In this document: positions 1 to 64,000 of the stretch, in pieces
Position numbering within the stretch: position 1 is the first letter of the stretch
How the letters are laid out: each line of letters begins with the position of its first letter
Origin: Anaerolineae bacterium
GTDB lineage: Bacteria > Chloroflexota > Anaerolineae > Aggregatilineales > Phototrophicaceae
Length of the DNA: 64,000 nucleotides
NCBI GenBank assembly: GCA_022821805.1
Contig: JAJECX010000042.1
Location: forward strand, 1-64,000
Direction: 5' to 3'
Translations under genes and position numbers: made by a program
The notes under the pieces: model-generated
The model's input: the letters and a program-made list of their open reading frames with translations, nothing else
Databases searched by the model: none
Told to the model about the DNA's origin: nothing

Positions 1-51
1 TTAGGCACGCCGCCAACGTTCATCCTGAGCCAGGATCAAACTCTCCGTATT
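1..51 (-). rRNA. 16S ribosomal RNA, 5' end only (gene runs off window start)
   Basis: Reverse complement reads AGAGTTTGATCCTGGCTCAGGATGAACGTTGGCGGCGTGCCTAA, the universal 27F region of bacterial 16S rRNA. Confidence 0.96.
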
Positions 52-129
52 CACAGGGTTTGATTCGCTCTGTCTTAACCTGCTATTCTACTGTTAATCC
101 GCACTCGCCCCCAGTTCATCGCCGGGGAC

Positions 130-151
130 AAAAAAGCGAGAACTTCCTCGC
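130..151 (-). terminator. Terminator-like hairpin at the very start of the rRNA leader (possible attenuator)
   Basis: Minus strand GCGAG-GAAGTT-CTCGC followed by TTTTTT, starting at the predicted +1. Confidence 0.4.
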
Positions 152-158
152 GACCCTC

Positions 159-187
159 AGATTAGCAGGGCGTAATCGCTCTGTCAA
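159..187 (-). promoter_or_regulatory. Sigma70-type promoter for the rRNA operon
   Basis: Minus strand TTGACA (182-187), 17-nt spacer, TAATCT (159-164), about 110 nt upstream of the 16S 5' end. Confidence 0.7.
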
Positions 188-291
188 GAAGGAAATCCGT
201 CACTTACGCAAATGAATGGAGGCCGGCGGACGATGGATGCGCAATCTATCAGACCGTCCACAGCGGCGAAACAACTCTGCGCTCTTCGCCG

Positions 292-714
292 CTAGATGTC
301 ACGCGAGCCCTTGCTCATGTTGACCGTGTGCGTCTCGTTATAATCCATAGCGGCGCGCAGCAGCGCCTTTAGCGCGCCCTCGTCAATCTCATCGACCTCA
401 AAAATATCTATGGCGCGAGACTGCTTGGCGCCCAGGCTCGCGTTGAAGAGGTTCTCCGGATCGGGGAGATGCGCGCCATGGTGCAAGGTGAGCTTGACCT
501 TTGCTTTGAAGATATTGCCATGGCCGATGATGCCCTCGCTCGACCAGAATGGCGAGCCCATGTATTTCCAGTCTTCAATCACGTCCGGGGCGACTTCATG
601 GATGATCTTGCGGATCTGGGCCATGGTTTCGCCGCGCCAGTCATCGTGCTCAGCGATAAAATTGTCGATCCGCTTGACCGCTTCCGCGCGATCCAAAGGC
701 TTTGATCTACCCAT
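292..714 (-). CDS. DUF1801 (YdhG-like) domain protein
   Basis: 140 aa ORF; pattern IRKIIHEVAPDVIEDWKYMGSPFWSSEGIIGHGNIFKAKVKLTLHHGA typical of DUF1801. Confidence 0.75.
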   Translation of the reverse strand: MGRSKPLDRAEAVKRIDNFIAEHDDWRGETMAQIRKIIHEVAPDVIEDWKYMGSPFWSSEGIIGHGNIFKAKVKLTLHHGAHLPDPENLFNASLGAKQSRAIDIFEVDEIDEGALKALLRAAMDYNETHTVNMSKGSRDI

Positions 715-748
715 CGCTGCAGCCTCTCCTGCTTGAACGACGATCCTG

Positions 749-1378
749 TTAACCTAGCTCGCTGCGGCCCTCCAGCGCGCGCATCAAGGTCACCGAATCC
801 ACGTACTCAAGGTCGCCGCCGGTGGGCAAGCCGCGCGCCAGTCTCGTCACCGTGACACCCGTGCCCGCAAGTTCGCGCTGCAAGTACATCGCCGTGGCAT
901 CGCCCTCCATGCCGGGATTGGTGGCGATGATTACTTCGCGCGCGTCTCCAGTTTCAACGCGGGCGACCAATTCGCGTATCTTCAGATCGTCGGGTCCAAT
1001 CCCGCTGACCGGGGAAATCGCGCCATGGAGCACATGATACTGTCCCTTGTAGATGCCGGTTCGTTCCAGCGCCATCAAGTCCAGCGGCTCTTCAACGACC
1101 GCGATCATCTCAGCGGCGCGCTCGCCGGAACGGCAAATCGGGCAAGGATCATCGACCGTGATGTTGTAGCAGACGCTGCAAAAGCGAGTCTGGGTTTTCA
1201 GGTTGGTCAAAGCCGATGCCAGGCTCAGCGAATAGTCATCGGGCGCGCGCAGCAAATAATAGGTCAGCCTCGACGCGGTCTTGGGACCGACTCCAGGCAA
1301 GCGCGAAAATGCCTCCGTCAGCTTGGTCACTGGTTCCGGTATTGCGCCGCTCATCGGTTCTGTCCGGACCTCGCCCAC
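749..1378 (-). CDS. recR: Recombination protein RecR
   Basis: LPGVGPKTASRLTYYLL, zinc finger CSVCYNITVDDPCPIC and Toprim VVEEPLDLMALERTG; next to ybaB and dnaX. Confidence 0.95.
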   Translation of the reverse strand: MGEVRTEPMSGAIPEPVTKLTEAFSRLPGVGPKTASRLTYYLLRAPDDYSLSLASALTNLKTQTRFCSVCYNITVDDPCPICRSGERAAEMIAVVEEPLDLMALERTGIYKGQYHVLHGAISPVSGIGPDDLKIRELVARVETGDAREVIIATNPGMEGDATAMYLQRELAGTGVTVTRLARGLPTGGDLEYVDSVTLMRALEGRSELG

Positions 1379-1420
1379 TATCGGGTGATTCTATGCTAAT
1401 GATCAGTGGGCGCGATCAAC

Positions 1421-1795
1421 TTAGCCGAGCAAGCCACCCAAGCCCGGGATATCGCCCAAGCCGCCGGTAATCGCCTCCATGCGCTCAGCCGCCATCGCTT
1501 GACTCTGTTCAATCGCTTGATTGACGGCGGCGACAAGCAGATCCTGCAGGTCGGTGAGCCATTCTTCATCGTCCATATCGATGACAGCAGGATTGATCTC
1601 CACCGATTGCACGCGCTGATGGCCCGTAATCACCACCTTGATCGCGCCGCCGCCAACCGAGACTTCCGTGGTCTCGTTCTCAAGGCTTTCTTGCGCCTCG
1701 GCCATGTCCTGCTGCATCTTCTGCAGCATCGCCATCGGGTTGGCGCCCCCGGGCAAGCCCGATGAACTGCGTCTACTGCCGCGTCGCTTGGCCAT
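1421..1795 (-). CDS. YbaB/EbfC family nucleoid-associated protein
   Basis: MAMLQKMQQDMAEAQESLENETTEVSVGGGAIKVVITGHQRVQSVEINPAVID; located between dnaX and recR. Confidence 0.93.
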   Translation of the reverse strand: MAKRRGSRRSSSGLPGGANPMAMLQKMQQDMAEAQESLENETTEVSVGGGAIKVVITGHQRVQSVEINPAVIDMDDEEWLTDLQDLLVAAVNQAIEQSQAMAAERMEAITGGLGDIPGLGGLLG

Positions 1796-1909
1796 TCTTT
1801 ATCTCCTGAGAATCTGACTAATCCGCAGTCGCATTATACTTTGGCGAAGCGCCGTCAATCAATGACCGCTCTAGAATCATTGGCTGCGCGACGCTTTGGG
1901 AATTGCATT

Positions 1910-3505
1910 CTATTCATCAACGACGCCGCCCAGTTCCTTGCCGGCGGCGATCAAGGGATCGTCGATGACAGCTTCCCCAGTTTGCGCTGCCTCGTCCAGC
2001 GCGATGGCGGAATCCACCACACGAACTTCTATTCGCAGCTTGACCTGGTGCAGATCGTGTATCGCTTGCTCCAGCACGCGCGCCCGCTTTGGGTCTTCAA
2101 TCATCTTTACAAAGACCGGGTTCTCTACTCCAAGAATCAACCGATTGCCTTCGATCGCCCGCACATGCGCATTCTCAAGCAGCGGCGGGATATTCTTGTT
2201 GTATTCATAGGCTCGCGACAGTATCGCCATCCAGCCTTGATGAATCTTGGTCGCCGAGTAGGCCGGCGGCTCGCCCGGCGCGCTGGCGGAGGCGCGTTCA
2301 TAATCTTCGGCAGCGCTTTCGTCCGACCGCGACTGGACAACGGGCGCAGATGGTCTAGTGCTGGAGGGAGGTCGACTTGCGGGCGCAGGTTGCTGTTGCG
2401 CAGCCGGGCTCGCCGCAACTTCGGCCTCCTGCAAGATATCAATCAGCGCCAGTTCGAGCGAAAGCTGCGGCTGCCAGCCGCCGGTGTAGTTATTGACCGC
2501 GGCGTTAAAGGCGCGGATCGCCTTCAGCAGACGCGCGCGACTGAGCCGATCGGCGATTTCTTGGTAGGCGATCTTTTCTTCTTGCGCCGCTTCCACCAGA
2601 TCGGCACTGGCGGTTTGCGCCAGCATTACATTGCGCAGGTAAGTTACGATCTGCTGGCCAAATTGGCGCGGATCACTGCCGCCGTCGATCGCTTCGTTGA
2701 TCAAGTGGATCCCGCGCGGAATATCTTCTGCGGCAAGCGCCTCCACCACTTCGCCCACTTGCAGCGAATGCGCCGTGCCCAGCAGCGCTCGCGTCATCTC
2801 CAGGGTGACGGCTTCTTCCGGATCGGCTACGATCTGGTCGAGCAGACTGATGCTGTCGCGGACGCTGCCGGTACCCTGCCGCGCGATCAGCTCCAGCGCC
2901 GCCGGCTCAATGGAGAGCGCTTCCTGCTCGGCGATGAAAGCCAAGCGCTGCGCGAGTTCCAGCAGGGAGACGCGGCGAAATTCGAATTGCAGGCAGCGGC
3001 TCTTGATGGTTGCGGGCACCTTGTCGATTTCAGTGGTCGCCAGGACGAAGATGGCGTGCTCGGGCGGCTCTTCAAGCGTCTTCAAGAGCGCGTCGAAGGC
3101 GTTGCCGCTGAAGCGATGCACTTCGTCGATGATATAAACCTTGTAACTGCCCTCGCCGGGCGCGAATGCGATTTTGTCGCGCAGCTCGCGCACATCATCG
3201 ACGCCGGTGTGCGAGGCGGCGTCAATCTCGATGAGATCGAGGAATCTCGCCTCGTTGATGGACCCGCAGTTGGCGCAAGCGTTACAAGGGCGCTTTGCCG
3301 CGTCACTATGCGTACAATTGACCGCTTTCGCCAGCAGGCGCGCCGTCGTCGTCTTGCCGGTGCCGCGCGGTCCGCTGAAGAGATAAGCATGGCGGACACG
3401 CCCACGAACCAAAGAGTTTCGCAACGTGCGCGTGATATGCTCTTGTCCGACAACATCATCAAAGGAGAGCGGTCGCCACTTGAGATAAAGGGCTTGTTCG
3501 GGCAA
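1910..3505 (-). CDS. dnaX: DNA polymerase III subunit gamma/tau
   Basis: LKWRPLSFDDVVGQEHITRTLRNSL, Walker A GPRGTGKTTTARLLAKAVNC, zinc module CNACANC. Confidence 0.96.
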   Translation of the reverse strand: MPEQALYLKWRPLSFDDVVGQEHITRTLRNSLVRGRVRHAYLFSGPRGTGKTTTARLLAKAVNCTHSDAAKRPCNACANCGSINEARFLDLIEIDAASHTGVDDVRELRDKIAFAPGEGSYKVYIIDEVHRFSGNAFDALLKTLEEPPEHAIFVLATTEIDKVPATIKSRCLQFEFRRVSLLELAQRLAFIAEQEALSIEPAALELIARQGTGSVRDSISLLDQIVADPEEAVTLEMTRALLGTAHSLQVGEVVEALAAEDIPRGIHLINEAIDGGSDPRQFGQQIVTYLRNVMLAQTASADLVEAAQEEKIAYQEIADRLSRARLLKAIRAFNAAVNNYTGGWQPQLSLELALIDILQEAEVAASPAAQQQPAPASRPPSSTRPSAPVVQSRSDESAAEDYERASASAPGEPPAYSATKIHQGWMAILSRAYEYNKNIPPLLENAHVRAIEGNRLILGVENPVFVKMIEDPKRARVLEQAIHDLHQVKLRIEVRVVDSAIALDEAAQTGEAVIDDPLIAAGKELGGVVDE

Positions 3506-3703
3506 GCGAATCCCTCCAAGTCAACGCAGTGAGTCTAGCAAATGTGATGATGGCAAACAAGCGAACATCGGCGCCTGCGATATTCGCTTATGTAAGAGCA
3601 TTGCAGCCCGTCTCATCCATAGAATACCGGCATTTCTTGCTTGTGCGGCATGGAAGGCGATTCCAACGATTAGAAGGTTTAGCGGGACACCTGGAGGCGA
3701 ATC

Positions 3704-5446
3704 ATGATATTGGAAAGAGACACTTACGTATCGGTTGCGCGCTTCAAGGACTTACATGGCAAGGGCTGCATCACCGTTCATCCCAACGGCAAGACGCTTG
3801 TTCTCTTCCTATATGGCGACAAAGTCTACGCCCTCGACAATCGCTGCCCGCATATGGGTTTTCCACTGGACAAGGGCTCGGTCGAAGACGGAATACTGAG
3901 CTGTCATTGGCATCACGCCCGCTTTGACCTGGCCAGCGGCGGCGCCTTTGATCTCTGGGCGGACGATATCGACAGCTTCCCGGTGGAAGTGCGCGATGGC
4001 GAGATATTCGTCGATCTTCGCAGCAATGGCAACACCGTCGACCACCAGCGCAACCGCCTGCGCGATGGCTTGCAGCACAATCTGAGCCTTGTGGTCGCCA
4101 AAGCGGTGATCAACTTGCTAGGACACGAAGTGGCGCCGGCCGAACCATTCCGCATCGGCTTGGCATTCGGCACGTTTTATCGCGGCATGGATTGGGGACG
4201 GGGCTTGACCACGCTTGGCTGCGCGATCAATCTGGTTCCCTGGCTGGACGAAGACGATCGACCATTGGCGCTATTCCATGGGCTGTCCGATGTGGCGAGC
4301 GACACCGCCGGAATGTCTCCGCGCTTTAATCCGCGTCCGCTGCCCAACGACGAAACCGCTATCCCGACATTAAAGGCATGGTTTCGGCAATTCGTCGAGG
4401 TGCGGGACGCGCAGGCGGGCGAGCGCGCCATCGTCTCGGCGCTGCGAGCGGGCGCCGATGACGCGCAGATTGCCGATATGCTCTTCACAGCGGCGACTGA
4501 TCACCGCTATCTCGATTCCGGTCATACACTGGATTTCATCAATAAAGCGCTCACCTCGGTCGATTTAGCCGGCTGGGAACATGCCGAACTGGCTTTCACC
4601 AGCGTCGTACCCAACCTTACAGACGCGCGCCGCATGGAAGAGTCCAATGCCTGGCGCAAGCCGATCGATTTAATTCCGCTGATGGAGGCTGCCTTCGACG
4701 AGTTGCACAATGCGCTGGAGGCGGGTTCGGAGCGCGAGGCGAGCTACGAAGTCGAAGAGTTGATGCCGACGCTGCTCGGCGATGAGCCGCAGCCGATCAT
4801 CGACCTGCTGCTCGATTGTCTGCGCGAAGGCATTGCGCCCGTTGATCTGGCTGGCGTCATCGCCTATGCCGCCGCCTGCCGCATCGCCCACTTCCATACC
4901 AGCAACGAATTCGGTGATTGGGATACCGCCTTGCATACCTTCACCTTCGCCAACGCCGTGCATCAGGGATTAAATCGCGTTGACTCGATCGGTTTGATGC
5001 GCGGCATTTTTGACGCGGCGATGAGCATCTATCTCGACCGCTTTTTGAATCTGCCATCGGTGCGGCTGCCGCAACCGGAGCCGATTGACAGTCCCGATTC
5101 ATTGCTCGACAATTTTGAGGCGCTGCTCAACTTGCAGCAGCAGGTGAATCAGGCGGGGGCGCTGGCGGCGCAGTATCTGGTCAGCGGCGGCTGCCCGCAG
5201 AAGCTGATGGCGAAGATGGGGCATTTGCTGCTGCGCGAAGATCGCGATTTTCATACGATTCAATGCGTTGAAGCCGCTTTCAATCAGTACAGCATCATCA
5301 GACGCCAATCGGAAGAGCGAGCCAATCACGTCTTAATCGCAGCGGCGCGTTATCTCGCGGCGCATGCTCCAACCATGCGCTCGCAACTGCAGACCTACAC
5401 CATCGCGCGGCGGCTGTCGCACGGGGAGAATCTGTTCGAAGAGTGA
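3704..5446 (+). CDS. Rieske [2Fe-2S] domain protein with ~470 aa uncharacterised C-terminal region
   Basis: Rieske boxes CPHMGFPLDKG and CHWHHARFDLASG within the first ~110 aa; remainder not recognised. Confidence 0.85.
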   Translation: MILERDTYVSVARFKDLHGKGCITVHPNGKTLVLFLYGDKVYALDNRCPHMGFPLDKGSVEDGILSCHWHHARFDLASGGAFDLWADDIDSFPVEVRDGEIFVDLRSNGNTVDHQRNRLRDGLQHNLSLVVAKAVINLLGHEVAPAEPFRIGLAFGTFYRGMDWGRGLTTLGCAINLVPWLDEDDRPLALFHGLSDVASDTAGMSPRFNPRPLPNDETAIPTLKAWFRQFVEVRDAQAGERAIVSALRAGADDAQIADMLFTAATDHRYLDSGHTLDFINKALTSVDLAGWEHAELAFTSVVPNLTDARRMEESNAWRKPIDLIPLMEAAFDELHNALEAGSEREASYEVEELMPTLLGDEPQPIIDLLLDCLREGIAPVDLAGVIAYAAACRIAHFHTSNEFGDWDTALHTFTFANAVHQGLNRVDSIGLMRGIFDAAMSIYLDRFLNLPSVRLPQPEPIDSPDSLLDNFEALLNLQQQVNQAGALAAQYLVSGGCPQKLMAKMGHLLLREDRDFHTIQCVEAAFNQYSIIRRQSEERANHVLIAAARYLAAHAPTMRSQLQTYTIARRLSHGENLFEE

Positions 5447-5470
5447 GTCGGACGACTGGCGGAATCGCCA

Positions 5471-6496
5471 TTAGCGATTGTAAATGATATAGGTGTCGCG
5501 CAATTCTTCGCGCAGGTCGAGATAACTGCGGTAGCGGAGTTCCGCAATGCGGCCTGCCTTCACCGCGGCGCGCACGGCGCAGTCCGGCTCGTTGGTATGG
5601 GTGCAGTTGCTGAATTTGCAGTCGAGCACATGCGGCGCGATATCCACGTAGTAGGCGTCGAGTTCGTCAGGCTCGATATCCCAAACGCTAATGGAACGAA
5701 TGCCCGGCGTATCAGCGATGTAACCGCCGCTATCAAGCCGCACCAAGGCGCTGTCGCGAGTCGTATGCACGCCCTCTTCCGAATGCCGCCCAACCGCCTT
5801 GACCTGCCGCCCCAAGCCGGGCTGAATATGATTGAGCAGGCTGGTCTTGCCGACGCCCGAAGGACCGGTGAATACGGATATTCCGCCGGCGAGAGCCGAC
5901 TTCAACTCTGGCAGACCGGCGCCGGTCAAGGCGCTAGTACGCAATACGCGATAGCCGATTTTCTCATAGATTTCAAGTGCCCGGTCGACATCCGCTGGGT
6001 AATCGAGGTCGATCTTATTGAGGACGATCAGCAATTCGGCAATACCGGAATTTTCCCCAGCGACCAGCAGCCGATCCAATATATCGAGGTCGGGTCCCGG
6101 CTGGGCGGCGGCAAATACGAACAGCGCGCAATCGGCGTTGGCGATAAGCACCTGCTCGCGCTCCGCCTGCCCCAGGCCGCGCTTGCCGGTGGTCCGCTGC
6201 GCGCGGGAGAGAACGCTGCGGCGGGGCGCCAAATTCTCGATCACGCCCATCAGCGCATTGGTTCCTTCTTCTCTCCAGGCGCTGATCGTCGCGCGGTCGC
6301 CGATGGCGGCAATGTCGGAAGTCTTAGCTTCTTCTGTTAGCCGGCCGCGCAGCTCGCACATATAGGTGTTTCCGTCTTCCGCTTCGACCCAGAAAAAGCC
6401 GCTTTGCTCCTTGACGATCAAGCCTTTGAGATGTTCTTCCAAATACGAGCCTCCCTGCCCGGCGCCGTCGCAAGCGCCTGAATAAGCGTATGGCAA
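5471..6496 (-). CDS. rsgA: Ribosome small subunit-dependent GTPase A (RsgA); true start probably internal
   Basis: Circularly permuted GTPase: NKIDL, TGPSGVGKTSLLNHI, DTPGIRSI; C-terminal CKFSNCTHTNEPDCAV zinc motif. Confidence 0.94.
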   Translation of the reverse strand: MPYAYSGACDGAGQGGSYLEEHLKGLIVKEQSGFFWVEAEDGNTYMCELRGRLTEEAKTSDIAAIGDRATISAWREEGTNALMGVIENLAPRRSVLSRAQRTTGKRGLGQAEREQVLIANADCALFVFAAAQPGPDLDILDRLLVAGENSGIAELLIVLNKIDLDYPADVDRALEIYEKIGYRVLRTSALTGAGLPELKSALAGGISVFTGPSGVGKTSLLNHIQPGLGRQVKAVGRHSEEGVHTTRDSALVRLDSGGYIADTPGIRSISVWDIEPDELDAYYVDIAPHVLDCKFSNCTHTNEPDCAVRAAVKAGRIAELRYRSYLDLREELRDTYIIYNR

Positions 6497-6651
6497 TTAT
6501 AGCCGCTGATAGCAACAGGGCTATGCGCAGCGGGCCAGAGATGAGAACCATTCACGCCTTCCGCTGACGGCGAAACTAATGAATAGGCAAGCAGGCTGAA
6601 GTCTAGTACACTGGGCGAGACGCAAGATTCGACCCAACCAAAGGGACCAAA

Positions 6652-7437
6652 GTGCAAGAAGACAGCGAATCAATCCAAATTGAAAAGCGTCAGTCCACTG
6701 GTGGATTATCGCCTATCGGGCTGAACTATCTGGTTATCGCGGTCGTTTGTACCGTCATCGGCTTGGTGATTGGCAAGGCGGCATTTGAGGCGCCCACCGA
6801 TCAAGCGGTGATGGTGGACGAAACGCAGCTGCGCGCGATCATCGAAAGTGTGCTGGACGAGCTTTACGCCGGCGCCGCAACCGCCGAGGAAAGCGATCGC
6901 TTCGCCTTTGTCGACGATGACCCTTACCTAGGCGAGGAAAACGCGCCGATCGTGATTGTCGAATTCAGCGATTTCTTCTGTACCTACTGCAAGCGTCACT
7001 TCGACCAGACCTTTACGCCGCTGCTGGAGAATTACGGCGAGTATATCCGTTATGTCTACCGCGATTTCGCGCGCTTGACGCCGGAGTCGACGCCGGCTGC
7101 GGCCGCCGCCCAGTGCGCCTTCGTCCAGGGCAAATTCTGGGAGTTTCACGCCGCCTTCTTCGACAACCAGAGCGAACTGGGCTACGACTTTTATCTGAAA
7201 ACGGCTGAGCAACACGAACTGGACATCGAGGAATATACCGCCTGCCTTGATGAAGGCCGCTATATCGACGAGGTCGATATTGATGGCTTTGACGGGCAGA
7301 TCGCCGGGGTGCGCGGCACACCGGGCTTCTTCATCAACGGCAATATCCTCAGCGGCGCCCAGCCATACAGCATCTTCGAGCGCATGATCCAGCGCGAACT
7401 AAAGAAAGCCGGAATTGACCACGCGCCCGGCGGCTGA
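6652..7437 (+). CDS. DsbA-family thioredoxin-fold protein, membrane-anchored
   Basis: N-terminal TM segment; VEFSDFFCTYCKRHFDQTF (CxxC), GVRGTPGFFINGNILSGAQPY. Confidence 0.9.
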   Translation: MQEDSESIQIEKRQSTGGLSPIGLNYLVIAVVCTVIGLVIGKAAFEAPTDQAVMVDETQLRAIIESVLDELYAGAATAEESDRFAFVDDDPYLGEENAPIVIVEFSDFFCTYCKRHFDQTFTPLLENYGEYIRYVYRDFARLTPESTPAAAAAQCAFVQGKFWEFHAAFFDNQSELGYDFYLKTAEQHELDIEEYTACLDEGRYIDEVDIDGFDGQIAGVRGTPGFFINGNILSGAQPYSIFERMIQRELKKAGIDHAPGG

Positions 7438-7464
7438 CAATTGACGACAGGGCAGACCAACTTT

Positions 7465-7497
7465 GAGTCCCGCTGATCAGCGGGATTCAGTTTTTTT
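7465..7497 (+). terminator. Intrinsic terminator after the DsbA-like gene
   Basis: GAGTCCCGCTGATCAGCGGGATTC hairpin followed by AGTTTTTTT. Confidence 0.8.
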
Positions 7498-7540
7498 GGC
7501 TGTTATACTTTGCTGACAGAAAAAATCACTTCATCAGAAT

Positions 7541-8839
7541 ATGGCCAAGCGACGAAAAAGGCGGAAGCGCGGGCCGCAGCGGAATGCGCTCACGGGCAAG
7601 ACCATTGCGCTCGATATCCGCGAAATGGCTCACGGCGGCAGCGGTGTAGGCTTCCATCAGGGATCGCCGGTATTCGTGCCCTACACCGTGCCTGGCGAGT
7701 CGATCACGGCGGAAATCACCGGCGAGCGCGGCAAAGTTCTATTCGGCCGCGGAGTTCGACTAAATGCGGCTTCGGGCGATCGCGCCGCGCCACGTTGTCC
7801 ACATTTTGGACCGGGTCGTTGCTGGGGCTGCCAATGGCAGCATATCGACTACGAGGCGCAGCTGCTGCTGAAGCAGGATGTGCTGGCCGATCAGTTGGCG
7901 CGCGTTGGCCGGCTGCCCGACAAGTTGATCGAGTCGGCGCTGCAGCCGACCCTGCCAGCGCCGCAGCCCTGGGAATACAATCAAAGTCTCAGTCTGCTGC
8001 GCGCTGAATCAGGCGACTGGGGACTCAAGCGACAGGCGCGCGGCATTGAGGCGATCGGCGAATGCCATCTGGCGCATCCCGACTTGCTGGAGCTGCTGAA
8101 GGCGCTCGATCTGGATTACGAGCGGGCTGAGCGCATGACACTGCGGCGCGGCTCGGACGGGCGCATAATGCTGATCTTTGATGTCGATGCCGAAGAAGAG
8201 CCAAGTCTCTCTACCGACCTGTCCCTTAGCGTGAATCTGATTTTGCCCGATCGCGAACCGATCAATCTCATCGGCGATGCCCACAGCAACTTTGAGATCG
8301 CCCGGCGGAACTTCCGCGTCACCGCCGGATCTTTTATGCGCGCGAACATTGGCGCGCTCGAAAACCTCGGCGCCGCAGTGATGCGGATGGCGCAGCTGCA
8401 GGGGAATGAGCGCGTCCTTGATCTTTACGCCGGCGTCGGCGTATTCAGCGCCTTCCTGGCGGACGAAGCCAGACTGGTCACGCTGGCGGAGAGCTATCCG
8501 CCAGCCGCCAACGACGCCGATGCCAACCTGACTCAGTTTGACAATGTCGATGTCATAGAAGGCGCCGTGGAGACTGTGCTAGCCGACATGATCGCCGAAG
8601 AAGCGCAGTATGATGTCGCCCTGGTCGACCCGCCCGCCAGCGGTTTGAGCGAAGACGTACTGAAGCGGATCACGACGCTCGGCACCGGGCGGCTCGTCTA
8701 CGTCAGCGGCAACCCGGCAACGCTGGCGCGAGATGGCATGCGGTTGATCGAATCGGGTTATCGCCTGCGTGAGATCCAGCCGATCGATCTGGCGCCGCAG
8801 ACTTATTATATTGACGCGGTCGCGCTTTTTGAGCGCTAG
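7541..8839 (+). CDS. TrmA/RlmD-family SAM-dependent RNA (uracil-5) methyltransferase with TRAM-like N-terminus
   Basis: HFGPGRCWGCQWQHIDYEAQLLLKQDVL cluster region; VLDLYAGVGVFSAFLA; VALVDPPASGLS; YVSGNPATLARD. Confidence 0.88.
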   Translation: MAKRRKRRKRGPQRNALTGKTIALDIREMAHGGSGVGFHQGSPVFVPYTVPGESITAEITGERGKVLFGRGVRLNAASGDRAAPRCPHFGPGRCWGCQWQHIDYEAQLLLKQDVLADQLARVGRLPDKLIESALQPTLPAPQPWEYNQSLSLLRAESGDWGLKRQARGIEAIGECHLAHPDLLELLKALDLDYERAERMTLRRGSDGRIMLIFDVDAEEEPSLSTDLSLSVNLILPDREPINLIGDAHSNFEIARRNFRVTAGSFMRANIGALENLGAAVMRMAQLQGNERVLDLYAGVGVFSAFLADEARLVTLAESYPPAANDADANLTQFDNVDVIEGAVETVLADMIAEEAQYDVALVDPPASGLSEDVLKRITTLGTGRLVYVSGNPATLARDGMRLIESGYRLREIQPIDLAPQTYYIDAVALFER

Positions 8840-9957
8840 CTGATCGGGCTGGTCAGGACGTCGGTAAGCAGGTCGATTTCGTCGGCCGTATTGTAGGCAG
8901 CCACTGAAACGCGTATGCCGCAGCGATCCAGAAAGGCGCCGATGGGCGCTTCAATGTGATGCTCGTCGTAGAGCGTCCGCCGGATCGATTCAACATCGCA
9001 TTCGGGCAGCGGGATGGTCACCATCTGCGAGAACTGCTTCTTTGAGTATGGCGTCAAGCCGAAATGATCGCAGATTCGCGACTGCGCCAGCGCCGCCAAT
9101 TGGTGGCATTCGGCAATGACGGAGAGCCAATCGCGCTGGCGCTGAAATTCGATCGCCGCTGGCACGGTCAGAAAGGCGGCGATATCACGTGTGCCCAGCC
9201 ATTCATTGCGCTCGACGAAGCCGCTGCCTTCGTAAACGCCGTGCGATATCACCAGCGGATCAACAAGCGCCTGATGCTCCGGACGGACGTGAAGAAAGCC
9301 CGATCCCTTGGGCGCGCAGAGCCATTTATGGAAATTGCCGCTGTACATGTCAGCGTCAATGGCGGACAGGTCAACGGGCAGCTGTCCCGGGGCGTGAGCG
9401 CCGTCGATGATGGTGGTGATGCCGCGCTCGCGGGCGCGCCGGCAGACCTGCTCAACGGGAAAGATCAGCGATGACGGCGACGTGATGTGGCTGATGACTA
9501 TGGCGCGCGTTTTGGGCGTAGCGTCCGCGAACAGGTCGTCGACGAAGGCGGCGTCCGATGTATAAGGCATGACTACTTTGCTGCGAGCAATGCGCGCGCC
9601 GATCCGCTGGGCAACGAAATCCAGCAGGCGGTTGACAGCGCCGTATTCGTGATCGGTGGTGAGGATTTCGTCGCCCGCTTGGAGCGGCAGCGAGCGGACG
9701 GCGCGGCTTAGCCCGGTGGTGGCGTTGCTGACAAAGACGATTTCGTCGGCGGAAACATTGAAGTAATCGGCGATGCAGGCTCGCGCAGCCTCCATCAATC
9801 CCGCTCGCCGCCGCAAGAGGAAGTCGACCGGCTGGCGCTCGAGCTCGAGTTGCCAGGCTTGATATTGCGCGAAAACCGGCTTCGGGCAAGCGCCGAATGC
9901 GCCATGATTGAAGAAGATGACATTATCGCGGAGGAGGAAGTCGGCGCGCGACAGCAT
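8836..9957 (-). CDS. Class V PLP-dependent aminotransferase (cysteine desulfurase / isopenicillin-N epimerase-like)
   Basis: FFNHGAFGACPKPV, FVSNATTGLSRAVRSL, TTIIDGAHAPGQLPVDL, MYSGNFHKWLCAPKGSGFL (Lys motif). Confidence 0.9.
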   Translation of the reverse strand: MLSRADFLLRDNVIFFNHGAFGACPKPVFAQYQAWQLELERQPVDFLLRRRAGLMEAARACIADYFNVSADEIVFVSNATTGLSRAVRSLPLQAGDEILTTDHEYGAVNRLLDFVAQRIGARIARSKVVMPYTSDAAFVDDLFADATPKTRAIVISHITSPSSLIFPVEQVCRRARERGITTIIDGAHAPGQLPVDLSAIDADMYSGNFHKWLCAPKGSGFLHVRPEHQALVDPLVISHGVYEGSGFVERNEWLGTRDIAAFLTVPAAIEFQRQRDWLSVIAECHQLAALAQSRICDHFGLTPYSKKQFSQMVTIPLPECDVESIRRTLYDEHHIEAPIGAFLDRCGIRVSVAAYNTADEIDLLTDVLTSPIS

Positions 9958-9965
9958 TGCGAATC

Positions 9966-10832
9966 CTATAGCCGAAAGCGGGCGATGCGATCCAAGCCGG
10001 CGTAATCCGGCAAGATGTCGCAGCGACTGCCCATGCGCTCCTCTACCAAGCGCGCGACAGATTCACCTTGATCCGAGCCGATTTCGAGCAAAACGCATGC
10101 GCCTTTGCGGCAGACCGTCGGAATCTGGGTAAGCAGCCGGCGAATGAGCGCCAGTCCGTCAATCCCGCCATCGAGCGCCAGGCGCGGCTCGAATCGGCTC
10201 ACCTCAAGCGCCGGAAGTTCGTCTGTGGCGATATAGGGCAGGTTCGCCATGAGCAGGTCAATCTTGATTTCGCACTGTATCAAGGGTTCAGCGAGATCGC
10301 CTGCGAGAAATGCCGGATTGACGCCGTTGCGCGCCGCGTTACCGCGCGCGATAGCCAGGGCCTCAGGGCTGATCTCCGTCGCATAGACTTTGGATTGCGG
10401 TCGATGTCGCACGAAGGTTACCGCTAGCGCGCCGCTGCCGGTCCCGATGTCGGCGACGACAAGTTCCAGCCGATCCTCGCTGAGGCGCAGCCCTTCCTCG
10501 AGCAATAGCTCGGTCTCGGGACGGGGGACGAGCACGGCCCGCGTGACCTGCAAGTTGATGTCGTAGAAGCCCTTTGCGCCGGTAATGTAGGCGATTGGCT
10601 CGCCGGCGGCGCGGCGACGAAGGGTAGATCGAAACGCGGCAAACTGGGCGTCTGTCAACAAGTGTTCCGGGCGCGTGAAGAGGAAGGCGCGGTCGACGCC
10701 CAGGATGTGGACGAGCAAGACTTGGGCATCGAGATCGGGTGTAGCGGATGAATCAAGCGTCGCGCGCGCGGCGCTCATGGCTGCGCGAATCGTCGAGCTT
10801 GATTTGACCTTGGGACAGGTTAGCGCGCGCAT
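9966..10832 (-). CDS. prmC: Peptide chain release factor N5-glutamine methyltransferase
   Basis: GTGSGALAVTFV, MANLPYIATDEL (NPPY-like motif, here NLPY); start codon at prfA stop. Confidence 0.92.
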   Translation of the reverse strand: MRALTCPKVKSSSTIRAAMSAARATLDSSATPDLDAQVLLVHILGVDRAFLFTRPEHLLTDAQFAAFRSTLRRRAAGEPIAYITGAKGFYDINLQVTRAVLVPRPETELLLEEGLRLSEDRLELVVADIGTGSGALAVTFVRHRPQSKVYATEISPEALAIARGNAARNGVNPAFLAGDLAEPLIQCEIKIDLLMANLPYIATDELPALEVSRFEPRLALDGGIDGLALIRRLLTQIPTVCRKGACVLLEIGSDQGESVARLVEERMGSRCDILPDYAGLDRIARFRL

Positions 10833-11905
10833 CAGTTGAGGGCGCCGGCGGCAAGCTGTTCCGCTTGTTCTTGCGTCGCCAGCTGATCGATGAATCCGTC
10901 AAGCTCGCCATCCATAACCGCGGGCAGGTTGTAACTGCTGAAATTGATGCGATGATCGGTCACGCGGCCTTGCGGATAATTGTAGGTGCGTATTTTCTCG
11001 CTGCGGTCGCCACTGCCCACCTGTCCGCGCCGTTCCGCTTCGCGCTCGGAGCGTTGGCGCTCCACTTCCGCTTCATAGAGGCGGGCGATCAAGACCTGCT
11101 TGGCGCGAATCTTGTTCTGCAGCTGGCTGCGCTCGTCTTGCATTTCGACGACCAGCCCGGTCGGTTTATGTATCAGGCGCACGGCGGAATCAGTGGTGTT
11201 GACGGATTGACCGCCGGCGCCGCGGGCGCGAAAGACCTGCGTCTCGACATCGCTCATATCCAACTGTACATCGACCTCATCCATCTCGGCGAGCACGGCG
11301 ACGGTGGCGGTGCTGGTGTGGATGCGCCCCTGGCTCTCCGTCGTCGGCACGCGCTGCACGCGATGCACGCCGCTCTCGTATTTGAGGCGGCTGAAGGCGC
11401 CCTCGCCCTTGATTTCGAAGGTGATGTTCTTGAAGACGCCGTTGCCCTGCTCGTTGACATCGAGCATCTGGACCTTCCATCTATTCGATTCGGCGTAGCG
11501 CGTATACAGGCGCATCAGGTCGCCGGCGAAGATGCCGGCTTCGTCGCCGCCGGCGCCAGCGCGAATCTCGACGATGACGTTCTTATTGTCGCGCGGGTCC
11601 TTGGGCAGCAGCATCAGCCGCAGCTTTTCCAACAAATTGGCATTGCTTGCTTCGAGTTCCGCGACTTCATCGCTGGCCAATTCGCGCATTTCCGCGTCGT
11701 CAGCCGTCTGCAACAATTCGCGCGCGTCATCAAGCTCGGCCGCCCCCCGTTGATATTGACGGTAGGCATTGACGATGTCTTGCAGACTTGCGCGCTCTTT
11801 GGCGAGCTCGGCGACTCGTTCATAGTCGGTTGCGATCGCAGGATCGCCCATCAAGCTTTCCAATTCGAGGTAACGGCTTTCGACTTCCGCCAGTTTTTCC
11901 AGCAT
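10832..11905 (-). CDS. prfA: Peptide chain release factor 1
   Basis: RGAGGQSVNTTDSAVRLIHKPTGLVV (GGQ motif), IRTYNYPQGRVTDHRI; followed by prmC. Confidence 0.95.
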   Translation of the reverse strand: MLEKLAEVESRYLELESLMGDPAIATDYERVAELAKERASLQDIVNAYRQYQRGAAELDDARELLQTADDAEMRELASDEVAELEASNANLLEKLRLMLLPKDPRDNKNVIVEIRAGAGGDEAGIFAGDLMRLYTRYAESNRWKVQMLDVNEQGNGVFKNITFEIKGEGAFSRLKYESGVHRVQRVPTTESQGRIHTSTATVAVLAEMDEVDVQLDMSDVETQVFRARGAGGQSVNTTDSAVRLIHKPTGLVVEMQDERSQLQNKIRAKQVLIARLYEAEVERQRSEREAERRGQVGSGDRSEKIRTYNYPQGRVTDHRINFSSYNLPAVMDGELDGFIDQLATQEQAEQLAAGALN

Positions 11906-12109
11906 GCGCAGCGCTCAATTCAGTATTTTGGCTGTTCCAGTTAACGAAGAAAGATCTGCCGCGGATCAATCGCTAGGCGGCAGAAGACGGTTCGACTGTG
12001 CAAGTGAGGACAGGCTTGCTAAAATTCGTCTAGCCGCAGAGGGTGGCTGCGGAGTGGTTTCTTGAACATGGCTCACATTATACAGTTGGAATCTAGCAGT
12101 GGATAGTGT

Positions 12110-13009
12110 ATGACAGTTCTACGAACGCCAGAAGACCGATTCCAAAACCTGCCGGGCTACGACTTTGCGCCCCACTACGTCACGATCGGCGATACGCGCA
12201 TGCATTATGTCGATGAGGGCGCGGGCGCTGATACGGTTCTGTGCCTCCACGGAGAACCGACCTGGTCCTACCTGTACCGCCAGATGATTCCGCCGCTGGC
12301 GCAACGCTATCGGGTGGTGGCGCCCGATTTGGTCGGCTTTGGCAAGTCGGATAAATATGGCGCGCAAGACGACTACAGTTTTCAGATGCATTATGACAAG
12401 CTGGTCGGGCTGATTGAAGCGCTTGACCTGCGACATATCACGCTCGTCGGCCAGGATTGGGGCGGGTCGCTCGGTTTGACGATCGCGGCGAATCACGGCG
12501 ATCGCTTTGCCCGCCTCGTCGTGCTTAATACGTTTCTACCGACGGGAGAGGAGAAGATCAGCGAGGCTTTCATGCAGTGGCGCGCGTTCAGCCAGAAGGT
12601 GGGCACACGCATGCAGGTTGGGCGGCTGGTTGCGCAGACGATCACTGATTATGAACTGCCGGCTGAAATCATCGCCGCCTATGACGCGCCCTTCCCCGAC
12701 GACGGCTACAAGGCGGGCGCGGCTGTTTTCCCGTCCCTGGTGCCGATCTCGCCCGATATGCCGGGCGCGCGCGAAATGAAGGCGGCGCGGGAGACGCTAT
12801 CGCGCTGGCAAAAGCCGGTACAAGTGATGTTCAGCGATGGCGATCCTATCCTGGGTGGCGCGGACCGGTTCTTCCGCCGGCTCTTTCCTACCGCGGACGA
12901 TCAGCCGGAGATAAAGATTCGCGGCGCCGGGCACTTCCTGCAGGAAGAAAAGGGCGCCGAAATCGCCGCCGAAGTCATCGCATTCATCGAGCGCGCGCCG
13001 CTGACATAA
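12110..13009 (+). CDS. Haloalkane dehalogenase-like alpha/beta hydrolase
   Basis: LCLHGEPTWSYLYRQMIPPL, nucleophile elbow LVGQDWGGSLGL (Asp nucleophile), GAGHFLQEEKG. Confidence 0.8.
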   Translation: MTVLRTPEDRFQNLPGYDFAPHYVTIGDTRMHYVDEGAGADTVLCLHGEPTWSYLYRQMIPPLAQRYRVVAPDLVGFGKSDKYGAQDDYSFQMHYDKLVGLIEALDLRHITLVGQDWGGSLGLTIAANHGDRFARLVVLNTFLPTGEEKISEAFMQWRAFSQKVGTRMQVGRLVAQTITDYELPAEIIAAYDAPFPDDGYKAGAAVFPSLVPISPDMPGAREMKAARETLSRWQKPVQVMFSDGDPILGGADRFFRRLFPTADDQPEIKIRGAGHFLQEEKGAEIAAEVIAFIERAPLT

Positions 13010-13018
13010 AGGGTAATC

Positions 13019-13981
13019 ATGGCGACGCAGACGATCAATCGCAATGCGGGCATCCCGCTCGACATGGGCTGGGTGCGCGCGACCACGGTCAACCGGAGCG
13101 CGACCGAGCGCCGCGCCGCCACTCTGGGCTCTCGGCGCAGCGTCAAGAAAGACTGGCAGGCGGCTTGGCTGCTGCGCGCGATTACGATGATTGACCTGAC
13201 CACGCTGGCTGGCGATGATACGCCGGGCAAAGTGACGCGTCTTTGCGCCAAGGCGCGGCAGCCGTTGCGCCAGGATTTGATCGATGCGCTGGAAGTCGGA
13301 TCGCTGAAGCTGACCGTGGGCGCGGTCTGTGTTTATCATCAGCGCGTCCAAGACGCGATCGCGGCTTTGCGCGGCAGCGGCATCCCGGTCGCGGCGGTTT
13401 CCACCGGCTTCCCCGCCGGGCTCAATCCCTTTCCACAACGCATTGAAGAGATTCACCAGTCAGTCGAGGCGGGCGCCGACGAGATCGACATCGTCATATC
13501 GCGCGAGCATGTGCTGCGCGGCGACTGGAAAGCGCTGTACGACGAGGTCTGCGAGATGCGGCGCGCCTGCGGCGACGCCCATATGAAGACGATCCTGGCG
13601 ACGGGCGAACTCGGTCCGCTCTGGCATGTGGCGCAGGCGAGCAAGGTCTGCATGATGGCAGGCGCCGACTTCATCAAGACGAGCACCGGCAAAGAATCGG
13701 TGAACGCCACGCTGGAAGCGGGCTTGACCATGGCGCGCGAGATCCGCGCCTACCAGGGCTTGACCGGCTACAAGGTCGGTTTCAAGCCGGCCGGCGGCAT
13801 TCGCAGCGCCAAAGACGCCCTCAACTGGCTGATACTGATCAAGGAAGAGCTGGGCGATGAATGGCTTAGCAAGCAGCTATTCCGCTTTGGCGCCTCGGGC
13901 TTATTGACTGATATCGAGCGACAGCTCTCGCACCACGCAAGCGGGCGCTACGCCGCGAGCCACCATATGCCGATGGCTTAG
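13019..13981 (+). CDS. deoC: Deoxyribose-phosphate aldolase
   Basis: AAVSTGFPAGLNPF, EIDIVISREHVLRGDW, MKTILATGELG, GADFIKTSTGK, KPAGGIRSAKDAL. Confidence 0.93.
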   Translation: MATQTINRNAGIPLDMGWVRATTVNRSATERRAATLGSRRSVKKDWQAAWLLRAITMIDLTTLAGDDTPGKVTRLCAKARQPLRQDLIDALEVGSLKLTVGAVCVYHQRVQDAIAALRGSGIPVAAVSTGFPAGLNPFPQRIEEIHQSVEAGADEIDIVISREHVLRGDWKALYDEVCEMRRACGDAHMKTILATGELGPLWHVAQASKVCMMAGADFIKTSTGKESVNATLEAGLTMAREIRAYQGLTGYKVGFKPAGGIRSAKDALNWLILIKEELGDEWLSKQLFRFGASGLLTDIERQLSHHASGRYAASHHMPMA

Positions 13982-14074
13982 AGGGGGCTGTCTTCGCGCC
14001 TGACCTTTGCGCGTTTGCCCTTCCAAAACTATACTGGTCAGCAGAACCTGCCCCCGCATAATGCGCGTAACCTT

Positions 14075-15700
14075 ATGCTCACATTAAGCGAAGCGCTGGA
14101 ATTACCCATACTGCGAGACGCGCGCGTGGTTGCTGGCGCGGGTGAACTGGATCGGCCGATTCGCTGGGTGCACAACGCGGGCGCGCCAAACGCGGCGGAT
14201 TGGCTGCACGGCGGCGAATTGGTGCTGACCACCGTCTATAACATGCCCAAATCCGCAGACGAACAGGCGGATTATCTGCGTCAACTGGCGGACAAGGGCA
14301 TCGTCGCGCTGGTCATCACCATCGGCATGTTGGTCGACGAGATTCCGGCGCATTTGCGCGAACTCGGCGACAAGCTGAGTCTTCCGCTGATCGAATTGCC
14401 CTATCAGACGCGCTTTGTTGATATCGCCAAGGTGATCAACGAACGGATTTCCGAAGAAAGCCTGGACACGATCAGCCGGGCGCTTTCGATACAGCAGCGG
14501 CTTTCGCGATTGGTGCTGGAAGGCGGCGGCTTCCCCGAGCTGGCTGAGATGCTGGCTGACCAGGTTGGTCATTCGATCAGCATTGAGAATGAGCGTTTTG
14601 AAGCGATCGCCAACAAGAATATCGCCGAGGTCGATTCCGCCCGCCGTTATACGATAGAGCATGGCCGAACCAATCCACAGCTGATCGCGGCATTGGAGGT
14701 GGAGTACCTGCCGAAAATTCGCGAGAGCCTGCGGCCCGTTCAATTGCCGGTCATGCCCGAGTTGGGCTTGGAGATGGACCGGTTGTTGGCGCCGATTGTG
14801 GTGCATGGCGACATTTACGGCTATATCTGGATAATCGCCGATGTGCACGCGCTCTCGCCGATCGACATGATGGCGATTGAAATTGGCGCAACCGTCGCCG
14901 CCCTGCTGATGCTCTATCAGGAGTCGCTGCAAACGGCGGAAGCCTCGCTAAAGGGCAGCCTCATGTCGCAACTGATCGAAGGCAATGGCGGGCGCCAAAC
15001 GATCCTCAGCGACCAGTCGCTTCGTTATGGCGTTGATCTGCGGCTTTCCTACCGCATGCTCCTCGTAAGCGTCAGGAATGGACAGCCACCGGCGTCAACG
15101 CGCGCGTACCGATCAATTAATCAGGTCTTGGCGCAAAACGAAGCGCAGGCGGTGGCGGCGCAGTTCGCCGGGCAAGTGGCGATCTTGGCGCAGGACGATC
15201 AGCGTATTCATTCATTGGCGCGCGAACTGGTTCAAGCGCTGGATGGCGTAATCGGCGGCGTCGCCATCGGCATTAGCAGCGCCCTTAGCGGCGCCGACCG
15301 TGTTGGGACGGCTCATCAACAGTGCAACGAAGCGCTGGAAATCGCGCAGCGGACAAGCAGCGGGCAACGGATTCATTATTTCGATAACCTGGGTTATATC
15401 CACACGCTCTACCATGCGGGACCAGCGAGCTTGTCACAGAATCCCCAAGTGCCGATCCTGCGCCGGCTGCTTGACGAAAGGCAGGCGGACCTTTTTAATA
15501 CGCTGGAAAATTATCTCGATGCCGGCGGCAACAGCGTGCAAACGGCGGAGACGCTTCATATTCATCGCAGCACGCTGAACTATCGCCTGTCGCGGATTAA
15601 GGATATTTGCGATGTCGATCTGACGTCGGCGAGCAATCGTCTGAACTTGCAGATCGCGCTGAAACTTATGCGACTCTTTGATGACATTGTGGAGAGCTAG
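14075..15700 (+). CDS. PucR-family transcriptional regulator
   Basis: N-terminal PucR domain (MLTLSEALELPILRDARVVAGAGELDRPIRWVHNAGAPN) and C-terminal HTH LDAGGNSVQTAETLHIHRSTLNYRLSRIKDI; ATG at 14075 preferred over TTG at 14015. Confidence 0.9.
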   Translation: MLTLSEALELPILRDARVVAGAGELDRPIRWVHNAGAPNAADWLHGGELVLTTVYNMPKSADEQADYLRQLADKGIVALVITIGMLVDEIPAHLRELGDKLSLPLIELPYQTRFVDIAKVINERISEESLDTISRALSIQQRLSRLVLEGGGFPELAEMLADQVGHSISIENERFEAIANKNIAEVDSARRYTIEHGRTNPQLIAALEVEYLPKIRESLRPVQLPVMPELGLEMDRLLAPIVVHGDIYGYIWIIADVHALSPIDMMAIEIGATVAALLMLYQESLQTAEASLKGSLMSQLIEGNGGRQTILSDQSLRYGVDLRLSYRMLLVSVRNGQPPASTRAYRSINQVLAQNEAQAVAAQFAGQVAILAQDDQRIHSLARELVQALDGVIGGVAIGISSALSGADRVGTAHQQCNEALEIAQRTSSGQRIHYFDNLGYIHTLYHAGPASLSQNPQVPILRRLLDERQADLFNTLENYLDAGGNSVQTAETLHIHRSTLNYRLSRIKDICDVDLTSASNRLNLQIALKLMRLFDDIVES

Positions 15701-16065
15701 TCGTCAGATTTGGCGACCGCGATCGCAATCGCCAGCGTATCGCTATGACTCAAGCTGATATCCCAATCGGTCAAGCCCATTTCCTGCGCCAATTCATCGG
15801 CTCTGCCGTGCAACACAAGCTGAGGCCGCCGCGTTGCCGATGTGCGAATCTCAATATCCACCCAGCGGATATCGCCGATGCCGCTGCCCAATGCTTTGGC
15901 AACCGCCTCTTTGGCGGCGAATCGCGCCGCTAGGCGGTAGGCTTTGCCGCCACAATCCTGGCGCTCGCCCGGCGTAAAAAAGCGATTGAGAAAGCGCTCG
16001 CCCAGCCGCTCAATGCCGGCGGCGATTCGCTCGCACTCGATCATGTCAACGCCACAGCGTATCAT
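15697..16065 (-). CDS. acpS: Holo-[acyl-carrier-protein] synthase
   Basis: CGVDMIECERIAAGIERLGERFLNRFFTPGE, RLAARFAAKEAVAKALGSG, SLSHSDTLAIAIAV. Confidence 0.92.
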   Translation of the reverse strand: MIRCGVDMIECERIAAGIERLGERFLNRFFTPGERQDCGGKAYRLAARFAAKEAVAKALGSGIGDIRWVDIEIRTSATRRPQLVLHGRADELAQEMGLTDWDISLSHSDTLAIAIAVAKSDD

Positions 16066-16129
16066 CGTATCGCGCGCGGCTGGATTACCGCGCAGCTACC
16101 CAGCGCGCCCTCACAAACTGAATTCACAA

Positions 16130-16167
16130 AATGGTACAGTTTCTGACGCGGCTGTACAATGGTACAG
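16130..16167 (+). promoter_or_regulatory. Operator-like repeats (direct AATGGTACAG x2, inverted CTGTAC-AATG-GTACAG) with TACAAT -10-like element
   Basis: Direct reading at 16130-16139 and 16152-16167, just upstream of the methyltransferase ATG at 16194. Confidence 0.4.
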
Positions 16168-16193
16168 ACTTGCCGTCTAAACGAGGAACGCTC

Positions 16194-16868
16194 ATGGCAA
16201 GCCTGCGATTTCGCATACGGCAGCAATACTGGCGATGGGCGACGCCAGGCAAAATTAACGCCTATCTGCGCGATGCCGCATCGCCCAGGCTGCAGATTGG
16301 CAGCGGCTACAACCTCTTAAGCGGCTGGCTGAATACGACGCTCTACCCCTTTGCCAAAGGAACGGCGTACTTGGACGCAAGCCGACGATTCCCGATTCCC
16401 TCGGCATCCTTCGACTATGTCTTCAGCGAGCACGTCATTGAACATCTCGAATTTGAAGAAGGGGCGCTGATGTTGAGCGAAAGCGCGCGCATTCTCAAGA
16501 GCGGCGGGAGGATTCGCCTGGCGACGCCGGACCTGGCGCAAATCATTGCCCTTTACGCGCTGCCTAGGGCAGACGCGCAGCGCGCATATATTCGCTGGAT
16601 CATGGACAATTTCCGTCCGCAAATTGGCGATTACAATCCGGCGCATGTCATCAATCAATCATTTCATGGTTGGCGTCACAAGTTCATTTACGATGAGCCG
16701 ACTTTGATTCATTCTCTGCAGCGGGCCGGCTTTGTGTCGATTACACGGGTCGCGCCGGGGCAGAGCGGCGACGATAACCTGCGCGGCATAGAACAGCACG
16801 GCGAATATGTCGGCAGTGAGGCGGCTATGCGCTACGAGACGATGGTCTTTGAAGCGGTGAAGCCCTAG
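16194..16868 (+). CDS. Class I SAM-dependent methyltransferase (Methyltransf_11-like)
   Basis: LQIGSGYNLLSGWLNTTLYPF, FSEHVIEHLEFEEGALMLSESARILKSGGRIRLATPDL. Confidence 0.82.
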   Translation: MASLRFRIRQQYWRWATPGKINAYLRDAASPRLQIGSGYNLLSGWLNTTLYPFAKGTAYLDASRRFPIPSASFDYVFSEHVIEHLEFEEGALMLSESARILKSGGRIRLATPDLAQIIALYALPRADAQRAYIRWIMDNFRPQIGDYNPAHVINQSFHGWRHKFIYDEPTLIHSLQRAGFVSITRVAPGQSGDDNLRGIEQHGEYVGSEAAMRYETMVFEAVKP

Positions 16869-17004
16869 CCGCCAGCAAATGACACGGCGCGCGCAAACCA
16901 AATTGATCCGAGCCGCGCGAAATTAGCTGTGCAAATCCTGGCGATTATCGGCTACACTATCGGCTTTGACGCTGGTATTAGAGTTGTTTGGGTGGTTGAA
17001 GGCT

Positions 17005-17316
17005 ATGCCCGTTTATACTTATCGTCGCGAAGATGGATCGACATTTGATATCCGTCAGCGTTTTTTCGACAATCCGTTGGAAATCTGCCCCTCCACAGGC
17101 CAGCCGGTCAGTCGCGTCATCCAGCCGGCCGGAATCATCTTTAAGGGCAGCGGCTTCTATGTCAATGACAATAACAAAGCCAAGAATCCGGCGAAAGCGG
17201 CGGGCGAAAACGGCAACGGCAAGTCAGCCAAAGAGGGCGAGAAAAAAGAGCCCAAGTCAAAGAGCGAAAGCAACAGCAGCAAGCCGGAGAAAGCAAAAGC
17301 GTCCGCCTCCAAGTAG
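17005..17316 (+). CDS. FmdB-like zinc-ribbon family protein (cysteine-poor variant)
   Basis: MPVYTYRREDGSTFDIRQRFFDNPLEICPSTGQPVSRVIQPAGIIFKGSGFYVND matches the FmdB/CxxC_CxxC_SSSS pattern, with Lys/Ser-rich tail; first CxxC absent. Confidence 0.8.
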   Translation: MPVYTYRREDGSTFDIRQRFFDNPLEICPSTGQPVSRVIQPAGIIFKGSGFYVNDNNKAKNPAKAAGENGNGKSAKEGEKKEPKSKSESNSSKPEKAKASASK

Positions 17317-17364
17317 CCGTCATCGCGCGGCTTCAATCGACCATCACCGAATCGGAAAAGCCAA

Positions 17365-18498
17365 ATGAGACTGTATTTCGTTCGACATGGCATCGCTGAA
17401 GATCTGGCGGCCAGCGACTTCGACCGCGCCCTGACGAAACGAGGGCGACGGCGCGTCGCGACATCGGCTAAAGTGATGAAGCGCCTGGAAATAGCGCCGG
17501 TTCGGATCTTCAGCAGTCCGCGTTTGCGGTCGCGTCAAACAGCCGAGATCATCGCCGAGGCGCTGGATATGCCAGTGACGATCAGCGAAGCAGTCAATTT
17601 CGGCTTCGATCAGGGCGATCTCCGCCGGTTGACGCGGAACCTGGATGCCGATAACGAAGTCATGTTTGTGGGACACAATCCCGATATGAGCCTGTTGGTG
17701 AGCGAACTGACCGGCGTTGATGTGTCGATGAAGAAAGGCGGCTTGGCTCGGATCGATGTCTTGGGCCGGTCCGTGGGCGAAGGCGAATTAGTATGGCTGA
17801 TCGCGCCAAAAGTGTTTGATGCCCTAGGGATGGAAGCCAAAGCTGCTGGCAAGAAAGATGAATCGTTGATTGCGACGCCCGCGCAAAAGCTACCGGCGAC
17901 TTCTCAGCCGCTGCATAATCTGATCCGGCGGCGCTGGAGCCCGGTTGGCTTTGACCGCGAGCGCGATATCGATCGGGCGACGCTCCTGAGCATTCTGGAG
18001 GCGGCGCGCTGGGCGGCTTCGTCGAGCAACCTGCAGCCTTGGCGCTTCATCGTGGCGCCGCGCGCCAATGAGCCTGAATTTCAGAAGATCCTGTCCGTCC
18101 TGCGGGAAGGCAATCAGTCCTGGGCGCAGCATGCCGCCGTACTCATGATCGCGGTCACGCATAAGTTTCGCGCGCCCGATGCGCTAAACCGGCACGCGTC
18201 CCATGATCTGGGCTTGGCAATTAGCCAGCTGGTCTTGCAGGCGCTGGATCATAACGTTTACGTTCACCAGATGGGTGGTTTCTTCCCCGACAAGGCGCGC
18301 GAGGTCTATGAGATTCCTGATGAGTTCGAGCCTTTCACCGCCATCGCCCTCGGCTACCAATCATTGCAATTGGACCATCTGAGCCAGGGTCATCGCGAGC
18401 GGGAAGCGGCGCCGCGGCAGCGACAAGCGTTAAGCGAGATGATCTTCAACGGCAGCTGGGGGCAGCCCGCCGATTTCCTCAACGAAAGCAATATGTAG
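17365..18498 (+). CDS. Fusion: SixA-like phosphohistidine phosphatase + nitroreductase
   Basis: N-term LYFVRHGIAEDL and VGHNPDMS (His phosphatase); C-term NLIRRRWSPVGF...LLSILEAARWAASSSNLQPWRFIVAPR (nitroreductase) in one 377 aa frame. Confidence 0.88.
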   Translation: MRLYFVRHGIAEDLAASDFDRALTKRGRRRVATSAKVMKRLEIAPVRIFSSPRLRSRQTAEIIAEALDMPVTISEAVNFGFDQGDLRRLTRNLDADNEVMFVGHNPDMSLLVSELTGVDVSMKKGGLARIDVLGRSVGEGELVWLIAPKVFDALGMEAKAAGKKDESLIATPAQKLPATSQPLHNLIRRRWSPVGFDRERDIDRATLLSILEAARWAASSSNLQPWRFIVAPRANEPEFQKILSVLREGNQSWAQHAAVLMIAVTHKFRAPDALNRHASHDLGLAISQLVLQALDHNVYVHQMGGFFPDKAREVYEIPDEFEPFTAIALGYQSLQLDHLSQGHREREAAPRQRQALSEMIFNGSWGQPADFLNESNM

Positions 18499-19536
18499 AT
18501 GGCGCGCTTTCTAATCACCGGCGGGGCCGGCTTCCTGGGCATCAATCTTTGCCGATACTTGCTGGCTCAGGAGCACGAAATCGTCTCGCTTGATATTGCC
18601 GGATTCGACTATCCCGAGCGCCATGAAATTGAAGAGATCCGTGGTGATATCCGCGACCGCGCCGCCGTTGACAGCGCGATGGCTGATGTCGATTTTGTCA
18701 TTCACGCGGCGGCCGCCCTGCCCTTGTATTCGCCTGAGGAGATACGAACGACCGACATTGACGGTACCCGCAACGTACTCGACTCCGCGCAAAAGCATGG
18801 TGTTAAGCGCTTCGTGCACATATCGTCGACAGCGGTATACGGCATCCCTGATCGCCATCCGCAGCGCGAAGACGACCCGCGCGTCGGCGTCGGACCCTAC
18901 GGCGAAGCCAAGGTGGCGGCGGAAGACATCTGTTTCGAATTCCGCGAAAGTGGCCAGATCGTATCGGTATTGCGGCCGAAGTCTTTTGTGGGACCAGAAC
19001 GCTTGGGAGTCTTCGCCATGCTCTATGAATGGGCGCATGAAGGGCGCGGCTTCCCAATGCTGGGCGACGGCAGCAATCGCTATCAGCTGCTGGACGTGCA
19101 AGATCTTTGCGATGCCATTTATCTTTGCTGTACGCTCGACGACGATGCCGTCAATGATACCTTCAATATCGGCGCCAAGGAATTTGGCACTATGGGCGAG
19201 GATTATCAGGCGGTGCTCGATTATGCCGGACATGGCAAGACGGTCACGCCATTGCCAGTTGAACCGGCGATTTGGCTGCTGCGGACGCTGGAAGCGCTGA
19301 AGCTGTCGCCCCTCTACAAATGGGTCTACGAGACGGCGGCGAAAGACTCTTACATATCCATTGAGCGAGCGGAGGCTCGGCTCGGTTTCCAACCCAAGTA
19401 TTCCAATCAGGACGCGCTGCTGCGCAATTTCCAGTGGTATCTTGACAATCAAGACGCCTTTCAGCGCGAATCCGGCGTCTCGCATCGAGTACCCTGGAGC
19501 CAGGGGATACTCCGCCTGGCTAAGATCTTCTTTTGA
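18499..19536 (+). CDS. NAD-dependent epimerase/dehydratase (SDR)
   Basis: [19 protein letters not shown] Rossmann motif, [24 protein letters not shown] (YxxxK); start abuts previous stop. Confidence 0.9.
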
Positions 19537-19588
19537 CGACGCGGATCAGTGTGCCGACAACAAACGAGGTGACCGCGAGAATAGCTTG

Positions 19589-21139
19589 ATGGATTACTTG
19601 AAGACGGGCGGCATCGCAGTCATTGATTTCGGCTCGCAGTACACCCAGTTGATCGCGCGGCGAATCCGAGAGCTCGGCGTTTATGCCGAGGTATACAGCC
19701 ACGACGGAGCAGCAGCGCATATCGACGAGCATCGTCCAGCCGGCATTGTGCTTTCGGGTGGACCCAACAGCGTCTACGAAGCGGAGGCGCCTCAGCTGCC
19801 CGCTTTTCTATTGGAGAGCGAGCGTCCCGTCTTGGGCATCTGCTATGGCATGCAATTGCTGACCGCGGCGCTGGGGGGCAAAGTCGCGGCCGCAAGCCAA
19901 CGGGAATACGGACCCGCGGCGATTTCGCATCAACCCCGCAGCCCCTTGTTTGATGGATTAGAGGCCGAGTTGCAAGTTTGGATGTCGCATGGCGATCGCA
20001 TCGAGTCGTTGCCGCCTGGTTTTAGCGCGCTGGCGCAGTCGGAGAATTCGCCCTTGGCTGCAATTGGCGATCTGGAAGGCAATCGCTACGGTCTGCAGTT
20101 TCACCCTGAGGTACAGCACAGCTCCTGTGGTCAGACGATTTTTCGCAATTTTCTCTTCAAGATCTGCTCCTGTCAGCCAAAGTGGAGCGCAGCGGCAGTC
20201 ATCGAAAATGCGGTCGAGGCGATTCGGGCGCAAGTCGGCAGCGAGCGCGCGCTGCTGGCGCTGAGCGGCGGCGTCGATTCGGCGGTGGCGGGCGCGTTGA
20301 TTCATCGCGCGATCGGCGAGCGCCTCGTCTGCATCTTCGTCGATCACGGGATGCTGCGCCAGAACGAGGCGGAAAATGTCGTCCAGGTCTTTCGACATCA
20401 GCAAGGTATGAATTTGATCGCGGTGAACGCGGTCGAAAACTTTCTGACGGCGCTAGCGGGCATCACCGAGCCGGAAGCCAAGCGCAAGACGATCGGTCGC
20501 CGCTTCGTCGAGACCTTCAGCGAAGAAGCGCGCAAGCTGCGAGGCATACGCTTTCTGGCGCAAGGCACGATCTACCCCGATGTCATCGAAAGCGCAGCCG
20601 CGAGCGCCAGCGCGAAGACGATCAAATCGCATCACAATGTTGGCGGATTGCCCAACGACATGCAGTTCCAACTGGTCGAGCCCCTGCGCGATCTATTCAA
20701 GGACGAAGTGCGCAAGATCGGCGCGGCGCTCGGCTTGCCGGAATCGATCATCTGGCGGCAGCCCTTCCCCGGTCCCGGCTTGGCGATACGTTGTCTGGGA
20801 GAGATCACTTGGGAGCGGCTGGAAAAGTTGCGCGCCGCCGATGCCATCTTCACAAGCGAACTCGCGACAGCGGGCCTGCTGCGCCACGGCACGGCGCAGA
20901 GTTTCGCCGTGCTGCTGCCGGTGAAGAGCGTCGGCGTGATGGGCGATAAGCGCAGTTATGAAGAAACGCTGGTGCTGCGTTCGGTCACGACGGATGATTT
21001 CATGACGGCCGACTGGGCGCGCCTGCCCTACGACTTGCTGGCGCGCGTCAGCGCCCGTATCATCAACGAAGTGCCCGGCATCAACCGCGTCGCCTATGAT
21101 ATCACCAGCAAACCGCCCGGCACCATCGAGTGGGAATGA
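19589..21139 (+). CDS. guaA: GMP synthase (glutamine-hydrolysing)
   Basis: [70 protein letters not shown]-term [12 protein letters not shown] at 19589. Confidence 0.97.
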
Positions 21140-21211
21140 GACGCGATTATTGCTCTCCGGCGCGAATCCGTCTATAAATGAGACAGCATTCATTTCTCGA
21201 GAGGACGATCC

Positions 21212-21445
21212 ATGCCAGCCGCTTATGTATTGATCCATCTGAATATGTCAGTCGATTTTGCCGATTCGCTGCGCGACATACGCGCCATCGACGGTGTGCT
21301 GCGCGCCGATCTCGTAGTCGGTCCGGATGATTGCATCGCCTACGTTGAGTCGGAAGATATTACGCAGATGATGAACACGATCCGCGCGATCCGCGGTGTC
21401 AATGGCGTTGGGAAAACCGACACCCGATCGATAGCGGAAATGTAA
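21212..21445 (+). CDS. Stand-alone Lrp/AsnC ligand-binding (RAM) domain protein
   Basis: 77 aa AYVLIHLNMSVDFADSLRDIRAIDGVLRADLVVGPDDCIAYVESEDITQMMNTIRAIRGVNGVGKTDT; no HTH. Confidence 0.72.
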   Translation: MPAAYVLIHLNMSVDFADSLRDIRAIDGVLRADLVVGPDDCIAYVESEDITQMMNTIRAIRGVNGVGKTDTRSIAEM

Positions 21446-21527
21446 TCGCCGCTGCCAGTCGCGGCGCCCAGCTTTTGCGATCGCCACCTGGCAGTCGGAT
21501 GCTGACGCGCGCCGCCCGCAATGTAAT

Positions 21528-21567
21528 TTGACTTAATTGTTGCACAATTGGTAATTTTTGTTATAAA
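21528..21567 (+). promoter_or_regulatory. Putative promoter/operator of the response regulator
   Basis: Inverted repeat AATTGT-TGC-ACAATT (21535-21549) overlapping TTGCAC (21540-21545), 16-nt spacer, TATAAA (21562-21567); alternative TTGACT at 21528-21533. Confidence 0.45.
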
Positions 21568-21687
21568 GTAACAGATAATTTACGCTTCGAGTAAATCTGC
21601 GAATCGGTATTAGCGGTTTTTGGCTGGCCTAATAGTCGCGCTGTAGGCGAAATATGGATTGTTGAACAAGTTCGGGAGCGGGAGTGG

Positions 21688-22377
21688 ATGGCAGAAAAGA
21701 TACTTATTATTGACGATGAGAAGCCAACCGTGGATATGGTGTCCGCCTTGCTGCGAAGGCGCGGCTTTGAAGTGTACGACGCCATGTGCGCGCAAGCGGG
21801 ACTGCGCATGGCCTACCAGCATCAGCCGGATCTGGTTTTGCTAGATGTAATCTTGCCGGATAGAGACGGCTGGGACGTCTGCTGGCAGCTGCGCGAACTT
21901 TCCGATATGCCGATCATTTTTGTCAGCGCCAGAAGCGGTCCGGAATATGCTGTCAAGGGGCTGGACGATTATCTCGCCGACGACTATGTGACCAAGCCCT
22001 TCCACCACGATGAATTGGTCGCGCGAATCAAGGCAAATTTGCGCCGCGCGCCAAATTCGACGACCAGCGAGGAAGTCGTTTTCAATAACGGAGATTTCCG
22101 CATCAATTTCATGAACCGTGAAGTATGGATACAAGGAATGCTAAAGCATTTGACACCCAAGGAATTTAACTTGCTGGCGGCGCTCGCGCGGAATGCCGGA
22201 CGGGTCGTATCGCGCAAGGAATTGGTGACGGAAGCCTGGGGCGGCGAATACAGCGACGCCATCGACAGTCTAAAACTTTACATTCATTACTTGCGGCAAA
22301 AGATTGAAGTCAACCCTCAGCAGCCGGAGTACATCCTCACGTCGCGCGGCGTCGGCTATCGTTTCAGCGACCGCTGA
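21688..22377 (+). CDS. OmpR/PhoB-type response regulator (receiver + winged helix)
   Basis: ILIIDDEKPTVDMVSALL, PDLVLLDVILPDRDGWD, DDYVTKPFHHDELVARIK; LTPKEFNLLAALARNAGRVVSRKELVTEAWGG, TSRGVGYRF. Confidence 0.94.
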   Translation: MAEKILIIDDEKPTVDMVSALLRRRGFEVYDAMCAQAGLRMAYQHQPDLVLLDVILPDRDGWDVCWQLRELSDMPIIFVSARSGPEYAVKGLDDYLADDYVTKPFHHDELVARIKANLRRAPNSTTSEEVVFNNGDFRINFMNREVWIQGMLKHLTPKEFNLLAALARNAGRVVSRKELVTEAWGGEYSDAIDSLKLYIHYLRQKIEVNPQQPEYILTSRGVGYRFSDR

Positions 22378-22382
22378 TTCAC

Positions 22383-23501
22383 TCAACGCAGCAGCGCCCG
22401 CAATAAGGCATCCGTCTGCCTCGCCATCGTTTCCAAGCGGAAAGGCCCGAGCTCCAGTTCCAAGTTGGCGGAGAATACGTCTCGCCTTTCAATAAGCTCC
22501 TGGATGCCGTGCCGAAGCGCGGCGCCATCAATGTATGGAACGAGCACGCCGTTAACGCCATGCCGTACGACTTCCGGATTGCCGCCGACATCGCTGGCTA
22601 GCGCCGGCGTACCGAGGCGCAGGCTTTCGAGCAGCGTATGCGACAATCCCTCATAACCGCTGTAAAGCGCCAGACCGTCAGCGGCGCGTATCAACCGATG
22701 AACTTGCTCTTGAGCCAACTGGCCCGTGAAGATGACGCGCTCGCCAAGCGGCGCCGCCAATTTCGCCAGACGCGAGCGGTCGGGTCCGTCGCCGACAACA
22801 ACCAGACGCAGATCGGTCAATTGGCGCAGCGCAGCAATCAAATGATCGATGCCCTTCCAGCGCTGCAAGCGAGCGACCGTGATCAAGGTTGGGCGATCGT
22901 CCCAATTCAATTGAGAACGAATCTCGGCGCGCGACTCGTTTAGCGCGACCATTGGCGGAAGCGCGTTGTATATGACATGCGTCCGCGCCGGATCGACGCC
23001 CCAGGATACGACCATTCGCTTCAGGTACTGGCTGGGCACGATGATGGCGTCCATCGCGACCAACTGGCGCGAGCGCGACGCCTTCTGCCAGCGTACTCGC
23101 CAGTCGCCACGGTAGGTCTGAAACTCGTCAATGCCCAGGTCAGCCGGAATCCAGCCGCGGCGGTGGCAGCGCTCCCAAGCTTGATCGCCGACGATCTTGA
23201 TGACACGCGGTTGAACGCGCGCGCCCAAGAGCGGCAGATCGAGGCTATGCGCGAATACTATATCAGCCCAAGAGAGATGCTGTCGCGACGCCAGCGCATA
23301 GCGCGCCTGACGAATCGGGTAGGGGCTGCGGGCGATGCGCGTCACAGGATAGGGATAATCGCCTGCAATTGGCTCGCCAAAGGTCTGGACGCGCAGTTGC
23401 CAGCCAGCATCCTGCAAAGCGGGCAAGATTATCTTAAGGTAAGTCGCCGGTCCGCCCGGTTCGGGATGAAAGATGCCACTGGCGACGAAGAGCTTGGGCA
23501 A
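22383..23501 (-). CDS. Glycosyltransferase family 4
   Basis: GGPATYLKIILPALQDAGW, TVARLQRWKGIDHLIAAL, GDGPDRSRLAKLA, YSGYEGLSHTLLESLRLGTPALASDVGGNPEVV. Confidence 0.92.
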   Translation of the reverse strand: MPKLFVASGIFHPEPGGPATYLKIILPALQDAGWQLRVQTFGEPIAGDYPYPVTRIARSPYPIRQARYALASRQHLSWADIVFAHSLDLPLLGARVQPRVIKIVGDQAWERCHRRGWIPADLGIDEFQTYRGDWRVRWQKASRSRQLVAMDAIIVPSQYLKRMVVSWGVDPARTHVIYNALPPMVALNESRAEIRSQLNWDDRPTLITVARLQRWKGIDHLIAALRQLTDLRLVVVGDGPDRSRLAKLAAPLGERVIFTGQLAQEQVHRLIRAADGLALYSGYEGLSHTLLESLRLGTPALASDVGGNPEVVRHGVNGVLVPYIDGAALRHGIQELIERRDVFSANLELELGPFRLETMARQTDALLRALLR

Positions 23502-23513
23502 TTTGCGCTCCCG

Positions 23514-24299
23514 CTAGCTGACCCGTCCGCGGATCAGAATATGGCGATTGAGGAAGGTTGCCTTTTCGCCCCCCCAGTCTTGCGGATCCATCCACTCGCG
23601 CGTGATCTGTGGCGCGTCTCGCAGGATCTGTATCAGTTCGGCGATGGTGGCGTCGTCATTGCCTTGCCGCTGCGCCCAGGGGATGAAATCGTGCCGCTTG
23701 AGATAATGCTCGCTGTGTTCGATAGCGAATCCGGCGCGCCTAAACATCGCTATCCACTCAGCCTCGGCAAAGGCGCGATGATGACTGGGATCGCGCAGAC
23801 GCTCGAAGCAATCCACGATTCGCGCCGCCCCGCGGTCATCCGGCAAGACATGATCCTGCAGCATAAATACAGCGCCCGCTTTCAAAACGCGCGCGCACTC
23901 CATGACGAAACGCGGCGCATCGGGAAAATGATGCGGCGCTATGCGACAGGTCACCAGGTCAAAACGGTCGTCTTCAAAAGGCAGGTTTTCCGCGTCCGCC
24001 TGTTCAAAGCTTACGTTGTCGACGCCCCGCTCTTCAACGATGAATCGCCTCGCCTTCTCCAGCATGCGCGGCGTGAGGTCGCTGGCGATGACGTGGGCGA
24101 CATGGGGCGCGAACTTCAGCGCGGTGTGTCCGCCGCCGGTAGCGATGTCGAGCGCCTGCCACTGCGGCTGCGGCTGCACGATCGCCAGCAGCCGATCCAG
24201 GTCGCTGCCGCGCGCATGGGTCTCGCTAGTGATGTAGCCTTCGGCGAAGCGAGAATAGCGCGCCTGCGACAAGGCTTTCGAGTCCTGCGATTCGGACAT
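23514..24299 (-). CDS. Class I SAM-dependent methyltransferase (UbiE-like)
   Basis: ALDIATGGGHTALKFAPHVAHVIASDLTPRMLEKARRF, AENLPFEDDRFDLVTCRIAPHHFPD. Confidence 0.87.
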   Translation of the reverse strand: MSESQDSKALSQARYSRFAEGYITSETHARGSDLDRLLAIVQPQPQWQALDIATGGGHTALKFAPHVAHVIASDLTPRMLEKARRFIVEERGVDNVSFEQADAENLPFEDDRFDLVTCRIAPHHFPDAPRFVMECARVLKAGAVFMLQDHVLPDDRGAARIVDCFERLRDPSHHRAFAEAEWIAMFRRAGFAIEHSEHYLKRHDFIPWAQRQGNDDATIAELIQILRDAPQITREWMDPQDWGGEKATFLNRHILIRGRVS

Positions 24300-24570
24300 C
24301 TCATCTCCTATTTTGGCGGCTTGATTCGTGCCGGAGCTTCTGATAGCGCCCGGCAATCCAGTCGGCTGCGATTTCGGGGCAAGCCTACAATTGCCTCGCC
24401 CCACACTGGCTTGCGTTCTATCTTACAAGACATTGACCGATACAACAGACTTCGCTCGCGTTGGCGCTTAATGCTGCGCTGGCCATCCGCCTTTTCCACC
24501 GCCGCAGCGATAAGCTGCTACAATATCCGCTACCTGTTCGGCTTGTTTAACAATTCATCAAGAGACGAAT

Positions 24571-26532
24571 ATGACCGAAATACGCACGATGCAAAAGGAA
24601 GATCTGAGCGAGCTTCGCTTCCTGAATGGCGGCGCGCTTTCTCCGGACGGCGAGCGAGTTGTCTATTGTTTCAACAAAATCAACGCGGAAGAAGACAAGG
24701 AATATAGCACGATTTATCTGCTCGAGATCGCCTCGGGCGAAACGCGTCAGATGACCAATGGGGCAGCGGTCGATGGATTGCCCACGTGGTCGCCCGATGG
24801 CAAGTCAATCGCTTTCAGCTCGGACCGTGGCGGAAAGACGCAGCTCTACCTGCTGCCGGCTGACGGGGGCGAAGCGCGCCAACTTACGCGATTCAAGCGC
24901 GGCATTGGCGGCGGGATCGCCTGGTCGCCGGATGGCGGGCAGATCGCGTTCAGCGCAGTGACGGACGCCGAAGCGCCGGACCTCAGCAAAGAAGCCTACC
25001 GATTGGATCGCACAGTGTACCGCTTTGATGGCATCGGTTATCTCGATGACGCGGTGCAGGATATCTATGCGCTGGACATCGCCAGCGGCGCGATCAAACA
25101 ATTGACCGATGATCGCGGCAACAATTGCAATCCGCGCTGGGCGCCGGATGGGCGCAGCATTCTATACGATGCCAATATGCGCTTCGACAATTCCCGCGCT
25201 ATGACGCCGGACTTAAAGACGGTTGATCTAGAGGGTCGGCAAACCCTGCTATTGGAGGACTGGGCGAGCGTCGACAAAGCCAATTTCACGCCGGACGGCG
25301 CGCGGATCGTCTATATCGGGCGGCCCGATGATGGCAAGCCGATCGGCGCCAAGTCGGATCTCTATGTCCTCGACCTGGCGACGGGCGATGTAACTTGCCG
25401 GACGCAAACGCTGGATGTGGGTGTCGGCGGCCGCCTGTCGCTGGATATGCCGATCGCCGGGCTGAATCTACCGAATCTGCTTGTCAGCGATGACGGCGCC
25501 TATGCCTACGCCACCGTGCAGCGCGGCGGTACCGACCATATCTATCGGATCGCCCTGCGGGGCGAGGAAGATTGCCAGCAGGTCACGCAGGGCGATTGCG
25601 CCGTCTTCCCGCTGGATCGGCAGGGGGAGAAGCTCCTGTTTGCCCGCACCAGCCTAAACTCGCCGCCCGATCTAGTCTTGGCTCAACTCGGCGGCGGCGC
25701 GTCACGCCAACTCTCGGAACTAAACGTCAACATGCTTGACGAGATCGCGTTGCCAGAGACCGAACACCTAACCTGGAACAGTATTGATGGCGTAGCGGTG
25801 GAAGGCTGGTACATGAAGCCGGCGGCGGGGAAAGCGCCCTACCCTACGATCCTGTATATTCATGGCGGTCCCCACGCCGCTTATGGCTGCGGCTTTCATT
25901 TTGATTTTCAGATGCTGGCGGGCGCTGGCTACGGGGTGCTATTCCTCAACCACCGCGCGTCAACTGGTTACGGCGACGGCTTTTCCACCGCCATCAAGGG
26001 CGATTGGGGCAATCTGGATTATCAGGACCTAATGAGCGGTGTCGATCACGCCATCGCGCTCGGCTTGGCTGATGCCGACCGGCTTGGCGTCTGCGGGACA
26101 TCGGGCGGCGGCAATCTCTCCTGCTGGATTATCGGTCAAACTGACCGCTTCAAGGCGGCGATCCCGCAGAATCCGGTCGTCAATTGGCGCAGCTTTTATG
26201 GCACCAGCGATATCGGCATCTGGTTCAGCGTCGAGCAGATGGGCGGCCACCCCCATGAGATTCCCGACGTCTACGAGCGCTGCTCGCCAATCACATACGC
26301 GCATCGCTGCCGCACGCCGACGCTGATGGTCCAAAGCGAACTCGATTGGCGCTGCCCGGCAGAACAGTCCGAGCAATTCTACACCGTGCTCAAGGCGAAC
26401 GGCTGCGTCGTCGAGATGCTGCGCCAGCCCGGCGGTTATCACGGCGCATCAATCAGCGGCGCGGTCAATTTGCGGCGCGCGCACAACGACGCCATGCTCG
26501 ACTGGTTCGCGCGCTACCTGTCAGCCGATTGA
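24571..26532 (+). CDS. S9-family prolyl oligopeptidase (TolB-like propeller + peptidase)
   Basis: WD40/TolB-like repeats (GLPTWSPDGKSIAFSSDRGG); catalytic GTSGGGNLSCWI; ILYIHGGPHAAYG; GYHGASISG. Confidence 0.93.
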   Translation: MTEIRTMQKEDLSELRFLNGGALSPDGERVVYCFNKINAEEDKEYSTIYLLEIASGETRQMTNGAAVDGLPTWSPDGKSIAFSSDRGGKTQLYLLPADGGEARQLTRFKRGIGGGIAWSPDGGQIAFSAVTDAEAPDLSKEAYRLDRTVYRFDGIGYLDDAVQDIYALDIASGAIKQLTDDRGNNCNPRWAPDGRSILYDANMRFDNSRAMTPDLKTVDLEGRQTLLLEDWASVDKANFTPDGARIVYIGRPDDGKPIGAKSDLYVLDLATGDVTCRTQTLDVGVGGRLSLDMPIAGLNLPNLLVSDDGAYAYATVQRGGTDHIYRIALRGEEDCQQVTQGDCAVFPLDRQGEKLLFARTSLNSPPDLVLAQLGGGASRQLSELNVNMLDEIALPETEHLTWNSIDGVAVEGWYMKPAAGKAPYPTILYIHGGPHAAYGCGFHFDFQMLAGAGYGVLFLNHRASTGYGDGFSTAIKGDWGNLDYQDLMSGVDHAIALGLADADRLGVCGTSGGGNLSCWIIGQTDRFKAAIPQNPVVNWRSFYGTSDIGIWFSVEQMGGHPHEIPDVYERCSPITYAHRCRTPTLMVQSELDWRCPAEQSEQFYTVLKANGCVVEMLRQPGGYHGASISGAVNLRRAHNDAMLDWFARYLSAD

Positions 26533-27290
26533 GCCGGATTCCAGCCCAATGTCTTTAGCAGACCGCGATCGAATTCATTAAGGCGCTCAGGCCCCAGCCG
26601 CTGCAATTCGGCGCGAACGGCGTAGGAATCCCGCCGCAGCTTTTCGACATCAATGCCCTGGCAATTGTCGGGGAGTGGATACAACCACTGCACGCTGCGC
26701 TGCAGCATTTTAAGCGCGCCGCGATAATTGCCACGCTCAATTTGATAGTAGGCGACGCCCACCTGCAAAATGGCGCGGTACAGGTCACGGACGGGACCTA
26801 GGGTCTCGACCCACTGCGCTTCAAAGAGGTCATGCTGCCGGTAGAATTCGCCCCGGTTAAAGGCGCGCGCGCCTTCCGCCGCCAGCGCCGGCAGGGGCTG
26901 CGAGCATTCGCAAGCCAGTTGCCTCAGAGTCTCCCGGTCGGATATTCGCGCCATATCGCTGATGATCTGGTCAAAACTACTGTCAAGTTCATCCCAGCCC
27001 AAGGCGAGGTCTGCGCCACGAGCAATTGCGGCGGCGCGTTGAGCGCGGTCGGCGGCGGTGAAACAGATAGGGATGCGGCGGGTGGCGGCATTGTTCTTTA
27101 CTGCCAGAATGAGCGAAGGCCACTGCTCATCCGCCCCGTCTACAAAGATGAGCGCGACGCGCCGGTCAATTAAGACCTCGGCAATCTTTTGCGCCTGGCT
27201 CAACTCTATGTTATCGTATTCGGAGAATCTGTGAACATGCCTTGCGAAAGCGCGATCTTGACTCAAAAAGACGAGTGTGGCTTTTTTCAA
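26514..27290 (-). CDS. Receiver-like domain fused to DUF309
   Basis: N-term REC-like fold ATLVFLSQDRAFARHV...ALIFVDGADEQWPSLILAVKNNAATRRIPICFTAADRAQRAAAIARGADLALGWDE; C-term GARAFNRGEFYRQHDLFEAQWVETLGPVRDLYRAILQVGVAYYQIERGNYRGALKML (DUF309). Confidence 0.78.
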   Translation of the reverse strand: MKKATLVFLSQDRAFARHVHRFSEYDNIELSQAQKIAEVLIDRRVALIFVDGADEQWPSLILAVKNNAATRRIPICFTAADRAQRAAAIARGADLALGWDELDSSFDQIISDMARISDRETLRQLACECSQPLPALAAEGARAFNRGEFYRQHDLFEAQWVETLGPVRDLYRAILQVGVAYYQIERGNYRGALKMLQRSVQWLYPLPDNCQGIDVEKLRRDSYAVRAELQRLGPERLNEFDRGLLKTLGWNPAQSADR

Positions 27291-27438
27291 GCGTACTCCT
27301 ACCCGTATCTTGGCAAGTAAGGCGAATTGTGCGGTAGCGTAGACTTATTAACTATAGAATAACAGTTCAGGCAAAAAATGTTAAGAACCGCGCCCTATGA
27401 CGATCCGGATATTCTGGCTGGCAAAGCCTTGCAATCGC

Positions 27439-27468
27439 TTGACATGAGCGCTAGTAGACGCTTATAAT
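27439..27468 (+). promoter_or_regulatory. Near-consensus sigma70 promoter
   Basis: TTGACA (27439-27444), 18-nt spacer, TATAAT (27463-27468), upstream of the 27503 CDS. Confidence 0.75.
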
Positions 27469-27488
27469 TCTACCGACATAAATTATCG

Positions 27489-27501
27489 TAGTATCATACT
27501 A
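27489..27501 (+). promoter_or_regulatory. Perfect inverted repeat TAGTAT-C-ATACTA abutting the start codon
   Basis: Direct reading; ends 1 nt before ATG at 27503. Confidence 0.45.
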
Positions 27502-27502
27502 T

Positions 27503-28087
27503 ATGGCAAACGAGCGATCGTCAGGGAGGGATAGATTGGCTGGACCAGGCGGCAGCTATCTCAAAAGGCGGCTCCTCAGATTGCAAATCGGCTATCTATT
27601 GTCGGAAGGTCCCGGCAATTCGAAGGACGTGCCGATACAGCTTCCGCAGCGGGTGCAAGTAGATTGCGACCTCTATTTAGAATCACTTACAGGGTTTTTG
27701 GTCCTGACCCGCACGAAAGAGGGCATCCTTATACAGGGTACATTGAAGGTTAGCCACGCGCGGGAATGTGACCGTTGCCTAGAAGCCTTCGATCATCGTT
27801 TTGAGTTGAACATCGCTGAATTGTTCGCCTCGCCGCCCGACGCCAACATAAGCGCGTTCAATGTAGATAGCAATGGCGAAATTGATCTTGCCCCGCTTCT
27901 GCGGGAAGAGGTTCTCATTGAAGAAAGCTATCGTACCGTTTGCCGCGATGGCTGTCGCGGATTGAGCGCCATAACCGGCATCAACCTAAACCACGAGCAA
28001 GAAGCGCAAGTTGCCGCGGTCCCGTCGCTGGACGGCGGAACTACGATTGATCCGCGATTGGCAGTATTGAAGCAATTGTTGAAGTAA
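27503..28087 (+). CDS. DUF177 / YceD family protein
   Basis: SHARECDRCLEAFDHRFELNIAELF...IDLAPLLREEVLIEESYRTVCRDGCRGL. Confidence 0.85.
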   Translation: MANERSSGRDRLAGPGGSYLKRRLLRLQIGYLLSEGPGNSKDVPIQLPQRVQVDCDLYLESLTGFLVLTRTKEGILIQGTLKVSHARECDRCLEAFDHRFELNIAELFASPPDANISAFNVDSNGEIDLAPLLREEVLIEESYRTVCRDGCRGLSAITGINLNHEQEAQVAAVPSLDGGTTIDPRLAVLKQLLK

Positions 28088-28157
28088 GCCAAGCCGAATC
28101 AACGGATGCGCAGCGCATTAGGGGTGTAGGCGCGTCCGGCAAGTTAGGGGTGAAACT

Positions 28158-29246
28158 GTGGACGAGTATGAAGGCAGGTATGAGTCTGATATTGACTTGA
28201 TGACCTACCTGGACGAAGACAAGGGCGAGAAGGACTCGATGGAGCTCTTCTTGGATGATACTGACATCGATCTCTTTGATGAGTCGTTTGAAGAAGACTT
28301 GGATCTCGACGAAGAAGGGGACGATCACGACCTCGGCGAGATAGCCTCAAGCGATACGGTTGGTCTATATCTGAAGGAAATGGCGCGCGTTCCTCTGCTG
28401 ACCACGGAGGAAGAGGTGCAACTGGCGATGCGCCAGGAAGCGGGCCAAAAAGCCGAGCAGCAATTGGATGGGGCGCCGGAGCATGAGCGGCGCGCCGAAT
28501 GGCAGTTCCTGATTCAAGATGGCCAAAACGCGCGCGACCACCTGATAAAAGCCAATACGCGCCTGGTCGTTTCAATCGCCAAGAAGTATATGTCGCGTGG
28601 TGTGCCTTTCCTGGATCTGATACAAGAAGGCAACCTGGGATTGATGAAGGCGGTCGAAAAATTCGATTACCATCGCGGCTATCGTTTCAGCACCTACGCC
28701 ACCTGGTGGATACGGCAGACGATTACGCGGGCGATCGCCGATCAGGGGCGTACAATTCGCGTCCCGGTGCATATGACCGATCGCATCCGCCAGCTTTATC
28801 GGGTCGCGCGCGATCTGGAGCAGGAGACCGGTTGCAAGCCCTCGGTCGAGGAAATCGCCGAGGTCATGGAATGCGAGCCGCGAAAAGTGCAGTGGATGCT
28901 GAAAGTATCGTGGCGCCCGCTGAGCCTGGAGCATCCGGTCGGCAAGGACGACGACAGCGAATTGGGCAGCTTCATCGAAAACGACCGCGAGCCGAACCCA
29001 TCCGACAGCGCCTACAATAAATTGCTGAAAGAACGGATTGAGGAATTGCTGAATACGCTGACGCCGCGCGAAGCGAGAATCTTGCGTCTGCGCTTCGGCC
29101 TGCAAAACGGTCATTGCTATACGCTGGAAGAAGTCGGGCAGAAGTTTGGTTTGACGCGCGAGCGAATTCGGCAAATCGAAGGGCGGGCGCTGCGCCGTCT
29201 GCGTCATCCACGGCGCAGCCGCAAACTTCGCGATTACCTCGACTAG
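28158..29246 (+). CDS. RNA polymerase sigma-70 factor (RpoD/SigA type)
   Basis: [129 protein letters not shown]. Confidence 0.96.
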
Positions 29247-29447
29247 GCGTCGCCTCCTGTTTTTTGACGCAAACGTTTAGCCTGAAGCCATCTGGCCGAC
29301 GCGTCAAACGCGTCGAAGCAGTACTCCCTCATCATGGCAACAGCCGCGCGAGGCTTTCACAGTCGTTACTATACGACTATTGTACGGCTTTTGCAGGCGC
29401 AGTCCACAGACGGCATCCCTTCGCCGAACTATGCTAGAATCGCCTTT

Positions 29448-30824
29448 ATGGACAGGACCGCCAGCCATCGCAAGACCACTCTCATTTTGGTCGGATTCAT
29501 GCTGCTGCTGATATCTTGCAATTTGGGAACCAGCGACACCGGTCCGCCAACTTTGGCGCCACTGCCAACGATAACGCCGCAAGCGACCCGGGGCTACGCC
29601 GAGGCGCGACCGGTCGTCGTCCCCGAGATAGGAGTAACGCCACTTCCGCCACGCGAAGACGCGATGAAGCAGCTGCTCGAACAGGTTGAGTCCGACCGGT
29701 TAATGTCGCATATTCGCAGTCTGCAAGATCTGCGGACGCGGCACATCAGCTCGACGCAAACATCGGCCCAGGAAGGCATTGGCGCGGCGCGGCGCTATAT
29801 CAATGACCAGTTTGAGATCTTTCGCGCCGCCTCAGGCGGGAGTTTCTACACCTTTGAGGTCGGCTTTTACGCCTATGCCACGCAAGACGAACGATCACCG
29901 CAATACAATATCGTCGGCGCCATCGGCGGCACGGAGTTGAACGCCGGCACGATAATCGTCGGCGCGCATTATGACAGCATTGGCACGCCGCGCGATTCCG
30001 GTACCGCCTACGCGCCGGGCGCCAACGACAATGGCTCAGGCGTGGCGGCGGTCCTGGAGTTGGCGCGCATCATGAGTGCGTCCCAATACAAGGCGACGGT
30101 CATGTTCGTGCTGTTTTCCGCCGAAGAAATCCAGCGACAAGGCAGCATCGCCTTCGCCAAATGGATATACGATGACGAGGTCGATGTGATCGGCATGATC
30201 AATCTCGATACCATCGGCAATATACACGACTTCGCCGGCAATCGCGAAGACCGTTACCTGCGCGTATACTCGGCTGGTCCAAACGATTTATCACCGTCGC
30301 GGCGGTTGGCGCGGGAAGCCAACTTTCTGGGCCATAACTACGATCTCGCGATCGGCTTGCAGGTGATGGATTCTGTTGACCGCGAGAATCGTTACGGCGA
30401 TCATCAGTCTTTCAGCGATCTGGGCTATCCAGCCCTGCGCTTCATCAACGCCTTTGAAGAGAAACGAAATGCCGACCCGACCGATACGATTGAGTTTATC
30501 GAGCCGGATTATCTGCGCCGCTCCACACAAGCGGCTCTCGCGCTCGTCACCGCCCTGGCCGATGGCCCCAGGCCGCCGGCCAATGTCGCCCTGCGCGAAC
30601 GCGATGGCGGCAAAAAAGAGCTGGTTTGGGAACCAGTGGACGACGCCACTGGATACATCATCGCCTTGCGCCCGGCCGGCTCGCTGATCTATGCCGACCA
30701 GTTACCCATCAACGAGACCAAGGTGGTATGGGCTGGCTTCACGGATTACGCCGCTATCGCCATCGCCGCCCGAGATTCTCGTGGGCTGATCGGTCCCTTG
30801 TCCCACGAGATCATCCCGCGCTAG
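29448..30824 (+). CDS. M28-family Zn metallopeptidase, predicted lipoprotein
   Basis: Lipobox-like LLLISCNLG; IIVGAHYDSIG, APGANDNGSGVAAVLELARIM, VLFSAEEIQRQGS; ATG at 29448. Confidence 0.9.
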   Translation: MDRTASHRKTTLILVGFMLLLISCNLGTSDTGPPTLAPLPTITPQATRGYAEARPVVVPEIGVTPLPPREDAMKQLLEQVESDRLMSHIRSLQDLRTRHISSTQTSAQEGIGAARRYINDQFEIFRAASGGSFYTFEVGFYAYATQDERSPQYNIVGAIGGTELNAGTIIVGAHYDSIGTPRDSGTAYAPGANDNGSGVAAVLELARIMSASQYKATVMFVLFSAEEIQRQGSIAFAKWIYDDEVDVIGMINLDTIGNIHDFAGNREDRYLRVYSAGPNDLSPSRRLAREANFLGHNYDLAIGLQVMDSVDRENRYGDHQSFSDLGYPALRFINAFEEKRNADPTDTIEFIEPDYLRRSTQAALALVTALADGPRPPANVALRERDGGKKELVWEPVDDATGYIIALRPAGSLIYADQLPINETKVVWAGFTDYAAIAIAARDSRGLIGPLSHEIIPR

Positions 30825-30913
30825 ATCGAAAGTGGACCCGTCAGCAAGCGCTTGACGAGTCGGTCAGAAAGCGATATCGCCATTAGCCAGGTATATTGGC
30901 AGCCGAACGGGGA

Positions 30914-32041
30914 ATGATGCGCATCGCCCACCTCATCAAAGTGACTCGCATAAGCGGCGCCGAGCGGCACCTCCTCTTCCTTGTCGAAGGCTTGCGGAAG
31001 CGCGGAATTGACGCACATCTGATCATTCTTGTTGAGCGCGAACGACCGATGGACGAGATGGCGCGAGCCGCCGAGAAGCGCGATATTCCCTTGACGCGAT
31101 TGACCATCCACCGCGACTATGACTTGCCGCTGCTGTTGCGGCTGCGGCGAGCGCTGCGCCAAATCAAGCCCGATATCGTCCACACGCATTTGATTCATGC
31201 CGATGTCTTTGGATACGCGGCAGCGAAGTTGGCTCAGGTCTCCGCAGTTGTCAGCAGCCGACATCTCGATGATATCTTTCGCTATCGCTCGCGCTGGCGC
31301 CGAATTAATCGTTGGCTCTGGCGCCGGATCGACGCCGGCATCGCGATTTCGGCCGCGATGAAACGGTTCGCGCTGGAGGTCGAGGACGCGCCCGCGGATA
31401 AAGTCAGCATCGTACTTTATGGCATGGAATACCGTTGGCGCAGCGACGACGACATTGCTTCATCCCGCGATCAACTCAGAACTGAACTGAACCTGCCACC
31501 GGATGCGCAGGCGCTGGGAATGGCCAGCCGCCTGGTGGAGCAGAAAGGCATATCCTATGCGCTGGAGGCGCTGCGCCGCATCCGTTCTGATTTTCCGCGC
31601 GCGCATCTAGTCATTGCGGGCGATGGCGAGAAAGCCGGCGAGCTGCGGCGGCTGGCGAGCATGCTCGGCATCGCCGATCGCGTCCGCTGGCTGGGCTGGC
31701 GCGAAGACGCGGCCGATTTGATGGCCGCCTTTGACATCTTCCTCTTGCCCAGCCTGCACGAGGGCTTCGGCTTGGCGCTGCTGGAAGCGATGTCGCGCCG
31801 CGTGCCGATCATCGCCAGCCGCGTCGGCGCCATACCGGAAGTCGTCGTCGACGGCGAAACGGGCATCCTGGTCGAAGCGCGCAATGTCGATCAGCTTGCC
31901 GAGGCGATGGCGCGCCTGCTAAAGGATCGGGCGCTGCGCAAATATATGGGGCTGCTGGGCGCCGCGCGCGTGGAGGATCACTTCAGCGTCGACAAGATGG
32001 TGGACCGCACGCTTGTCATTTATCAAAAGATTCTGGAGTAA
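30914..32041 (+). CDS. Glycosyltransferase family 4
   Basis: RIAHLIKVTRISGAERHLLFLVEGLRKRG, ASRLVEQKGISYALEAL, LPSLHEGFGLALLEAMSRRVPIIASRVGAIPEVVVDGETGILV. Confidence 0.94.
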   Translation: MMRIAHLIKVTRISGAERHLLFLVEGLRKRGIDAHLIILVERERPMDEMARAAEKRDIPLTRLTIHRDYDLPLLLRLRRALRQIKPDIVHTHLIHADVFGYAAAKLAQVSAVVSSRHLDDIFRYRSRWRRINRWLWRRIDAGIAISAAMKRFALEVEDAPADKVSIVLYGMEYRWRSDDDIASSRDQLRTELNLPPDAQALGMASRLVEQKGISYALEALRRIRSDFPRAHLVIAGDGEKAGELRRLASMLGIADRVRWLGWREDAADLMAAFDIFLLPSLHEGFGLALLEAMSRRVPIIASRVGAIPEVVVDGETGILVEARNVDQLAEAMARLLKDRALRKYMGLLGAARVEDHFSVDKMVDRTLVIYQKILE

Positions 32042-32050
32042 GCGGAACCC

Positions 32051-32824
32051 TTGATGAAGAATGTATACCTGTCTTATGCGCCGGAAGATGGCGAGCGGGC
32101 GGAAGAATTGCGGCGGATTTTGCTGGCGCAGGGACATCGTCCCTGGATCGACCCTCAGCCCGTCGACGGCGAACGCTGGCGTTATGAGATGGAAGCGGCA
32201 ATCGGCGCGGCCAGCGCGCTGATTGTTGTCGTGACAGCAAGTTCTGCGGCATCGCCATTCGTCACTTTTGAGTGGGCTTTGGCTTTGGGCGCTGGCTTGC
32301 CCGTCTTCGCTATCATTTGCGAGGAAGCGCCCGAGCATCCGCGCCTGGCAATGGTCCATCGCTATGACCCTCGGGCTTTCAGCGATGAGAATCATTTTTG
32401 GGATCACTTCGTGAGTGATTTCAACCGGCGGATGGAAGGCGCCGCTGCCGGGAAGCGACCGACCGCAGATTCAGGCGCAGGCGCGCTCGAAATCGACAAA
32501 AGCGTCATGCCGACCGAACCCGGCTATTGGATCGTTATGCGGCGCGGACCGCTGAAAAACCAGGTGATTCGGCTCGAGCAGGCGGTGGTCAACATCGGGC
32601 GCGACCTGTCAAACGATATCTCCATACGCGACGGACAGGTAAGCCGCTACCATCTGCGCCTTATGCTGCAGGGTCAAGACTATCACCTGCAAGACTTGGG
32701 CAGCACAAACGGCACGCGCGTCAACGGCGCGCAGGTATCAGGGCGGACGCGCCTGAACGACGGCGATATCATCGCGCTGGGCGATGCGATCCTGCTGAGC
32801 TACGATTTGGTCTATTTGGAATAG
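32051..32824 (+). CDS. TIR domain-FHA domain protein
   Basis: N-term TIR: KNVYLSYAPEDGERAEELRRILLAQGHRPWIDPQPVDGERWRYEMEAAIGAASALIVVVTASSAASPFVTFEWALALG; C-term FHA: VNIGRDLSNDISIRDGQVSRYHLRLMLQGQDYHLQDLGSTNGTRVNGAQV. Confidence 0.93.
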   Translation: MMKNVYLSYAPEDGERAEELRRILLAQGHRPWIDPQPVDGERWRYEMEAAIGAASALIVVVTASSAASPFVTFEWALALGAGLPVFAIICEEAPEHPRLAMVHRYDPRAFSDENHFWDHFVSDFNRRMEGAAAGKRPTADSGAGALEIDKSVMPTEPGYWIVMRRGPLKNQVIRLEQAVVNIGRDLSNDISIRDGQVSRYHLRLMLQGQDYHLQDLGSTNGTRVNGAQVSGRTRLNDGDIIALGDAILLSYDLVYLE

Positions 32825-32861
32825 TTCGCGCTTCGCGAACGCCCGCGGCCAAGGGCGCGCA

Positions 32862-35800
32862 TCAAGGCACTACAAAGATGACATCGGACGCTTGCACGAT
32901 GTTGCCGCCTTTTACCAGCGCCAGCCGCAGCACATAATTGCCGGGCAAGAGCGCGTCGGCATGCAGCGTTTCCAGTTGACCCTGCACCACCGGGTTGTGA
33001 TGGGGATTACCTAGCGGCGTCCAATCGGCAAACTGTCCGCCGCGAATATAGAAGTGGTAATTCTCGGCTTGACCGGGATCAAAATGCGCGGCGCCGATGA
33101 TGGGAATCGCGCTGCTGACCGATTGGCCCGGCGCCGGCTGCTGAATTTGCAGCGCCGCGCCGACGCTGCCGATGGCTTGCATGCCGTAAACACCGGGCCA
33201 GCAATCCACCGTCGGCAGGTACGCCAAGCCCTTTTCGCGCGCGTAGCGCTCGGCTTCAACGGCATCATTATGCGAGGTAGTAGGTCCGTTAATGAAGAAG
33301 AGATTCTGCGCGCCAGCGGCGATCGCTTCATGCGCGTCTTGTACCGGCACGCGACAGAATTTGGGTGGGACCGGGGGCTTTTCGCCTGGTCCAAACTGGA
33401 ATTGAAGCCCGGCTGCCACATCTGGCGGCAGGGGATAAGCCAGCGTCTGATACACGCCGGGAGATACCTCGCGCAGGACCGAGCCCTGCACCGGGACCGC
33501 GGTCGGATAGCGCTGCGCCACGGGCGGGTAGATGAGGCCGCCACCCCCATCGGGGACGCCAGCGGGACCGTCTAGCGTCCACTCGTTGATCCTATCTCGG
33601 CAATTGGTCGATAGCTCAGTCAGGCGGCGCACATCGCAGATCTGCCGCAATGTCATGCCATTGGGCGGAATCGGCTGATCGTTTAGCAGCTGCCCATCAG
33701 TCGCAAAGGCGGCCAGCAGCTGCCTATTGCCATAGATGCCGCCGAGCACGGTATTCCAGATCGGCGCCGCGCCGGTCAAGCCGGAAGAATCAATCATCGG
33801 GTCGCCGTCGTTATTGCCTACCCAAACGCCGACAGCGACATTGCGCGTATATCCAATTGTCCAGTTGTCCTTGACATCATCGGTCGTTCCCGTTTTGACC
33901 GCGGCGGTGATATTGTCGGTGCGCAGCGAGCTATAGGCGCCCATGGCCGGGCTGCGCGCGCGGTTATCGCCAAGCATATCGGTGATGACGAAGGCGACCC
34001 GCGGATCGAGAACTCGAGCCCCCGCCGCGCCCTGCAAAACCGTCCGCTCGTTGATCTGCCCCTCGGGGCAGCCGTCTTCGTATTGATACAAAATCTGATC
34101 ATCGCTGTCGACCACGCAAAGGATGGATGTCACCGGCACATAACTGCCTTGATTGGCGAAAACAGCAAAAGCGTTGGTCAATTCGATCAGCGTGACTTCG
34201 CCGCCGCCGAGCGTCAGCGACAAGCCGTAATTCGAGGCCTCCTCATCCAGCGTTGTGATGCCGAAGCGCCGCAGCAAATTCAACAGATACTCGACGCCGA
34301 CCAGCCGCAAGGTCTGCACCGCCGGAATGTTATAGCTGTTGGCGAGCGCCGCGCGCATTGTCATCGGTCCGTGGAAGGCATTATCGAAATTGCGGGGGCT
34401 ATAGACCGGCAAACCGGGCAGCGCGATTTGCGTGCGTGTGTCCCAGAGCACGTCGGTCGTGGACATGCCGCGTTCCATCGCCGCTGAATAGGTAAAAGGC
34501 TTCATGGTGCTGCCGGGCTGGCGGAAAGCGGTGGTGACGTTGACACTGCCATCGATCGCCTCATTGCTGTAATCAATGCTGCCAACCATCGCGATAATCT
34601 CGCCGCTGGCCGGCTTGGCGACGACAACCGCCGCATTGCTGACGTTCTTCGCCTGCAGCTGCGCCACTTGATTGGCGGCCGCGCGCTGCGCCAGCCGATT
34701 CACATCCTGGTCGAGCGTCGTATAGACGCGCAATCCGCCGCCGGTGATGTCTTCCGGGCTGTAGCCGAGGCGGCGCATGAGCCGTTCGAGCTCGCCCTGG
34801 GCATAGACAGTGAAATGCGGCGCCGCCAGCGAGACGTTGGCTGGCGCGAAAGACAATCCCTCGCTCAGCGCCAGCCTTACCTGCTCTTGAGAAATAAAGC
34901 CTTCTTCCGCCATCTCCCCGAGCACTTGCCGCCAGCGTTCATCAACCGCCGCTTGCACCGCCGGATCTGGATTCAGCGGGTCCAGCCAGGCGGGCGCCTG
35001 TGGCAAGCCAGCCAGCATCGCCGCTTCGCCGACGCTGAGTTGGTCGACATCTTTGCCGAAGAATGTTTGCGACGCCGTTTGCGCACCGTAAGCCAGATTG
35101 CCGTAATAAATCTCGTTGAAATACATTTCGAGGATTTCATTTTTGCTCTTGGATTGCGTCAGCACTATCGCGAGCAGGATTTCTTCGGCTTTGCGCGCGA
35201 TACTGCGCTGAGCTCGTTTCTCGAAGTCGAAGAAGATATTGCGCACCAACTGCTGGGTGATGGTGCTGCCGCCGGGCGTGCTGCTGCGGTCGGCGGCGCC
35301 CAGATAGTTGAGCGCGGCCAGCGCCGTATGCCCCAGGTCTATGCCGATGTTTGTACGGAAGGAATCGTCCTCGATAGCAATCGTCGCCAATTTCAAGGCG
35401 TCGGGGATCTGCTCGTAGCTGACGCGTGTACGCCGCCCCTCGCCAAAAGCCTCATAAAGTTCGTTTCCGTAGCGATCGTAAATGAAAGTGCTTTCAAAGC
35501 CGCGATAGTTGTCGACTTCGGCGACGCGCGCGGTCCATTCGGCTTCGACTTGAGGCAGAATCACCATCGCCGCGCCGGCCGTCAGCAAGCTTAAGCCGCC
35601 GCAGAAGCTCAACATTATGCCCGCCAGCAACCATAGGCAGCCGACGGGCAAACCCAGGAATCGGCGTTTGCGCCGACGCCCGCGCGCAAGCTGCATCAAG
35701 TTATTCTTCCGCGAGCGAGGCATTTGCGCCGTCGGGGGCGACGGACTGAAGGCGCCGGCGAGTTGCGGGATGGTGGGCGCGTCATCCTTGGGCAGCCTTG

Positions 35801-36098
35801 CTGGCGCGTCTCCTGGAGCAAGGGCGATCTCTTGCGGCGCATGCTTGCCCGCATCGGGCAGCGGCGACGCTATTTGCCCATAGGCGGGCAGCGTAACCAG
35901 ATCGCTGCGCGCATCTCGCGGGGTCGCTTCATCCAACTCCGAAACGTGCGGCAGCGAAAAGGGCATATCCGCCCCCTGCTCCACCTTGACCGCCTCCGTG
36001 GTCATCGTATCGTCGTCCGCCGGCGGGAGCGTCGGGGAGCGCGCCGCTGAGTCGCTTTGCTCGCCGTCGCTGTCTCGCCGGTTACCGTCTTGCTCCAT
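32862..36098 (-). CDS. Class A penicillin-binding protein (PBP1A-type), with Pro/Asp-rich cytosolic N-terminus
   Basis: GT51 EDDSFRTNIGIDLGHTALAALNYLG...GGSTITQQLVRNIFF; transpeptidase RQPGSTMKPFTYSAAME, AVKTGTTDDVKDNWTIGYT. Confidence 0.94.
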   Translation of the reverse strand: MEQDGNRRDSDGEQSDSAARSPTLPPADDDTMTTEAVKVEQGADMPFSLPHVSELDEATPRDARSDLVTLPAYGQIASPLPDAGKHAPQEIALAPGDAPARLPKDDAPTIPQLAGAFSPSPPTAQMPRSRKNNLMQLARGRRRKRRFLGLPVGCLWLLAGIMLSFCGGLSLLTAGAAMVILPQVEAEWTARVAEVDNYRGFESTFIYDRYGNELYEAFGEGRRTRVSYEQIPDALKLATIAIEDDSFRTNIGIDLGHTALAALNYLGAADRSSTPGGSTITQQLVRNIFFDFEKRAQRSIARKAEEILLAIVLTQSKSKNEILEMYFNEIYYGNLAYGAQTASQTFFGKDVDQLSVGEAAMLAGLPQAPAWLDPLNPDPAVQAAVDERWRQVLGEMAEEGFISQEQVRLALSEGLSFAPANVSLAAPHFTVYAQGELERLMRRLGYSPEDITGGGLRVYTTLDQDVNRLAQRAAANQVAQLQAKNVSNAAVVVAKPASGEIIAMVGSIDYSNEAIDGSVNVTTAFRQPGSTMKPFTYSAAMERGMSTTDVLWDTRTQIALPGLPVYSPRNFDNAFHGPMTMRAALANSYNIPAVQTLRLVGVEYLLNLLRRFGITTLDEEASNYGLSLTLGGGEVTLIELTNAFAVFANQGSYVPVTSILCVVDSDDQILYQYEDGCPEGQINERTVLQGAAGARVLDPRVAFVITDMLGDNRARSPAMGAYSSLRTDNITAAVKTGTTDDVKDNWTIGYTRNVAVGVWVGNNDGDPMIDSSGLTGAAPIWNTVLGGIYGNRQLLAAFATDGQLLNDQPIPPNGMTLRQICDVRRLTELSTNCRDRINEWTLDGPAGVPDGGGGLIYPPVAQRYPTAVPVQGSVLREVSPGVYQTLAYPLPPDVAAGLQFQFGPGEKPPVPPKFCRVPVQDAHEAIAAGAQNLFFINGPTTSHNDAVEAERYAREKGLAYLPTVDCWPGVYGMQAIGSVGAALQIQQPAPGQSVSSAIPIIGAAHFDPGQAENYHFYIRGGQFADWTPLGNPHHNPVVQGQLETLHADALLPGNYVLRLALVKGGNIVQASDVIFVVP

Positions 36099-36300
36099 AG
36101 CGATTCCCGTCTTGCCTTCGCGCCTATTTTATCAGAATAAAGGAAGCGAGGCTGACGCAATTGACGCCCCGCCAACGAGTGACCTGCGTTTGCGGCGTCG
36201 ATTGATTGAAGGTCGCGCCTCGCCGTCCCAAATACGCGTATTCTGGTTATGCCAACGCTTGAATGATAGAATTGGCTGTTGGAGACTTCGGAGAACAAAC

Positions 36301-37314
36301 ATGAGCGTCGCGCCGGAGACAATGCAAGGTCCGGAACTAGAGTTGTCCATCGTCGTCCCCATCTTCAATGAGGAAGGCAATATCGAACGGCTTCACCGGG
36401 AGCTGACCGCGGCGCTGACTGAGCTCGGGCGCGATTACGAGGTCATCGCAATCAACGACGGCAGTCAAGATCGCAGTTATGAAAGTCTAAACGCGGTGCA
36501 GGCGCGCGACGATCGCTGGCACATCATCCACTTCCGACGTAATTTCGGGCAGACGGCGGCAATGGCGGCCGGCTTTGACGCCGCTCGCGGTGAGGTCGTG
36601 GTGACGATTGACGCCGACCTGCAGAATGATCCGCGCGATATCGGAAAGATTCTCAAGAAATTCGCCGAGGGTTACGACATCGTCAGCGGCTGGCGGCAGA
36701 ATCGCAAGGAGTCCCTATTCCTGCGCCGCATCCCGTCGATGATTGCGAATTGGCTGATTTCGCGCAGCACCGGCATCAAGCTGCATGATTATGGCTGCAC
36801 CCTAAAAGCCTATCACTTTGACGTGGTCAAAGGCGTCCGCCTGTACGGCGAGCTGCATCGCTTCATTCCGGCGCTCGCCAGCCAGATGGGCGTGCGCGTG
36901 GCTGAAGTGCCGGTTGTGGATCGGGCGCGGCGCTGGGGCAGCAGCAAATATGGCTTCAGCCGCACCTTCAAGGTCATCCTCGATCTGATCGTGGTCGTCT
37001 TCGTTCTCAGTTATTTCGGTCGGCCGCTTTACGTCTTCGGCGCGGCCGGCTTCTTGGTCGGCGGCATCGGCACGCTGCTCGGCGCCTATCTGACGATCTT
37101 CAAGCTGCTGACCGAGAACAAAATCGGCGACCGCCCGCTGCTGCAATTGGCGGCGCTGCTGATGGTGCTGGGCGTACAGTTCATCAGCACCGGCATCGTC
37201 GCCGATATGATCATGCGCACCTATCACGAATCGCAGCGCAAACCGATTTATTTCATCCGCGAGCGACGGCGTAGCGAAGCGGTCGAAGCGGTCGCTGAGT
37301 TGGAGCGCGTCTAA
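36301..37314 (+). CDS. Glycosyltransferase family 2 (DPM1/undecaprenyl-P sugar transferase-like) with two C-terminal TM segments
   Basis: ELSIVVPIFNEEGNIERLHREL, DYEVIAINDGSQDRSYE, VVTIDADLQNDPRDI; ATG at 36301 (track ORF 35986 over-extended). Confidence 0.93.
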   Translation: MSVAPETMQGPELELSIVVPIFNEEGNIERLHRELTAALTELGRDYEVIAINDGSQDRSYESLNAVQARDDRWHIIHFRRNFGQTAAMAAGFDAARGEVVVTIDADLQNDPRDIGKILKKFAEGYDIVSGWRQNRKESLFLRRIPSMIANWLISRSTGIKLHDYGCTLKAYHFDVVKGVRLYGELHRFIPALASQMGVRVAEVPVVDRARRWGSSKYGFSRTFKVILDLIVVVFVLSYFGRPLYVFGAAGFLVGGIGTLLGAYLTIFKLLTENKIGDRPLLQLAALLMVLGVQFISTGIVADMIMRTYHESQRKPIYFIRERRRSEAVEAVAELERV

Positions 37315-38126
37315 GGGACTGGCGATTCAAACCCGCGCGGGGCGTCGTAATCAAAGAACCTGATATGCCAAATTGACGGTTCTACATTGGGGTCGCCGGC
37401 TGTTTCCAGCATAAGTATCTCGATCAGCGCCAGACGTCCGTCGGCAGCCATGATGTAGGCGTCAATCAGCACATTGTCCTGCGGATCGATAAAGCCGAAT
37501 AGCAGGCCCTCCACAGCATCTCCCGCGGCAACCGCTTGAATATGCCAGGAGGGCTGTTCATCGACCAGCGCCTCGGAGTCGACGATTTTCGGATCCTGCA
37601 AATCCGTCATCACCTTGTCAATGCCATCGTCGGGCGCCAGCAAGCGACTGACATCGAAGCCCTCGAAAGCGGGCAGCTGCCACCAGGGCGCGCCGCTGGG
37701 GAAGCTGAGCCACTGGCGGTCGTCGCGCGAATAGATGTCCAGCGACAGCGGAATGATCAGATGCGCGTGAGCGCTGATATGCAGCTCGTTTGGGCTGATG
37801 ACCTGGGCTTCGGCGCTTTGCAGCGTGGCCGGCAGCATGTTGACGCCGTCGAAGGTCAGCGCCAGCTGATAGGGCGCGCCACTCTGCTCGATCGCCAGAC
37901 GGAAGCTGTCGGCGGATTGCAGTTGCTCAACAGCCGCATCCAGCAGCGCCTGCGGCTCGGCAACAAGCGTTTCCTGCGCCCCCGCGAATCCGGCGCAAAA
38001 TACCAGGCAAGCGGCAACAATGAGTGCAATACGAATCTTCACAACACGATCCTCATAATGAGCAAGTGAGACGGCTACGCAAAGAGCCTGGGCTAAAACT
38101 CGCGGGCGATCAGATATTCCGCCCAA
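37311..38126 (-). CDS. LppX_LprAFG-like secreted protein (start uncertain, likely internal near 38042)
   Basis: Signal peptide-like VKIRIALIVAACLVFCAGFAGAQ; ALLDAAVEQLQSADSFRLAIEQSGAPYQL resembles the LppX_LprAFG fold. Confidence 0.6.
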   Translation of the reverse strand: MGGISDRPRVLAQALCVAVSLAHYEDRVVKIRIALIVAACLVFCAGFAGAQETLVAEPQALLDAAVEQLQSADSFRLAIEQSGAPYQLALTFDGVNMLPATLQSAEAQVISPNELHISAHAHLIIPLSLDIYSRDDRQWLSFPSGAPWWQLPAFEGFDVSRLLAPDDGIDKVMTDLQDPKIVDSEALVDEQPSWHIQAVAAGDAVEGLLFGFIDPQDNVLIDAYIMAADGRLALIEILMLETAGDPNVEPSIWHIRFFDYDAPRGFESPVP

Positions 38127-39214
38127 AGCCTCAGCAGGCGACGATATTCATTATCCGGCAGAATGTTTAGGTGAGACAGCGCTTCATTTACATAACGATG
38201 AGATAGTTCTTGCGCATAGCGTATGACTCCCATTTCGCGCATTAGAGCCGAAACGGACCCGATGTCATCGGCGCTGGCAGCCGCGTCGCCCAGCGTTCGC
38301 AGGAGCTGCTCGCGCTGACGCTCGTCGGCCTGTTCCAGCGCTTTTAAGGTCAGCAAAGTAGATTTGCCCTCACGAATATCGGAGCCGACCGGCTTTCCCA
38401 GTTGGCCCGCGTCGCCGATGACGCCTAGGATGTCGTCTTGAATCTGAAAGGCAATACCGCAGACACTGCCGAAGCGGGCGATCGCCTGCGCCTCGGGCAG
38501 ATTGGCATCGGCGTTGTTCAGCGCGACTGCGGCGCCCGACCGTCCGGCAAACTCGTAGAGCGCGCCCGTTTTCTTCCAGAGCATATCGAGAACCAATTCC
38601 TCATTGAGTTGACGCGGGCGACCGGAATACTGCACATCAAGCGCTTCGCCCTCGACCAGCAGCGGCGTCACCTGGCTCGCCAATTCCTGCGCCAGCCGCA
38701 GCACGATTTCCGCCGACACGCCTCGCTCCAGATGCGCTTCAAATAGCAGCGACCAAGCCCAGGCTTGCTGAACATCTCCAGTGAGCATGGCGATCGTCGT
38801 GCCATAGTGCTCAGCGGCATCCCTTTGCCAGCCGAATTCTTCCATCGCCCGCCGCGCGAAATCGCGATGCACGGTTGGCTGCCCGCGGCGCGTATCATCG
38901 CGGTCAATCACATCATCGTGAACCAGGGTCCAGGTGTGATAGATCTCGATAGCGGCGGCGACCGGCAAGGCTTGCGACTCGTCGCCGCCAAGCGCGCCGC
39001 AAGCGAGCATCGCCACCGCCGGGCGCAGCGACTTGCCACCACCTATCAGGTAACTGTAGACGGCATCGCGGATATGCGCTGGACGAAAGCGCTCCGCGAA
39101 GCGCTCTTGCAGCAGATAATCCAGCAAGATCCGCTTGCGACTTTCCACCGCATCCAGCAACTCGTCGAAGGGGCGCCCCCCCGCCGCATCAGCCATATAG
39201 CGTTGCGATCCCAC
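38093..39214 (-). CDS. Polyprenyl (geranylgeranyl-type) diphosphate synthase
   Basis: LVHDDVIDRDDTRRGQPTVH (FARM) and FQIQDDILGVIGD (SARM); GGGKSLRPAVAMLA. Confidence 0.94.
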   Translation of the reverse strand: MGSQRYMADAAGGRPFDELLDAVESRKRILLDYLLQERFAERFRPAHIRDAVYSYLIGGGKSLRPAVAMLACGALGGDESQALPVAAAIEIYHTWTLVHDDVIDRDDTRRGQPTVHRDFARRAMEEFGWQRDAAEHYGTTIAMLTGDVQQAWAWSLLFEAHLERGVSAEIVLRLAQELASQVTPLLVEGEALDVQYSGRPRQLNEELVLDMLWKKTGALYEFAGRSGAAVALNNADANLPEAQAIARFGSVCGIAFQIQDDILGVIGDAGQLGKPVGSDIREGKSTLLTLKALEQADERQREQLLRTLGDAAASADDIGSVSALMREMGVIRYAQELSHRYVNEALSHLNILPDNEYRRLLRLWAEYLIAREF

Positions 39215-39279
39215 TATTTCGACTCAGGGACATTGTATCATCTCGATGGGACGCGCCCAATCAGCAGCAGGTATGCCCT

Positions 39280-40032
39280 TCATGATAGCCGGGTGATGGA
39301 GATCTCGCGCAGCTGAAGCGATTGCGGATACGGGATTTCGAGCAAGCCATGCCCAAAGCGACCCCTGGGCGTGACGATCGCGTATTGATTGTCGATCCAG
39401 GCGATGAAGCCGAGCGGGCTGCGCGGAACCCGGCGAGCGCGCAGGACTACTTCACCGTCGACCGCAAATACTGCGCTGCCCGCGCGCCATTCTATGCTGT
39501 AGCGGTGGTAGCCTGTCAGAAGAGCCGAGTCCAAAGCCACTTCGGAGACGCCGATGGCCGCCTGCCCCAGCGGCCAAAGCGCATCAAATAGCCGGCGGCT
39601 GCGCATGAGCAGAAAGCCGAGCGGCGCGACCGGCAGAAGCGCGCAAAAACGCCAGTTCTTCGCGTCAAAAGTCGCCGCTTTCCAACCGTTGCCGGGCTGG
39701 CTCTTCGCCAGGCAGATATCGTTCGCGGGTCCGCCAAAGAAAAACCAGAGCGCTTGCGGCAGGCGGAAGCCGCGCTCGCCGGGCGCAAAAGCATGATTCC
39801 AGAAGCCGAATCCAGCGGTTCCGCTGATCTCGCCAACGGCGCGAGCGCGCAATTCGAGGCGCAGCGGCGGTTCATGCGCGAAGTCGCGGACAGTCGCGCG
39901 GTAATCGCTGATTTGCGCATCGTGGTATACCGAGGCTCGTCCCGGCGCAAGCGTAAGGCTGACCTCATCGGCGATCTGACGAACCGCGCCGCCGCCGAGT
40001 TCGGTCTCGCGCCACAGATTTGGCGAAGGCAT
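39280..40032 (-). CDS. Uncharacterised concanavalin A-like / GH16-like fold protein
   Basis: GTAGFGFWNHAF...YHRYSIEWRAGSAVFAVDGEVVLRARRVPRSPLGFIAWIDNQYA resembles a laminarinase/lectin jelly-roll. Confidence 0.5.
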   Translation of the reverse strand: MPSPNLWRETELGGGAVRQIADEVSLTLAPGRASVYHDAQISDYRATVRDFAHEPPLRLELRARAVGEISGTAGFGFWNHAFAPGERGFRLPQALWFFFGGPANDICLAKSQPGNGWKAATFDAKNWRFCALLPVAPLGFLLMRSRRLFDALWPLGQAAIGVSEVALDSALLTGYHRYSIEWRAGSAVFAVDGEVVLRARRVPRSPLGFIAWIDNQYAIVTPRGRFGHGLLEIPYPQSLQLREISITRLS

Positions 40033-40038
40033 CGCGCT

Positions 40039-41196
40039 TCACCTCACGACGAAATTGCAGCTTTCCTCTTCGAATTCGGTATCGGTGCCAGGTCCATAGG
40101 CGGCGTAGCCATCATTGATGGGGTTGCGCCAGGTGACGCGATAAGTGATGACATGCGGACCGGCTTCCAGCGGGCCGTAAGGCACATACCAGTAGACAAC
40201 ATGCTGATTTCCGCTGCGAGAAGGATTAATGCGATACCGGTTGACATTCTCTATGGTCAGGCCATTGATGCGCAGTTCGTGCGTGGCGTTGGTCATGTGC
40301 TGGCGCAGATAAGCCTCGCTGCTGGCGAACCATGCCCAATAGATTCTGATGGTCGATCCCGCCGTCAGATTTGAAGGCGCGTCGATGCCGAAGGCGGGGT
40401 CATTGCAGAAGGCGAAGACGTTGACATTGAAGCGCGGCGTCGCCGGGGGGCGCGCAGTGGGGGCGCGCGCCGTGGGTGTGCTTGCCTGCTCTTGCGGCGT
40501 GCTGGGCGCGGCATCGGCGGTGGCGGTTTGGTCGGCGCCGACCAGCACTGTGGCGGTCAGTCTCATCGCATCGACATCAGCGATTGGCAGGTTTATGACC
40601 AGGATGCCGTCTTCGGTTTCCGCGCTTTGGTCGGCGGCGCCAACCTCTACAACGATTCGCGTTTCTTCGCTCAGCCGCTGCGCCTCGCCCTCGCTCGACG
40701 CATCCTCAGGCGGCGGACCCTCCAGCCGGAGCAGGGACGCGCTCACCCAGCCTTCCTCGCCATCTTCCAGCAGCACTTGATACCAGTCCTCGTCGTCGTT
40801 CTGCCCGATGACCTGCACGCCACTTTCGGGCGCCAGCGACCCTAACGCGGCAAATTGTGTGCCCGGACCGCTGCGGACGTTGACGCGCCGCTGCGAGCGA
40901 ACGACAGCGAAGACCGTCGGCGTCGCTGTTGGCTTTGCCGTGCTGGTCGGCGTCGGCGTCGCCGTCGGCGTATTCGTCAGCGTAAAGGTCGCGGTGGCGG
41001 TTGCTGTGAGCGTCGGCGTGGCGGTATCGGTTGGCGGCGAAGTCGGGGTTGCCGATGGTGTTGAAGTGGCGGTGGCTGGCAGCAGCGCTTCCAGGCTGCA
41101 ACCTGCGAGCGCCATGCACATAGCCAGACCAGCAATCAAGCGTCGCAGTTGTAGCGCGCGCAATGCTAAGCGAATATGCGGTCTTGCGGCGGGCAA
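40039..41196 (-). CDS. Lipoprotein with Thr/Pro-rich linker and bacterial SH3 domain
   Basis: Lipobox LAGCS; TPTxTAT linker; RRVNVRSGPGTQFAALGSLAPESGVQVIGQNDDEDWYQVLLEDGEEGWVSASLL (SH3_3). Confidence 0.85.
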   Translation of the reverse strand: MPAARPHIRLALRALQLRRLIAGLAMCMALAGCSLEALLPATATSTPSATPTSPPTDTATPTLTATATATFTLTNTPTATPTPTSTAKPTATPTVFAVVRSQRRVNVRSGPGTQFAALGSLAPESGVQVIGQNDDEDWYQVLLEDGEEGWVSASLLRLEGPPPEDASSEGEAQRLSEETRIVVEVGAADQSAETEDGILVINLPIADVDAMRLTATVLVGADQTATADAAPSTPQEQASTPTARAPTARPPATPRFNVNVFAFCNDPAFGIDAPSNLTAGSTIRIYWAWFASSEAYLRQHMTNATHELRINGLTIENVNRYRINPSRSGNQHVVYWYVPYGPLEAGPHVITYRVTWRNPINDGYAAYGPGTDTEFEEESCNFVVR

Positions 41197-41350
41197 GATT
41201 CAGGCTCTCCTCTGCAATCAACGCCGACCAGAACTGGACGTATTGATACAGATTACGACATCCTCTTTGCTGAACCATTATAGTGGCGTTCCGCGAATAA
41301 GCGCAAAGCGCTGGGGCAATACTCGCTCGTGAAACGTGGACATATCGCTA

Positions 41351-41379
41351 TTGACTTATACCGGCGGGAGATTTATCCT
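41351..41379 (+). promoter_or_regulatory. Promoter for tRNA-Arg
   Basis: TTGACT (41351-41356), 17-nt spacer, TATCCT (41374-41379). Confidence 0.65.
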
Positions 41380-41392
41380 GATTAATGTAAAA

Positions 41393-41465
41393 GTGCCTGT
41401 AGCTCAGTGGATAGAGCACTGGTCTACGGAACCAGGTGTCGGGAGTTCGAATCTCTCCAGGCACG
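41393..41465 (+). tRNA. tRNA-Arg (anticodon ACG)
   Basis: Cloverleaf GTGCCTG/CAGGCAC acceptor, GCTC/GAGC D-stem, CTGGT-CTACGGA-ACCAG anticodon arm, GGGAG-TTCGAAT-CTCTC T-arm; CCA not encoded. Confidence 0.95.
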
Positions 41466-41472
41466 ACTGATA

Positions 41473-41499
41473 AGCCAGCCCGCAGGCTGGCTTTTTCTT
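41473..41499 (+). terminator. Intrinsic terminator of the tRNA gene
   Basis: AGCCAGCC-CGCA-GGCTGGCT followed by TTTTCTTT. Confidence 0.9.
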
Positions 41500-41602
41500 T
41501 GCCTTTCGCCAGTCGATAATGGTAGCGAATCAGTAGAGTGTCTGTCAGGCGTAGGCTATACTTGGATTTGATGTGAAATTGAAAAGGTTAGGGGCAATAG
41601 AA

Positions 41603-42505
41603 ATGGCCGAGAATGGCTATAGAGTCGCGCCCAAGGGGTTCACGACCGAGCAGTGGGAAACGTTCTTGCGCGATGGCATCATCATCATTGAGGATGCGCT
41701 CTCGCAAGATGAAATAGACGAATACCTGGCGGCGATTGATCGCCTCACATCGGCCGACCCCGATTATAAAGACGGCGACCGCTTCTATCGTGACAATTTC
41801 GTCGAGTTGGACCCAACGCTGACGGGGCTGATTGATCATCCGCGCCATGTCGGCTACGCCTACGACATCTATGGAGAATTGCTCAAACTGCACGAGACGC
41901 AGTTGTTCCTGCGCGAACCAATGCAGGTCCAGCGCAACAAGTGGCACCCGGACGGCGCGCGCGTCGTGCCTTATGGCGTCTTTTCGCCCGTGCTGCCATT
42001 GCAGATCAAGGTCGGTTATTGGCTGACCGATTTGCCGAGGGCGGATATGGGCAATTTGGTCGTCTTGCCCGGCAGCCACCGCACACAATATCAGGAAGCC
42101 TACGACACCTACGACACATTGCCCGGCGAGCTGATTCTGCAGGTGAAGCGCGGTACAATGACGGTGATGCACAGTAGCATCTGGCACAAGGTGGAGCCGA
42201 ACCTCAGCCAAGTCACACGCAAGAACTTCTTCATCGCCTATTGCCCGGCATGGGTCACAGCAGCCGACCGCATCCACTCCGACCCTGAATGGCTGAAAAC
42301 CCTGAATCGCGAACAGCGCATCATCATGCGCAACTACACATACGGCTATGACTACGCGAAGCCGCCCAAAGAAGATTTCCCGCTATTTCTCGATCGCGAA
42401 ACGGGCTTGGATCACGATCCAAACGTTTACCACGCGCGCGTGGTCATGGAGCGGCGCAAGCGCTTGACGTTTCATGAGAAGCTGAACATGGCGGTCGAGG
42501 CATAA
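41603..42505 (+). CDS. Phytanoyl-CoA dioxygenase (PhyH)-family Fe(II)/2OG oxygenase
   Basis: FLRDGIIIIEDALSQDEIDEYLAAIDRL; iron ligands KWHPDGA (HxD) and SSIWHKVEPN; PGSHRTQY. Confidence 0.9.
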   Translation: MAENGYRVAPKGFTTEQWETFLRDGIIIIEDALSQDEIDEYLAAIDRLTSADPDYKDGDRFYRDNFVELDPTLTGLIDHPRHVGYAYDIYGELLKLHETQLFLREPMQVQRNKWHPDGARVVPYGVFSPVLPLQIKVGYWLTDLPRADMGNLVVLPGSHRTQYQEAYDTYDTLPGELILQVKRGTMTVMHSSIWHKVEPNLSQVTRKNFFIAYCPAWVTAADRIHSDPEWLKTLNREQRIIMRNYTYGYDYAKPPKEDFPLFLDRETGLDHDPNVYHARVVMERRKRLTFHEKLNMAVEA

Positions 42506-42613
42506 GGAAACGCCGTCCGGAGCGTCTCTCACAGAAATGCGCCGTCGCCCAGCCGCTACGACGGTAAGGATTCATGCGATAGTCGCGGTAAAATAAGGCA
42601 GATTGGAAGCCTG

Positions 42614-43561
42614 ATGAGCAAGACTCCACATGCCATAATCGGCGTAGGGGGCCAGCCGAGCCCTCGGCTGACTCATCGCCAGGCGGAGTCTCTTACCGGT
42701 TTCGTCATGGCTTCTCCCTGGATTCTGGGCTTTCTCTTCTTCGTCGCTTTTCCCATGATCGCCAGTCTCTACCTGGCGATGACTCGCTGGGATATCTTTA
42801 CATCGCCGAAATTCTTGGGCATGGAGAATTTCGAAGTTCTGCTGACGGACGATCATGTCTTCTGGAAGTCCATGCGCGTCACCACCTTGTTCGCCGTCTT
42901 CAGCGTTCCACTGCAGATCGCGGTGGGCCTCGGGCTGGCGCAGCTGCTCAACCAGAAGATCCGTTTGCTGGGTATGTTTCGCTCCATCTATTATTTGCCA
43001 TCAGTGCTGAGCGGCGTGTCCATCGCGATCATGTTCCGCTGGATATTCGGCACACAGTACGGTCTGCTCAACGGCGCGCTGAAATTGCTGGGCATTGAGC
43101 CCGTTTCTTGGCTTGGCGACCCAAATATCGTGCTGCTCAGCTTTATCCTGATGAGCATTTGGGGCAGCGGCGCCAATATGCTCATCTATCTGGGCGCGCT
43201 GCAGAGTGTTCCCACAGAACTGTACGAAGCAGCCGAGGTGGACGGCGCTGGTTCAGCCAGAAAGTTCTTCAAGATTACGGTGCCGATGATTACGCCGGTG
43301 ATATTCTTCACCTTAATCAACGGGATCATTCAGTCGCTGCAGGAGTTTCAGACGCCCTTCATTTTAACCGGCGGCGGTCCTGCGGATTCGAGCCTGTTCA
43401 TCGTTCTGTATTTGTATCGCAACGCCTTCCAATGGTTCCGCATGGGTTACGCCTCTGCCATCGCCTGGATCATCTTTGCCTATGTGCTGGCGCTATCACT
43501 CTTGGTTATGAAATCATCTAGAGCCTGGGTCTATTACGAAGGTTCTCTGAGAGGACGTTGA
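42614..43561 (+). CDS. Carbohydrate ABC transporter permease (MalF/UgpA type)
   Basis: Multiple TM segments; EAA motif YEAAEVDGAGSARKFFKITVPMITPVIFF. Confidence 0.93.
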   Translation: MSKTPHAIIGVGGQPSPRLTHRQAESLTGFVMASPWILGFLFFVAFPMIASLYLAMTRWDIFTSPKFLGMENFEVLLTDDHVFWKSMRVTTLFAVFSVPLQIAVGLGLAQLLNQKIRLLGMFRSIYYLPSVLSGVSIAIMFRWIFGTQYGLLNGALKLLGIEPVSWLGDPNIVLLSFILMSIWGSGANMLIYLGALQSVPTELYEAAEVDGAGSARKFFKITVPMITPVIFFTLINGIIQSLQEFQTPFILTGGGPADSSLFIVLYLYRNAFQWFRMGYASAIAWIIFAYVLALSLLVMKSSRAWVYYEGSLRGR

Positions 43562-44424
43562 TGGCCGTGATTGCCGCAGCGAAGAATCGTAAACGGAGCG
43601 AGCGAATTCAAAAGCTTGTCGTCTACGCCATTTTGCTCACTGGCGCGGTCATTGTCCTCTTTCCCTTCCTCTGGACCTTCTCAACATCGCTGAAGACACC
43701 GGATCAGGTTTATCAGATTCCGCCAAGGCTGATCCCAGAACCGGCGGCGCCGGAAAACTATGATCGCGTTCTCAATGAGCGTCCCTTTGGGCGCTGGATG
43801 CTGAACTCGTTTTTCGTGGTTGCGCTGTCGACAGTCGGCACACTGCTCTCCTGCAGCATGACTGCATTCGCCTTTTCGCGCTTGCGCTGGCCCCTTCGCG
43901 ACAAACTGTTTCTGGTGCTGCTGGCTACGATGATGCTACCCGATCAGGTAACGCTGATACCGACCTTCATCATCTTTAAGCAATTGGGCTGGGTAAACAC
44001 ATATTTGCCAATCACCTTCCCCGCTTGGTTCGCGCGTAACGCCTTCTATGTATTTCTTCTGCGCCAGTTCTTTATGACAATCCCGCTGGACTTAGACGAT
44101 GCCGCGCGAATGGATGGCGCGGGTCACTTTCAAGTGTACTGGCGAATCATCTTGCCGATGAGCAAGCCGGCGCTTGGCGTCGCGGCGCTGATGTTCGCGC
44201 AGTTCAAATGGAGAGAATTCCTCGCGCCTTTGATCTATCTCAATCGCAGCGAGTCTTACACCGCGGCCATCGGTCTGCGCACTTTCATGGATGAAACACA
44301 TGGCACGGACTGGGAGTTGATGATGGCGGCGAATATCCTGTTTATGATTCCGGTCGTCACAGTGTTCTTTTTCACGCAGCGCTATATGATTCAGGGCGTG
44401 GTGATCACCGGAGTAAAAGGCTAG
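43558..44424 (+). CDS. Carbohydrate ABC transporter permease (MalG/UgpE type)
   Basis: FLWTFSTSLKTPDQV; EAA motif LDDAARMDGAGHFQVYWRIILPMSKPALGV; C-term QGVVITGVKG. Confidence 0.94.
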   Translation: MMAVIAAAKNRKRSERIQKLVVYAILLTGAVIVLFPFLWTFSTSLKTPDQVYQIPPRLIPEPAAPENYDRVLNERPFGRWMLNSFFVVALSTVGTLLSCSMTAFAFSRLRWPLRDKLFLVLLATMMLPDQVTLIPTFIIFKQLGWVNTYLPITFPAWFARNAFYVFLLRQFFMTIPLDLDDAARMDGAGHFQVYWRIILPMSKPALGVAALMFAQFKWREFLAPLIYLNRSESYTAAIGLRTFMDETHGTDWELMMAANILFMIPVVTVFFFTQRYMIQGVVITGVKG

Positions 44425-44471
44425 AGAGAGGAGGCGCAGCGACCAAACAGAAGCAGGGCAGTTTAAGAAGG

Positions 44472-45776
44472 ATGAATTTGCGACTGGAGGAAATGATGAA
44501 TAGCAGGTTTACAAGACGCGATTTTCTCAAGCTGTCGGCGATGTCCGGGCTGGGCGCGGCATTCGCGGCTTCGCCCTTTAGCGCGCTGGCGCAGGACATG
44601 GTTACTGTTCGGCTTACCGCATGGGGCAATCCGACGGAGTTTCAGGCGCGCGAGGCGACCCTGGCGCTATTCGATGAAATGCAAGATGCCATCGATGTCG
44701 ATTTCATTCACATTCCGTCGGACTATCTGACCAAGATACTGACCATGATCGCTGGCGGCGATTATCCCGACGTGATGTTTCTGGGCAACGGCGATGTGAT
44801 TCCCTTCGTGTCTCGCAATCAGCTGCTGCCGCTTGATGACTTCATGGCGCGCGACAACTTCGACACATCGGACATTTCGCAGCAGAATCTGAAGCTGTAC
44901 AACGTTGACGGCGTCCAGTACGGCTTCCCGGTCGACGCGCCAAATCAGCAGCTATTTTACAACAAGACGCTCTTTGATCAGGCAGGTATCGAGACACCGT
45001 CTCCCGACTGGGAAGACGATTCGTGGAATTGGGAAGCCTTCCTGGAAAAGGCAATAGCAGTCACTGATAAAGACAACGGCATCTGGGGCTGGCAAGTGAA
45101 AACCGGCTTTCGCGCCTGGTGGATTTGGGTCACTGCCAACGGCGGCGAATTCTTCAACGAAGACGGTACGGAATGTGTGCTGAACTCGCCGGAAGCGGTC
45201 GAGGCATTCCAATTCCTGGCTGATCTCATCCATGTTCACGAGGTAGCGCCGCCCTTGGATGTGGCGAGCGAGCTCGGCTCGAATGAGCTATTCCAGTCGG
45301 GCGTGACCGCGATGGAGACCTGGTGGCCCGCCATCGGCCGGATGCGCTCTAACATCGCCGACAGATTCGAGTGGAATGTGGCGCCACATCCGGGCGGCAA
45401 AGCGGGAAAGTCAACCGCGGGCGGCGGCACTGGTCACACCATCTCGGCGGAGACGCAGCACCCGGAAGAAGCCTGGCAATTCTTGAAGTTCCTGATCTCG
45501 ACGGACTGCGTCTCGGTCTGGACCGATATCATGGGCATCGTGCCGCCCTTGACGTCGGTCGCCGAATCGGATGTTTTCCTGAAACCGGGTGAGCCACCGG
45601 CCGACATCCTGGTCTTCACCAAGGGCAACGATTACCTGAGGCCCGACCCGCGGCATCCGCAGTTCTCTCAAGCGCGGTCGATTGCGCAGAGCCAACTCGA
45701 GCGGCTTTGGATCGGCGGCGTTACCGCGCAAGAAGTCGCCGACGATATCGTCGCCGAGGTGAATCGCTTGCTATAG
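44472..45776 (+). CDS. Extracellular sugar-binding protein (ABC solute-binding family 1), Tat signal
   Basis: SRFTRRDFLKLSAMSGLGAAFAASPFSALAQD twin-Arg signal; LTAWGNPTEFQAREATLALFDEMQ, MIAGGDYPDVMFLG; follows both permeases. Confidence 0.92.
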   Translation: MNLRLEEMMNSRFTRRDFLKLSAMSGLGAAFAASPFSALAQDMVTVRLTAWGNPTEFQAREATLALFDEMQDAIDVDFIHIPSDYLTKILTMIAGGDYPDVMFLGNGDVIPFVSRNQLLPLDDFMARDNFDTSDISQQNLKLYNVDGVQYGFPVDAPNQQLFYNKTLFDQAGIETPSPDWEDDSWNWEAFLEKAIAVTDKDNGIWGWQVKTGFRAWWIWVTANGGEFFNEDGTECVLNSPEAVEAFQFLADLIHVHEVAPPLDVASELGSNELFQSGVTAMETWWPAIGRMRSNIADRFEWNVAPHPGGKAGKSTAGGGTGHTISAETQHPEEAWQFLKFLISTDCVSVWTDIMGIVPPLTSVAESDVFLKPGEPPADILVFTKGNDYLRPDPRHPQFSQARSIAQSQLERLWIGGVTAQEVADDIVAEVNRLL

Positions 45777-45789
45777 GCTGCAAGACCAA

Positions 45790-45818
45790 CCCCCTCAGCC
45801 AAGGCATGGGCGAGGGGG
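45790..45818. repeat. Intergenic C/G-rich hairpin repeat (copy 1)
   Basis: CCCCCTC...GAGGGGG with GGCATGGG loop. Confidence 0.6.
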
Positions 45819-45844
45819 CCAATTCTATCAGCGGAAGACGCTAT

Positions 45845-47332
45845 ATGACGGAACGCCCCAACTTCATCATTATCATGACCGATCAGCAGCGCGCCGACAT
45901 CTGCCGGCGGGAAGGCTTTCCGCTGGACACCACGCCATTTCTGGACGATCTGGCGCGCCAGGGCATCTGGTTCAATCGCGCTTATACGACGATGCCGGCT
46001 TGCCTGCCAGCCCGCGTCAGCATGCTCACCGGCCGCTATCCGTCGGCGACGCGAGCGCGGACCAATCACAACAGCGAAGACGCGACTTACAGTAGCGACC
46101 TGATTGAAGTCTTGGGTCGCAGAGGTTACAAGACTGCCCTATGCGGCAAGAACCACTCTCCTTTGACGCCCGATCGCCTCGATTACTATTTCCCGTTGGG
46201 ACACGGCGGCGGGCGTGGCGACGAGCGCAGCGATGACGAAAAAGCCTTTGATGACTACTTAATAAGCCTCAACCATCGGGCGGACTTCAATCCGGCGCCC
46301 TTTCCAGTCGAGACGCAGTGCCAGTGGCGAGCGGTAACGGCGTCAATCAACTGGATTAAGTCCTTGGATGGCGCGCAGCCCTTTTTCCTTTGGCTGTCCT
46401 TCCCCGAGCCGCATAATCCGTATCAAGCGCCGGAGCCCTACTTTTCGATGCACCCGCCGGAATCGCTCCCGCCAAACGCGACTGACGCATCGGACTTAGA
46501 GGGCAAGGGCTTCAAATTCCAGTGGTCGCGGCACATCGGCGAAATCGCCTTTTCCGACTATGCTGAACAGTTGCCGCGCGCTCGCTCCAACTATATGGGC
46601 ATGATCCGCCTCATCGACGATCAAGTCAGGCGCCTCGTCAGTTTTCTTGAAGATATAAACTTGCGGCAGAATACGCATCTAATCTTTTTGTCCGATCATG
46701 GCGATTTCGTCGGTGAATACGGCTTGGTGCGCAAGGGTCCCGAATTGCCCGAGGTCTTGATACGCATTCCCTTTAGCTGGGCTGGTCCGGGCATCGCCCC
46801 GAGCCCTGAACCCCACGACGCCTTCATCTCCATCGCTGACATCATGCCGACGATCTGCGACATGATTGATGCGCCGCTGCCCGACGGCGCGCAAGGGCGG
46901 AGTCTGAAGCCACTGCTGCTGGGCGAGGATTATCCCAAAGAGGAATTCGTCAGCGCCTATGCCGAGCATGGATTCGGTGGCTTGCATTACAGCGCTGACG
47001 ATGAATTCGACCCGGCGGAAGATGGACTGACGGCGGGCGTCGCCTTTGATGAACTAAATGGCTGGTCGCAGAGCGGCGCCATGCGCATGGCGCGCCGCGG
47101 CGACTGGAAGCTGGTCTTCGACATGCAGGGCAATGGCCAGCTCTATGACCTGAGCCAGGACCCGCTTGAGTTGGACAATTTGTTTGACAAGCCCGAGAAG
47201 GCTGTGATTCAGCGCGATATGCTGGCCGAACTGTTGGCTTGGACCTTACGCGTACAAGATCCGCTGCCACACCCGCGGCGGCGCTACAAGTTCAAATCCG
47301 ATCCCAGGAATTACTGGTCGCCCTACCGCTGA
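45845..47332 (+). CDS. Type I sulfatase
   Basis: RPNFIIIMTDQQRADIC; FGly motif PACLPARVSMLTGRYP (CxPxR); FLSDHGDFVGEYGLVRKG; ATG at 45845. Confidence 0.94.
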   Translation: MTERPNFIIIMTDQQRADICRREGFPLDTTPFLDDLARQGIWFNRAYTTMPACLPARVSMLTGRYPSATRARTNHNSEDATYSSDLIEVLGRRGYKTALCGKNHSPLTPDRLDYYFPLGHGGGRGDERSDDEKAFDDYLISLNHRADFNPAPFPVETQCQWRAVTASINWIKSLDGAQPFFLWLSFPEPHNPYQAPEPYFSMHPPESLPPNATDASDLEGKGFKFQWSRHIGEIAFSDYAEQLPRARSNYMGMIRLIDDQVRRLVSFLEDINLRQNTHLIFLSDHGDFVGEYGLVRKGPELPEVLIRIPFSWAGPGIAPSPEPHDAFISIADIMPTICDMIDAPLPDGAQGRSLKPLLLGEDYPKEEFVSAYAEHGFGGLHYSADDEFDPAEDGLTAGVAFDELNGWSQSGAMRMARRGDWKLVFDMQGNGQLYDLSQDPLELDNLFDKPEKAVIQRDMLAELLAWTLRVQDPLPHPRRRYKFKSDPRNYWSPYR

Positions 47333-48804
47333 CCGGAAGCGGCGTCCGCGACAAAGCGGCGGAACCTGGGCGTTTCACCCGGCGCCGGCGAGTTGGTGAA
47401 TACGCCGCGCGCCACCACTGCCTCCCGTCCGCCGAGCGACTCTATCCGCGCCGCCTGATCGGCTTTGGCGCGCCGATCCACCGCCTCCGGATCCAGAATC
47501 TCACGCAATTGCGCTTCGTAGCTGGCGAGCAACTGGCGCGTCCGCGCATCGGGATTGATGGCGAGATCGTTCAACTCTTCGGGGTCAGCAATCAAATCAA
47601 AGAGCTGCGGCGACGCATCGACGTGATAGATGTACTTGTAGCGCCGATCGCGCAGCATGTAATAGGCGTTTTGAGACCCTATCGCGTGGTATTCGGAGAA
47701 AGCCTTTCGCTCCTGCTCATCGCCTTTGGCGATATCCCAGAGAGAGCGGCCGGGCCGCTCCAAGCCATCGTCCGGCGGGGCGCAGCCGACGGCTTCGAGA
47801 ATCGTCGGGTAGCTGTCAATCAGCGAGATCGGCGTATCGACTACCTTTCCTGCTGGCACATCCGGTCCCGACATGATGAAGGGGATATTGGACGCTTCTT
47901 CGTACATGGTGAACTTGCCGTAGATGCCGCGCGCGCCGATATGCTCGCCGTGATCAGAAGTGTAGATAATGCGCGTTGAGTCACGCAGATTCAGCGCGTC
48001 CATCTCCGCCAGCACCTGCCCAATCTGCTGGTCGAGGAAAGTGCAGATGCCGTAGTAGACCGCGTTCAGGCGGCGGATCATCGCTTCGGGGAAAGGCTGT
48101 TCGCTGCTGAAGAAGCGCCGCATGTACTCGTAGGCGGGGTGGCGGGGCCAATCCGCTTCGCGCCACTGCGCCGGCATGGCAATCCGCTCATGCGGGTATA
48201 GGTCGTAGGTATCCGGCGGCGAGAACCAGGGCGGATGCGGCGTCACGAAGGAGAGGAAGAGCGCCCAGGGTTTGTCATCATCGGCGTGGGCGCGCAGCCA
48301 CTTGATTGCATTTTCACGATTGCGGATATCGTACTGCTGGTAGGTCGAATCGGCCGGACCCGCTTCTTCGATCGCGGGCCGCCAATCGCGGCGAATCGAG
48401 CCATCGCGGATGCCGCTGGCGGGGTCGCCGATGCCATCGACGACGTGCAGCGGCTCAATCTCTTCCCGGAATCCGTTGTCGTCATCCGCGCTGCGGAAAT
48501 GCAGCTTGCCGATGGAATCGACGATATAGCCTTCCTCTTTGAGGCGATGTCCCCAGCTTGGCGCCGACCCGTCGTAGGGAAAACCGTTGTCCCAATTCCC
48601 GATCTGATGCACATACTGTCCCGTTGCGAGCGCGGCGCGGACCGGAACGCAGATGGCGCAATTGGTATAGGCGTTGCTGAAGCGTGTTCCGCCCTCGGCA
48701 AGTCGATCGAGATTGGGCGTCTGAACGAGCGGATGCCCGGAACAGCCCATTGCCGCCGCCTGATGTTGATCGGAGATGATGAATAGCAGGTTTGCCGGTT
48801 TCAT
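47323..48804 (-). CDS. Type I sulfatase
   Basis: PANLLFIISDQHQAAAMGCSGHPLVQTPNLDRLAEGGTRFSNAYTNCAICVPVRAALATGQY (CxPxR); YTSDHGEHIGARGIYGKFTMYEEASNIPFI; ATG at 48804. Confidence 0.94.
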   Translation of the reverse strand: MKPANLLFIISDQHQAAAMGCSGHPLVQTPNLDRLAEGGTRFSNAYTNCAICVPVRAALATGQYVHQIGNWDNGFPYDGSAPSWGHRLKEEGYIVDSIGKLHFRSADDDNGFREEIEPLHVVDGIGDPASGIRDGSIRRDWRPAIEEAGPADSTYQQYDIRNRENAIKWLRAHADDDKPWALFLSFVTPHPPWFSPPDTYDLYPHERIAMPAQWREADWPRHPAYEYMRRFFSSEQPFPEAMIRRLNAVYYGICTFLDQQIGQVLAEMDALNLRDSTRIIYTSDHGEHIGARGIYGKFTMYEEASNIPFIMSGPDVPAGKVVDTPISLIDSYPTILEAVGCAPPDDGLERPGRSLWDIAKGDEQERKAFSEYHAIGSQNAYYMLRDRRYKYIYHVDASPQLFDLIADPEELNDLAINPDARTRQLLASYEAQLREILDPEAVDRRAKADQAARIESLGGREAVVARGVFTNSPAPGETPRFRRFVADAASGQR

Positions 48805-48955
48805 GGCGCGTCCTTCGCTTCTGCCGCAAAACACCACGCTGGATCTTAGCATATCCGTCAGAACTACGGCAAGCAACCCGCGGTCGCCGCTTGCTTGCGC
48901 CACACCCTGACGCTACACTCCAGCAGATTGGTCACTGAAAAGCAAGGATTCTCCC

Positions 48956-50017
48956 GTGACAGTCATCATGCGGGCGAAAGCGCTGAAGAGCCTTTCGCGC
49001 GACCTCTTCGCCGCCGCCGGCGCGCCAGAAGATATCGCCACTGTTGTCGCCGAATCGCTGGTGACGACCAACCTTCTGGGGCATGACTCTCACGGCGTGC
49101 TGCGTGTAAAGCAGTATATCGGCATGATCCGCCGCGGCATGATACAGCCGGCAGAGCGTCCGCGCCTGCGCAAGCGCTTTGGCGCCACGGCGATGGTGAC
49201 GCTGGGTTACGGCTTCGGGCAGATCGGCGCGCGATATGCCGCTGAGCTGGCGATAGACATTGCGCGGGAGCATGGCATTGCGGCGGTATCGCTGGGGCAG
49301 TCGACTCACGTGGGGCGGCTGGGCGAGTGGACGCAGATGATCGCGGCGCAGGGGCTGATCGGCATCGGCTTTGCTGGCGGCGGCTTCTCGCATGGTTTCG
49401 TGGCGCCTTATGGCGGGCGGGAGCGCGTCTTCAGCACCAATCCAATGTCCTTCGCCGTACCTTGCGGCGATGAAGGGACGCTGCTGCTCGACTTCGCCAC
49501 TTCGGGCGTGGCGCATGGCAAAGTGATGCTGGCGCAATCCAAAGGCGCGCCCCTGCCGCAGGGCATGATGTTGGATAAAGCAGGTCGGCCCACGACAAGC
49601 GCGGCCGACCTGGACGATGGCGGCGCGCTGCTGGCGATGGGGCTGCACAAGGGCTCGGGCTTGTCGATGATGATGGAGATCATCCCCAATCTGCTGGCAG
49701 GCGACCGGCCGATGAGTTCGCCCGAGTTTCATTATGGCAATCCCATGCTGCTGATGGCGCTGCTGCCGGAGGCTTTCGACGAAGCGACCGATTTCGCCGC
49801 CCATGTCGACGCGCTGAAGGCTCGCGTCAAATCGGTCAAGCCGGCGGCCGGCTTCGATGAGGCGCTTGTACCGGGCGAGCCGGAAGCGCGCTCATACGCG
49901 GAAAGGGTGCAGAACGGCATACCATTGCCGGATCAGGTGTGGGCGGATCTGTGTGGGTTGGCGCATAAGTTGGGGGTTCGAATACCTACCCCTCCTCAGA
50001 GCATTGGAGAGGGGTGA
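48956..50017 (+). CDS. Ldh2-family (malate/L-lactate/ureidoglycolate-type) NAD(P)-dependent dehydrogenase
   Basis: LLGHDSHGVLRVKQYIGMI, HGIAAVSLGQSTHVGRLGEWTQMIAAQG, STNPMSFAVP, LLDFATSGVAHGKV, HKGSGLSMMMEIIPNLLAG. Confidence 0.92.
   Translation: MTVIMRAKALKSLSRDLFAAAGAPEDIATVVAESLVTTNLLGHDSHGVLRVKQYIGMIRRGMIQPAERPRLRKRFGATAMVTLGYGFGQIGARYAAELAIDIAREHGIAAVSLGQSTHVGRLGEWTQMIAAQGLIGIGFAGGGFSHGFVAPYGGRERVFSTNPMSFAVPCGDEGTLLLDFATSGVAHGKVMLAQSKGAPLPQGMMLDKAGRPTTSAADLDDGGALLAMGLHKGSGLSMMMEIIPNLLAGDRPMSSPEFHYGNPMLLMALLPEAFDEATDFAAHVDALKARVKSVKPAAGFDEALVPGEPEARSYAERVQNGIPLPDQVWADLCGLAHKLGVRIPTPPQSIGEG
49988..50015. repeat. Intergenic C/G-rich hairpin repeat (copy 2), overlaps end of Ldh2-like gene
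   Basis: ACCCCTC...GAGCATTGGA...GAGGGGT. Confidence 0.6.
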
Positions 50018-50154
50018 CTCCATTCTGCGGTAGGCAGTTTATGCAGCGATTACGCGCGTAAAGAATATGGGCAATGTTACCGCGTAAGGAGCGGTGTCCG
50101 TCAGTAGAGTTTACGAAAACGACTCCAACAATAGAGTCAAAGGAGACTGAGCCG

Positions 50155-51396
50155 ATGTATCAACCGAAACCGACCAAAGGCAACACCGATTGGTTCACAC
50201 ATGACCGCTTCGGCATGTTCATCCACTGGGGGCTCTATGCGCTGCCGGCGCGGCACGAGTGGGTGAAGAACCGCGAAGAGCTGACCGATGAGCAATACGC
50301 GCCTTATTTCAAGTACTTCAATCCGAAGCGCTTCAATCCTGACCACTGGGCTGAACTGGCGCAGGCGGCCGGCATGAAGTATATGGTCATCACCTCCAAG
50401 CATCACGAAGGTTTCTGCCTCTGGGATTCGCAATACACTGACTACAAGGCGACCAACACGCCCTGGGGCAAAGACCTGCTTGGCGAAGTCGTGCGCGCTT
50501 TTCGCAGCCGCGGGCTTAAGGTCGGTTTCTATTATTCGCTGATCGACTGGCATCATCCCGATTTCACCGTCGACATGCGGCATTCCCAGCGCAACAACCC
50601 CGAACGAGCCGCCTTGAACCAAGGGCGGGATATGAGCAAATACCGCGCCTATATGAAAAATCAAGTGCGCGAATTGCTGACCAATTTCGGCAAAATCGAT
50701 GTGCTCTGGTATGACTTCTCGTATCCCGGTCCCGATGGCAAGGGACGCGACGACTGGGACAGCGAGGGGTTGGAGACGCTAAGCCGCACGCTGCAACCGG
50801 AGATCATCATCAACAATCGGCTGGACCTGCCGTCGTCCGCCGACATCTACACGCCGGAACAGTTTCAGCCGCGCGAGTGGGTGCATGTGGATGGCGCGCC
50901 GGTGGTATGGGAGACCTGCCAGACTTTCAGCGGCTCCTGGGGCTATCATCGCGATGAAGCCACCTGGAAGAGCGCGGGCCAGTTGATTCGCATGCTGGTC
51001 AATACGGTGTCTACCGGCGGCAACCTCCTGATGAACGTAGGACCAACGGCGCTGGGCGAGCTGGACAGCCGCGCCGAGGACGCGCTCGGCGTTTACCGCG
51101 ACTGGATGGCGCAGCACAGCGAGTCGATCTACGGCTGCACCGCCAGCGCTTTGAGGCCCCCGCAAGATTGCCGCTTGACGCAAAATGGCGACCTGCTTTA
51201 TGCGCATGTCTTCGCCTATCCCTTCCGTCATCTGCATATTGACGACTTCGGCGATCGGATTGAATACGCCGAATTCTTGCATGACGGCAGCGAGATTCAG
51301 TTCAGCGTTGACGATGCGGGAACGGCGAGCTTGCAGCTGCCAGTGATTCAGCCGCGGACTGAAGTTCCGGTGATCAAGCTGTATTTGAAGTCGTAA
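50155..51396 (+). CDS. Alpha-L-fucosidase (GH29)
   Basis: WFTHDRFGMFIHWGLYALPARHEW, YMVITSKHHEGFCLWDS, IDVLWYDFSYPG (nucleophile Asp), GGNLLMNVGPTALGEL. Confidence 0.93.
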   Translation: MYQPKPTKGNTDWFTHDRFGMFIHWGLYALPARHEWVKNREELTDEQYAPYFKYFNPKRFNPDHWAELAQAAGMKYMVITSKHHEGFCLWDSQYTDYKATNTPWGKDLLGEVVRAFRSRGLKVGFYYSLIDWHHPDFTVDMRHSQRNNPERAALNQGRDMSKYRAYMKNQVRELLTNFGKIDVLWYDFSYPGPDGKGRDDWDSEGLETLSRTLQPEIIINNRLDLPSSADIYTPEQFQPREWVHVDGAPVVWETCQTFSGSWGYHRDEATWKSAGQLIRMLVNTVSTGGNLLMNVGPTALGELDSRAEDALGVYRDWMAQHSESIYGCTASALRPPQDCRLTQNGDLLYAHVFAYPFRHLHIDDFGDRIEYAEFLHDGSEIQFSVDDAGTASLQLPVIQPRTEVPVIKLYLKS

Positions 51397-51473
51397 ATCC
51401 GTGTCGCTTGAACAACTTGAACAAGATGTAGGTCTTATCCCCTACAGACTCTTTCGCGTCTGCCATTATTTCT

Positions 51474-51510
51474 ACCCCCCTCAATCCCCCCAAAGCATTG
51501 GGGGGAGGCT
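51474..51510. repeat. Intergenic C/G-rich hairpin repeat (copy 3)
   Basis: ACCCCCCTCAATCCCCCCAA-AGCA-TTGGGGGGAGGC. Confidence 0.6.
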
Positions 51511-51596
51511 GGACTCGACGTGAATTGGTATCAGTTTTTGGTATAGCTTGTACGGTAGATCAGGTACTTTTGGGACGATCTCGTGTGGTAGAAGCT

Positions 51597-51624
51597 CCCC
51601 TTCCCTGATGCCTCGGGGAAGGGG
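51597..51624. repeat. Intergenic C/G-rich hairpin repeat (copy 4)
   Basis: CCCCTTCCC-TGATGCCTCG-GGGAAGGGG. Confidence 0.6.
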
Positions 51625-51729
51625 CCGGGGGATGGGGTAGAAAAAAGCGCTAAAGCGTACAATACCGCACAAGCGTTCTAGGCACGAATGCAGGATGCCC
51701 CTACAACCTTAGCCAAGTGTGCGCTTTCG

Positions 51730-53331
51730 TTAGCCCCCGTATCCAATTTCCAGAAACTGATTGACGGCGACATCCTTTAGCGTCTCTTCGACGCCATTGG
51801 GCCAGCGAATCATCACCTCGTTGATGCGCGCCTTGCCCAAGCCGAAGTGCAGCGCGGTATCGTTGCCCGCGCCCAGGCTGGAGCCGCATTTCACCTCTTG
51901 CAGCAAGGTCCGCCCGTCATCGGTTGTGAGGTATACGCGCGCGCCGATAGCATCGCGGTTGATGTCGCCGCCGCCCGCTAGACGGATGTTGATCCAGTTG
52001 TTGCCTCTGCCTTCCGCGCCAGTGTTGCGATAAAGCGCGTAGCCTTCGTTCCAGTTCCCCAGCACAAAATCGAGAAAGCCATCGCGGTCGTAATCGGCGT
52101 AAGCCAAGCCCATGCTCGGCTTGAGATCGGTCAGCCATTCCGGCGGTGTTACATCGTCAAAGGCGCCATCGCCGCGATTCCTAAATAGAAAATCGCGATA
52201 CTCGAACATCATGCCTTCGGGACCGGACTCGATATCAAACTGGATGAATTCGGTGGCGGTGAGGATGAGATCAAGCCAACTGTCGTTGTTGTAGTCGAAG
52301 AAGATGGCGCCCCAGCCGACGGCGCTGCTGGGCCCGACGACGACGCCGGCTTCTTCAGCGACATCGATAAAGGCGCCATCGCCCTGGTTTTGCAGCAGCA
52401 CCATGCCGTTGACCATGTCGGAGAAATAGAAGTCCAGGTCGAGGTCGTTGTCGTAATCGCCAACAGCCAAGCCCATGCCGTGAATGAATGTGCGCGCGCC
52501 CGCTTCGATAGAGACATCGCGAAAGCACCAGCCACGACAGCCGGGACCATCGTTGCGCCAGAGGATATTGCCCAGCATATTCTTGAATTGATCGTTTACA
52601 ACATAAATGTCCGGGTCGCCATCGTTATCGTAATCGGTGAAGCTGGCGCTGAAGCCGGCGCCCAGCAGCAGATCGTATTCCAGCAAATGCGTCACATCGA
52701 CAAAGGCGCCGTTTCCCTGATTGTGATAGAGCGTATCGCGCGCTGCGTCATGTTCGCGCGTGATGTTGGGGTCGCCGCATTCGGGAAAGCAGGACCAGTT
52801 GACGACGTATAGATCGAGGAAGCTGTCGCCATCAAAATCGCCCCAGGTCGCGGTGGCGCCCTTGCCGGCATCGCCCACGCCAGCCTGCTCGGTCACATCG
52901 GTGAATCCGCGCCCGCCTTCGTTGTGGAAGAGCGTATTGGGTCCATGGTTCAGCACGTAGAGGTCAAGCCAGCCATCGTTGTCGTAATCAGCCCAGACGG
53001 CGCCGCCGGTGTCCACATCGGCTAGGGCGACTTGTGGTGTCAAGTGAGAGACCGAAAATGTACCATCGCCATTGTTGCGGTAGAGCACACTGAGATCGCG
53101 ATTGCCAGTGACATAGAGATCGAGCCAGCCATCGCGGTCGTAGTCGCCCCAAGCTTGCCCGACGCCGAGGTAGCCGGTGATGAAGTCGTCATCAAACAGC
53201 TGCCAGTCACCGCTGTGAGTGGCGCTGATGCCAGCGGCTTCGCTGACGTCCGCAAATGGCGCGAGCTTTCCGATGCCAGTAAGAAATGTGATGCAAAGGA
53301 CCAGCAGGATGAGACGGGAAAAGAACTTCAT
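51730..53331 (-). CDS. CRTAC1-family secreted FG-GAP/VCBS repeat protein with ASPIC/UnbV C-terminal domain
   Basis: Repeated WADYDNDGWLDLYV; C-term RDAIGARVYLTTDDGRTLLQEVKCGSSLGAGNDTALHFGLGKARINEVMIRWPNG. Confidence 0.93.
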   Translation of the reverse strand: MKFFSRLILLVLCITFLTGIGKLAPFADVSEAAGISATHSGDWQLFDDDFITGYLGVGQAWGDYDRDGWLDLYVTGNRDLSVLYRNNGDGTFSVSHLTPQVALADVDTGGAVWADYDNDGWLDLYVLNHGPNTLFHNEGGRGFTDVTEQAGVGDAGKGATATWGDFDGDSFLDLYVVNWSCFPECGDPNITREHDAARDTLYHNQGNGAFVDVTHLLEYDLLLGAGFSASFTDYDNDGDPDIYVVNDQFKNMLGNILWRNDGPGCRGWCFRDVSIEAGARTFIHGMGLAVGDYDNDLDLDFYFSDMVNGMVLLQNQGDGAFIDVAEEAGVVVGPSSAVGWGAIFFDYNNDSWLDLILTATEFIQFDIESGPEGMMFEYRDFLFRNRGDGAFDDVTPPEWLTDLKPSMGLAYADYDRDGFLDFVLGNWNEGYALYRNTGAEGRGNNWINIRLAGGGDINRDAIGARVYLTTDDGRTLLQEVKCGSSLGAGNDTALHFGLGKARINEVMIRWPNGVEETLKDVAVNQFLEIGYGG

Positions 53332-53380
53332 GAGACGAAAATAAATGGCGCTTCCTGTGTCCCTGCCCTTGCGATGAAAA

Positions 53381-53791
53381 CTATCCCTTGACGCCGGTAG
53401 TGGCGATGCCTTCGACGAAGTAGCGCTGGCCGAAGATGAAGATGATCAAGACGGGGATAACCGCGATGGTCGCCACCGCCATCATCAGGTGCCATTCGGT
53501 GTTGCCGTAAGCGCCCTGATATTGGACGAGGCAAACCGGCAGCGTCTGTACATCGGGCGTGCGCAGGTAAAGCAAAGGACCGAAAAAGTTATTCCAGTTG
53601 CCGATGAAAGCGAAGATGGCGAGCGTCGCCAGCGCCGGCTTGGACAGCGGGATGAAGATTTGCAGCAGGATGCGCGCGTGCCCGGCGCCGTCAATCTTGG
53701 CGGCGTCCACCAGCTCTTCCGGAATCGTGAGGAAGAATTGACGCAGCAAGAATATGAAGAAGGGCCAACCGAACCAGGGCGGCACCATCAT
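53381..53791 (-). pseudogene. 5'-truncated carbohydrate ABC transporter permease (MalG type)
   Basis: Aligns with residues ~152-288 of the intact permease at 43558 (EAA motif DAAKIDGAGHARILLQIFIPLSKPAL; C-term EGIATTGVKG); N-terminal ~150 aa missing. Confidence 0.82.
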
Positions 53792-56079
53792 TTTGTACCT
53801 TCACACTCGATCAAGCCTCGGGCTTCCACGATAAACCATTGAGCCGCATCAACTTGCCTGCCATTGCGATATTGAATCCAAGACGTAATTTGCTTATCGC
53901 CAGGGTTACAGTTTCGCACCAATCTGGAAGCGGCTATGTGGCCGTTGCGCCTGGCTTCATCTGGGGTGCTGCCACCTGCTTCTACCCAAGCACCTTCATT
54001 AGTATATCTATACTTAATCGGCTCAGGTGTATTAGTTGGTATCGGGGGCCGATGCGTGTTCGTCGGTTTCGGCGTTTTGGTTTTTGTTGGTTTGGGTTTT
54101 GGCTTTTGAGTCGGCTTCTTCGTCGGTGTGAAGGTTGGCGTATCTGTCGGAGTATTCGTGAATGTTGGCGTGAACGAAGGCGTACTTGTCGCGGTTGGGG
54201 TTGGAGTGAAAGTCGGCGTATCCGTCGGGGTATTCGTGGGCGTAAATGTAGGCGTATTCGTAGGCGTGAATGTTGGCGTATTGGTCGGCGTGTTGGTCGG
54301 TGTATTCGTTGGCGTGGCAGTCGGTGTATTGGTAGGCGTATCTGTGGGTGTGAAAGTCGGGGTGTGCGTCGGCGTTGCCGTTGGCGTATCCGTCGGCAGC
54401 ACCGTCAACGGCAGCAAGGCGCTCCATTCGCCCGATTCTTCACAGGTTTCGCCATCCCCCACCGCCCGGACCTGGACTTCGTAAGGCGCGCCAACTTGCA
54501 GTTCAGCAAATTGGTAAGCGCGCTGCGCAGCGGAAAGCGTCGTCGACAGCCAGTCGCCGCCCGCCATTCGCCATCGCAGCTGATAGCCAATGGCGCCCTC
54601 AACCGCATCCCATCCGACGACAAAATCGGATAGTGGTTGAAGATTCGCCGGCCTCGGCAGTATACATAGCGGAATCGCAGTATCCGTTGCAGTTGGCGGT
54701 GTGGTCGATGTTGCCGTAGAAGTCGGCGTTGCGGTATGGGTTGCCGTTTCTGTCGGCGTGTTCGTCGCCGTTGAGGTCGCCGTTTCGGTTGCCGTTGGCG
54801 TTTCAGTATGCGTCGCTTCCTCCGTTGGCGTCGGCGTATTTGTCGGAATTGGCGCGTGGGTAGAAGTAGCGACCGGTTCTGCTTCTAGCTGCAAGAAGCC
54901 AGTCCACTCTCCCCGTTTTACATAGATCTCTCCATCGCCAAGCGCCCGCACCTTGACCATGACTGTCACGTCTGCTGCTATTCCCACAAGCGTATATTCG
55001 AGCTGACTTGCCGCAACCGAGACCGTATCGCGTGAGCCGTCCGGCAACTCCCAGCGCACACGGTAGCTTGCCGCTCCTTCCACCGCGTCCCAAGCGATAG
55101 TTCTCGGCCCAATCTGTCTCAGGTTCTCCGGCGCTGGCAGATTGATAGGCTCTGATGGCAAAGTGACCGTCGCTGTATGGGTAGCGGTGTTCGTCGACGT
55201 GTGCGTAGCCGTCGCGGTTGCAGTATTGGTCGTGGTGGCTGTTGGCTTGTTTGTTGCGGTAGAAGTTGGGGTGTTCGTGGCTGTATACGTAGCTGTCGAA
55301 GTTGCAGTAACAGTAGCCGCAGCTGTGGGCGGCAGCGTATTCGTGGCGGTTGGCTCAGGTGTCACAGTTGCTGTTGGCATTGGCGTTGGCGAGGCAGCTG
55401 GCGGCTGCGCCAGTTGGACGAACGAACTCCATCGACTCTTGCTTTCGTAACGTTGTCCATCGCCCAATGCTTGCACGGATACTCGGTAGGTCGCACCTGC
55501 TATCAAGCTGGAAAAGGTAAATTGAGTTTGTGGCGCGTCCACGGTCACTTCGCGATTCTTGCCAGCCCCAGACAATAGTAATTTGTATGCGATAGCGCCT
55601 GAAACAGCCTCCCAAGCGACGGAGTCAGTTGAAATTGGCCGAAGGATTGGCGTTCGCAAGCCGCGAAGAATCACGCGAGTTGCGGTCGCCGTTGGCGTAG
55701 CGGTGGGTGTATTCGTCGGTGTTGCAGTGGGAAAAGGGCGAGTTATTACTGTGAAATTAGTCCAGCGGCTGTCCTGATATTCCGCGCTGTCGCCTGAAAC
55801 TGCTTGTACTTTCACATAATAGAGCTCGCCGTAATGAAACCCGCTCATATCGAATCTGTTAGGAGTCACCTCTTCTAGGATGTAACGCAATCTCGCGGCT
55901 GCTCTCACCCACTCGACGCGATAGCCGCTTGCGCCTGCGACTGCGTTCCAGACGACCGCATCGTTTTCGACGCGGATATTCTGTGGCCGCGGGAGCTGCC
56001 GCTGAGCTTGGGCAGACGGTGCAAAAAAGATAGACATCATCGCCACCAGCAGCGCGCATTGCAAAATCTTGTGACTCAT
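53788..56079 (-). CDS. Secreted multi-FN3-like protein with TPT/TPTNTPT linkers
   Basis: Signal peptide [26 protein letters not shown]; four modules with W(D/N/E)AV(E/A/S)GAxxYxxxW; long (TPTNTPT)n linkers; ATG at 56079. Confidence 0.8.
54108..54400 (-). repeat. Degenerate coding tandem repeat (Thr-Pro-Thr-Asn/Asp) inside the FN3-like gene
   Basis: Repeated 12-24 nt units (plus strand GTCGGYGTATTSGTNGGYGT). Confidence 0.8.
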
Positions 56080-56401
56080 ATTGCCCCGTTCCACCAGCCA
56101 GAAGGTTGAAATGTTGACAGTAAATCCACTGATCGCCAAAGCATGGTAATTTACTAAATTGCCAAAAATAAGGAAAGGTGAGATATGCGGTGCGCCGAGG
56201 CAACTGATGTGCGGCTTGCTGCCCGAATTCAACAGTCATAGCACGGCAAATCTTTGATTTTGAAAGGTCGTGTGTGTAGAATGAACTGCTTCAGAGCGCA
56301 TCAAACTCAAGCGTTTGATCGCAAATGAGCCGGCGTAAGTTGACGTTTTCACCGCTAATTTCTGTGAATATAATGGTCAGATGAGCGCAATTCGCTAAGC
56401 C

Positions 56402-58009
56402 ATGCCACGACCCAAAGTCATTCATCCGCCGCAGACGCAGCAAGCGCTGCAACGCGGAATCACGACGCTTGTAGGAGCCATAGCGCCGACGCTGGGACCG
56501 ACCCCGCGCCGCTCCATTGCGCAGAACCAAACCAAGTTCGAACTCTTGGATGATGGCGGCCTGATCGCCCGGCGCATAATAGCGCTGCCCGAACAAGAAG
56601 ACGATGTCGGGGCGATGCTGCTGCGGCAAGCGCTCTGGGCTGTGCATCAGCATGTCGGTGATGGCGCCGCCACCACCGCGGTCCTCTACGAGAGAATCTA
56701 CAATGAAGGCTTGCGCTTCATCGCCGCTGGCGCCGACCCTATGCGGCTGCGCGCTCGCTTGATGGAACTGCTTCCGCATCTCAGCGAGCGATTGCTGGCG
56801 GAAGCGCGCCCGCTTAGCGGTGAAGCGGAATTGCAGGCGCTTGCCTTCTCCGTCTGCTATGACGAGGAGATGGCATCGGTCCTAGGCGAAATCATCAGCG
56901 CCATCGGTCAGTACGGGCAGGTTGATGTTCGCGCCGGACACGGACGGAGCCTGGAATACAACTATGTCGATGGCAGCTACTGGCGTGGCGGCGTCCAATC
57001 CAAAGAGATGCTGCGCGGCTTCCAGCGGGGGGTCGTCGAAATGCATGACGCGGCCATTTTGGTAACCGATATGGACATTGAAGAACCGCGCGAGCTGGTG
57101 CCGCTGATGAGCCTGGCGCTGCGCTGCAGCATCAAAAACTTGCTGCTGGTGGTGGCTTCAATCTCGGAGACGGGACTCTCAGTGGCGCTCGACGATCGCT
57201 TGAAAGACAAAATCAGGACCATCGTCGTCAAAATTGATGAATTCCATCCCGGCGAATTAAGCATATTGCAGGAGGATATTGCGCTTTTGACAGGCGCGAA
57301 GCCTTTGCTGCAGCAGGCGGGCGAATCGCTGGAGGACGTCCAACAGGACAACTTCGGCGCGGCGCGCTGGGTCTGGGCTGACGATAAGAACTTCGGCTTC
57401 GCCAGCGGCAAATGCGATCCGCAGATTTTGCGCAAGCGAGTACGGCGCCTGCGAGCGGCATACGCAAAAGCGGAAGATGACGATGATCGCCGGCGCCTGC
57501 TGGAGCGGCTCGGGCGATTAAACGGCGGGCTGGCGACGGTATACGTTGGCGGCATCGCCGAAGACGAAATCAGGGGGCGCAAAGAGTTGGCGGAACGAAC
57601 TTTGCGCGCCTTGCGACGCGCCATCAGCGACGGCGTGATACCCGGAGGCGGGATCGCGCTGCTGCGCTGCCGCGATCAACTGCTGGCGGAAGCCCAAGCG
57701 CAAGACGAATTGGAGAGCCGCGCCGCCCGTCTAATCATGGCGTCTGCGGCTGAAGCGCCGATTCGCCAACTGCTGGCGAACGCCGGTTATGACCCGAGCG
57801 AAGCGCTGGCGCGACTGGGGCAAGATGGCGCTGAATTTGGCTTCGACGTGATGGCGGACGCGATCGTCGATGTAGCTAAAGCCGGCATCGTGGATGTGGC
57901 GCAGGTTCAACTTGAGGCGCTGCAACGCGCCGTTTCCAGCGCCGCCCTCGCTTTGACCATTGATGTGCTCGTGCTGCACCGCGAGCCGGAAACGATGACG
58001 GATCCTTAG
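56402..58009 (+). CDS. Divergent GroEL/Cpn60-like chaperonin paralogue
   Basis: ALWAVHQHVGDGAATTAVLYERIYNEGLRFIAAGADPMRL (GDGTTT-like), LGRLNGGLATVYVGG, SDGVIPGGGIALLRCRDQLL; lacks KGRN after TLGP, lacks GGM tail. Confidence 0.88.
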   Translation: MPRPKVIHPPQTQQALQRGITTLVGAIAPTLGPTPRRSIAQNQTKFELLDDGGLIARRIIALPEQEDDVGAMLLRQALWAVHQHVGDGAATTAVLYERIYNEGLRFIAAGADPMRLRARLMELLPHLSERLLAEARPLSGEAELQALAFSVCYDEEMASVLGEIISAIGQYGQVDVRAGHGRSLEYNYVDGSYWRGGVQSKEMLRGFQRGVVEMHDAAILVTDMDIEEPRELVPLMSLALRCSIKNLLLVVASISETGLSVALDDRLKDKIRTIVVKIDEFHPGELSILQEDIALLTGAKPLLQQAGESLEDVQQDNFGAARWVWADDKNFGFASGKCDPQILRKRVRRLRAAYAKAEDDDDRRRLLERLGRLNGGLATVYVGGIAEDEIRGRKELAERTLRALRRAISDGVIPGGGIALLRCRDQLLAEAQAQDELESRAARLIMASAAEAPIRQLLANAGYDPSEALARLGQDGAEFGFDVMADAIVDVAKAGIVDVAQVQLEALQRAVSSAALALTIDVLVLHREPETMTDP

Positions 58010-58010
58010 C

Positions 58011-58871
58011 ATGGCTGCGGTCGAGACGATTGAAAGAACCAATAGCCTGCTGGCGGCGGGAGAGGCCGTCTACGCTGCCAAGCAGTCGGGACTGTATCGA
58101 ATTGGCGCCGGCGGTGAAGAGCGGAACCTCTATCAGTCGTGGCTGCCCGATCAAGATCTGCCCACCCTTGCGATCGCAAATGCGGGTAATTTGCTGCTGG
58201 CTGGCATCAATGGCGGTGTCGCCCGCTCCGAAGATGGCGGGCGCAGCTGGGAAGCGCGTCAGTTTCGCGAGCCGGCGCCGCTGGTTACCTGCCTGGCGCT
58301 CTCACCTTGCTTTGAGGACGATGGCTGCGCGCTGGCCGGCGCCTTTGAAGATGGCGCCTTCCGCTCGACCGATGGCGGCGAGACTTGGCGCGCGGTAAAT
58401 CACGGTCTGTTCGATCACAGCATCTATGCGCTGGCTCTTTCGCCGCATTTCACCGCTGATGGCATCGCTTATGTCGGCACGGGAAGCGGTATATACCGCA
58501 GCGAAAACGGGGGCCGCCTCTGGTGGGATTTGACCATGCCCGCTGGCGACGAAACGGTGCTGAGCCTGGACTTAGCGGAAAGTGGCGCGCTCTATGCCGG
58601 CTGCGAGACGCGCGGGCTGCTGCGCTTAAGCGACGCCGGCGAAAGCTGGGAGACGCTGCTCGAGACAGACGGCGCGGTGAACGGCGTGTTGCTGACGGCT
58701 AGCGGCGCTATCGTCGCGCAGGTGGATGATGGCGCGCTGATTTCGCGAGATGAAGGCGCGAGCTGGAGCGAAGTAGAGGCGGCTAACGTGGACTGCATGG
58801 CGCTAAACGCTGAGGGCAATATGCTGCTGGCGGCGATGGCGGATGGGAGAATCAAAGGACTGAAACTTTGA
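58011..58871 (+). CDS. Asp-box (BNR/YCF48-like) beta-propeller protein
   Basis: Five Asp-box-like motifs SEDGGRSW, STDGGETW, SENGGRLW, SDAGESW, SRDEGASW; no signal peptide. Confidence 0.85.
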   Translation: MAAVETIERTNSLLAAGEAVYAAKQSGLYRIGAGGEERNLYQSWLPDQDLPTLAIANAGNLLLAGINGGVARSEDGGRSWEARQFREPAPLVTCLALSPCFEDDGCALAGAFEDGAFRSTDGGETWRAVNHGLFDHSIYALALSPHFTADGIAYVGTGSGIYRSENGGRLWWDLTMPAGDETVLSLDLAESGALYAGCETRGLLRLSDAGESWETLLETDGAVNGVLLTASGAIVAQVDDGALISRDEGASWSEVEAANVDCMALNAEGNMLLAAMADGRIKGLKL

Positions 58872-58900
58872 CGCCTTTACCGTACTTCCTTGTGTAAACG

Positions 58901-58919
58901 GGCGACCAGATTGGTCGCC
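58901..58919. repeat. Palindromic intergenic hairpin GGCGACCA-GAT-TGGTCGCC
   Basis: Perfect 8-bp inverted repeat without T tract. Confidence 0.6.
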
Positions 58920-58960
58920 TCTACATTGTTGGCTATACCGGGGAAAAGAGGAAATCGAAA

Positions 58961-60352
58961 ATGACATTTGAACCAACACTCGAATCTGTCAGAACGCATG
59001 AAGTACCCGACTGGTATCACAACGCCAAGTTGGGCATCTTCATCCACTGGGGGCTCTATTCAGTGCCGGCTTGGGCGCCTCACGGCGGCGATATCGGCGA
59101 GGTTTTCCAGAGCGGCGACCTGAGCGCCTGGTTCAGCAACAATTCATACGCCGAGTGGTATCTGAATACCCTGAAGTTTGAAGGCAGCCCGACGCGCGCT
59201 TGGCACAACAAACATTATGGAAGCGGCTTCCACTACGATGACTTCGCCGCTGGCTTCAATTCGGCGCTAAGGCGCTGGAATCCAGCCGACATGGCGGCGC
59301 TCTTCAGCGAGGTCAATGCGCGTTATGTCGTCTTGACCACCAAGCATCACGACGGCTTCACGCTTTGGAACAGCGATATCCCGTGCCCGCGCAAGCGAAA
59401 CTATCATACACTGCGCGATGTCGTCGGCGAGCTGACTGATGCCGTCCGCGATCAAGGCATGCGCATGGCGCTCTATTATTCCGGCGGGTTGGATTGGGCC
59501 TTTAACGAGACGCGTATCGAGGATGTCGCTGATGTCTGGGGCACAATCGTGCAGTCGTCCGAATTCGTTGAGTATTCGGTCGCGCATTGGAAAGAACTGA
59601 TCGACCGCTACCAGCCCTCGATTATGTGGAATGATATCGGCTACCCGGCGGCGGCCGACCTGGGCGAGCTATTCGCCTATTATTACAACAATGTGTCCGA
59701 TGGCGTGATCAACGACCGCTTCACGCAGTCGCGCGATCAGCGGCCCAAAGCGGGCGAAAAGCTGACCGTGCCGCGCGGTCCGCATTTCGATTACATCACC
59801 CCCGAATACGCCACCTTCGACGAGATTCAGGATGTGAAATGGGAATGCTGCCGCGGCATCGGGCACAGCTTCGGCTACAACCGGGCGGAGGGCGATGAGC
59901 AGTTGCTGGCGGAAGACGAGCTGATCCACATGTTCGTCGATATCGTCAGCAAGAATGGCAATCTGCTGCTGAACGTCGGTCCGATGGCCGATGGAGCGAT
60001 CCCGCAAAACCAGGCGGACCGCCTTCGCGCGCTGGGTCGCTGGCTGGATCGCAACGGCGAGGCGGTATTCGACACGCGCCCCTGGCAGCGCGCCGATGGA
60101 AAGACGAGTCAGGGCTTGGACCTGCGTTTCACATCAAATGAATACGCTGTTTACGTCACGCTGCTGGGCGGGCCAAGCGAGAGCGAGCTCCGCATTGAAG
60201 GGCTGGAGGCGCCCGCCAGCGCCGATGTTCAATTGCTGGGGCGGGAAGGCGACTTGAAGTGGGGGCAGGATGGCGCCGACATGGTGATACAACTGCCGGA
60301 CTTGCCCGAGGCGTCGGCGCATTCGCTGCGGATTCAGGGCATAGGTGGCTAG
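58961..60352 (+). CDS. Alpha-L-fucosidase (GH29)
   Basis: WYHNAKLGIFIHWGLYSVPAWAP, YVVLTTKHHDGFTLWNSD, PSIMWNDIGYP, NGNLLLNVGPMADGAIP. Confidence 0.95.
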   Translation: MTFEPTLESVRTHEVPDWYHNAKLGIFIHWGLYSVPAWAPHGGDIGEVFQSGDLSAWFSNNSYAEWYLNTLKFEGSPTRAWHNKHYGSGFHYDDFAAGFNSALRRWNPADMAALFSEVNARYVVLTTKHHDGFTLWNSDIPCPRKRNYHTLRDVVGELTDAVRDQGMRMALYYSGGLDWAFNETRIEDVADVWGTIVQSSEFVEYSVAHWKELIDRYQPSIMWNDIGYPAAADLGELFAYYYNNVSDGVINDRFTQSRDQRPKAGEKLTVPRGPHFDYITPEYATFDEIQDVKWECCRGIGHSFGYNRAEGDEQLLAEDELIHMFVDIVSKNGNLLLNVGPMADGAIPQNQADRLRALGRWLDRNGEAVFDTRPWQRADGKTSQGLDLRFTSNEYAVYVTLLGGPSESELRIEGLEAPASADVQLLGREGDLKWGQDGADMVIQLPDLPEASAHSLRIQGIGG

Positions 60353-61637
60353 ATTGGCGCAAAAAGTCGATTCAACCGTCGAAAGAAATCTGCCCTGGAA
60401 CTTCTCGGTCAATCTGATCGATATCAGCTTCATCACGCTGGCTTTCAGCATCATCTCGCGCGAGACGATCACGCCCTTGCTGATCAGCAACTTGACCGAT
60501 TCCAAGATCGCTATCGGCTTCGTGCCGGCGATTTACAGCATCGCCTATTACCTGCCGCAGCTATTTGCCGCCAATCACGCCGAGCGCCTGAAACGCAAGC
60601 TGCCCTTCGTCATGTTGATAGGCGGCTTGCTGGAGCGCGTGCCTTATCTCTTCGCCGGGCTGGCGATTCTGCTTTTCGCCGAAAGCGCGCCAATCGCCGC
60701 GCTGCTCTGCCTGTATCTGGTGATCGGCTTGGGCGCCTTCGGCAATGGTGTAGCGACGCCGGCCTGGTTCAGCATGATCGGCAAGGTGCTGCCGGTCAAT
60801 CGACGGGGGATTTTCTTCGGCGTCAGCGAGGGCTTGGGCACCTTGATGGGCATCATCGGCGCTTTTTTTGTTGGCCGCGTACTCGACGGCATGGGCTACC
60901 CGCTGAATTTCGCGACGCTCTTCCTGGTTGCCGCCATTTTCATGGGCATTTCCTGGATTGGCTTGGCGCTGAACCGCGAGCCGGAAAGCCCGATCGTCAA
61001 GGAGCATATCCCGTTCAGCCATTATTTTCGGCGCTTGCCAGCGATATTGCGCGAAAATCACAACTATCGGCGCTTCCTGCTCAGTTACTGCATCAGCCGC
61101 CTGAGCACGATGGGCGTCGGTTTCTTCATCATTTATGGCAACGAGCGTTTTCAGTTGAGCGGCGCCGATGTTGGCTTGCTTACGGCGATTCTCATCGGCA
61201 GCCAGGCGGCGATGCAGCTGCTGCTGGGCTGGCTGGCTGATAAACGCGGACACAAAGCCAATCTGACGGTATCGGGATTCGCGCTGGCAGCGGCGGCTGT
61301 ATTGGCGCTGGGCGCTACCGATCTCGTCGGCCTGATACCAGCCTTCGTATTGCTGGGGGTCGGGCTGGCGAGCGATCATGTCTCACGCTTGAATATCATC
61401 CTTGAGTTCGCCGTGCCCGAGGACCAGCCGACCTTCATTGGCTTGACGAATACGCTGCTGGCGCCGGTGGTTTTCCTGGCGCCGATATTCGGCGGCTGGC
61501 TGGCTGATGTCGGCTTCGAGACGCTCTTCACCTTGATGATCGTCTGCGGTTTTGCGGGCGGCGCGCTGCTCTTCACCTGGGTGCGAGAGCCACGCCACAG
61601 TCCGCCGGCGCCAATCAGCGAAAAGCCCAAGGTCTAG
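60345..61637 (+). CDS. MFS transporter
   Basis: ~12 TM segments; GTG start overlaps previous stop by 8 nt; LLGWLADKRGHKANLTVSG loop. Confidence 0.9.
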   Translation: MARLAQKVDSTVERNLPWNFSVNLIDISFITLAFSIISRETITPLLISNLTDSKIAIGFVPAIYSIAYYLPQLFAANHAERLKRKLPFVMLIGGLLERVPYLFAGLAILLFAESAPIAALLCLYLVIGLGAFGNGVATPAWFSMIGKVLPVNRRGIFFGVSEGLGTLMGIIGAFFVGRVLDGMGYPLNFATLFLVAAIFMGISWIGLALNREPESPIVKEHIPFSHYFRRLPAILRENHNYRRFLLSYCISRLSTMGVGFFIIYGNERFQLSGADVGLLTAILIGSQAAMQLLLGWLADKRGHKANLTVSGFALAAAAVLALGATDLVGLIPAFVLLGVGLASDHVSRLNIILEFAVPEDQPTFIGLTNTLLAPVVFLAPIFGGWLADVGFETLFTLMIVCGFAGGALLFTWVREPRHSPPAPISEKPKV

Positions 61638-61652
61638 CCACTCACATCTGGA

Positions 61653-62954
61653 ATGGATGCTGACGTGACCGACTCAGCGGAAAGCCAGGTTGAGCGCAAT
61701 CTCAACTGGAATTTCAGCGTCAATGTGCTGGACAATATGTTTTACGCGCTGGCGATCTCTCTCGTTTCGCAAGAGACGATCATGCCGCTGCTTGTTAGCG
61801 AATTGACCGATTCGACGATCGTCGTCGGACTGATTCCCGCCATCTTCAGCCTGTCATTTCTGCTGCCGCAGCTCTTCGTCGCCAACCACGCCGGCGGCTT
61901 GCGGCGCAAGCTGCCCTTCGTCTTGCTGGGCAGCGGCTTGCTGCAGCGCCTGCCCTACCCTTTGATCGGCCTCGCGCTGCTGCTATTCGCGGTAGAGGCG
62001 CCTGCTATTGCGCTGCTGCTATTTTTCATTGGCATCGCCACAGCCGCCTTCGGTGGCGGCATCGTGACACCCGCCTGGTTCACGATGATCGGCAAGGTCA
62101 TACCCACGCGGCGGCGCGGCATCTTCTTCGGGCTGGCCGATGGCGGCGGCTTGCTGATGGGGGTCATCGGCGCTTACTTCGTCGGGCGCGTACTCGATAT
62201 TGTCGACTATCCGGGCAGTTTCGCCCTGCTCTTCCTAGTCTGCGGCCTCATTCACGCGATTTCCTGGTTTTCGCTCTCACTCACGCGCGAGCCCCCCAGC
62301 GATGCAGTCAAAGAGGCGGTTCCGCTGCGGCATTACTTTCGGCGACTGCCGACAGTGCTGCGCGATCATACCAATTTTCGCCGCTTTCTCATCGGCTATG
62401 CGCTGCTGCGCCTGAGCATGATGTCGGTAAGTTTCTTCATTGTTTTCGGCAATATCAATTATGAACTGAGCGGCGCTGATATTGGCATGCTCAACGCGAT
62501 TTTCATCGGCACGCAAGCGGTGATGCGGCTGCTATTCGGCTGGCTGGGCGATCGCTGGGGGCATAAACGCAATCTGGTGATATCGGCGGCGAGCATGGCG
62601 CTGGCGGCAGCCTTCGCCTTGAATTCAGCCGATGTCGCCGGGCTGATCCCTGCCTTCGTCTGCCTCGCTTGCGCCCTCTCCAGCGATATGGTTTCCCACT
62701 TCAACATCGTGCTGGAATTTGCGGATCCCGCCGATCAGCCGACCTATATCGGGCTGACCAACACCTTGATGGCGCCCTTTACCTTCGCCGGTCCGATCGC
62801 CGCCGGCTGGATCGCGGCAAACGACATCAGTCGGCTATTCATCGTCTCGTTGACGTTTGGCGCAATCGGCGCGGCGCTGTTATGGTGGTGGGTGCGCGAA
62901 CCGCGGTACACGCGCAAGCAGAAGTCGGGAAAGACAAAACGGGAGACAGCATGA
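61653..62954 (+). CDS. MFS transporter (tandem paralogue)
   Basis: Same pattern as previous gene (ESQVERNLNWNFSVNVLDNMFYALAISLVSQETIMPLLVSELTDSTIVVGLIPAIFSL); 15-nt gap. Confidence 0.9.
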   Translation: MDADVTDSAESQVERNLNWNFSVNVLDNMFYALAISLVSQETIMPLLVSELTDSTIVVGLIPAIFSLSFLLPQLFVANHAGGLRRKLPFVLLGSGLLQRLPYPLIGLALLLFAVEAPAIALLLFFIGIATAAFGGGIVTPAWFTMIGKVIPTRRRGIFFGLADGGGLLMGVIGAYFVGRVLDIVDYPGSFALLFLVCGLIHAISWFSLSLTREPPSDAVKEAVPLRHYFRRLPTVLRDHTNFRRFLIGYALLRLSMMSVSFFIVFGNINYELSGADIGMLNAIFIGTQAVMRLLFGWLGDRWGHKRNLVISAASMALAAAFALNSADVAGLIPAFVCLACALSSDMVSHFNIVLEFADPADQPTYIGLTNTLMAPFTFAGPIAAGWIAANDISRLFIVSLTFGAIGAALLWWWVREPRYTRKQKSGKTKRETA

Positions 62955-64000
62955 GCAATACGTACCAAGCAAATTGGGATTCACTGACGCAGCACCAGAC
63001 GCCGAGCTGGTTCAGCGACAGCAAATTCGGCCTCTACGCCCATTGGGGCATCTACAGCGTGCCCGGCTTCGGCAACGAGTGGTATGGCAAGTGGATGCAC
63101 GATCCCGCGCACGAGATTCACCGGCGGCATGTCGAGCAATTTGGTTCACCAAGCGAATATGGCTATACGCGCTTCATCGACGGCTTCACAGCGGAACAGT
63201 ACGATCCCGATGAATGGGCGGAGCTTTTCGCGGCCAGCGGCGCGCGCTACGCTGGTTTTTCGCTGGCGCATCATGATGGCTTCGGCTTATGGGACAGCGA
63301 TGTTTACCGCTGGAACGTTGGCAAGATGGGGCCGAAGCGCGATCTCTATGGCGAGCTGGCGGCGGCGCTGCGGGCGCGCGGACTGCGGCTGGTCGCGCCC
63401 TTCCACATCATCCGCGGCTTCAACTGGTTCCTGCCTGGTTGGAATCAGTGGGATCAAACCTTTGAAGAGGAAGCTGTTGCGCGTGGAATGGCACAAGGCT
63501 GGGAACTATTCGACCCCGAATTCGCCGATTTCTACTGGGTGCAGCAGACCAGCAAGTTCGAAGATTTCTTCGCCGATTGGCAGCGGAAAGTGCGCGAGGT
63601 GATCGACAAATACAAGCCGGATATGATGTGGTTCGATGGCGGCAAATTCCGCGATGATGGCTATGAAGAGACGGCGCTGGAGATCCTGGCGCATTATTTG
63701 AACCAGGCGGAAGACTGGGGCAAAGAAGTGCTGGTGCTGAACAAGCTGCCCGTCAGCATGAAATACAATTTCCATCCCGACTTCGGCGTCATCAACTTTG
63801 AAAAAGGGCGCGACCGACCGCTGCATTACGACCGCCCCTGGAACGATGATATGCGCATCGGCGATCAATCCTGGGGCTGGGTGGAGAATCAGCAGTATGC
63901 CAGCGGGCGCGAGTTGCTCAGCAAGCTGATCGATTGCGCGGCGCGCGGCGGCACGATGATGCTGTCGCTGTCGCCAAAGCCGGATGGCGCAATCCCCGCG
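62951..64000 (+). CDS. Alpha-L-fucosidase (GH29), partial, runs off window end
   Basis: My translation from ATG 62951: WFSDSKFGLYAHWGIYSVPGFGNEWYGKWM..., YAGFSLAHHDGFGLWDSDV, PDMMWFDGGKF; ATGA overlap with the MFS stop. Missing from the ORF track because it has no stop in the window. Confidence 0.92.
   Translation, partial: MSNTYQANWDSLTQHQTPSWFSDSKFGLYAHWGIYSVPGFGNEWYGKWMHDPAHEIHRRHVEQFGSPSEYGYTRFIDGFTAEQYDPDEWAELFAASGARYAGFSLAHHDGFGLWDSDVYRWNVGKMGPKRDLYGELAAALRARGLRLVAPFHIIRGFNWFLPGWNQWDQTFEEEAVARGMAQGWELFDPEFADFYWVQQTSKFEDFFADWQRKVREVIDKYKPDMMWFDGGKFRDDGYEETALEILAHYLNQAEDWGKEVLVLNKLPVSMKYNFHPDFGVINFEKGRDRPLHYDRPWNDDMRIGDQSWGWVENQQYASGRELLSKLIDCAARGGTMMLSLSPKPDGAIPA

Follow-up and report, generated by a model that had tools for sequence, protein, structure and literature searches.

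The window analysed here (the whole 64,000-nucleotide stretch of DNA) contains a divergent group I chaperonin gene, whose product carries Arg at the position of the catalytic Asp398 of Escherichia coli GroEL, followed directly by a gene encoding an Asp-box beta-propeller. This pairing is not due to chance and extends to other Chloroflexota classes; our literature searches found no description of a chaperonin-propeller pairing. We propose, with a rough probability of 45% and mainly from sequence comparisons, that the two genes make up a unit in which a GroES-independent, slowly cycling or non-cycling ring would be dedicated to a bound propeller and would usually be wired to an importer. The coordinates of the relevant features are given in Table 1.

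Table 1. Features of the chaperonin-propeller region, with the evidence for each of them
Feature	Coordinates	Strand	Basis
Truncated permease, MalG-type C-terminal part, frame of 139 aa	53384..53800	-	Profile matches, comparison with relatives
Promoter-like site, TTTTCA-17-TATAAT, 28 nt 5' of the chaperonin gene	56346..56374	+	Consensus match only
Chaperonin, class A, divergent group I, 535 aa	56402..58009	+	ORF, Pfam, GroEL models, fold search
Codons of Asp50 (position 51) and Asp51 (position 52)	56549..56554	+	Residue table
Asp87 codon (Asp87 in 95/95 divergent sequences)	56660..56662	+	Residue table
Arg399, CGA codon, aligned with Asp398 of E. coli GroEL	57596..57598	+	Alignment
Asp-box beta-propeller, 286 aa, without signal peptide, seven blades	58011..58871	+	ORF, Pfam, AlphaFold2

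The chaperonin is a member of the group I superfamily: it matches Pfam Cpn60_TCP1 (PF00118) with 115.5 bits (cut-off 34.3), the NCBIfam GroEL models span its residues 7-529, and a fold search with its AlphaFold2 model rendered GroEL/Hsp60 throughout among the matches listed. It is not a canonical GroEL. All the scores with the NCBIfam models fall below their cut-offs, including that with the canonical GroEL equivalog TIGR02348 (288.4 bits vs 582.1), and its identity with the E. coli protein is 27%, as is that with the canonical GroEL of its own genome. It also lacks the Asp398, the GGM tail (it ends in ...REPETMTDP) and the groES gene in the same operon that are expected of a canonical GroEL. 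The canonical groES-groEL genes are located on another contig (L008), groEL lying behind groES, and their GroEL has both Asp398 and a GGM tail. The first-pass annotation had described a divergent GroEL paralogue with no GGM tail and no adjacent groES, a description that the profile search and the location of the canonical genes bear out.

Regarding the regulation and provenance of the gene, the promoter-like consensus that precedes it was found twice against 0.7 matches expected, and no CIRCE heat-shock operator was detected in the window or at the canonical groESL locus with up to 3 mismatches allowed. A phage origin was considered and rejected, no close relatives of the chaperonin being found in the viral contigs searched and the PHROGs matches being limited to the generic GroEL family and one family of unknown function; a defence role was likewise discarded after a PADLOC search without match.

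The alignment is ungapped from position 398 to the GGG motif, and the Arg that had been placed at Asp398 in the first reading of the sequence does align with it. Arg occupies this position in 34 of 34 class A sequences, in 18 of 20 of class D, in both sequences of class E and in the five order-level ones, while class B has Ala, Lys or Ser, class C has Glu with one Asp, and the residue is otherwise Arg or His. The rest of the nucleotide site is largely preserved among the 95 divergent sequences, from the genus and the order, that make up our residue table. The motifs GDG(T/A)xT and GGG are invariant or nearly so, the glycines of G86-D87-G88 and G414-G416 are kept with few substitutions, and so are Thr30 and Asp495. 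Asp87 and Asp52, also noted at first reading, are accounted for in the alignment, in which Asp51 of the window protein corresponds to E. coli Asp52. The preceding position, 51, is Asp in 95/95 divergent sequences, in contrast to Lys in E. coli and His in the canonical copy. The AlphaFold2 model of the chaperonin monomer is weak at residues 34-59, the stretch in which Asp50 and Asp51 are located.

In E. coli GroEL, the D398A substitution leaves ~2% of the ATPase activity of the wild type and slows down the release of bound protein (PMC3813556). Judging from its sequence, the window chaperonin is plausibly impaired in ATP hydrolysis, as had been proposed at first reading. It is possible that Asp at position 51 compensates for the loss of Asp398, since it is invariant in the divergent sequences and several outer lineages with Asp398 already have it. 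In two outer chaperonins (L144 and L148) residue 87 is Asn and residue 398 is Glu, so that the most conserved catalytic Asp is gone as well; both adjoin Asp-box proteins of double length.

The inter-ring pair formed by Arg452 and Glu or Asp461, which bears on double-ring formation just indirectly, is mostly kept among the 95 divergent sequences, and is Arg452/Asp461 in the window protein. The GroES contacts Tyr199, Tyr203, Phe204 and Val264 are replaced in the divergent classes. At the positions of Tyr199, Tyr203, Phe204, Leu234, Leu237, Leu259, Val263 and Val264 the window protein has V, E, M, V, M, L, L and D, respectively; the aromatic residues and Val264 are therefore lost, Leu259 is kept and the other changes are conservative, a set of contacts that departs from that of canonical GroEL.

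The distribution of these proteins was surveyed in 41 related genomes, with a wider comparison throughout the phylum Chloroflexota, the genome-wide counts resting on family searches. Full-length class A orthologues, with 67-88% identity, are present in 24/24 genomes of the same genus, and divergent members were found in 5 of 16 genomes of other families in the order. The named genus records are metagenome-assembled Chloroflexota, and many of the carriers are apparently sponge symbionts, to judge from isolate names (for instance those of the COS and RHO series). Up to five divergent chaperonin classes occur within the genus. In a tree, classes A to E are separate from each other and all distant from the canonical branch. 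The genome studied here has two divergent paralogues in addition to the class A protein: C3, a class B protein with a similar propeller gene behind it, and C15 (class C), without one. Classes A, B and E have a propeller partner and classes C and D do not. Class C chaperonins vary in length (534-588 aa), and one of them (L009:7344-9140) has in its apical domain a proline-rich, low-complexity insertion that resembles an in-frame dispersed repeat and is similar to the start of an ORF at L009:13814-14509. Class D chaperonins (L100-L120) are followed by a phytanoyl-CoA dioxygenase-like gene and a LacI-type regulator.

The propeller gene begins with an ATG 1 nt past the TAG stop codon of the chaperonin gene. 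The propeller subfamily is present in exactly the 30 of the 41 genomes that have a divergent chaperonin, the other 11 having neither and none having only one of the two. The kinship among these genomes makes the co-occurrence counts less independent than they appear, but the distribution is clear-cut. Moreover, every propeller copy in the 41 genomes, searched for with a propeller profile because the Pfam BNR model is too short for genome-wide Asp-box counts, adjoins a divergent chaperonin. No propeller was found at any of 21 canonical groEL loci used as a control. In classes A, B and E the propeller gene comes directly after the chaperonin gene at every locus, and in several lineages the two are separated by 1 nt or overlap by 4 nt. 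In G038 they are convergent (tail to tail) and 75 nt apart; adjacency has therefore outlasted a rearrangement. Two apparent fusions were rejected: that in G035 (787 aa) proved to be an overlapping frame, the propeller there being frameshifted, and in G010 (765 aa) a separate propeller gene is present. The propeller of G035 (L130) is split by a frameshift that may represent either a sequencing error or decay.

At the level of the phylum, pairs were found in G224 (with a 4-nt overlap) and G370, and chaperonins that retain Asp398 are followed by Asp-box proteins in G241, G153 and G169. Those outer partners that were measured are of double length (629-700 aa, 10-11 boxes, ~70 kDa). Since outer chaperonins with Asp398 already have Asp-box partners, the pairing is older than the loss of this residue. 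Other outer chaperonins (those of G093, G193, G145, G249, G281, G261, G157, G105 and G344) have no adjacent propeller. These results agree with the two-component unit that had been suggested in the first-pass annotation, the pair being conserved in all 24 genomes of the genus and, when looked for, in other Chloroflexota; three of the observations that it had named as contrary to its reading (a GGM tail, a groES partner, or homologues never found beside the propeller gene) did not turn up. That reading had overlooked the greater age of the pairing relative to the Asp398 loss, the double-length partners, the lack of partners in classes C and D, and the link to importers of Tat-exported proteins described below.

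All five paralogue classes adjoin sugar ABC importers. Permease genes are located directly upstream and on the same strand in 16/18 class C, 19/20 class D, 2/2 class E and 9/16 class B loci (within 5 kb in 14/16 of the latter), as compared to none within 5 kb of 21 canonical groEL genes. In class A, an operon consisting of a binding protein and two permeases is transcribed divergently from the pair, and it is missing near several pairs, including that of the window. These genomes are rich in importers, with at least 150 permease matches (a lower bound, 150 of 235 candidates having been scored) and 73 matches to binding proteins across 4.4 Mb, so that proximity alone is a weak argument, which is not the case for direct, same-strand adjacency in separate classes. 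A twin-arginine signal is found on the binding proteins of 23/24 class A, 6/6 class C, 5/5 class D and 2/2 class E loci, on five complete and one partial class B sequences, and at three order-level and three outer loci, compared with 11 of ~53 binding proteins genome-wide; one class A binding protein scores 22.6 bits with Pfam TAT_signal, just below the cut-off of 22.7.

In the window, one permease and the binding protein have been lost, and the only trace left is a permease fragment, apparently derived from the ABC operon whose transcription diverges from that of the pair in relatives; the best matches to the class A binding protein in this genome are just 30-33% identical. The importer has decayed here while the chaperonin-propeller pair is intact. 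Between the chaperonin and the remnant, at the site of the binding protein and the other permease of relatives, a gene on the minus strand (53788-56232) encodes an 814-aa protein with fibronectin type III domains (fn3, 75 bits) and long Thr/Pro-rich linkers. Another twin-arginine sugar-binding protein (FTRRDFLK) is encoded on the plus strand ~11 kb upstream of the pair (44295-45773), without adjoining it. Also on the plus strand, the pair is flanked by two genes resembling GH29 alpha-L-fucosidases in sequence (50074-51396 and 58961-60352), and two similar membrane transporters, MFS-like by eye, are in tandem at 60345-61637 and 61653-62954.

The importer link could be taken to mean that the ring folds or proofreads the adjacent twin-arginine sugar-binding protein prior to export, the propeller being an accessory of some classes. 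Tat cargo must fold in the cytosol before export, and both the upstream permeases of classes B, C, D and E and the enrichment in Tat signals fit this possibility, which we nevertheless consider unlikely: the window pair stays intact and constrained after losing its binding protein and a permease, ~10 Tat binding proteins of the genome have no recorded neighbouring chaperonin, and common descent of the operons inflates the enrichment.

The propeller itself has five Asp-boxes, four strict and one degenerate, and, outside the boxes, further conserved residues, among them Asp135 and Glu199. It is recognized by BNR PF02012 (35.7 bits, cut-off 27) as an Asp-box propeller, and its AlphaFold2 model (pLDDT 93, pTM 0.90) has seven blades by strand count. 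Most known Asp-box proteins carry a signal peptide, unlike those described here, none being found in any propeller class examined. The size, number of boxes, lack of signal peptide and 1-nt spacing reported at first reading were all confirmed. Its structural neighbours in the PDB include Ycf48, enzymes of family GH74 and the sensor domain of a two-component system; scores with the Ycf48 models are below the cut-offs (PF14870, 23.8 vs 27; NF010237, 26.4 vs 326), and the protein lacks the signal peptide of that family. The nearest named family, the F510_1955 glycosylhydrolases (NF045728), gives 84.9 bits, also short of its cut-off of 175.

This last resemblance, together with the GH74 and sensor-domain neighbours, the conserved Asp135 and Glu199, and the ABC linkage, would suit a cytosolic glycosidase or a sugar sensor of the import pathway, with which the chaperonin would be merely co-regulated without ever binding it. 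We regard this as rather unlikely, because the strict tie of the propeller is to the chaperonin, which accompanies every copy, and the importer is missing near several class A pairs. The seven blades of the model could, alternatively, allow the pseudo-sevenfold propeller to cap or plug a heptameric chaperonin instead of GroES, and the contacts at Tyr199, Tyr203, Phe204 and Val264 have indeed been lost in the classes with short propellers. Such a lid seems very unlikely, since the outer lineages pair chaperonins that retain the GroES contacts with partners of 629-700 aa and 10-11 boxes, class C and D rings have neither contacts nor propeller, and the symmetry match is merely suggestive. Finally, that the chaperonin is a decaying groEL duplicate that lost its catalytic residue by drift is hardly credible in spite of the loss of Asp398 and GroES contacts and the decay of the neighbouring importer, as Arg398 is fixed in class A, whose frames are intact at all loci (533-536 aa), and pairwise dN/dS values (0.11-0.17 for the chaperonin, 0.18-0.34 for the propeller) show that both genes are under purifying selection, which excludes pseudogene status.

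In the dedicated unit that we favour, the chaperonin would still form a ring, probably a double one, that binds ATP with little or no hydrolysis, and GroES would not be used; Arg398 may contact or hold the gamma-phosphate and so favour the ATP-bound state. Slow or absent hydrolysis and independence from GroES would make of this ring a stable holder or assembly platform for a cytosolic, seven-bladed propeller, which would act as client or adaptor and remain attached to the ring. Through the propeller or directly, the ring may also serve a product of the importer operon, the best candidate being the Tat-exported binding protein, general folding being left to canonical GroESL. We infer both the binding of the propeller by the chaperonin and the Tat role, and operon neighbours can be functionally linked without contact. 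The absence of an adjacent propeller in classes C and D means that not every member of the clade needs one. A 30-kDa propeller would fit a chamber of the size of that of GroEL, whose usual client limit is ~60 kDa; the ~70-kDa outer partners would exceed this limit, an argument against an ancestral role in simply enclosing the partner. It is distinctly unlikely, in our opinion, that the chaperonin has given up general, GroES-dependent folding and become an ATP-locked ring dedicated to assembly or quality control of Tat-exported sugar-binding proteins, in which the propeller would replace GroES as a fixed co-factor.

The window protein shares with GroEL/Cpn60 the full-length, three-domain organization (at ~27% identity with the E. 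coli protein), the glycines that bind the nucleotide, Asp87 and the inter-ring pair, and differs in the lack of Asp398, most GroES contacts and the GGM tail, the gain of Asp at position 51, and its fixed propeller partner. GroEL paralogues in multiple copies are found in Chlamydia (GroEL2/3), Myxococcus and mycobacteria, and there are precedents for a second chaperonin coexisting with a canonical one that has the GGM tail (PMC11978752). The phage EL chaperonin (gp146) is a group I protein that can act as a holdase, works without GroES and blocks aggregation without encapsulation (PMC7185714); it keeps the catalytic Asp412 and is not known to have a propeller partner, in contrast to the window protein. 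CCT/TRiC, which folds seven-bladed WD40 propellers (PMC8544692), is also specialised towards beta-propellers, but it is a group II, hetero-oligomeric, eukaryotic chaperonin, in contrast to the group I protein with a single gene-linked Asp-box propeller described here. Ycf48/HCF136, an assembly factor, shares fold and repeat with our propeller (Foldseek TM ~0.7, 15-18% identity), which differs in having no signal peptide and in being tied to a chaperonin. Ycf48 is exported to the thylakoid lumen. Subunits with altered ATPase are known among the BBS chaperonin-like proteins.

Chaperonins are usually viewed as promiscuous, ATP-cycling and GroES-capped, and our results suggest a chaperonin dedicated to one partner rather than a general folder. 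If this is true, a clade that has lost the catalytic Asp, comprises up to five classes in one genus and is linked genetically to sugar importers and to a single propeller subfamily would offer a clear example, among bacteria, of a chaperonin dedicated to its client. The two genes would make up a tractable system for finding out whether useful work can be done by a ring that binds ATP and hardly hydrolyses it, and whether Tat cargo has dedicated chaperonins. It would also represent a bacterial parallel to the relation between CCT and beta-propellers in eukaryotes.
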